This document shows, in pieces, positions 1-26,479 of a DNA stretch of 26,479 nt. The notes beneath the pieces are model-generated. The model was not told the origin of the DNA and made no database searches. It saw nothing but the letters and a program-made list of their open reading frames with translations. How positions within the stretch are numbered: the first letter of the stretch is position 1; each line of letters starts with the position of its first letter. The DNA comes from a virus: the IMG/VR virus record IMGVR_UViG_3300021963_000564, positions 1-26,479 of that record. One strand, given 5' to 3'. The position numbers were made by a program, and so were the translations under genes.

Positions 1-129
1 CATCATGCGCCACACCTTGGGCTGGATGGTGCTTTTAGATTTCGGACGGCTAGTGCCAGCCTTGCGTCTGGCGTTAATGTTGGCGTATAAACCTGGTTTG
101 CTGTTGTTCATTTTACGATTGTACCACAT
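1..129 (-). CDS. Small basic phage protein, N-terminal part (runs off the window)
   Basis: Open frame from ATG at 129 (or the in-frame ATG at 111) to the left edge with no stop. From the second Met it reads MNNSKPGLYANINARRK, then AGTSRPKSKSTI. The pattern GLYANI-x-A-(K/R)RKAG-TSR is a small conserved hypothetical family that I recognise from phage genomes; its function is unknown and it has no membrane segment. The protein is strongly basic, which suggests nucleic acid or capsid contact, but that is inference. A G-rich AGGTGGGGG lies just before ATG 129, which favours that start, while family members usually begin close to the GLYANI block, which favours 111. It follows the long non-coding segment, so it may open a new transcription unit. 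Confidence 0.6.
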   Translation of the reverse strand, partial: MWYNRKMNNSKPGLYANINARRKAGTSRPKSKSTIQPKVWRMM

Positions 130-193
130 CCCCCACCTGATAACCAACTTCGTTCTTTGGCAGGCGTGAGGATGCCTAAGCCAACCTAGCCAA

Positions 194-218
194 CCCAGCC
201 CCAACCCAGCCCAGCCCC
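194..218 (-). other. G-quadruplex-forming motif on the minus strand
   Basis: The plus strand has C-tracts at 194-196, 199-202, 205-207, 210-212 and 215-218, each separated by exactly two bases (AA or AG). The minus strand, which is the transcribed-sense strand here, therefore carries five runs of three or four G with 2-nt loops, a textbook compact quadruplex motif. The flanking sequence repeats the same CCAACC/CCAGCC unit in weaker form from about 180. Confidence 0.6.
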
Positions 219-277
219 AGCTTTCGTTCTTTGTTCTGATTAGCCGAAACACGCTACGGAAAGAACGTAGTGGTATG

Positions 278-308
278 GGGGGAGGACGGACTAAGGAGTC
301 CTTCCCCC
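278..308. other. Bulged stem-loop
   Basis: GGACT (288-292) and AGTCC (297-301) form a perfect 5-bp hairpin with loop AAGG. Outside it, 278-284 can pair with 302-308 (five G-C pairs plus A-T and G-T) with a 3-nt bulge. No T-run follows on either strand, so a simple intrinsic terminator is not supported. Confidence 0.4.
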
Positions 309-386
309 TACTTTCCTTCGCGTAATTTAATTTATATATATATAAGGGTCTGACTGCTCTATAAATGATAGTAACTTGAAAGTAGA

Positions 387-1400
387 TTAGAAAGTAGTCT
401 GATTGGCAGTATACAAGCCATTGTCAGACAGTATCTTCTTGGCTTTGTGAAGGCGTTTAAGATAGCGATAAAAGGTAGATTCTGATACTTCCAGCTTTTC
501 GATGATATGGCGGCATAAATCACCCGCCTGCCACTCCTTTGAACCCATCTCGGTTAGGAACTTTTTATCGTCAACCGCCTTGTGTGCGCCTGGCTTCTTT
601 AGCTTATCTGGGTTGAGGTTAAAGTTCTGGCGGAACAGCGGGTAAGACCACTGGACAACGAAGGCATCCATAGGGCTGAAGTTGCGTAGCGTGACCTCGC
701 AAGTAAAGGTGCGCTCGTCCTCTTCGTGTGGCGTGAGTACGACTAAGCTGTCTGGGTTGCGCGCGAATACACCTGACCCACTGAACCTATCAATTGACTC
801 TGACCCACTCTTGTTACCCTTGCTGAAGTGATGTGAGAGGATGATCGACAGATTGTGGCGCGTGGCTAGGTACTCAAACTCATTCATTAGGCTTGACATA
901 TCGCCTGCGCTGTTCTCATCCCTCTCACCCATCAGCATATAATTTGGATCTAGGATGATAGCTTGGTAGCCCTTGCCCTCAATCTGCTTCTCGATCATTG
1001 GGCGGATGAGAGTCAAGTCGGCAGCGTGGCCTCGGAGCGTCCATGTATCAAAGTCATCGGCCTTGTCTTCCAGTCCTTTTGCCTTGACAACATCAGCCAA
1101 CCGATTGCGAAAGCTCCACTCTTGGATCTCAAAGTTAATGAACAACACCCGCGACATCTTGCACTGCTGACCCCACCAAGGCACACCAGCGTGTAGCGAT
1201 AAGGCTAGGTCAATCAAGCTCCAACTCTTAAACGCCTTGCTTCCTCCACCCAGCAACATCTTTCCCCCTCTATGCAACATTCCCTCAATTAGTGTCTCTG
1301 GTGCGGGTAAGTCTTCCTTAACAAGTTGCGCATAAGATTTAATCGGTGGCCACTCATCGGTCTTCGGCTTGATACCAAGTGCTACGGCTGGTTCAATCAT
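387..1400 (-). CDS. RepA-like AAA (AAA_25) ATPase, probable replicative helicase
   Basis: 337 aa. Residues about 40-60 carry a RepA/AAA_25-type Walker A (GGGSKAFKSW, with K58-S59 as nucleotide-binding residues). A Walker B follows in QAIILDPNYML, and a histidine sensor-like motif in ILSHHFSKG. The C-terminal ~60 residues (SESTFYRYLKRLHKAKKIL) look like a winged helix. In this RecA-fold family the proteins are hexameric helicases or DNA-remodelling ATPases. The start is ATG 1400, preceded by AAGGAGG; a frame extension to TTG 1421 is unlikely. The ATG overlaps the TGA of the primase gene (ATGA), so the two are probably translationally coupled and form a primase-helicase unit. It is the last gene of the block before the non-coding segment. 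Family call is firm; helicase rather than recombination ATPase is inferred from the primase neighbour. Confidence 0.85.
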   Translation of the reverse strand: MIEPAVALGIKPKTDEWPPIKSYAQLVKEDLPAPETLIEGMLHRGGKMLLGGGSKAFKSWSLIDLALSLHAGVPWWGQQCKMSRVLFINFEIQEWSFRNRLADVVKAKGLEDKADDFDTWTLRGHAADLTLIRPMIEKQIEGKGYQAIILDPNYMLMGERDENSAGDMSSLMNEFEYLATRHNLSIILSHHFSKGNKSGSESIDRFSGSGVFARNPDSLVVLTPHEEDERTFTCEVTLRNFSPMDAFVVQWSYPLFRQNFNLNPDKLKKPGAHKAVDDKKFLTEMGSKEWQAGDLCRHIIEKLEVSESTFYRYLKRLHKAKKILSDNGLYTANQTTF

Positions 1401-2329
1401 TTTCCTCCTTTGCAAAACCAAAGCAGGCTTTGCATCTTGTCGTTTCTTTTTGCCCCAGGAATCCTAACGGGTTGGCTGGGTTTGAATGTTGCAGGGTCGC
1501 ACCCTAACGGAATAAGAAAAGCTTTTAACTGATCCACCCATTCATTCTTTGGTGGCATCTCAAACCAACCATGCAAGCTCTTTCCGCCAGTATCCACAAC
1601 AGCGTGTAGTTTCATGCTGAATAAATCGCGCATCAGTTGGAACACCGCGCCCATCTGTGGCTTAGTGAGTACGTCAGACTCGACAACAAGGAACACCCTA
1701 TGCTCAACCGTGTCATTGGATCGGCTGACCGTGTCTGGCTTGTAGGTCGCGCCAGTGGTGTACTGCCCAATTGGCTCGTCCAGCTTCTTCCAATCCCAAG
1801 CCGACCTAAAGTTCTGCGGATGCCTCCCGCTATCCTTGACATCACCGATCCAGATATTGTCAGCGACATTAAACATCGAGAGGAACAACTGATAGTCCTG
1901 CGCTGGATCGCCTAGCTTCACTGGACTCTCCTCGTACATATCCGCTGGGTCCCAATTGTAGTGCGTCAAATATCTTTGCTTGTTTGACTCAGCAATCGTC
2001 TTAATCCTATCCAACACCTCGGCGTGCGGGTCTTTCTTAACAACCAGCTTCGGCACAGCTGTACCACCCGACATAATATTGACTGGCTTGTAAAGCACAT
2101 CGCTGGATATAGCTCGGCGCAACTTGCGGTTAGCCTCGTCTCGATACGGCGTGCAGGAAGTATGCCAGCAGAAGATCGTAGGTGCGCCATCCACGAACAC
2201 CGTTGTATCCCTAATGCGAGTGTGGCTAGTATGGGCAGCCTCGCCTGGACACTTGCACAGCCCGTGGTTTTCGGACTGCCAATCCACTTGGCCTACGATC
2301 TCTTCAGCTTGCCGTTGTGCGGTTGTCAT
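1397..2329 (-). CDS. AEP-superfamily DNA primase with N-terminal zinc motif
   Basis: About 310 aa. The N-terminus has a CHC2-like zinc-binding set (C25, C27, C54, H56, C59). The C-terminal half has archaeo-eukaryotic primase landmarks: an acidic motif VVESD (E217, D219), the glycine/histidine motif DTGGKSLHGW (H253), and a late basic motif RIPGAKR (289-295). AEP primases make RNA or DNA primers for replication. The combination of zinc motif plus AEP core and a RepA-like helicase encoded by an overlapping downstream gene gives a split primase-helicase. ATG 2329 is chosen; TTG at 2338 is an alternative, and neither has a strong ribosome binding site. The upstream 78 bases are structured, so initiation may be controlled by RNA folding. 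AEP assignment is from motifs only. Confidence 0.75.
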   Translation of the reverse strand: MTTAQRQAEEIVGQVDWQSENHGLCKCPGEAAHTSHTRIRDTTVFVDGAPTIFCWHTSCTPYRDEANRKLRRAISSDVLYKPVNIMSGGTAVPKLVVKKDPHAEVLDRIKTIAESNKQRYLTHYNWDPADMYEESPVKLGDPAQDYQLFLSMFNVADNIWIGDVKDSGRHPQNFRSAWDWKKLDEPIGQYTTGATYKPDTVSRSNDTVEHRVFLVVESDVLTKPQMGAVFQLMRDLFSMKLHAVVDTGGKSLHGWFEMPPKNEWVDQLKAFLIPLGCDPATFKPSQPVRIPGAKRNDKMQSLLWFCKGGK

Positions 2330-2337
2330 AAAATTCA

Positions 2338-2414
2338 AACTGGCTCTGATTCAAGAGGAGACACACTGAGGAACTGCCCGCCGCAGGATCTCCCTGCGTA
2401 CCACAACGCCAGTT
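2338..2414 (-). promoter_or_regulatory. Structured leader of the primase-helicase genes
   Basis: The gap between the glycosyltransferase stop (2417) and the primase start is closed by a 7-bp inverted repeat: AACTGGC at 2338-2344 and GCCAGTT at 2408-2414. Inside it is a perfect 6-bp hairpin, CGCAGG (2382-2387), loop ATCTC, CCTGCG (2393-2398). In an otherwise overlapping gene array, a nested structure of this kind suggests a regulatory RNA leader or processing site. No promoter consensus is obvious. Confidence 0.4.
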
Positions 2415-2416
2415 AG

Positions 2417-3523
2417 TTATTTGCTTTCTAGCTCCATCGCCTTTTGCGATGCAAGCACAATATCCTGCGCTGTTATATTCCGCAGAGCATTGCACCAGTA
2501 TTGCGTCTTGGGAGTCTTGTTGGTCGCATCCTTACACTTGGCCTGTGGCAACCCAGCGTGAGGACGGCAAGGCGCGTGCGGGCATGTATCGGGTTTGAAT
2601 ATCGATACGTTCTTTGGATAGTAAGTCATGCGGTCGGCAGGGTCGTAGCTGCCCCACAGCGACACACACGGCGTATCCAACCCAGCAGCCATGTGATTGA
2701 CACTGCTATCTGGCGCAACAACAAAGTCAGCCCCGCTGATAATCGGGAACATCGAACGCACAACCTTGGTGCAGTTAAACAAGTCAATCACTCGCGGGTG
2801 ATCCACCTTAAAGTTGTGCGAGTTATCTAGCCCAATAATCACAGCGTGATGTTTTGGGTAAGCCTCTAGCAACGCCAGCACCGCCTCTTGCCCCATCGTT
2901 GGCGGGTAGGTGCGGGTAGGACCGCTGGACGAAACATGGTAGGCAAAGTATGGGTCTGGCAATGGCCACTTGCCCATCGCCTTTAACTCTTCGTGGTCTG
3001 GCTCGATGAGATGTAGAACTGGCTTGCAATACTTCGCCATCTTCTTCTCATCCCATACTCCCATCCACTCGTAGATCCGCTGGTAGCAGTTTCCACCGCC
3101 AGTGCCTAGCTTCGTGTTACCAACTTGACCGCTAAATAAATCATCAGTCGGAACGTGAGCATCATAGGAATCCCAAGCCTCCAGCGAGGACGGCAACGGC
3201 CACAGCTTTGCACCCAGCCCAGCGTATAGAGGCAGATTGCGTGCGGGTGCATAAACATCCACAATCCCACCCGACTCCTGCACCAAGTAATTAACGAAAG
3301 CAGTAGCAATGATTGCGTCACCGATTGCACCAGCGCGATAAACGGCTGTTGCCCCGCCCATCGCACGCCCCTTGTAGTAAGGCTTAATCTTATGCGGGCA
3401 AGGAATTGAATCATCCCAGATTGGTCCAGTTAGTTCATCGGGCAAGACGTACGTGTTGCGCGGGTGGAGCATATTGTCATCAACTTTGTGGATTGAGTTT
3501 GTGTTGTTTGTCCAGAGTTTCAT
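2417..3523 (-). CDS. GT9 (heptosyltransferase-like) glycosyltransferase
   Basis: 368 aa, a GT-B fold relative of ADP-heptose:LPS heptosyltransferases. It has the N-terminal glycine motif RAGAIGDAII (G65, G68, D69) and the C-terminal nucleotide-sugar motif APDSSVNHMAAG (271-277 core, H277) followed by PCVSLWGSYDPADR. After the fold the tail is cysteine-rich (C314, C319, C330, C344), possibly a zinc knuckle and not typical of GT9. Start ATG 3523 has AAGGAG eight bases upstream and overlaps the stop of the preceding 44-aa gene as ATGA. The frame remains open 5' of this, but that part is the other gene read out of frame. The substrate is unknown: host surface glycan, virion glycosylation or modified DNA bases are all possible given the neighbours. 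Confidence 0.82.
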   Translation of the reverse strand: MKLWTNNTNSIHKVDDNMLHPRNTYVLPDELTGPIWDDSIPCPHKIKPYYKGRAMGGATAVYRAGAIGDAIIATAFVNYLVQESGGIVDVYAPARNLPLYAGLGAKLWPLPSSLEAWDSYDAHVPTDDLFSGQVGNTKLGTGGGNCYQRIYEWMGVWDEKKMAKYCKPVLHLIEPDHEELKAMGKWPLPDPYFAYHVSSSGPTRTYPPTMGQEAVLALLEAYPKHHAVIIGLDNSHNFKVDHPRVIDLFNCTKVVRSMFPIISGADFVVAPDSSVNHMAAGLDTPCVSLWGSYDPADRMTYYPKNVSIFKPDTCPHAPCRPHAGLPQAKCKDATNKTPKTQYWCNALRNITAQDIVLASQKAMELESK

Positions 3524-3654
3524 TTGGTTTTCTCCTTTATAATAAAGAACACAGCGAGAATTGCTGCGACTACTGCAATGACTGCGATGGCAACAAGAAG
3601 TTTTCCTATTGCCAATCCTGCTCCGACAAGAATCCATTCCTTAATTACGTTCAT
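3520..3654 (-). CDS. 44-aa single-span membrane protein
   Basis: Starts at ATG 3654 with AAAGGA a few bases upstream and ends in TGA that overlaps the GT9 start (ATGA). The product begins MNVIKEWILVGAGLAIGK and continues with a long Leu/Val/Ala/Ile stretch through FFII to the basic end KEKTK. About 30 consecutive residues are non-polar apart from one Lys, so it is a one- or two-pass membrane peptide. No known family recognised. The GT9 ribosome binding site lies inside its last codons, so the two are co-translated; it might anchor the transferase to the membrane (inference). Confidence 0.7.
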   Translation of the reverse strand: MNVIKEWILVGAGLAIGKLLVAIAVIAVVAAILAVFFIIKEKTK

Positions 3655-3697
3655 TGGTGTTCCTTTCTATTGTTTCGTTCTACTGCGTCAATCCTTT

Positions 3698-3886
3698 TTA
3701 CACGCTCTGCATCTGGTATGCGTGGTCAACCAATTCCCTGACGCATTTGAAATACTCTTCCTCGGCACTGCCATAACAAAATACCTCAGTCCTAAATCCT
3801 CCTGCCTCAACCCACAGCTTCCACCTCCATCCCTTCTTATCCCACTCCTTCTTCACTTGCATTGCCAACTCACCCTTGCTTTTCAT
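3698..3886 (-). CDS. Small hypothetical protein, tryptophan-rich
   Basis: 62 aa from ATG 3886, which has GGAGG just upstream inside the preceding gene; ATG 3862, eight bases past the preceding stop, is an alternative (54 aa). The sequence is charged with a WDKKGWRWKLWVEAGG core, then FRTEVFCYGSAEEEYFKC. The alternating pattern suggests a small beta-sheet domain followed by a helix. No family recognised and no membrane segment. It sits between two other tiny genes in an overlapping array. Confidence 0.55.
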   Translation of the reverse strand: MKSKGELAMQVKKEWDKKGWRWKLWVEAGGFRTEVFCYGSAEEEYFKCVRELVDHAYQMQSV

Positions 3887-4061
3887 CTTCCTCCAATATT
3901 TCTTTTGCAATCAAAGCCACCGCATCAACCATCGCAATAATTCTAATAATATCTATTGCGTGACCGTGAGAAGCGCGATCCCTCTCTACTGCAAGCTTGT
4001 CGCGTGCCGTGAGAAGGATGTCGCGCCCCCACTTGAGCCTAGCTTTAGACTCGACCAGCAT
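3870..4061 (-). CDS. Small helical hypothetical protein
   Basis: 63 aa. Its ATG (4061) shares one base with the stop of the upstream gene (TAATG), which supports both being translated. The product is mostly amphipathic helix (RDILLTARDKLAVERDRA, then DIIRIIAMVDAVALIAKEI) with an acidic end EEDEKQG. No known domain recognised. The regular heptad-like spacing suggests a helical hairpin or oligomer. Confidence 0.6.
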   Translation of the reverse strand: MLVESKARLKWGRDILLTARDKLAVERDRASHGHAIDIIRIIAMVDAVALIAKEILEEDEKQG

Positions 4062-4243
4062 TACGAGCCTGACCGCATCCGAAACTTACGAGGCGATTTG
4101 TTGCTCTTCCCAGCAGCAGAGAGTGCTATCGCAATCATCTGCTGACGCGAACGAGGCGTTCCACCAGCACCGCGAGCCTTGCCCTTCTTCTTATTGTCCA
4201 TAGACAACTCGTGCATATTCTTTGATACGTCTTTGCCTAGCAT
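4061..4243 (-). CDS. Small basic protein, DUF6496-like
   Basis: 60 aa, strongly basic. The middle reads KKKGKARGAGGTPRSRQQ followed by MIAIALSAAGKS. The block (S/R)RxQ-x-IAIALS-A-(G/R)K resembles small phage and bacterial proteins of the DUF6496 type, whose function is unknown. ATG 4243 has AAAGGAG eight bases upstream, placed in the last codons of the Mom-like gene, so both belong to one transcript. Nucleic acid binding is plausible from the charge only. Confidence 0.65.
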   Translation of the reverse strand: MLGKDVSKNMHELSMDNKKKGKARGAGGTPRSRQQMIAIALSAAGKSNKSPRKFRMRSGS

Positions 4244-4246
4244 ATT

Positions 4247-4915
4247 CTATTCTCCTTTATATTCTTTCCACTCTTTCCAATTTGCAATATCCCATTTGAG
4301 CAGACACTTATCTGCTGGGTTGCAAAAATATACAAACCTATGTTTCCTAGTCCTTGGAACTATCACAGCATCCTCCATCGTTCTTGAGTGCCTGCTGTGC
4401 TTGTTGCCAACCACCTTGTCACCAGATGACCTCTTGTCTGATAGGCCAGTATAGGTCCAATTTGTGGCCGCGTAGATCGCGCCATTATGACCAGCACCAG
4501 TATCGGCATAGCTAACAAGAATCAAACATGGGCGCAATTTGGAAAGCTCTCTTATGCTCCAAGATATAAATCTGCTCTCAGAGTTCTTTGGGCATCTGTC
4601 ATCAATCCATAATCTGTTTAACTCATATACCCTGGGCGCATTCTCCTCACCGCATATCCCTCGGCATAAGTGTGGCGATGCTGGTTTTCCGAATGATATT
4701 ACGCCAAGCAACTCGCTAGAATTAAAACATCCAAACGACCAGCTACAAGGCACGGCTCTATGGGCATAATGATTCTCAACCACCACATCATTAAGTGTCT
4801 GCGATGTTATCACCTTGAATTTAAGTTGGAGCGCAGAGGTCGGAATTGCACCGCCGTCCTCCCCTTGGAATAGGGGAAGTTCTACTACTGAACTATCTGC
4901 GCGTAAATTTGTCAT
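4247..4915 (-). CDS. Mom-like DNA modification protein with tRNA-like 5' end
   Basis: 222 aa. Residues from about 33 onward match the Mom family (phage Mu adenine carbamoylmethylation-type modification, a GNAT-like fold): VVVENHYAHRAVP, a WSFGCFNSSELLGVISFG strand pair, YELNRLWIDD, and a late LVSYADTGAGHNGAIYAATNW block. Such proteins modify phage DNA so host restriction enzymes fail to cut. The first 31 residues have no place in that fold: codons 5-30 are a 76-nt tRNA-Gly-like sequence read in frame. ATG 4915 nevertheless looks real because it overlaps the stop of the upstream gene as ATGA and no later ATG precedes the Mom core. A GTG or TTG start inside the leader would give a conventional protein. 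Family call is confident; the exact modification is unknown. Confidence 0.8.
   Translation of the reverse strand: MTNLRADSSVVELPLFQGEDGGAIPTSALQLKFKVITSQTLNDVVVENHYAHRAVPCSWSFGCFNSSELLGVISFGKPASPHLCRGICGEENAPRVYELNRLWIDDRCPKNSESRFISWSIRELSKLRPCLILVSYADTGAGHNGAIYAATNWTYTGLSDKRSSGDKVVGNKHSRHSRTMEDAVIVPRTRKHRFVYFCNPADKCLLKWDIANWKEWKEYKGE
4827..4902 (-). tRNA. tRNA-Gly(TCC)-like sequence inside the Mom-like gene, probably degenerate
   Basis: On the minus strand, 4902-4896 and 4837-4831 form a perfect 7-bp acceptor stem (GCGCAGA/TCTGCGC), followed by T and an encoded CCA (4829-4827). The total is 76 nt. TA, then a 4-bp D stem (GTTC/GAAC) with a 7-nt loop, then a 5-bp anticodon stem (TCCCC/GGGGA) with TTCC in the loop, giving anticodon TCC. 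Defects: the anticodon loop is 8 nt, the T stem pairs only after a one-base shift with a G-A mismatch and leaves an extra C, and the T loop reads TGCAATT instead of TTCRANN. It is therefore either a decayed tRNA or a tRNA mimic, embedded in coding sequence. Confidence 0.5.
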
Positions 4916-5127
4916 ATATAATATGGTATTGGCACTTCTGGTGCCTTTACCCCGAAGCTTGGGTTCTCACATCTGCGACAATCACGCAAATCAAAGTCAA
5001 GTATCTCGCCAGTGTTAAGCATAACTGTGAATATCTTGTTATGATCCATCCCATAATCAGTAACGATAAATGCCAGCCCCTCACCCTTTGGTGTCATCAT
5101 CCATAGTTCGGGATTGAGTTGGATCAT
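4912..5127 (-). CDS. Conserved small phage protein (NPELW-type)
   Basis: 71 aa. It begins MIQLNPELWMMTPKGEG and continues with LAFIVTDYGMDHNK and a V-x-L-x-TGEI turn. I recognise this as a recurrent small phage protein (NPE-(L/V)W, TP-(K/R)G, DYG, TGEI), of unknown function. The predicted shape is a small beta barrel or SH3-like fold. ATG 5127 overlaps the stop of the upstream 27-aa gene (ATGA) and has GGGGTGA upstream; its TGA overlaps the Mom-like start (ATGA). Confidence 0.7.
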   Translation of the reverse strand: MIQLNPELWMMTPKGEGLAFIVTDYGMDHNKIFTVMLNTGEILDFDLRDCRRCENPSFGVKAPEVPIPYYI

Positions 5128-5207
5128 TTATCACCCCATAACAATATCAATAGCCCAATCCCAATAGCCATTACTCCGACTAAACGGATTTGATCGTCAA
5201 TGCTCAT
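5124..5207 (-). CDS. 27-aa membrane micropeptide
   Basis: The frame starts at ATG 5207, overlapping the stop of the oxygenase gene (ATGA), and ends in TGA overlapping the next ATG (ATGA). The peptide is MSIDDQIRLVGVMAIGIG then LLILLWGDK: a charged start, one ~17-residue hydrophobic helix and a charged end. It exactly fills the space between two credible genes with four-base overlaps on both sides, which is unlikely for a random frame. Function unknown. Confidence 0.55.
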   Translation of the reverse strand: MSIDDQIRLVGVMAIGIGLLILLWGDK

Positions 5208-5773
5208 CGCCAAGCTGGTCCAGTCAACCAAGCCACCAACACCCAGCGCGTCCCCCATATTGGCGCACGCGCACGATGTTCGATGTAGGATGGGAACCAG
5301 CAACCCGCGCCTTGCTCTTGGATAAACCTAGCGTTCTCTAGGTCAGCCTTAACTTGCAAGCCACCGCCTAGGTACTCGCTTGGGTCAGATAGATTGACCA
5401 CCATCGTCATCTTGCGAACTGGCGCCTCGGATGTGTAGGTATCGTAGTGCCACCAAAACTGCTGGAGTGGATTGTACTTTAGGATCTGCAACTGCTGCAC
5501 GCCAGTAATGTCAAAGCGGTAATGCTCGGCGTTTACGGCCATAGTCAATTCGTTTACAATTGAGTAAAGCCACTTGTAATGGGTAGCCATCGGAACCCAA
5601 CAAGACGAACAGCTACGCGCAAACGATCTCCTAGTTGTGCCATCCTTCTTCATCACAGTCGCACGCTTCATCCCGATTACCTCTGCGTCTTGGCGTAGCA
5701 TCATGCATTGGGTGGGGGTCAACACATAGCGGTCTACGGCTGCGGTTAAAACCTTCTGCTTAAACTCGCTCAT
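5204..5773 (-). CDS. 2-oxoglutarate/Fe(II)-dependent oxygenase, PKHD/prolyl-hydroxylase type
   Basis: 189 aa. The double-stranded beta-helix core is clear: the iron ligands are H109 and D111 (WHYDTY) and H166 (SYIEHRA), and R176 (GTRWVLVAW) binds the 2-oxoglutarate carboxylate. LSDPSEYLGGGLQV and CWFPSYIEH are typical of the PKHD hydroxylases (PiuC-like) and phage relatives. The enzyme couples decarboxylation of 2-oxoglutarate to hydroxylation of a substrate. Substrate unknown: protein side chain, or a nucleobase given the Mom-like and glycosyltransferase neighbours. ATG 5773 overlaps the upstream stop as ATGA. The N-terminal ~85 residues are family-variable with a small Cys cluster (C55, C58). 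Confidence 0.85.
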   Translation of the reverse strand: MSEFKQKVLTAAVDRYVLTPTQCMMLRQDAEVIGMKRATVMKKDGTTRRSFARSCSSCWVPMATHYKWLYSIVNELTMAVNAEHYRFDITGVQQLQILKYNPLQQFWWHYDTYTSEAPVRKMTMVVNLSDPSEYLGGGLQVKADLENARFIQEQGAGCWFPSYIEHRARAPIWGTRWVLVAWLTGPAWR

Positions 5774-5967
5774 TTAACTTCCTCGCAAAGTTCCAACAAC
5801 GCCTTGTTCAGAGCGTAGCTAAAGCAGGCAACCTTATCCTTGGCAACGTGCTTGCGACCAGCTCGAGCCATTGCCTCAAAAAGCTCATCGTCAACTTCGA
5901 CTATAATCTTTGCGGCTTTATATTCATGAACCTTAACCAGTTTAATTTCCCTAGATTTCTTTTTCAT
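5770..5967 (-). CDS. Small hypothetical protein, ribbon-helix-helix-like
   Basis: 65 aa with a basic start (MKKKSREIKLVKVHEYK), a beta-strand IIVEVDDE, then helix LFEAMARAGRK and helix VACFSYALNKALLELCEE. One strand followed by two helices is the ribbon-helix-helix pattern seen in small phage regulators, though the match is only structural. ATG 5967 has AAAGGAGGAG upstream and overlaps the stop of the preceding membrane peptide (ATGA); its TGA overlaps the oxygenase start. Confidence 0.6.
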   Translation of the reverse strand: MKKKSREIKLVKVHEYKAAKIIVEVDDELFEAMARAGRKHVAKDKVACFSYALNKALLELCEEVK

Positions 5968-6110
5968 AATTCAAGCTCCTCCTTTATAAAATCAATCAGT
6001 TTTAATATGATGTACCCAGCGCAGTAGATTATTGAAAGGAAGATCCAACTGTAAAGGATAAACCAACCAATTACCCACACGATGTCTTTTAATTCAAGTA
6101 GGCAGAGCAT
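5964..6110 (-). CDS. 48-aa membrane protein
   Basis: From ATG 6110, placed seven bases after AGGAG, to TGA 5966-5964, which overlaps the next ATG (ATGA). After MLCLLELKD comes IVWVIGWFILYSWIFLSI followed by IYCAGYIIL, then an acidic-basic tail ending EELEL. It is an aromatic-rich one- or two-span membrane peptide. It overlaps the preceding gene by 17 bases. No family recognised. Confidence 0.6.
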   Translation of the reverse strand: MLCLLELKDIVWVIGWFILYSWIFLSIIYCAGYIILKLIDFIKEELEL

Positions 6111-6414
6111 AGTCATTCTCCTGTAGTTTGCGCAGTAACGTCCGATTGTCGATCCTTACTCCACTGGCTCTGCACCACCAGCTAACCGTCCCATTCTTAA
6201 AATCCCTCAGTAGCTTCTGTACCTCATGGGAGTTTTTATACTCCAGCGCATCGTTGAGTGGCACGCCCTGGTGATCTTTGACGATCCTCATACCCTTAAC
6301 CATCCCCCTCTTGCGCAGCAGGCGCAGGTCACGGATGGCTTGCAACGCAACCTCTCCAGCCAACTGCTGCAACCTATCGTCATAATCACCACGACAAAGG
6401 TGTGTTGACCTCAC
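6094..6414 (-). CDS. Hypothetical protein, 106 aa
   Basis: The start is GTG 6414, overlapping the upstream TGA (GTGA). The product has basic helices (LRLLRKRGMVKGMRIVKD), then HEVQKLLRDFKNGTVSWWC followed by RASGVRIDNRTLLRKL. The last third, with helix, WWC, and TLLRKL, resembles a helix-turn-helix or small DNA-binding arrangement, but I cannot assign a family. No membrane segment. It is not one of the obvious glycosylation or modification enzymes around it. Confidence 0.6.
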   Translation of the reverse strand: MRSTHLCRGDYDDRLQQLAGEVALQAIRDLRLLRKRGMVKGMRIVKDHQGVPLNDALEYKNSHEVQKLLRDFKNGTVSWWCRASGVRIDNRTLLRKLQENDYALPT

Positions 6415-7076
6415 CTACCCAACCCCACCAGCTTCGCTTCGTCTTCTTTGATCTGGTTAGCCAACTTAACCAGATCGTTCGATTGCCCAGCGTAATGAAT
6501 AATCATTGCGTCCTTGTAGCGGTCTAAGCCAAAATGCGACTCCACACTCGTCATGCAATTGAATGACGGGTCAAGCTCGGTCAGCGGGATGTTCCACAAG
6601 TGCGCCATGACGTTGAGCCAGGTCTGCTCGGCGAAGTGATTAGGGTGCAGGCCAATTGGGGGCATCGAAAAGATACCCACGGCCTTAGTGTGAACTACGA
6701 ACACGCCAGTGTTGACATAGAACTTGGGCTCGATCATCCCGCCGAAAGCTCCAGCCAGCTTGACCATCTCTGGCTTGCGATCCAGATAAGCCCCCTCATC
6801 AAAGGCGCAGAACACCCCAGCGTCATCGGAAAGCTTTGGGCAATCGGCTGCAATTAAAACATCAGCGTCAACAAATGTCACTTGGTCATAGCCCTTAGTG
6901 GCCATGATGTTTCCAATGGCAGATTTAGAATACTGCATCGGATGGGTTAGAGGTTTGTCGATTAAAATGAAGTCGCAGTTGTGACGCTTGCAGTATGCCT
7001 CCATGCGTGGCCTAGTCAGATCCAGAATCTTTTGCCAGTCCTCACCAAACGATTGTGTTACCATTGCTTGTTTCAT
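6411..7076 (-). CDS. GT-A fold glycosyltransferase (GT8-like)
   Basis: 221 aa. The metal/nucleotide-sugar DxD motif is at 70-72 (TFVDADVLI), preceded by PMQYSKSAIGNIM (the Y-x-K helix typical of these enzymes). FYVNTGVFVVH, FAEQTWLN, a DPSFNCM block and a terminal MIIHYAG complete the GT8/related pattern. These enzymes transfer a sugar from a nucleotide-sugar to protein, glycan or other acceptors. It is about half the length of many glycogenin-type enzymes but usual for phage versions. ATG 7076 has AAGGGG upstream and overlaps the preceding 58-aa gene (ATGA). The acceptor is unknown. Confidence 0.8.
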   Translation of the reverse strand: MKQAMVTQSFGEDWQKILDLTRPRMEAYCKRHNCDFILIDKPLTHPMQYSKSAIGNIMATKGYDQVTFVDADVLIAADCPKLSDDAGVFCAFDEGAYLDRKPEMVKLAGAFGGMIEPKFYVNTGVFVVHTKAVGIFSMPPIGLHPNHFAEQTWLNVMAHLWNIPLTELDPSFNCMTSVESHFGLDRYKDAMIIHYAGQSNDLVKLANQIKEDEAKLVGLGR

Positions 7077-7249
7077 TTTTTGCCCCTTCCGCTAGGTTTA
7101 ACTTCTTTCCATACATCAAACTTGTCATCCAGTTCTACCGACCAAAGCATCAGCGTCTTGTATAGTCCGTATCCAAGACCCGTACGTAAAAGCGTACGAC
7201 TTATTATGTCACCCAAAAAGTAGAGCAGCCATGACAACGCCAATTTCAT
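7073..7249 (-). CDS. 58-aa protein with N-terminal membrane segment
   Basis: ATG 7249 overlaps the upstream TGA (ATGA) and its own TGA overlaps the glycosyltransferase ATG (ATGA). The N-terminus MKLALSWLLYFLGDIISR is hydrophobic (membrane anchor or signal-like), and the rest (YKTLMLWSVELDDKFDVWK, then EVKPSGRGKK) is soluble with a basic tail. No family recognised. It lies immediately before the GT8-like gene. Confidence 0.6.
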   Translation of the reverse strand: MKLALSWLLYFLGDIISRTLLRTGLGYGLYKTLMLWSVELDDKFDVWKEVKPSGRGKK

Positions 7250-7518
7250 TTGCCAGCGTCAAAATCTTCTGTTGCCTGAATGGATAAAAGATCATCAGCC
7301 TTTTCCAGCAATTCCTTGCTTGGATTCTTTATGTCCTCAGTAGCAGTTGAAATTTCAATCTTTGACATAATCACATTGTTGACCACTTCGGCAAAGTAAT
7401 GTTCCCTATATCCAACTGGACCAATATCCTCGGTGATAGTATCAATCTCTGCGTTGCCATACGCAGTATACTTTTCTCCATTAAACTCAAAATCAACGCT
7501 TACATCTTCCATAATCAT
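7246..7518 (-). CDS. Hypothetical acidic protein, 90 aa
   Basis: The product is MIMEDVSVDFEFNGEKYT, then AYGNAEIDTITEDIGPVGYR with EHYFAEVVNNV, and an acidic helical end. It predicts as a small beta domain with a helical tail, similar in general look to short phage proteins of unknown role. ATG 7518 overlaps the upstream TGA (ATGA). No catalytic motif seen. Confidence 0.6.
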   Translation of the reverse strand: MIMEDVSVDFEFNGEKYTAYGNAEIDTITEDIGPVGYREHYFAEVVNNVIMSKIEISTATEDIKNPSKELLEKADDLLSIQATEDFDAGK

Positions 7519-7811
7519 AATCTTGGTACTTCTTTCTTTATTTGAGCCAACACAAACAGTGTTCTTACCAGCGCACGCTCCAAGTGGTCAACACTTGTCT
7601 CGCCGTTATTATCAGGACAAGGCGTGGACTTGTGTAATTGCATCTGCGCTGTGGCTAGGTGACGTACGGCTCTGGCGATATGGTAATCATGGGTTGGCCT
7701 ATCCTTCTCCAGCCAATCTCCGTATGCGGATTTATCCGAACCTTTTCCCATCACCCGCCAGATTATCTCGCCAGCAGCATCCCCCATCTCGGCTATGCTG
7801 GGCGCAGTCAT
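7515..7811 (-). CDS. Hypothetical helical protein, 98 aa
   Basis: The start is ATG 7811: it overlaps the TGA of the upstream 43-aa gene (ATGA) and has AAAGGAATGGAAG upstream, so the longer GTG start at 7838 is rejected. The product has HIARAVRHLATAQMQLHK followed by a polar loop and DHLERALVRTLFVLAQIKKE. The two histidine-bearing helices recall small phage helical-bundle proteins of the nucleotide-handling or DUF5664 kind, but I cannot assign it. No membrane segment. Confidence 0.6.
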   Translation of the reverse strand: MTAPSIAEMGDAAGEIIWRVMGKGSDKSAYGDWLEKDRPTHDYHIARAVRHLATAQMQLHKSTPCPDNNGETSVDHLERALVRTLFVLAQIKKEVPRL

Positions 7812-7939
7812 TTCTTCCATTCCTTTATAGTGAACCACGCAATCATTAAGAAGAAGGCGGCATTCAACAGGCGAAGAACCATGTCAGTAATTTTTATGAA
7901 CAAGTCCCATGCTTGGGCGATTAAACTCCAGTCATTCAT
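7808..7939 (-). CDS. 43-aa membrane protein
   Basis: ATG 7939 (GGAG nine bases upstream) overlaps the TGA of the upstream micro-ORF, and its TGA overlaps the next ATG; both junctions are ATGA. MNDWSLIAQAWDLFIKIT is amphipathic, and MVLRLLNAAFFLMIAWFTI is a membrane span followed by KEWKK. The positive-outside end resembles other small phage membrane peptides. Function unknown. Confidence 0.6.
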   Translation of the reverse strand: MNDWSLIAQAWDLFIKITDMVLRLLNAAFFLMIAWFTIKEWKK

Positions 7940-8007
7940 TTGGCAAGACTCCGATAAACTTGGTCCAGCAATTCCTCTAGCCACAGTACGTCTTGTGGGT
8001 CGATCAC
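7936..8007 (-). CDS. 23-aa micro-ORF
   Basis: GTG 8007 overlaps the TGA of the nuclease gene (GTGA), and the TGA (7938-7936) overlaps the next ATG (ATGA). The peptide reads VIDPQDVLWLEELLDQVYR then SLAK, with the initiating V probably read as Met, a coherent acidic amphipathic helix. It completes the overlapping chain exactly. Because it is so short, translation is plausible but unproven. Confidence 0.35.
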   Translation of the reverse strand: MIDPQDVLWLEELLDQVYRSLAK

Positions 8008-8828
8008 AGCTTCATCCCAGGAGGCGTGTAGCCTTTAACCCAGCACCAGATTTTCAGCATCGCTTGGAAGGCAATGCCAGATTGGTACAACTCATCGTCA
8101 TCCCAGGTTCTGGTCATAATCTTGCTGGAATCGTTGGATGCCAAGACGATTGACACGCAAGCAGCTTTTGGGTTCTCGCTGGCAATCCTGTAAGCGTATA
8201 ACTGTGGACAGTCAGAAGTTTCATAGAAGGGAGATGAAGCCTTCGGATTAACTTTCCGATTCTTCAAGTCTATGATAGCGTCACCAATACCGCGTAACTT
8301 GACGTAGGCATCGCATCTCCCCGCATACCCCGCGCCAACAAGGGCTTTTTCACACCAGTAGGTTTTTTCAACGTTTTCATCGGCCCACTTCTTAAAGGTT
8401 TCGATGTAAGGTTTAAGGACTTCATCTGTGGAGCAAGCACGTCCCAGAAGGATGTTTTCCATTTCGGTATGCATCTTTGTGCCATGCTCCGCTGCTTTGC
8501 TTGTTGCTTCTTTAGAGTCTTTAACCACCCTTCGAGCGTAGTCTTCGAGCGTTTCATTCTCCTCCTTTGGTAATGTCAATGAAGACATTATTCCTTGTTC
8601 AATTTTCCAACTGGTCAATTGGGGCTTATCCAAGACACCGATTATTGATGTAACGCTCGGAAGTAAACCAAGCTTGCGAGCATCGGTAACTGTAGTGTTA
8701 CGTTCTTTTCCGTTTGCACCTATAATTGAGTGAGCCGAATCACCTTCCTGGGTGTACCAATGACCCGCCTGATCCGTTTGGACCAGACGGGAATTGGTAG
8801 GCTCTTTAGATGTGATTGTAAGAGCCAT
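8004..8828 (-). CDS. RecB/Cas4-like PD-(D/E)XK exonuclease
   Basis: 274 aa. RecB-family nuclease motifs are in order: LPSVTSIIGVLDKPQLT at the start, GTKMH (H120) helix, GRCDAY (D173), IDLKN (D187 and K189, the D-x-K catalytic pair), and CPQLYAYR (Q209-x-x-x-Y). In phages such enzymes process dsDNA ends for recombination or degrade host DNA. It follows the ssDNA-binding gene with a 5-nt gap and lies two genes from a Holliday junction resolvase-like protein, forming a recombination set. No recombinase (RecT/Erf type) is seen next to it. Confidence 0.82.
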   Translation of the reverse strand: MALTITSKEPTNSRLVQTDQAGHWYTQEGDSAHSIIGANGKERNTTVTDARKLGLLPSVTSIIGVLDKPQLTSWKIEQGIMSSLTLPKEENETLEDYARRVVKDSKEATSKAAEHGTKMHTEMENILLGRACSTDEVLKPYIETFKKWADENVEKTYWCEKALVGAGYAGRCDAYVKLRGIGDAIIDLKNRKVNPKASSPFYETSDCPQLYAYRIASENPKAACVSIVLASNDSSKIMTRTWDDDELYQSGIAFQAMLKIWCWVKGYTPPGMKL

Positions 8829-8833
8829 TACAA

Positions 8834-9475
8834 TTAGAACGGCATTCCGTTGCCGTCTGCGTCAACCTCGGCCTTGATGGCCGTGGACTTGCCAGCAGCC
8901 GTCGCAAACTCTTTGGAAGCGCGAATCTTCTCTTGCAACCAGTCGGGCATATCGTTAAACTGCCCAGCCTCACCCTGCTCGATCTCGTAGTACAACTGAT
9001 CGTTGGTGGTGGTAGCTGGTGCTTTCATGCCCTTGGGCAGCTTGGACGCGCCCGCAATGGCGCAATACTGCCTGCCCTGCTGGCTGGTCTTGTGGATGAG
9101 CGTGAGCATAGCTGGCTTTCCAAGAAGGTTCTTCAAGCTGAACGCTTGTAGTTCCTTGGATGTAAAGGTCTGACCTCTCCACTGCTCAAGCAACTTCCGC
9201 AAGCTTGCCTTCTCGCCAAGACTGCGTGTCTGCTCGATGGAAACTACCATCGGCTTGCTGACCTTGGTTACTTTACCCTTCTCCTCGACCTCAAACTCAT
9301 CAGTCTGATCGGGCAACTCGAAGGTTAAGCGGACTTTAGGTGTCCACTTCTCTTGGTTGTCCCAATTGGTTTTCTGATGGCCTAGATCGACTAGGCTGTA
9401 GAGAACGCCTACAGTAGCTCCCGCTTCTGGTAGTTTGCGCTCTTGTTTTGCTGACTCACTGATGGTTAGTCCCAT
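8834..9475 (-). CDS. ssDNA-binding protein
   Basis: 213 aa. The N-terminus GLTISESAKQERKLPEAG and an OB-like core with VRLTFELPD and SLGEKASLRKLL match phage single-stranded DNA-binding proteins found next to RecB-type nucleases. The end is DADGNGMPF, close to the acidic D-x-x-x-PF tip with which SSBs recruit partner proteins. It would cover ssDNA during replication and recombination. ATG 9475 has AAAGGAG eight bases upstream. Family assignment is from overall pattern and context. Confidence 0.75.
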   Translation of the reverse strand: MGLTISESAKQERKLPEAGATVGVLYSLVDLGHQKTNWDNQEKWTPKVRLTFELPDQTDEFEVEEKGKVTKVSKPMVVSIEQTRSLGEKASLRKLLEQWRGQTFTSKELQAFSLKNLLGKPAMLTLIHKTSQQGRQYCAIAGASKLPKGMKAPATTTNDQLYYEIEQGEAGQFNDMPDWLQEKIRASKEFATAAGKSTAIKAEVDADGNGMPF

Positions 9476-9491
9476 GTTATTTCTCCTTTAT

Positions 9492-9938
9492 TTATTTATT
9501 TGGGTTTGTTGTTGTCGGGGTAAGTTCGTCAAAAGCTGGTGACTTAACATAAAAACCCTGCGCGATGGTTGCGGTCTTTGCATACTCAATAGTCACATTG
9601 GCGGGCGCTATCTGTCGAGCTAATTCACAGACGCTGTCGGCGGTCATTATGACTAGCCACTCCTTGCGTCCATTACGGCGGAAGAATACCGCTGGGATCT
9701 TGCCCGCTGGACAATCGCGCTTGGATTGCTCCATCCACTCTTCGGGTTTGAGTGCTTGGCAACGCTTGCCTTCGATGTGAAATGGAAAATTCTCGCAGAC
9801 TACATCCCCGCTACCACCCTCTGGATTGCCTGCGTATTGGGCGGTCCTTCTGGCCTTCTGCCAGCCCTGTTCGCGCAGATAATTGGCTAACTCTCTCTCA
9901 CCCGCTGCGCCTTTAGCCCTGCTGTTGATCTTGCCCAT
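9492..9938 (-). CDS. Holliday junction resolvase-like PD-(D/E)XK nuclease
   Basis: 148 aa. The archaeal Hjc-type layout is visible: NSRAKGAAGERELANYL (E14), ARRTAQYAG, GSGDVV (D45) and HIEGKR (E56-x-K58), then a KIPAVFFRRNGRKEWLVIM strand pair. Such proteins cleave branched DNA, resolving recombination or replication intermediates before packaging. ATG 9938 lacks a good ribosome binding site, but a 6-bp hairpin sits just upstream. The C-terminal ~30 residues are polar and probably disordered. Confidence 0.8.
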   Translation of the reverse strand: MGKINSRAKGAAGERELANYLREQGWQKARRTAQYAGNPEGGSGDVVCENFPFHIEGKRCQALKPEEWMEQSKRDCPAGKIPAVFFRRNGRKEWLVIMTADSVCELARQIAPANVTIEYAKTATIAQGFYVKSPAFDELTPTTTNPNK

Positions 9939-9942
9939 CCAT

Positions 9943-9962
9943 CGGGTTTAGCTGTCAACCCG
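9943..9962 (-). promoter_or_regulatory. Hairpin just upstream of the resolvase start
   Basis: CGGGTT (9943-9948) and AACCCG (9957-9962) form a 6-bp stem with an 8-nt loop, ending four bases before the ATG. It would overlap the ribosome entry region, so it may dampen or regulate translation. There is no T-run for termination. Confidence 0.35.
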
Positions 9963-9992
9963 TGATGGTGTCGATATATATTTTAATCTATT

Positions 9993-10172
9993 TTAGTTCC
10001 GCCAAGTTTTATTAGCGTTGCTAATATCCCTATTAAATTTGTTAATCATTGCTCTTATGGTCATCTTCTCAACAATTTCTTGGTTTGCCTTAACCCACGC
10101 TATGGCCTCATCATAGGACTTTGTATCCTGCAACCCATCCTCAAACTGATCCCACGCCTCCTTGTCCTTCAT
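9993..10172 (-). CDS. Small helical hypothetical protein
   Basis: 59 aa from ATG 10172, which overlaps the TGA of the preceding gene (ATGA); a longer frame reaching TTG 10259 would overlap that gene by 90 bases and is rejected. The product is all-helical and charged (MKDKEAWDQFEDGLQDTK, then SYDEAIAWVKANQEIVEK). No known domain. It is followed by a 54-nt gap, one of the few real gaps in this region. Confidence 0.6.
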   Translation of the reverse strand: MKDKEAWDQFEDGLQDTKSYDEAIAWVKANQEIVEKMTIRAMINKFNRDISNANKTWRN

Positions 10173-10552
10173 AGATTCTGGAATACACGCCAACTCTGCC
10201 CTGTCGATGGGCAAGTGGTAAATGTGATCGACTTGCATTTTGAGATAGGGAGTAACCAAAATAGATCATCGGCCATAGCCCACATTGCCACATAATCCAC
10301 CCCACTGATTGCACGCTTGGGCAGGTTATATCCATTGCCAGTGCTTGTGGAGAACCGATACCGAGTGCGCCCAGGCTCAACATTCTGCGCGGTCTTAACT
10401 TGGATGCGGAAAAACTTATTATCTTTTTCAGCTACCACATCGTAACCAGAAAAATCCTCGTAAGGTAACAGCACCGAATACCCGCACCGTAGCAGCGCAC
10501 CAGTAACGCGAGCCACCCCAACTGCACCTATTTGGCGTGATGATAATTTCAT
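10169..10552 (-). CDS. PD-(D/E)XK endonuclease-like protein (PDDEXK_11-type)
   Basis: 127 aa. A restriction-endonuclease-like core is seen: GYDVVAEKD (D38), FRIQVKTAQ (Q51-x-K53), and a late DLFWLLPISKCK segment, which is typical of the group I intron-type or Hjc-like endonuclease family of phages. The usual early Glu of the GEL motif is replaced by Ala (RQIGAVGVARVTGAL), so activity may be altered. Start ATG 10552 has only CAAGG immediately upstream. It is divergent from the plus-strand gene, leaving 38 bases for both starts. Confidence 0.7.
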   Translation of the reverse strand: MKLSSRQIGAVGVARVTGALLRCGYSVLLPYEDFSGYDVVAEKDNKFFRIQVKTAQNVEPGRTRYRFSTSTGNGYNLPKRAISGVDYVAMWAMADDLFWLLPISKCKSITFTTCPSTGQSWRVFQNL

Positions 10553-10554
10553 CC

Positions 10555-10583
10555 TTGACGGCTTTCGGTTTGTGCTAGAGACT
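10555..10583 (+). promoter_or_regulatory. Weak promoter candidate for the plus-strand gene
   Basis: TTGACG (10555-10560) matches a -35 box, and TAGAGA (10576-10581) is a poor -10 after a 15-nt spacer. The region is only 38 bases between divergent starts. A phage-polymerase promoter cannot be excluded. Confidence 0.2.
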
Positions 10584-10590
10584 TTTTCCT

Positions 10591-10953
10591 ATGAAAGCAA
10601 TAACAACTGTAGCACTGATGGCGATGCTTGTGGCATCGGGGTTGGCAGAAGATGATGATGAAGTAAGTATTGGTGATTTTGCTGGAGGTGTACTTGGCAA
10701 ATCAGCAATCATTACTGGCAGAAACACCGCAGTAATATCAGATGGTAAATTCATCTATTCCAATGGCAGGGGTTTTGCGACATCTGGTGGTTATTACGGT
10801 GCGAGTGGGAAGCAAGTATTTGGTAATGGCAAGCTAGTCGTTAAATCTGGTAGCTTTTTTTATGGAAGCTCCTCCTCTTGGAAGAACGGAAATTCTTATT
10901 TTGATGGAACAAAAAGTTCTTGGATTACTGGAAGGCAAAGAATATCCGACTAG
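10591..10953 (+). CDS. Exported Gly/Ser-rich small protein (lone plus-strand gene)
   Basis: 120 aa. Residues 1-19 are a signal peptide (MKAITTVALMAMLVASGLA, cleavage likely before EDDDE). The mature part is rich in Gly, Ser, Tyr and Asn, with repeated -SNGRGFATSGGYYG- and GNGKLVVKSGSFFYG-like strands, suggesting a small beta-rich secreted or surface protein. No ribosome binding site precedes ATG 10591. It is the only plausible plus-strand gene in the window, surrounded by minus-strand genes, like a moron that alters the host surface. The stop overlaps that of the convergent lysozyme gene. Family not recognised. Confidence 0.6.
   Translation: MKAITTVALMAMLVASGLAEDDDEVSIGDFAGGVLGKSAIITGRNTAVISDGKFIYSNGRGFATSGGYYGASGKQVFGNGKLVVKSGSFFYGSSSSWKNGNSYFDGTKSSWITGRQRISD
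10950..10953. other. Shared palindromic stop CTAG of convergent genes
   Basis: The palindrome CTAG at 10950-10953 contains TAG on both strands: plus 10951-10953 ends the exported protein gene, and minus 10952-10950 ends the lysozyme gene. The two convergent genes therefore overlap by three bases with no terminator between them. Confidence 0.9.
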
Positions 10954-11966
10954 CCAAGTCCAAGCCCCAATGGGGTCGGCGAGTATTCCTCGACTGGCTC
11001 TGCGGCTTTTGGATTTACGCCCTTGGCATACATTGTTGCTGATTGCCTCCTTTTGTTGGAGCGATTTACTATTCCTTGATATAGCTTCGCCCTATTGGGA
11101 TCGACCTCTGCCATTGTTTGCTCTTTTCGTAGGTAGGCATCCTCAGTGGCGTTAATCAATTGCTCTGGATCTACTTGATTCATTGCTTCTAATGTCTTCT
11201 TTCCAAACGCTCCGTCAACTTTTACTGGGATTCCCAACGAATTTAATCCCTGTTGAACTAACGTCGTATAACCGCTAGGACCACGATTAAAACCCAAATC
11301 AACGGCTTGAGCCTTCAATGGTTCTGGCACAAGATTTGCAATTGGAGCAGTGTATTCAAGCACATAGTCTACGCTTGCTCTCTCTCTTTGTGCTGGAGGT
11401 AATGCAGATATACGCTTAAACGCCTCTGGATGGTACTTATCCGTAATTCCAGCCACTTCTCTTGTGCCGCCGTAGTCTCCAGATGGAATGTCATATACAG
11501 CTAGATTGCCTTGCTTATCCCTTCTTGCCTCCCAGTTAATGGTATTATTGGCAACCCAATCATTAAGCGCATTCCCAGTCATTGCTCTAGTCCCGCGAGG
11601 TTGCACTGGCCTTGGCGCGGATGGCTCTTTGTATGGCATTGCGCTGGCTGGCACACCGCCAGCACCATCATTAAACTTGTTCTCTATTTGTTGCCGCAAA
11701 TCTGCATCCATCATTGCCCTTGTATTCGGCGCGCCACCTACTGTAGTGCCGACTTCGCCAGCACCAGCAGGCTCAAGCAGTAGGCGAGAAGACTCTCCGC
11801 GAATATCCTCTGGAACTGGAGCGTAGGGCTTGTTGGTCATATCCTCCGCAATAGAACGATTAGTCATATCTTTCTCCATATTTCTTCCTTCTAAAATCCT
11901 ATTCATTGATTCTCGCATTTGTGGTGTGAGAACATCCTTGCTTGGGTTTACGTTGAATTTTGCCAT
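10950..11966 (-). CDS. Virion-type lysozyme, GH108 with peptidoglycan-binding domain
   Basis: 338 aa from ATG 11966, which has AGGAG seven bases upstream; the longer frame to 11984 lacks a ribosome binding site. The first ~125 residues are polar and low in structure. Residues about 130-215 resemble GH108 muramidases: NNTINWEARRD with E146 in the place of the catalytic Glu, GDYGGTREVAGI, and YHPEAFKRI. Residues about 221-300 match PG_binding_3 (NRGPSGYTTLVQQG and KVDGAFGKKTLEAM). It would cut the glycan chain of peptidoglycan, either for DNA entry or lysis. Its place straight after the ejection protein, with one base between them, favours a virion role. It is unusually long for an endolysin. 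Confidence 0.75.
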   Translation of the reverse strand: MAKFNVNPSKDVLTPQMRESMNRILEGRNMEKDMTNRSIAEDMTNKPYAPVPEDIRGESSRLLLEPAGAGEVGTTVGGAPNTRAMMDADLRQQIENKFNDGAGGVPASAMPYKEPSAPRPVQPRGTRAMTGNALNDWVANNTINWEARRDKQGNLAVYDIPSGDYGGTREVAGITDKYHPEAFKRISALPPAQRERASVDYVLEYTAPIANLVPEPLKAQAVDLGFNRGPSGYTTLVQQGLNSLGIPVKVDGAFGKKTLEAMNQVDPEQLINATEDAYLRKEQTMAEVDPNRAKLYQGIVNRSNKRRQSATMYAKGVNPKAAEPVEEYSPTPLGLGLG

Positions 11967-11967
11967 A

Positions 11968-14900
11968 TTATAACTCCTGTCCAAACTCTATACTTCTTTG
12001 GTTCTTTCTAATGAAGTTCTCTCTAGCGGTCTTGCTTGCTTTGTTGTAGGCATTAGACAGTGTTTTGACTTGTTCTTCTGGATCAAGCCTTCTAAATCTT
12101 TTATCACCTAAAAGTTGCTCCGCAACTTGCCTGTTTGCCTTGCCAACCGCGCTTGCGTATTCCTCATAAAGCGTTGGGTCAAGTCTAAATCTTGCTTTCT
12201 GACCAGTCCTTCTTTTCAATACTTGCAAGTCTCGGTCTGGAACTTGTGGGATGCCTTCGGTTTTGCCAGTCTTTTTATACAAATCATAGACAGCAAGAGC
12301 CACATCATCGTAAGTTATTTTTCTTGGCCTTGTTGGATCTATGAAATTATAGATAAATGGATCAACGCCTTCTGGTGTTTGTGGAACTGGCTCTCCCCAT
12401 ACGTTTATTTTTGATGGCAAATCTTCAGCACTCCCAGGCCACTTTCTCTTGACCACTTCCTTGAATATGTTGTAGGACTTTGTTCCAAAGTCGCCACCCT
12501 CAATATCCTTAACTTGAATCTTGTCTGGCATATTTTCGCTCATATACCTAGAAACTGATGCTAGCTGATTTGGCAATACTGACGCTGACAACGCATTGTA
12601 GTAACTCGCAAGCCAAGCGTCCATGTCTTTTGCTTCGCCCCTAGAAATTGTGCCAAGCAAGCTATTCATGTTTCTTAGGAAGCTTTGGTTAAATCCAAAT
12701 TTAAGCGTTTCTGGAAGTGTTGCGCCCCATGCTTCACCCAGCGATTCGGTTCCACCCTGAGTTGCTTGATTGGCTGCGTTGCGAGTTGACATAATTGCAC
12801 CAACAACGCCAAGTCTTTCAAGAGATCTCAATGAATCTCCAGGTTCCATCTCTTGCCTAGATCCAGTTTGCAAAAACCTTTTTACTCCATCAATGTTTAT
12901 CATTTTGGATGGAGCAGCTTGGAATTGAACATCCCGCGCCTTATCTGATTTTGGCATTTCGTCTGTTATAACGCCAGCTCTGGATAAAATATCGGCAACA
13001 TTCCCCATTGCGTACCCAACAATAGACTTTGCGAATTGTAGTTTTGCTTGCCTAAAATTGCGTTGTCCCTGTTCGGCAAGCCCTCGTATAAAAGAGTATT
13101 CTGGAATTGCGTACTGGAGGATTTCGTCTATTACGTTTGTTGGCGTTTTTTGAAATGGCAGGACAGCAGTTGTAGCTATTCTAGCTGCGCCTGCTAGTGG
13201 CTTGCCTATAAGCGGTGTTTTGCCCAAAAACCTCGGTGCTAGTTCTGTCAAATACTGTATGCCTCTTGATAGCTTTGTGTCCTGCTGATATACGGCTTCA
13301 AGGGTTTCGGACGCAACCCTATCCAACTCTTCCTGCGTTGGGTATCTTACTGCCCTTTGCAATGCCTTACCCTTCAACTTCTCTAATTGCCTAGCCTCGG
13401 TTAGCAGTCTAGTTTGAGCCATTCTTAGCGGAGGAGCATCTCCAAGTTGAAGAAGCCTAAAACTAACCTCTGGACTAAGCCCAAGCGTGCCTTCTGCCAG
13501 AAGCCTTACCCGATCTATCGCCTTTGCAGCAGTTCCTTCCAGACCATCGGCAATAGGCTCGGCCAATCCCTTGCCAGTAAAGGCTCGCTTCAAAGACCTA
13601 ATAGGTCTAAATCCTCGTATGTTTTCTCCAGCTAAAAGACGCTCTGGGGATACGCCCTTTACCAGCCCCACTAATCCCTCCTTCAGGCCTCTGCCTCCAC
13701 CTTTGGCAACTTCAATTGACCTCTCTATTGATCCGCTCCCGATTGGAGACATAAATTGTTTGCCTTCTGCCAAATATTTTTCAGCAACGCCTTTTACACC
13801 AGGTATTCTTGTGGCAACTGGCCTTATTATATTTCTTTCAATTTGATCCAACAACGATGCCACCTGCCTAGTCGCAGCGCGAGCTGGCATATTTACAGTA
13901 TTCCCCAATATATTTGCGCCTTGGGATAGCGTTGTTAAGAGATTGCCTCTTATATAATCTGGTATTTGCATTCCCAATTCTTTTGCCAATAAATCTGCCT
14001 CAAATTCAGCCAGTTTTCCGCTTGCAAACAAAGCCTTATCTTCTAGTTCTTTCGCAAGCTTATCTGCTTTCTTAGAGAAATCGGTTCTTGCATTTTCATA
14101 GGCTTCGCGCATTGCTGTTTCTGCAACTTGCTTATTTTTGAATAAAGTTATAGCCCGTTTCTCTAACTCTGGAGTAAGTTGCTTCACGGCATCGGCGACT
14201 TGCATTGCCTTTTCGCCTTTTGTCGCATACCTCCTTGCGGCATCTTCAAGCGTTCTTTCTAAAGTAAATGCATATTGAAATGGATTAGTAACAGCAAGCT
14301 TGGCTACATTCATCAATTGAGCAGCATTTGTATATCCTTTTCTAACCTCAAGGAATTGAGCTTTAGCTGCTGGTATATCGCTGAGATCAAACGATTGGTT
14401 CATATTTATTTGCTTTGCAACCTTGCCGACTAAATCATCTGATTGAGCAAATAAATTTATTTGTTGAGGTGAAAGTTTTTGTAAATTTTTCGCAATACCT
14501 GTTGGCGAGAAAGTATTATACAAAGCCCTATTATCAGCAATTGCCTTGGCAATGTCATCTGGCGTGCGTTCGGAGGCTATCAATCTTTCCGCAAACTTAC
14601 TTATCTTCTGCCCTGGTTCAGCTTGTGCCTCTACATTTGCTATCAATTGCGCTCTTTCCTTGGCAATATCTTCGCTTGTTTTCGCAACTCCACCCAATGG
14701 CAATTCTTGCTGTACTGGCAATTGCTCAGCAACCTCTCCAGCAACTTTGGGGACAACAGCTTCCTCAACCTTCGGCGCAACAGTCTCAGCCTTTGTGAAT
14801 GCACCGCGAACAGCCTGTCCTGCTGCCGTCAATCCTTTTCTACCAAGAGCCGCAATTCCTCCAGCAGTTGGCGTTAAGGCTGATGCGGCAAAAGTAGATA

Positions 14901-15339
14901 CTGGATATTCAGCTATATCACGTTGTCTTTGTGCCTTAAACTCTTCTACTGCCTTATCCCCAGCAATCATCCTTGCGGCTTGTTCTTGCAACCTTCCAGC
15001 CGCGCCATAAGAAAGAATTGCGCCTGTTGCTCCTAGTAGAAACTTTGGAACTGCTGGCACTGGTAGCGTGCCTAAACCTCTGGCTGTAAGCCCAGCAACT
15101 GTGGTTGGTACAAACTCTTCAGCAACTGCTCTGCCAACAGCACCAGCGCGTGATGGACGATCAGTCGCCTGCTCTGTGAAATACTTTTCTATGTCAAGAT
15201 TTTGATCTGGCCTTTGTTGTTCTTCTTGCTGATCCTTGAAGTAAGAAGCAAGTTCGTCTGGCTGTTGCTGTGCTTGTTGCGCTTGCTCGCCACTATCTTC
15301 TTGGGCGAAATATTTGTCCAAATCGTTCGCAACTGCCAT
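11968..15339 (-). CDS. Large internal virion / DNA ejection-type protein
   Basis: 1123 aa, the largest gene in the window. It begins with Gln/Glu-rich disordered sequence holding three (D/E)-L/I-x-x-YF motifs (DLDKYF 6-11, ELASYF 29-34, DIEKYF 49-54). A Gly/Ala-rich hydrophobic stretch follows around residues 75-115 (VPTTVAGLTARGLGTLPVPA). The remainder is mostly long Ala/Lys/Glu helices. No enzyme motif was found. Size, position between tail and lysozyme genes, and the helical, amphipathic composition match the ejection proteins of short-tailed phages that form a channel through the cell envelope. It follows the coiled-coil gene by five bases and has no strong ribosome binding site. Family identity by context. 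Confidence 0.65.
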   Translation of the reverse strand: MAVANDLDKYFAQEDSGEQAQQAQQQPDELASYFKDQQEEQQRPDQNLDIEKYFTEQATDRPSRAGAVGRAVAEEFVPTTVAGLTARGLGTLPVPAVPKFLLGATGAILSYGAAGRLQEQAARMIAGDKAVEEFKAQRQRDIAEYPVSTFAASALTPTAGGIAALGRKGLTAAGQAVRGAFTKAETVAPKVEEAVVPKVAGEVAEQLPVQQELPLGGVAKTSEDIAKERAQLIANVEAQAEPGQKISKFAERLIASERTPDDIAKAIADNRALYNTFSPTGIAKNLQKLSPQQINLFAQSDDLVGKVAKQINMNQSFDLSDIPAAKAQFLEVRKGYTNAAQLMNVAKLAVTNPFQYAFTLERTLEDAARRYATKGEKAMQVADAVKQLTPELEKRAITLFKNKQVAETAMREAYENARTDFSKKADKLAKELEDKALFASGKLAEFEADLLAKELGMQIPDYIRGNLLTTLSQGANILGNTVNMPARAATRQVASLLDQIERNIIRPVATRIPGVKGVAEKYLAEGKQFMSPIGSGSIERSIEVAKGGGRGLKEGLVGLVKGVSPERLLAGENIRGFRPIRSLKRAFTGKGLAEPIADGLEGTAAKAIDRVRLLAEGTLGLSPEVSFRLLQLGDAPPLRMAQTRLLTEARQLEKLKGKALQRAVRYPTQEELDRVASETLEAVYQQDTKLSRGIQYLTELAPRFLGKTPLIGKPLAGAARIATTAVLPFQKTPTNVIDEILQYAIPEYSFIRGLAEQGQRNFRQAKLQFAKSIVGYAMGNVADILSRAGVITDEMPKSDKARDVQFQAAPSKMINIDGVKRFLQTGSRQEMEPGDSLRSLERLGVVGAIMSTRNAANQATQGGTESLGEAWGATLPETLKFGFNQSFLRNMNSLLGTISRGEAKDMDAWLASYYNALSASVLPNQLASVSRYMSENMPDKIQVKDIEGGDFGTKSYNIFKEVVKRKWPGSAEDLPSKINVWGEPVPQTPEGVDPFIYNFIDPTRPRKITYDDVALAVYDLYKKTGKTEGIPQVPDRDLQVLKRRTGQKARFRLDPTLYEEYASAVGKANRQVAEQLLGDKRFRRLDPEEQVKTLSNAYNKASKTARENFIRKNQRSIEFGQEL

Positions 15340-15344
15340 ATAAT

Positions 15345-15977
15345 TTATGGCACTACTTGATAGCCCATTTCAATATATTTTTTTGAATCCCTATTCCATA
15401 CATCAGATGGAACTGTTGCCGTCTTTCCATCTGGATTGCGTATTTTAACGCCAGTTTTTCTTTGTGCTGGTTGCTGTTTGGCAACCATAGGCTCTGGTTC
15501 TGGAGCAGATCCAGCACTCTCCATAGGAGCAGAAATTTCTGGAGTACCCATATAGCCAGCACGCTCTTCAAGTAATTTCTTGAGTTCCTCTTGGCGGGTT
15601 GTGGCTCTCTGACCGAATGTTTGACTTCCAATCATTCTTCCCAAAATATCTATGCCTGGGTATTCGTTGCTAGTTCCCGCAGCTTCTCTTGCTTCTGTTT
15701 CGGCTTTAATTGTTTCCTGCCTCTTTGCTTTAATCCTTTTCTCTACAGCCTCAATTCTTGCTTCGTTCATTTCGCCCGCAAAAGTATCTTGCGCTGTTTG
15801 CATATTTCTTCCAGCACCATTAAGAAATGGCTCAAAGTCTGGGTTGGATTTTACCGTATCATATTCATCCGCATAAACTCGCGCCTTGGGTCTTCCGTCT
15901 GCGTCAATATCAATATAAGACCGCATTGGTTTTGCGACTTCTTTTTGCCCATCAAGATTAAAATTAAACATTGCCAT
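15345..15977 (-). CDS. Coiled-coil virion-associated protein
   Basis: 210 aa. After MAMFNFNLDG the central part is a charged coiled coil (EARIEAVEKRIKAKRQET continuing as an alpha-helix). A Pro/Glu-rich linker follows, then a small C-terminal domain (GVKIRNPDGKTATVPSDVW, then YIEMGYQVV) resembling the short beta domains of phage structural proteins. Start ATG 15977 has GGAG seven bases upstream. It probably acts with the adjacent large ejection-type proteins. No named family. Confidence 0.6.
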   Translation of the reverse strand: MAMFNFNLDGQKEVAKPMRSYIDIDADGRPKARVYADEYDTVKSNPDFEPFLNGAGRNMQTAQDTFAGEMNEARIEAVEKRIKAKRQETIKAETEAREAAGTSNEYPGIDILGRMIGSQTFGQRATTRQEELKKLLEERAGYMGTPEISAPMESAGSAPEPEPMVAKQQPAQRKTGVKIRNPDGKTATVPSDVWNRDSKKYIEMGYQVVP

Positions 15978-16000
15978 ATTATTGCTCCAATTATAGTTTG

Positions 16001-18166
16001 TTAAAACGATTTGTTAAAGCTAAACAAATTCCCAAGACCAGAGGCAATGTTGCCAAACGCTTGTGATCCTGTTTCCTGCCTAGACAATGCCCCAACCTGC
16101 GCGCCGTAGGTGCTTGCTTTGTAATCAGCCTGCGAGCGAAAAAGCTGGTTAAACGCATTCGTAAGCGCAACAGGAATTGACGGGTCAACAGTCTGATAGA
16201 AATTAGCAGCCGTAGACGGCTGTTGGTTAAATCCACCAGATGTAGGCTGATTCGCCTGAATGTAACCCTGAAATGCGTTTTGCTGATTTGCTGTTCTTGC
16301 TTGTCCAAGGTTGTAAAGCGAAGGACCGCCAGCAACAAAGTTTGCAGCCGCACCAAGCCTATTCTGTTGCAACGCATCTCTAAAGGCAATATCGCCACGG
16401 AGCGCATCAGATAGCGTCTGTCCAGAAGACAAGAACTGACCACCAGCACCAAGCTTGGACTGCTGAAGAGCATTGCGAAGTTGAACGTCCCTAGCCATTG
16501 CGTCTGAAACTGTTTGTCCAGAGGCCAACATTGCACCTCCAGCTTGGTATCTTCCTTGTTGCAACGCCTCGCGAAGCTGAGTATCTCTTGCAAGAGCATC
16601 AGATGTTGTTTGACCTGAAGAAAGAAATTGAGACGCAGCTCCATATCTTGCTTGTTTTCTTGCCTCGCCAGCCATGCCAGTTGTAACGGCCTCTTCAACA
16701 GCGGGGGCAACACCAAATATATTACCGCGAGCTGCCTGTGCGCCACGAGAGTATTGTTGATATTGTCTTTGTTCTTCTGCCCCAAGCCTAGATCCCAAGG
16801 CCAATTGAGCAGCCGTTTCGCCCTCAACCTGCCTGCGTAACGCCTCGGCTTCTGGGCTTGTTGTTGCGCCAATTTTGCCCAATGAGTAACCTTGAATTTC
16901 TTTTTGTAATTGCGCCCTGTACGCCTCAGTCTGTGCGTCCCGAGTTGCACCAATAGGAGACGTGGAATAATCCCTATAACCTTTTTCTAACTGCGCCCTA
17001 AACGCCTCAGTCTGTGCGTTCTGAGTTTGACCAATAGAAGATGTTGCCAACTTCCCGTACTCTTTGCCCAATGTGGTAGCAGTTTTGTAGGATTCTGGAT
17101 CAATTTCTTTAATCTGAAGTGCAGCGTTTTGCTCGGGGAGATTAAGAAATGATCTGAAAGATGTTATTTCCTTTGCCGCCTCTGGGCTTCCAGCCGTAAT
17201 TGGTTTGTAAGTTTTCTGGAGGTTTTGAGCATTTGTTACTGCCCCAGTTACGCTTTTCAGATCATTCTTTAGCTGATCAATAAATAATTGAGAATTTTTC
17301 CTGTTTGGATTATTGGCATCCATTTGATCAAGCAACGATTGCGAAAGCTTGATTTTCTGATTGATGCCAACAATTTGAGTATTCCCATCCTCAATAGCCT
17401 TAGAAATCCTTTTTTGTCTTGAAGTATTTAAGTCATTCAATATCTGGTCATTTGTAACTTGTGAATTTAATTTCTTAGCCAAGTCAGACAGGGCGTAATT
17501 ATTTTGAGCAGAAAGGTCTAATTCTGCTGGAACTTTTGACTCTCGTTCTGTTGGAATTAAATACGACTCCAGAACGCTCTGAAGTGGGGCTTTTTTCTTT
17601 TCAAGAGCTTCTATTTTCTTGAGCCTTTCAGGAGAGAACGATCCCTTCGTTTGCATTATCTCCTGCTCTTCGTTTGCAAATCTGCCTTCCTTTTGGCCGT
17701 GTTGATTGTAATGACGTTCCGCGCTGTAGCCAGCAGGCTTTACTTCTGGATATTTTTTATAATAATATTCTGAGTCTAGCTTTGTCGATGCTGGAGCATT
17801 CTTTAGTGCATCAATTTCAGAATTGATTGCATCAATCTTTTGCGTGTATGATGCTATCTTTTCATCGCTGGCCGCATAAGATCCGCCAGTAACTCTTTTA
17901 ATTTCTTGAGCTAAAACTTGATTTTCTGCAAAATTCTTGTCATAAGCAATTTTTGCTTGCTTGTCTTCATATTCTTTTACAAATTTATCTGCTTGTTCCT
18001 TAGTGCTGGCCTGTTGCGCTCCAGCACTTTTTAGCTGACTCGTCCAAGCAGATGAACCAAAATTAACTCCGCTAATCCCAAGGTCTGAAACTTGTTGGTT
18101 TTTATATGCCTCATTTCCGCCTGCATCAGAAACTTCGACTACTTTTCCCTTGTAAACAACGTACAT
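16001..18166 (-). CDS. Repeat-containing internal virion or tail protein
   Basis: 721 aa. The first ~60 residues contain an odd YVVYKGKVVEVSDAGG strand pair, then polar helices follow. Two repeat families sit in the C-terminal half: a 27-aa unit (IGATRDAQTEAYRAQLQK) about 2.5 times, and a 32-aa unit (ASGQTVSDAMARDVQLRNALQQ) about 3.5 times. Both are Ala/Gln/Arg-rich helices. No enzyme motif is visible. The position between a proline-rich small protein and the coiled-coil/ejection genes suggests a pilot or ejection protein. Start ATG 18166 follows GGGACAAT. A 320-aa minus-strand frame overlapping it is a by-product of the repeats. Confidence 0.6.
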   Translation of the reverse strand: MYVVYKGKVVEVSDAGGNEAYKNQQVSDLGISGVNFGSSAWTSQLKSAGAQQASTKEQADKFVKEYEDKQAKIAYDKNFAENQVLAQEIKRVTGGSYAASDEKIASYTQKIDAINSEIDALKNAPASTKLDSEYYYKKYPEVKPAGYSAERHYNQHGQKEGRFANEEQEIMQTKGSFSPERLKKIEALEKKKAPLQSVLESYLIPTERESKVPAELDLSAQNNYALSDLAKKLNSQVTNDQILNDLNTSRQKRISKAIEDGNTQIVGINQKIKLSQSLLDQMDANNPNRKNSQLFIDQLKNDLKSVTGAVTNAQNLQKTYKPITAGSPEAAKEITSFRSFLNLPEQNAALQIKEIDPESYKTATTLGKEYGKLATSSIGQTQNAQTEAFRAQLEKGYRDYSTSPIGATRDAQTEAYRAQLQKEIQGYSLGKIGATTSPEAEALRRQVEGETAAQLALGSRLGAEEQRQYQQYSRGAQAARGNIFGVAPAVEEAVTTGMAGEARKQARYGAASQFLSSGQTTSDALARDTQLREALQQGRYQAGGAMLASGQTVSDAMARDVQLRNALQQSKLGAGGQFLSSGQTLSDALRGDIAFRDALQQNRLGAAANFVAGGPSLYNLGQARTANQQNAFQGYIQANQPTSGGFNQQPSTAANFYQTVDPSIPVALTNAFNQLFRSQADYKASTYGAQVGALSRQETGSQAFGNIASGLGNLFSFNKSF
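16330..16648 (-). repeat. 96-bp tandem repeats (32-aa units)
   Basis: Unit starts fall at 16648, 16552, 16456 and 16360, an exact 96-bp period, in the C-terminal half of the 721-aa protein. The units keep SGQT-x-SDA-x-x-D-x-x-x-RxALQQ and end in a shorter copy. Codon differences between copies are many, so the duplication is old and kept for the protein. Confidence 0.8.
16810..17035 (-). repeat. 81-bp tandem repeats (27-aa units)
   Basis: IG-(Q/A)-T units begin at 17035, 16954 and 16873, spaced exactly 81 bases. Two copies share AQTEA(F/Y)RAQL; the third is more diverged (PEAEALRRQV). Confidence 0.75.
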
Positions 18167-18169
18167 AAA

Positions 18170-18613
18170 TTATTGTCCCAACATATCTTCTATGGGTGCG
18201 CTTCTTTTTGCGTTAGCAACATTTTGCTCAACGCTTGCATACGGATTGACCCCGTAGAGAAGACTAAATTGCCTTGTCATTTGATCGCCTAAGCCGCGAT
18301 TTAATGCGTATGCTTGGGGGCTGGTTTCATACTGCCTGCGCAATGTTTCAAGAGTACGTTGTGGTCCGTACTTCTGTTCTATTTGCAATCCAGATCGCAC
18401 TCCAGCCTGTTGATCCAATGCGGATAATTCTCGTTCAAGAGCGCGTTGGGCGGGAAGGTAGGTTGCCCGAAGCTGATTCTCAAGGGCGGCCAGTTCTGGA
18501 GACTTTTCAATGTAAGTATCAATATTCTTTTTATACGCCTCTGCATTAGCCTGTGCCACCGCGCTCGGATCGGGCGGAGGAGGCGGTGAAGGAATAGATG
18601 GAGAACCACCCAT
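18170..18613 (-). CDS. Small proline-rich virion-associated protein
   Basis: 147 aa with a striking start MGGSPSIPSPPPPPDPSAV, then Ala/Gln/Leu-rich helices and a YGVNPYASVEQN end. The MGGSP-poly-Pro start is a common hallmark of small structural proteins encoded between tail and ejection genes in short-tailed phages. No enzyme motif. It follows the 129-aa gene by one base and is followed by the 721-aa repeat protein. The role is inferred from context. Confidence 0.6.
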   Translation of the reverse strand: MGGSPSIPSPPPPPDPSAVAQANAEAYKKNIDTYIEKSPELAALENQLRATYLPAQRALERELSALDQQAGVRSGLQIEQKYGPQRTLETLRRQYETSPQAYALNRGLGDQMTRQFSLLYGVNPYASVEQNVANAKRSAPIEDMLGQ

Positions 18614-18614
18614 A

Positions 18615-19004
18615 TTAAACCATAACCTTTCGCATAAATTTCATATAATCGTATTGTTTCCTTATTCCATTGCGGTTAAAGATTAGGCTCCTGCGGGGGC
18701 CAAGTTCATCCCAAAGGATTGACAGCAGGCATTTCATAGCCAAAAGGCTACGGGCATTAGGTTTACCATCAATTGATGTCACAGTCAAGTCAACAAAAGC
18801 ATCTGGTGCGCTGTAGTCATGTTTATAATGTGCAACATCTTGCGATGCATCAACTGCCCTCGCTATCGCCACACCAACAACTTCATTGCCATCCTTGACA
18901 ACTCCAACCAAATTATTCTTCTCATACCACCCAAACCATTCCTTAAAATTAGGCCATCTTGACTCAGGCACACCAGAAGCCTCCACATACTCCATAGCCG
19001 TCAT
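18615..19004 (-). CDS. Hypothetical protein, 129 aa, possibly GNAT-like
   Basis: ATG 19004 overlaps the stop of the tail-tube gene (ATGA). There are beta-strands NLVGVVKDGNEVVGVAIAR and FVDLTVTSIDG, and helix ARSLLAMKCLLSILWDEL, then SLIFNRNGIRKQYDYMKF. The strand-helix order is like a reduced GNAT acetyltransferase fold, but no diagnostic acetyl-CoA loop (Q/R-x-x-G-x-G/A) is seen, so the match is weak. It may be a small structural or assembly factor. Position among tail genes favours the latter. Confidence 0.5.
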   Translation of the reverse strand: MTAMEYVEASGVPESRWPNFKEWFGWYEKNNLVGVVKDGNEVVGVAIARAVDASQDVAHYKHDYSAPDAFVDLTVTSIDGKPNARSLLAMKCLLSILWDELGPRRSLIFNRNGIRKQYDYMKFMRKVMV

Positions 19005-20833
19005 ATATTCTTCTGCACTTCGATGGTGTCTGGGTTTGCGGCAAGCATAATTTGCTTAATAGAAAGTTTCCTACCTGGAGCCTCCATCTTAAACTTCATA
19101 TTACGCCACTTCTGGTAAGACCTTAAACTATCAGCCCTAAAATTGTAGGTTTGAGCAGAAAGTGTGGCTGGAAGCGTAAATGGAAGGGTCAACCCCCCTG
19201 GGGTCGATGTGTCAACACCAGTTCCAAGTGTCACATATTGGGAGTCTGTCTCCCGCTTCATTCCTATCGTACATCCAGTAGCCGTTGAGTAATAGTATTC
19301 CATCTCATAGTGCGAACCATACTTCTTTGAAATCTTATCGTCAAAATCATACGCTTTGGTTACAACGTAAGACGTATAGGATGTTCCGTAATCCTTGAAT
19401 TCGGTATTACCATCACCCTGCAAGTCTGGGTCAAGATAGTCATAAAGATGACCAACCTGCCCTGTCGGACTACCAATCGCAAGTTTCACGCAGTTTGTTG
19501 AGTAACCACCAGAGAAGTTTGTCTTAACCATTGCGCTTGCGGCTATTGACCACAAGCCCTCAAATGAATTAAACAGCGTGTTGTATACAAGCACATAATT
19601 ACAAGTTGTTGAATTATCAAGGGGAAGGGCCAAGTAATACCTGTTATTATGGAATGCGGCGTTTGAGACTGATATGTAGCTTCTATTGATTCTCGCAATA
19701 ACATTCTTTACTGGCTCAGTAAGAGTTGGGCCTACTGTATAGAAATCGTCAGCAATTGACCTTACCACGCTCCGTAGGCCGTCATTGGAAAGAAAGAATA
19801 CGTCCTTACTTGTGAAAATAGCAGATGCAGATGCTTGACATCCAATCTTATCGTTAATTAGCCTTACAGTCCATCCAGATGCGGTTGCCGCAGTAGGATC
19901 AACTGTTACAAGGTAAATCTTGTTTGGCTTAAAAACTATAAGCTCATAATCAAAGAAGGGCTGAATTGCAATAATATCTTCACCATCATCACCACCAACA
20001 ATAATGCTATTGGTTGTTTTCCACACCTCTGCATCCAAGAGATCGGATGCGTAAAGCGTGTTTCGGTACACTCCAGTTCCAACCGCAAATAAGCGATTGG
20101 TAAACTGGCGAACAAGACGTAGGCCAGTAGGAGCAAGGGCTGAAACGCTGGCTGTTGCTGTTGCCGTAAAATGACCACCTCCTGCTGGTGGAGCAGCTAT
20201 TGTCACCGCAGGCGCGGACGTATAACCAGATCCAGCATTTGTGACAACAACCCCAGAAACAGTTCCGCTTGTTACTGTGGCAACCGCACTGGCTGTTGTT
20301 CCGTAGGCTAGGCTAGGTGCGGCAATTGTGACGGCAGCGGTTGATCCAGTATAACCCAATCCTTGTGTTGATACTGTAATTGAAAGAACGCTTGTGCCTT
20401 GCCTATAATAACTTGTCCCATCGGTAAAGAATAAATTGCTTGCTCCATCGGTATAATAAAGCCTGTTATTGAATTGAGAGAAATTAACATCAACTGCTCC
20501 GCTTGTTACAGTTCCAGAGGTTGTTCCAAAGCTAGTTGCGCTAGTTGAGTTAAATAGCTTGCCATTGCAGGCAACAACAATTCGCTCAATGTTGGAAGTA
20601 TCAAAGTAGTGCATACCCTGAATTGCTGAACTGCTAGACACGTTTGCAGATACCTGCTCAATGCCTTGCCTAGTCTGGAGGATTCCAGACGGGCTAATTG
20701 TCATATTGTAAATTTCGCTTGCTTGATTATTCCCAATTGAACTTGGCGAGATTCCAGAAGCCTGCCCACCCTCAAAGCTGGGCGATCCAGCTATAGCCAA
20801 TACATCGTCTGTTGTGTCTATGTAAAGAGGCAT
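19001..20833 (-). CDS. Tail tube / stabilization protein (T7 gp12-like, beta-propeller)
   Basis: 610 aa. It is a repetitive beta-protein with propeller-like blades: FNNRLYYTDGASNLFFT, FTNRLFAVGTGVYRN, YELIVFKPNKIYLVT, VFFLSNDGLRS and FHNNRYYLALPL. The start MPLYIDTTDDVLAIAG and the EGLWSIAA block are common in the tail-tube proteins of short-tailed phages. Residues about 147-233 are a Gly/Thr/Ala-rich insert of two ~43-aa units around GLGYT (158) and GSGYT (201). The product would form the lower tail tube or seal its adaptor, next to the tube-A-like gene. Start has AAGG close upstream. Confidence 0.7.
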   Translation of the reverse strand: MPLYIDTTDDVLAIAGSPSFEGGQASGISPSSIGNNQASEIYNMTISPSGILQTRQGIEQVSANVSSSSAIQGMHYFDTSNIERIVVACNGKLFNSTSATSFGTTSGTVTSGAVDVNFSQFNNRLYYTDGASNLFFTDGTSYYRQGTSVLSITVSTQGLGYTGSTAAVTIAAPSLAYGTTASAVATVTSGTVSGVVVTNAGSGYTSAPAVTIAAPPAGGGHFTATATASVSALAPTGLRLVRQFTNRLFAVGTGVYRNTLYASDLLDAEVWKTTNSIIVGGDDGEDIIAIQPFFDYELIVFKPNKIYLVTVDPTAATASGWTVRLINDKIGCQASASAIFTSKDVFFLSNDGLRSVVRSIADDFYTVGPTLTEPVKNVIARINRSYISVSNAAFHNNRYYLALPLDNSTTCNYVLVYNTLFNSFEGLWSIAASAMVKTNFSGGYSTNCVKLAIGSPTGQVGHLYDYLDPDLQGDGNTEFKDYGTSYTSYVVTKAYDFDDKISKKYGSHYEMEYYYSTATGCTIGMKRETDSQYVTLGTGVDTSTPGGLTLPFTLPATLSAQTYNFRADSLRSYQKWRNMKFKMEAPGRKLSIKQIMLAANPDTIEVQKNI

Positions 20834-20845
20834 AAAGCCTTACTT

Positions 20846-21544
20846 TTAAGCCGAGAACATTTCTTCTATTGTTAATTCACCAAGACTTTGTGGCGTGATT
20901 TGCTTTACGCCTCCAACCTGGCTCAACTCGTAGTTAGCCATAGCTGCAAGATCGGAGTTCGCGCCCTGCGTAATTACCTGCGCCTTTGTATACTGACGCT
21001 CACGCTCAAGTGCGTCTGCGTGAGTTAAGGCAAGAACCAAGTGATGAACGTGGGGTAGGCGAAGTTCGTCACCAAGAGCGTCATTGGACGGAGGAAAGTC
21101 AACGATGTAGTTGGAGCGAGTGATGCACTTTAACTTTTCAATAACTCGCAGCGGGATTGTTCCAGATGTTGCAAGCCTTGGATACAGGTCAAGTTCTGCA
21201 ACGCCACTGCTGTTGCGACCTGTGAAATGGTAGGTATCTGGATCGCCAGTGCGCTCATCAGACAGCAAGCCTGGGTCTTGGCTGATAATTGTGGCCAGGT
21301 CAACGGGATCAACCTCGGCATCATTGTAGGCCACAGAGAGAGGAGTTTCTACATTCGTGCCAAGCGTGATTGTACGGCTTGTGCCAACAGAATAGGTTGA
21401 GTTGGTTACAGTCTCGCGCCAAGGCGCAAAGTCCCATACTCGCCTGTAGGCCAAGCTTGCGGCCTTTTGCAGAAAGGTAAGCGTATCTGAGTCGGTCTTG
21501 CCAACCTTCTCGCCTGCGTACTGAGCGATTTCGGTTAGGGTCAT
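20846..21544 (-). CDS. Tail tube A-like adaptor protein
   Basis: 232 aa. Begins MTLTEIAQYAGEKVGK, followed by FLQKAASLAYRRVWDFAPW, a pattern of the phage adaptor/T7 gp11-like family that joins the portal to the tube. Later parts contain PLRVIEKLKCI and HHLVLALTHADALERERQY (a helix typical of these proteins). It is the right length for the family and sits beside the tube-B-like gene. No alternative function is suggested. Weak ribosome binding site; ATG 21544 lies four bases after the upstream stop. Confidence 0.7.
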   Translation of the reverse strand: MTLTEIAQYAGEKVGKTDSDTLTFLQKAASLAYRRVWDFAPWRETVTNSTYSVGTSRTITLGTNVETPLSVAYNDAEVDPVDLATIISQDPGLLSDERTGDPDTYHFTGRNSSGVAELDLYPRLATSGTIPLRVIEKLKCITRSNYIVDFPPSNDALGDELRLPHVHHLVLALTHADALERERQYTKAQVITQGANSDLAAMANYELSQVGGVKQITPQSLGELTIEEMFSA

Positions 21545-21548
21545 TTAG

Positions 21549-21725
21549 TTAAGCCTGCTCAACGCCAAGCCAAACAAGCCATCTGTTGTAATCTTCAGTT
21601 GAGATTGCATCGTAATCTGGCTGTGGGTCGGATTCGGTTTTAATGTAATTTGTAAACTTGGAATCACTTTCCCAAGTAAACTGATAAACAACCTCTTGAT
21701 CTGTGTTTGATATAAGTGTTTTCAT
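21549..21725 (-). CDS. Small hypothetical protein, 58 aa
   Basis: ATG 21725 overlaps the tail-fibre stop (ATGA). The product is MKTLISNTDQEVVYQFTWE, then SDSKFTNYIKTES, then an acidic linker and RWLVWLGVEQA. It has no membrane segment; the mix of small beta and helix gives no family. It lies between the fibre gene and the adaptor gene, so a tail or chaperone role is possible (fibre-assembly chaperones are often tiny neighbours of fibre genes). Confidence 0.55.
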   Translation of the reverse strand: MKTLISNTDQEVVYQFTWESDSKFTNYIKTESDPQPDYDAISTEDYNRWLVWLGVEQA

Positions 21726-23089
21726 GTTGCGTAATATGGAATCTTTCTGCTGGTTCCGTTGATTGAAACTGTTAGGTAGCCAGCTACTGTTGCTGGTGGC
21801 GTGATTGTACTCGTTGAAGCTGTCACTGCTGTAGTCGCATTGCTCATTGTCAAATCACCATGAACGTGAAGTTTTGATAGGGCTGTTGCTGTTCCGATTG
21901 AAACATTGCCGCTTCCATCAATGCGGAGGCGTTCGGTAAAGGTTGCTGTATTGCCAGCAGTTCCAGATGGTGCGTTAGAGAAGGTATGAAGTCCACCTAA
22001 TTGTTGATAGACTGTTGCATCATCTGATGCTATGTACTTGAAGTTCGTTCCATCGTGATATACATTTGCAGCAACATTTACCTTGTCTTGATCCCCGCCT
22101 GAAACTCTTCCAGATATTGAGCCTCCAATACCGACTTGAATGGCTTTATATTCTGATGCACCCCATGCACTAGGAGTAACCCCAACTCCAACATTACCAC
22201 TCGAATCAATCCGAAGGCGTTCTGTGAAGGTTGCCGTATTACCAGCGGTTCCAGATGGCGCATTAGAGAAGGTATGAATTCCGCCTGATTGTTGATAGAC
22301 TGTTGCATCGTCTGATGCTATGTACCTAAATACTGTTCCATCATTATAGATGTTTGCCGCAACATTGACTTTATCCTGGTCTCCGCCTGAAACTCTTCCA
22401 GATATTGAACCTCCAATTCCAACTTGAATAGCTTTATATTCTGATGCACCCCATCCACTAGGAGTAACTCCAATTCCAACTTGACCACCCGAGTCAATTC
22501 TCATTGCCTCCGCCCCACCCTCCGAAAACGCAATGGTGTCAGCGGCGGGGAAGAAGATGCCAGTGTTGGTGTCTCCAGTAGGTGAGACGGCTGGTGCGGC
22601 ATCGGTTCCTGTTCCGCTTGTAATCTTGGTTATGGATGTGAGGGTTGGAATAACTCCAGTAGTAATCGTTCCAGTAGTGCTGTTGAGCGTAGCCACAGTA
22701 CCAGTAGTACTGTTAAGTCCAGTAATAGTTCCAGTTGTACTGTTAAGCGTAGCCACAGTTCCAGTAGTGCTGTTGAGCGTAGCCACAGTACCAGTAGTAA
22801 TTGTTGCCGTAGATGAAGTTAAAGTCTGAATCGTCCCTGCCGTTGTATTGATCGTTCCAGTAAGCTCGGCCTTCATCACGTTAGCCACTGTCATGCGCTT
22901 TAACGTATTTGAATCAGAAGCATCGCCAATTAGGAAGGTATCGTTTGTAGCTACAACTGTCTCAGCGGTACGATCTTGGATAAGACCAGAAGTTGGGGTA
23001 GCATTGGTAACAAGCGCACCAAGCTTGGCAGCTGTTACGTCATTAGCTACTCCGTCAACAAAAGTCGTTCCTGCTGTAAATGAAGCCAT
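21722..23089 (-). CDS. Tail fibre / appendage protein built from repeats
   Basis: 455 aa. Residues 1-75 are the attachment-like part (FTAGTTFVDGVANDVTAAK). Residues about 80-150 are Thr-rich decapeptide repeats (STTGTVATLN). Residues 197-388 are two copies of a 96-residue module starting RIDSSGNVGVGVTPS and ending TATFTER, with a third start at 389. These modules are widespread in phage receptor-binding fibres. The C-terminus SINGTSRKIPYY is probably a trimerisation or capping piece. AGGAG lies eight bases before ATG 23089. It is the best candidate for host recognition. Confidence 0.75.
   Translation of the reverse strand: MASFTAGTTFVDGVANDVTAAKLGALVTNATPTSGLIQDRTAETVVATNDTFLIGDASDSNTLKRMTVANVMKAELTGTINTTAGTIQTLTSSTATITTGTVATLNSTTGTVATLNSTTGTITGLNSTTGTVATLNSTTGTITTGVIPTLTSITKITSGTGTDAAPAVSPTGDTNTGIFFPAADTIAFSEGGAEAMRIDSGGQVGIGVTPSGWGASEYKAIQVGIGGSISGRVSGGDQDKVNVAANIYNDGTVFRYIASDDATVYQQSGGIHTFSNAPSGTAGNTATFTERLRIDSSGNVGVGVTPSAWGASEYKAIQVGIGGSISGRVSGGDQDKVNVAANVYHDGTNFKYIASDDATVYQQLGGLHTFSNAPSGTAGNTATFTERLRIDGSGNVSIGTATALSKLHVHGDLTMSNATTAVTASTSTITPPATVAGYLTVSINGTSRKIPYYAT
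21926..22501 (-). repeat. 288-bp tandem duplication in the fibre gene
   Basis: Codons for RID start at 22501, 22213 and 21925: an exact 288-bp (96-aa) period. The two full copies are nearly identical in protein but differ at many third positions, so selection has kept the protein while DNA drifted. Confidence 0.85.
22670..22789 (-). repeat. 30-bp tandem repeats (decapeptide)
   Basis: Four units encoding variants of T(V/I)ATLNSTTG in a row, residues 101-140 of the fibre, with imperfect copies on both sides. Such short repeats can change number by slippage or recombination and would lengthen or shorten the fibre shaft. Confidence 0.85.
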
Positions 23090-23100
23090 TGTATTATCTC

Positions 23101-23328
23101 CTATCCGTTAAAGCGGTTTTTAAGGACATCCCAGGCCATTGAGCAAGCAAGCCCTATTAGCCCAGCTACAGCCAGAACCCTGGTCCGCAAGTGTTCCAGC
23201 GCACTCAATCTATTAGCAACATCCCCGTGGAAAGCAAGTGACCTTTCTACCATGGCGTACAACTGAACCTGACGCTCTTCCATCCTGGCGAGCCTGATTT
23301 CCATGTTCCAGACTTGCTCCTCGCTCAT
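23101..23328 (-). CDS. Coiled-coil membrane protein, holin/XhlA-like candidate
   Basis: 75 aa. Residues 1-48 are a charged coiled coil (EEQVWNMEIRLARMEERQ). Residues 50-67 form a single membrane span (VLAVAGLIGLACSMAW), ending in DVLKNRFNG. A soluble coiled coil followed by one C-terminal span is the pattern of XhlA/hemolysin-type and some phage lysis proteins. It overlaps a small lipoprotein gene by ATGA. A role in lysis is likely from topology and pairing but is not proven; a virion-associated membrane protein is the alternative. Confidence 0.55.
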   Translation of the reverse strand: MSEEQVWNMEIRLARMEERQVQLYAMVERSLAFHGDVANRLSALEHLRTRVLAVAGLIGLACSMAWDVLKNRFNG

Positions 23329-23456
23329 GGCTTGGTAGCCCCCAAGTCAGATGCTGCCCCCATATCCGAATATACAGGAAGCGGGTTGTTGTCAACCTTG
23401 CGTGGCGAGCAGGAAGCAAATGCAAGGCAGAGGATGGAGATGGTAATGAAATTCAT
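23325..23456 (-). CDS. Small lipoprotein, possible outer spanin-like
   Basis: 43 aa, from ATG 23456, which overlaps the upstream stop (TAATG). After the hydrophobic MNFITISILCLAFASC, Cys16 is in a near-lipobox (FASC), so it is probably lipid-modified at C16. The rest is short and Pro-containing (SPRKVDNNPLPVYSDMG). It ends in TGA overlapping the next ATG. Small lipoproteins beside a coiled-coil membrane gene suggest a spanin-like pair that would disrupt the outer membrane, but the partner has its span at the wrong end for a classical Rz. Confidence 0.55.
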   Translation of the reverse strand: MNFITISILCLAFASCSPRKVDNNPLPVYSDMGAASDLGATKP

Positions 23457-23848
23457 TACGGAGTTGTGCTGATGACGAGTGTGCCAGATACAATTAAATA
23501 ATCACTTGTGTTAGTCCAACCAGTTGTCGGAAGCGATGTTGATGGAGCAGTATTTGTTGCTACTAAAATAGCTATTGGATCACCTTCCGTAAACCCATAA
23601 ACACGAAAATTCCATTCGGTCGCAGTAGCTACAACAAATCCTTTACCATATACGTCCTCCCAATACCCAGGCTCAAGTAAATTATATGGATTAGCTATAC
23701 TGCCATTATAATAAGAGCCTTGATCTTGAAATGTCAATCCAGAGGCATATATCGTTGGTTCGGTAAGTGAAATCTCGCTAGGCGCAGCTGCACCACCACC
23801 AACCTTGCGGATATTCTGCGCGCCTAATCCTAGGGATAATCTTGGCAT
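23456..23848 (-). CDS. Small structural/decoration protein, MPRLSLGLG paralog 1
   Basis: 130 aa. It begins MPRLSLGLGAQNIRKVGGG, followed by AAAPSEIS, then a beta-rich part with YASGLTFQDQGSYYNGS and a PTTGWTNTSDYLIVSG end. The N-terminal block also opens the next upstream gene, so the pair arose by duplication of a structural module with different C-termini. Such short proteins are often tail-tip or fibre-like adhesins. Its stop and the lipoprotein start share one base (TAATG). No ribosome binding site seen. Confidence 0.55.
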   Translation of the reverse strand: MPRLSLGLGAQNIRKVGGGAAAPSEISLTEPTIYASGLTFQDQGSYYNGSIANPYNLLEPGYWEDVYGKGFVVATATEWNFRVYGFTEGDPIAILVATNTAPSTSLPTTGWTNTSDYLIVSGTLVISTTP

Positions 23849-23857
23849 AGAATTATA

Positions 23858-24211
23858 TCAAGCTGCGGTGATGGTGACTGCTGGTCCAGCCCCAATAGTA
23901 TAAGTCCATCCAGTTGTGGGAATGATTAATGGGTTTACGCTGGGGTTTGTTGCCCTTATTTCTCCGTTATTTGCATCCAAAACCCAAGTGCCTAAAATAT
24001 CAATATTCCAAGTTAGTTGTTGAAATTCACCTTCACCGAAAGAAATTCTCCATTGGGTATTTGAAAGTTTTGTATATATGTCTGGATCAAAATAACCAAA
24101 AGAAATAATAAGATTTCCAGCGGTTGCGGCAACAATCCCGCTGGGCGCGGCTCCCCCACTCTTAATCTTGCGAACGGATTGCACCCCCAAGCCTAAAGAC
24201 AATCTTGGCAT
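23858..24211 (-). CDS. Small structural/decoration protein, MPRLSLGLG paralog 2
   Basis: 117 aa from ATG 24211; the frame extends five codons further to a TTG-type start, but the block alignment with the paralog favours 24211. Begins MPRLSLGLGVQSVRKIKSG, then GAAPSGIVA, a beta-rich middle (FDPDIYTKLSNTQWRISFG) and the shared PTTGWTYTIGAG end. It is preceded by a hairpin at 24231-24256. Role as for the paralog. Confidence 0.55.
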   Translation of the reverse strand: MPRLSLGLGVQSVRKIKSGGAAPSGIVAATAGNLIISFGYFDPDIYTKLSNTQWRISFGEGEFQQLTWNIDILGTWVLDANNGEIRATNPSVNPLIIPTTGWTYTIGAGPAVTITAA

Positions 24212-24230
24212 AAAATTACAATGCAATCAC

Positions 24231-24256
24231 CCGCCAAGGGATAGAACCTTTGGCGG
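24231..24256 (-). terminator. Strong hairpin between structural genes
   Basis: CCGCCAAGG (24231-24239) and CCTTTGGCGG (24247-24256) pair over nine base pairs with one bulged base and a 7-nt loop. On the minus strand it is followed by a moderately T-rich stretch ending AATTTT before the next ATG. It may be a partial terminator that lowers expression of the genes further left relative to the capsid, or an mRNA-processing site. Confidence 0.45.
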
Positions 24257-24273
24257 TGTGGTTGCTTGAATCA

Positions 24274-24513
24274 TTAACCAGCTATGTAGCCAATCACCTT
24301 GCCAGTTCCAGCCGTGTAGCTGTCGAACTCGCCATAGATGATGTTGCCAGAGCCAATCGTAACGCCAGTCAGAGTGCCATCATATTTACCGCTAATCGCG
24401 CTAAACGTGGTATCTGAAAGCATTTGGATTGCCCAATAGCCAGGTGTTGCCGTTCCAGTGCTTCCTACGGAAAATCCGTATTGACCTTGGAATTTATCTA
24501 ATGCGCGTGACAT
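24274..24513 (-). CDS. Small structural protein, 79 aa
   Basis: 79 aa. MSRALDKFQGQYGFSVG, then STGTATPGYWAIQMLSDT and SGKYDGTLTGVTIGSGN: Gly/Thr-rich beta sequence. The beta-strand-rich composition is typical of small head or tail decoration proteins that appear near the capsid gene. ATG 24513 shares one base with the stop of the upstream gene (TAATG). No family. Confidence 0.55.
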   Translation of the reverse strand: MSRALDKFQGQYGFSVGSTGTATPGYWAIQMLSDTTFSAISGKYDGTLTGVTIGSGNIIYGEFDSYTAGTGKVIGYIAG

Positions 24514-24707
24514 TAGGTGTGAAGGGCAATCCGATAGGACGTGCCGTTAAGAGTCACGTTCAAGGACGCAGGAGATGTTGCAACGGTATTAACCGTTCCA
24601 CCGCTGGAGCTTGCCGTAAACTCAATTACGTTTGTGAAGCCTTGAGTGTCAAAGCGGATAGCCTTGTTCTTGGCTTTACGAGTGCTTCTTACAAATTCAT
24701 TCGCCAT
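24513..24707 (-). CDS. Small structural protein, 64 aa
   Basis: 64 aa. MANEFVRSTRKAKNKAIR, then FDTQGFTNVIEFTASSSGG and a C-terminal LNVTLNGTSYRIALHT. AAGGAG is a few bases before ATG 24707. The NGTS-x-x-I ending echoes the tail fibre's C-terminus (SINGTSRKI), hinting at a shared module. It overlaps the upstream gene by eleven bases. Confidence 0.55.
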   Translation of the reverse strand: MANEFVRSTRKAKNKAIRFDTQGFTNVIEFTASSSGGTVNTVATSPASLNVTLNGTSYRIALHT

Positions 24708-24987
24708 ATTTTTTTCTCCTTAAAGCCGCACGTTTGATGCTATCTGGCGTGTACTGGCTTCTAAACCTACTGCCAAGTTTTTGTTCCTGGCGGTAGTACC
24801 CCTTCATCAAATTTGTTTGATTGACTCCCAGCGGGTTGTCGAGGGGTTCGCCAACCCCCACTAGGCTCAATCTTTGAGGGACGGTGAATCGTTTAAGGTA
24901 ACGAGGGACAGAATCCCTTTCGGCCACAGCCTTTTCCAGTTCGACAACTTTCCCATTTCTGGAGTCCTCGTACTGGTAAATAGGCAT
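24697..24987 (-). CDS. Hypothetical protein, 96 aa, MPIYQYE start
   Basis: 96 aa, beginning MPIYQYEDSRNGKVVELEK and then VPRYLKRFTVPQRLSLVG. The opening resembles the FmdB-type MPIYEYxC fold but there are no cysteines for zinc binding, so it is a zinc-free variant or an unrelated beta domain. The C-terminal half is basic (RFRSQYTPDSIKRAALRRKKY), fitting nucleic acid or capsid contact. It shares one base with the upstream stop (TAATG) and lies among head genes. Confidence 0.5.
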   Translation of the reverse strand: MPIYQYEDSRNGKVVELEKAVAERDSVPRYLKRFTVPQRLSLVGVGEPLDNPLGVNQTNLMKGYYRQEQKLGSRFRSQYTPDSIKRAALRRKKYGE

Positions 24988-25355
24988 TAGCTATAGTTTT
25001 CCTTATCCGACTCCTCGGCCATCTTCATCATCTTTTCCTCTTCGGACATTGAGTTTTCACCTTCGGCCATGTCTTCCGACTTGTCCTTGGATTCACTCTC
25101 GCTCATGGCGTGTTCCACATTAACGTGGGCAACGCCATTTTCGATCATGTCAATAGTTCCAGAGAGTTCAACAGAATCACCTACTTCTGGCGAAACATTC
25201 TCGCTGCCATCGTTCATCTCGAACTTGGAAACAGGAAGCATCACCATTCCAGATTTTAACATCTTATTCATAGGTTTTCCAGATGAGGAAGGGGCTGGGG
25301 AGGTTTTATCCTCCCCAGCTTTCCGAGGACCCATAGCGATAACTAGGGTTCCCAT
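24987..25355 (-). CDS. Acidic small head protein, 122 aa
   Basis: 122 aa. A beta-like core (SVELSGTIDMIENGVAHV) is followed by a long acidic Ser/Glu/Lys tail (HAMSESESKDKSEDMAEG). Directly downstream of the capsid gene, so it may be a capsid-stabilising, decoration or scaffold-like factor. It ends in NYS, as the capsid does. ATG 25355 has no good ribosome binding site; an internal ATG at codon 8 is an alternative. Confidence 0.5.
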   Translation of the reverse strand: MGTLVIAMGPRKAGEDKTSPAPSSSGKPMNKMLKSGMVMLPVSKFEMNDGSENVSPEVGDSVELSGTIDMIENGVAHVNVEHAMSESESKDKSEDMAEGENSMSEEEKMMKMAEESDKENYS

Positions 25356-25362
25356 TTAATTA

Positions 25363-26391
25363 TTAGCTGTAGTTGGACTTCGCAACGATGACTCGGAAGA
25401 ACCGAGTATCGAGTTGCTTGGCCGCGTAGAACGTCTTAAAGGACGCTACGATACGCTGTCCGTAAGGATCGCTCTTATCGGGAGCATCGAGGATCGACAC
25501 CTTCGGAGCGAAGGGCGAGCCAGAGGCTGCCAATGAGGACAAGCTAGGAACACCAAACGCGCCACCACCGAGGAGGACGTTGGCATAACCAGTGTTAACA
25601 CCAGTTGTTCCCACGCTGTTTTCAGCGATGCCAGAGGCGGAGGTATTGAATGTCTGTACGTTGGTCGAAGAGATGACCGATACGCCAAACAACTTGCCGA
25701 TTTCACCTTTGAAGATGGCGTCGGGATTCGAATAGCTCGAAACCTTCAACCAATCATCGTCCTGCTGTAGATCACGGATAACGGCAGGGTGCGCGACGAG
25801 CGCGTAGCCGTCCTTGATCTTAGGAGCGCGGGCGATGAACAGCGAAGTCGCACCATCGAGCAAGTCGGTGGAGGTCATTGCGCCGTTAGCAACTGAACCA
25901 GTAGCCCAGGTCGTGCCGTTAGTCGTGTTCTGAGCATAACGGTTGTACGATTTGGTGGCTACGCCAGTACCAGTGCTGGTCGAGGAATCCTGCACCAACG
26001 CGCGGTGACAGAGTGTGTCAGCGTGAAGGGCGGCATCTTCGCCAAGTTGTTTAGTGGCCTGCGCCAAGTGCGAGAACAATTCGGTGGCGAGGATTACATC
26101 CGTGAGGATGATCTTGCTGCCGTACTGCACAAGCGTGGCTTCGACTGAAGACAACGTGAGATCACGCTCGTCACCAGAGGAGGGAGTCGTTCCTTCCGAT
26201 AAGGCAGAGATAGCAGTGATGCTAGGGTCGCCAAAACGGAAAAAGCGTATCGTTTTGTTCCCGCCAGTTTTGGTCGGGTAGGGGGTTTTCATTGCAAATT
26301 GCTCCATCTGGAGCAATGGGATTGCGCGTTCTAGCAAAGCTTTTGAAAAGTAAGCTTGGAACTGCGCGCTGACTGAGCCTGTAGTTACCAT
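25363..26391 (-). CDS. Major capsid protein, N4-gp56 family
   Basis: 342 aa. It has the N-arm QAYFSKALLERAIPLLQMEQ, then PTKTGGNKTIRFFRFGD, ALSEGTTPSSGDERDLTLS and VQYGSKIILTDVILATEL. These are the sequence landmarks of the N4-gp56 HK97-fold capsids. HADTLCHRALV and a KDGYALVAHPAVIRDLQQD helix-strand pair complete the fold. It forms the head shell. ATG 26391 has AAGGAT about ten bases upstream. The gene is followed by small head and tail genes, as usual. Confident. Confidence 0.9.
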   Translation of the reverse strand: MVTTGSVSAQFQAYFSKALLERAIPLLQMEQFAMKTPYPTKTGGNKTIRFFRFGDPSITAISALSEGTTPSSGDERDLTLSSVEATLVQYGSKIILTDVILATELFSHLAQATKQLGEDAALHADTLCHRALVQDSSTSTGTGVATKSYNRYAQNTTNGTTWATGSVANGAMTSTDLLDGATSLFIARAPKIKDGYALVAHPAVIRDLQQDDDWLKVSSYSNPDAIFKGEIGKLFGVSVISSTNVQTFNTSASGIAENSVGTTGVNTGYANVLLGGGAFGVPSLSSLAASGSPFAPKVSILDAPDKSDPYGQRIVASFKTFYAAKQLDTRFFRVIVAKSNYS

Positions 26392-26422
26392 ATAATTAAG
26401 TATCCTTGTTTGTTATGACTAC

Positions 26423-26479
26423 TCAACCTCTGTCAACTTCGCTTGCCATTTTCATCAATTCACGTTCTTGCTCATCAAG
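26423..26479 (-). CDS. 3' end of an upstream gene (partial)
   Basis: An open frame enters from the right edge and ends in TGA at 26425-26423, giving the last 18 residues LDEQERELMKMASEVDRG. Charged helical end. In phages of this type the gene before the capsid is often the scaffolding protein, and this charged helical end would fit, but the fragment is too short to decide. Confidence 0.4.
   Translation of the reverse strand, partial: LDEQERELMKMASEVDRG

What the first reader, a model, noticed from the sequence alone, without database searches (positions are those of the whole stretch)
10591..10953. Orphan plus-strand exported protein between the virion and replication blocks
It is the only believable plus-strand gene, has a clear signal peptide, lacks a ribosome binding site, and begins 38 bases from a divergent start. 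Gly/Ser/Tyr-rich strand repeats suggest a small secreted or surface-associated protein, perhaps a moron expressed independently to change the host surface or as a lysogenic conversion factor.
Basis: partly seen in the sequence, partly recalled or inferred. Interest (0 to 1): 0.5.

Follow-up and report, generated by a model that had tools for sequence, protein, structure and literature searches.

The report
Type-matched exported phage protein
A lone exported protein in a group of uncultured phages exists in many sharply different versions, and each version tends to travel with a matching version of two of the phage's virion proteins, which suggests that it stops related phages from injecting a second genome into an already infected cell.

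Summary
The ORF at 10591-10953 (+) is a real gene: it has a signal peptide without lipobox, purifying selection within types, and an exported-looking ORF fills the same slot in 72 of 72 readable loci of a census anchored on its neighbour. A TTGAC element about 35 nt upstream recurs in diverged relatives and suggests a leaderless mRNA. The mature domain is a hypervariable island: ten types (mean identity 17-58%) swap between conserved flanks. Among the types that share one g16/g17 pool, a scan of 426 protein windows found SEC type predicted only by the C-terminal tail of g19 and the adjoining N-terminus of g18, virion-module genes about 6 kb away; most windows between are uninformative. In 70 contigs no subtype was split over g19-tail classes. 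A natural recombinant (L371) has a type-4 g16/g17/g18 body with type-7 SEC, tip and tail. New subtypes include mismatches and hybrid tails, so the match is not strictly one-to-one. One g17 form matches the P22 gp16 ejection family, and the gene lies where P22 keeps sieA. Best reading: an exported, allele-matched superinfection-exclusion protein acting on DNA ejection; exclusion itself is inferred. Lysogenic conversion is not supported.

The parts
10591..10953 (+). SEC gene: exported 120-aa protein, type 2 allele
   Evidence: ORF; homologues; dN/dS
10591..10647 (+). signal peptide (19 aa), conserved across first-set alleles
   Evidence: Ala before D/E/G/Q at the cleavage point in 99 of 101; alignment
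10648..10950 (+). mature, hypervariable beta-rich domain, swapped between phages
   Evidence: types and identities; models
10555..10583 (+). promoter-like element TTGACG, 17 nt, GAGACT, ending 7 nt before the ATG (leaderless mRNA inferred)
   Evidence: TTGAC kept in diverged relatives at 34-36 nt, except L368 with TTGCC; the stock consensus scan did not list the site
10169..10552 (-). g14, PDDEXK_5 nuclease, divergent neighbour, conserved flank
   Evidence: Pfam E 7.5e-16; 82-98% mean identity between SEC types
10950..11984 (-). g16, lysozyme-like protein with PG_binding_3; convergent, overlaps the SEC end by 4 nt
   Evidence: E 7.5e-8; phrog_315; -4 offset in 61 of 79 copies
11968..15339 (-). 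g17, large virion-module protein; one other g17 form (L115) is a remote P22 gp16 homologue
   Evidence: this window's own copy has no clear hit
15345..15977 (-). g18, virion-module protein whose N-terminal tip matches SEC type
15858..15977 (-). g18 N-terminal tip (about 40 aa), part of the SEC-linked junction
   Evidence: AUC 0.96-0.99 in the type 3/4/5/8 pool
16001..18166 (-). g19, mosaic virion-module protein (gp20/gp15-like by position only)
   Evidence: no sequence match to an annotated translocase
16001..16093 (-). g19 C-terminal tail (about 30 aa and stop), strongest SEC-linked segment
   Evidence: in the pool, same-type 0.90-0.99 vs different-type 0.00-0.04 identity, AUC 1.00; permutation 0 of 2000

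Best explanation
SEC is an exported, allele-specific superinfection-exclusion protein. Its own sigma-70-like promoter gives a leaderless mRNA (inferred from spacing). The product is exported by its signal peptide and cleaved (sequence-supported), and sits in the periplasm or outer envelope (inferred). There it recognises, directly or through the envelope site they use, the g19 C-tail / g18 N-tip that a related phage ejects with its DNA, and blocks assembly or function of the conduit, so that a second phage of the same type cannot inject (inferred). New tails escape the resident SEC, and a phage then gains by carrying the matching SEC; this would keep many discrete types in one population (inferred). 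Shown: gene, export signal, discrete swapped alleles, association with the g19/g18 junction across intervening genes that show little or none, and a position beside a virion module of which one g17 form is a P22 gp16 homologue. Not shown: physical contact, exclusion, timing, and that g18 and g19 are ejected.
For: Within types 3/4/5/8, which share g16 and g17, all 9 of 426 windows with AUC 0.85 or more lie in the g19 C-end or g18 N-end; median 0.52. Permutation: 0 of 2000 for the g19 tail and for the g18 tip; four control segments were reached by 183-1619 of 2000. SEC type changes at least 12, 12 and 14 times on three flank trees, against 3 on SEC, 3 on g18 N-45 and 5 on g19 C-120. In 70 contigs with both genes, none of 11 subtypes is split over g19-tail classes. 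Later contigs: 11 of 11 readable tips and 10 of 10 in-frame tails as predicted. Natural swap L371: g16 87%, g17 82% over 884 residues and g18 body 88% to a type-4 phage, but SEC, tip and tail of type 7; against L115 (SEC 0.97) g17 and g18 body give no BLAST hit. Type-3-like SEC keeps its tip and tail in L369 (g18 body no hit, g17 28% over 153 residues) and L376 (g17 64% over 466, g18 body 42%). A g17 form (L115) matches the P22 gp16 family (phrog_770, E 4.9e-12; P22 gp16 itself E 2.3e-266). P22 sieA lies in a like convergent place, 22 nt after gene 16.
Against: No experiment and no known host. g18 and g19 are ejection proteins by position only. Three other g17 proteins of 692-721 aa did not reach phrog_770 at E 0.001. 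Not strictly one-to-one: types 4 and 7, and 5 and 8, share similar tails. L382, L384 and L385 are 0.75-0.77 similar to SEC type 5 but have other tips and tails, while L369 and L370 at 0.77 to type 3 do match. L374 and L383 pair hybrid tails with SECs that are neither parent type, and L368 (SEC 0.64 to type 4) has a 6-like tip and 0b-like tail. Outside the pool each first-set SEC type has its own g17 class, so partners cannot be separated there, and 99 of 1098 windows over all contigs reach AUC 0.95. Some contigs are near-identical, so counts are not independent. No PADLOC hit for 7 SEC proteins. Two P22-type SieA proteins of 24% identity showed no difference in target specificity (PMC10883804).
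Confidence: 0.6

Rival explanations
1. SEC masks or alters a host envelope protein that a given g19/g18 junction type uses for DNA entry, so SEC and junction co-vary because both address the same host factor (T5 Llp style) rather than each other.
For: Gives the same co-variation. T5 Llp acts on the host receptor (abstract of PMC9586334). The tail fibre g24 is not associated as a whole (AUC 0.50), so any such factor would be downstream of adsorption.
Against: Several SEC types occur in one metagenome (16 of 16 samples with more than one contig), which does not need different hosts. The tight match to short junction segments fits direct binding at least as well.
Confidence: 0.18
2. SEC is an immunity-like protein that protects the producing cell from its own newly made g18/g19 reaching the membrane, or controls lysis timing; exclusion is secondary.
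For: Needs the same cognate match. The convergent neighbour g16 is lysozyme-like.
Against: Virion proteins are made in the cytoplasm and SEC is exported. g16 similarity does not predict SEC type in the discriminating pool (AUC 0.45-0.56).
Confidence: 0.1
3. SEC is a positive co-factor of infection or assembly that must match g19/g18.
For: An ORF of this kind is present in all readable slots (72 of 72), more like a core gene than an optional exclusion gene.
Against: It is exported and on the opposite strand with its own promoter-like element, while g18 and g19 lie in the virion gene block.
Confidence: 0.08
4. Moron or lysogenic-conversion surface protein.
For: Independent plus-strand unit, exported, beta-rich.
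Against: In every readable slot, no tyrosine integrase in 12 records, alleles tied to virion genes.
Confidence: 0.03
5. Chance frame.
For: No Pfam or PADLOC hit for the window protein and no PDB relative beyond one chance row.
Against: Homologues, purifying selection, presence in the census.
Confidence: 0.001

Closest known systems
P22 SieA (superinfection exclusion acting on ejection proteins gp16 and gp20)
   Same: Encoded on the opposite strand just after an ejection gene, with its own promoter (sieA between genes 16 and 9 in all prophages examined in detail, PMC10883804 section 13); three sequence types at about 25% identity; escape mutations in C-terminal regions of gp16 and gp20 (abstract).
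   Different: SieA is an inner-membrane protein of temperate phages, present in 22 of 66 P22-like phages, and two of its types show no specificity difference. SEC has a cleavable signal peptide, no tyrosine integrase was found in its phages, an ORF of its kind is in 72 of 72 slots, and its alleles are matched to the g19/g18 junction.
T4 Spackle (Sp)
   Same: Periplasmic early phage protein that gives exclusion of related phages by binding a virion component (abstract of PMC7677548).
   Different: Spackle binds the gp5 lysozyme domain; here the lysozyme-like neighbour g16 is not the matched partner in the pool. No PDB sequence match of the SEC profile better than E 0.86.
T5 Llp
   Same: Small phage-made periplasmic exclusion protein (abstract of PMC9586334).
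   Different: Llp is a lipoprotein acting on the host receptor FhuA; SEC has no lipobox, and the tail-fibre gene is not associated as a whole.
HK97 gp15 and tape-measure-directed exclusion (recalled, not read here)
   Same: Exclusion directed at the proteins that deliver DNA.
   Different: Membrane protein of a siphophage prophage; no allele matching recalled.

Membership tests
P22 SieA | polytopic inner-membrane protein | tested here: not met
   Mature SEC maximum hydropathy over 19 residues is 0.59-1.17 in 11 representatives; cleavable signal peptide instead
P22 SieA | gene convergent with and just after the last ejection gene | tested here: met
   Convergent with g16, with a 4-nt overlap in 61 of 79 copies; P22 layout for comparison. 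That g16 belongs to the ejection module is inferred
P22 SieA | blocks DNA injection through ejection proteins | not testable with these tools
   association with g19/g18 only
P22 SieA | diverged types have the same target specificity (found for two types) | tested here: inconclusive
   SEC alleles are matched to g19/g18 alleles, which suggests the opposite; specificity itself was not measured
T4 Spackle | exported, soluble, cleavable signal peptide | tested here: met
   99 of 101 with an SPase I-like site; read from sequence, no predictor run
T4 Spackle | inhibits a virion lysozyme | tested here: inconclusive
   g16 similarity does not predict SEC type in types 3/4/5/8; binding untested
T4 Spackle | sequence or fold homology | tested here: inconclusive
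   no sequence match; no Foldseek match with E 0.001 or better; weak fold matches exclude nothing
T5 Llp | lipobox lipoprotein | tested here: not met
   Cys near the cleavage point in 1 of 101
Superinfection exclusion protein (functional class) | expression prevents infection by related phage | not testable with these tools
   no host, no phage in hand

The most novel reading that the evidence does not exclude
The locus is a compatibility-type system of a phage without known lysogeny: a dozen or more discrete pairs of an exported recogniser and a short junction of two virion proteins, kept together by selection across about 4-6 kb of recombining DNA and exchanged as matched pairs. Each phage would exclude its own type and admit others, so that types are kept by rarity, and mixed infection, hence recombination, is steered between types.
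Probability: 0.35. Interest if true: 0.85.

Novelty: new variant of a known kind. Interest (0 to 1): 0.7.

Why it matters
The best-described exclusion protein that targets ejection proteins (P22 SieA) shows no allele specificity between two diverged types. Here population genomics points to an exclusion-like protein and its probable partner, a short defined segment of two virion proteins, before any experiment. If right, it gives a ready matrix of natural cognate and non-cognate pairs for finding how a small exported protein stops a phage DNA conduit, and a clear case of selection holding two distant alleles together in phage genomes. It also shows that co-variation scans across viral contigs can find partners of orphan phage genes.

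Tried and rejected
Cognate inhibitor of the convergent lysozyme-like g16: rejected, since SEC types 3, 4, 5 and 8 (19-38% identical) share 92-97% identical g16 and g16 windows have AUC 0.45-0.56. Receptor-blocking matched to the tail fibre g24: no association for the whole protein (AUC 0.50); the best pool window reached 0.76 with 12 contigs. Known family: no Pfam hit for the window protein (weak Adhesin_Dr in 2 and Cupin_2 in 1 of 17 relatives), no PADLOC hit for 7 proteins, one chance PDB row at E 0.86, one weak PHROG (phrog_21109, E 0.012). Fold: two AlphaFold models (pLDDT 81.5 and 71.6; the other four models of the first run 43-65) agree on a short helix and a beta meander. No fold claim is made.

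Host: no relative of SEC or of the capsid protein in pattern-limited scans of genome contigs, and no relative of the window's SEC in 50,697 phage records. Host and habitat are unknown. P22-like roles of g18, g19 and g20: no profile match to annotated P22-type ejection proteins of phage VSN-002; these comparisons used shallow alignments. Pam5 genes in a similar convergent place look like unrelated membrane-type proteins by eye. Over-dispersion of types within samples: 3 same-type pairs of 49 (6%) against about 13% expected, counted by hand; not used as evidence. Type 0b dN/dS ratio of means 0.55 probably comes from copies of unequal length compared without alignment; its median is 0.11. The first-set contigs were mostly fetched by the exact motif TTTGWSCTAGAGACTTTT, so the conservation of that motif is partly by construction; the TTGAC part lies outside it. 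Literature: 8 searches listed no paper that I recognised as on this family or on allele-matched exclusion in such phages; I saw titles and abstract starts only, apart from the papers cited, and most subscription papers are not held, so this is not proof of novelty.

Full report
What is there. The window is a 26,479-base linear IMG/VR virus record. The ORF 10591-10953 on + encodes 120 aa. Every other + ORF of 60 aa or more overlaps a minus-strand ORF. On its left lies a divergent PDDEXK_5 gene (g14, Pfam E 7.5e-16), 38 nt away. On its right a lysozyme-like gene (g16, PG_binding_3 E 7.5e-8) runs towards it and overlaps its end by 4 nt. I call the gene SEC. Long relatives (up to 38 kb) carry portal, terminase, capsid and primase genes (for one of them); the portal of that 37.8-kb contig lies at both of its ends, as in a circularly permuted genome. 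No tyrosine integrase was found in 12 of 12 records, with a control of 14 of 14.

It is a gene. tblastn-confirmed relatives: 13 loci, then 141 with a profile (best 80 kept). The upstream motif alone recovered 113 stretches; in nearly all of the 96 distinct contexts the next ORF begins with a like signal peptide (L107 is a chance match). The motif occurs once in the window at up to 3 mismatches. Within-subtype median dN/dS is 0-0.16 over eleven subtypes. A census anchored on g14, not on SEC, kept 80 of 91 loci: 72 hold a complete ORF of this kind in the slot, 6 run off the contig, 2 have too little sequence. The census used an ORF rule (start MK/VK/LK, 90-199 aa), not homology; 20 of the 72 are less than 0.75 similar to any first-set type, with signal-peptide-like starts by eye.

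Expression and export. TTGAC lies 35 or 36 nt before the ATG in 111 of 118 contigs; in the other 7 the script picked a nearer TTGAC. Diverged relatives keep it at 34-36 nt although most other bases differ, with TTGCC in L368. The rest of the conserved upstream block overlaps the motif used to fetch the contigs, so it counts for less. Read as TTGACG, 17 nt, GAGACT, the second hexamer ends 7 nt before the ATG, so transcription would begin at or next to the ATG: a leaderless message, which would explain the missing ribosome-binding site. This is inference; the stock promoter scan did not report the site, and 5 of 14 other window genes also lack a Shine-Dalgarno match. Ala stands before D/E/G/Q at the expected cleavage point in 99 of 101 copies, and a Cys near it in 1 of 101.

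A hypervariable island. 101 full copies on distinct contig records (106 minus 5 duplicates; some of the rest are near-identical) form 12 subtypes at 80% identity of the mature part. Between the ten 65% types mean identity is 17-58%, within them 77-99%. The flanks do not follow: g14 is 82-98% identical between types. Pairs such as G008 (type 4) and L024 (type 8) are 94% identical over the 900 nt before SEC, 91% in the signal peptide, 52% in the mature part and 98% over the 1.4 kb after it. On trees of three flanking regions the SEC type changes at least 12, 12 and 14 times among 25, 29 and 27 contigs.

The partner. SEC types 3, 4, 5 and 8 share one g16/g17 pool, so they can separate linkage from selection. 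A scan of 426 windows of 30 columns, over the gene families with at least 8 contigs of the pool, found 9 windows with AUC 0.85 or more, all in the last ~110 columns of g19 or the first ~60 of g18; the median is 0.52. g16, most of g17, the later part of g18, most of g19, g20, g21 and g22 sit near 0.5; a few g17 and g19 windows reach 0.64-0.73, and g18 declines to 0.5 by about column 110-140. Label permutation: 0 of 2000 for the g19 tail and the g18 tip; four control segments were reached by 183, 635, 1449 and 1619 of 2000. On a tree of the g18 N-45 the SEC type changes 3 times, the minimum for four types; on the g19 C-120, 5 times. In the 70 contigs with both genes complete, each of 11 subtypes falls in one g19-tail class, with nine tail classes in all; types 4 and 7, and 5 and 8, share a class but with small differences. 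By g18 tip, type 3 falls in two classes (an N-terminal extension), and 0b and 6 also share one. One of the 70 tails (G005) is read from a split ORF. Subtype 0c is not among the 70; its one readable g18 tip (L095) is type-6-like.

Later contigs. Seventeen contigs outside the first set came from the profile search. Eleven were testable: 11 of 11 g18 tips and 10 of 10 in-frame g19 tails fall in the class predicted by SEC; the eleventh tail reads out of frame. Two pairs among them look like near-duplicates. Four of the other six were too short; L235 and L243 carry a new SEC subtype, and L243 has the tail LIPSFSFSK (0b-like) with SEC nearest to subtype 0c at 0.54. Twenty further contigs were chosen through g14. 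With SEC similarity 0.80 or more to a known type, 3 of 3 match in tip and tail (types 7, 3, 1). At 0.75-0.79, 2 of 5 match (L369, L370, type 3); L382, L384 and L385, nearest to type 5, carry another tip and tail, shared with L377. The other 12 are new subtypes, mostly with new junctions. Three of these are awkward: L374 has a tail that ends as type 4 after a type-6-like stretch, with SEC 0.53 to type 6 and 0.46 to type 4; L383 has a type-5-like stretch and a type-0b end, with SEC 0.50 to type 5; L368 has SEC 0.64 to type 4 with a 6-like tip and 0b-like tail. The match is therefore one of subtypes and perhaps of parts of the tail, not a simple one-to-one code.

Natural swaps. L371 shares 87% of g16, 82% of g17 (884 aligned residues) and 88% of the g18 body with a type-4 phage (G037), yet its SEC is 0.28 similar to that phage's and 0.97 to type 7 (L115), and its g18 tip and g19 tail are type 7. 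Between L371 and L115 neither g17 nor the g18 body gives a BLAST hit. L369 and L376 carry type-3-like SEC with type-3 tip and tail; in L369 the g18 body has no hit to the type-3 reference and g17 only a 153-residue match at 28%; in L376 g17 is 64% over 466 residues and the g18 body 42%.

What the partner is. One g17 form (L115) matches the PHROG of P22 gp16, 'DNA transfer protein' (E 4.9e-12 over 586 residues; P22 gp16 itself gives E 2.3e-266), and a phage Pan3 gene annotated as ejection protein (23% over 53%, E 1e-15). The window's own g17 has no such hit, and three other g17 proteins of 692-721 aa did not reach phrog_770 at E 0.001. g18 and g19 are placed in the ejection module by position and size only; direct profile tests with VSN-002 proteins gave nothing. 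The long type-3 tail domain has a relative near the end of a hypothetical protein of phage HMO-2011 (49%, E 2e-11).

Function. An exported protein would not meet g18 and g19 in the cytoplasm where virions are built, but would meet them if another phage ejects them through the envelope. Selection for a match to the phage's own junction then means self-exclusion. P22 gives the precedent: sieA lies convergent to and just after gene 16, SieA blocks DNA injection, and escape mutations lie in C-terminal regions of gp16 and gp20 (abstract and passages of PMC10883804; section 13). T4 Spackle is the precedent for a periplasmic protein that binds a virion part (abstract of PMC7677548). T5 Llp acts on the receptor (abstract of PMC9586334). 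The review PMC8954989 (passages) describes gp15/gp20 as the periplasmic tunnel; this is the basis for calling g19 gp20-like by position.

Verdict. A family without detected relatives, filed as a new variant of the superinfection-exclusion kind by likely function, not as a member of SieA, Spackle or Llp. The co-variation is solid in the pool that can test it; the exclusion is inferred.

Noticed in passing
window 4247-4915 (-): Mom-like DNA modification protein (phrog_1384, E 6.3e-49); only one full match (39%) among the loci held, many of which do not reach this far.
   Followed up: no
window 5204-5773 (-): 2OG-Fe(II) oxygenase (phrog_61, E 4.9e-22), with 42 full matches in the loci held.
   Followed up: no
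G019 and L023, between SEC and g16: An inserted ORF of 263 aa sits in the SEC/g16 junction of two contigs; the L023 copy has an HEYGH motif (metalloprotease-like by eye).
   Followed up: no
window 16001-18166 and relatives: g19 varies strongly in length (about 500-800 aa) and its first half is highly variable, which recalls the mosaic P22 gp20.
   Followed up: partly
L053 10379-10588 (-): The type 3 g19 tail is a domain of about 60 residues (CWVAREVYG...) shared with a hypothetical protein of phage HMO-2011.
   Followed up: partly
L211, L212, L213, L237, L247: Relatives with a different upstream sequence (TTGACA at the same distance) carry SEC types 2, 0a and 0b: alleles cross lineages.
   Followed up: partly
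L247 7557-9104 (-): The end of g19 reads out of frame, unlike its relatives; assembly error or real change not decided.
   Followed up: no
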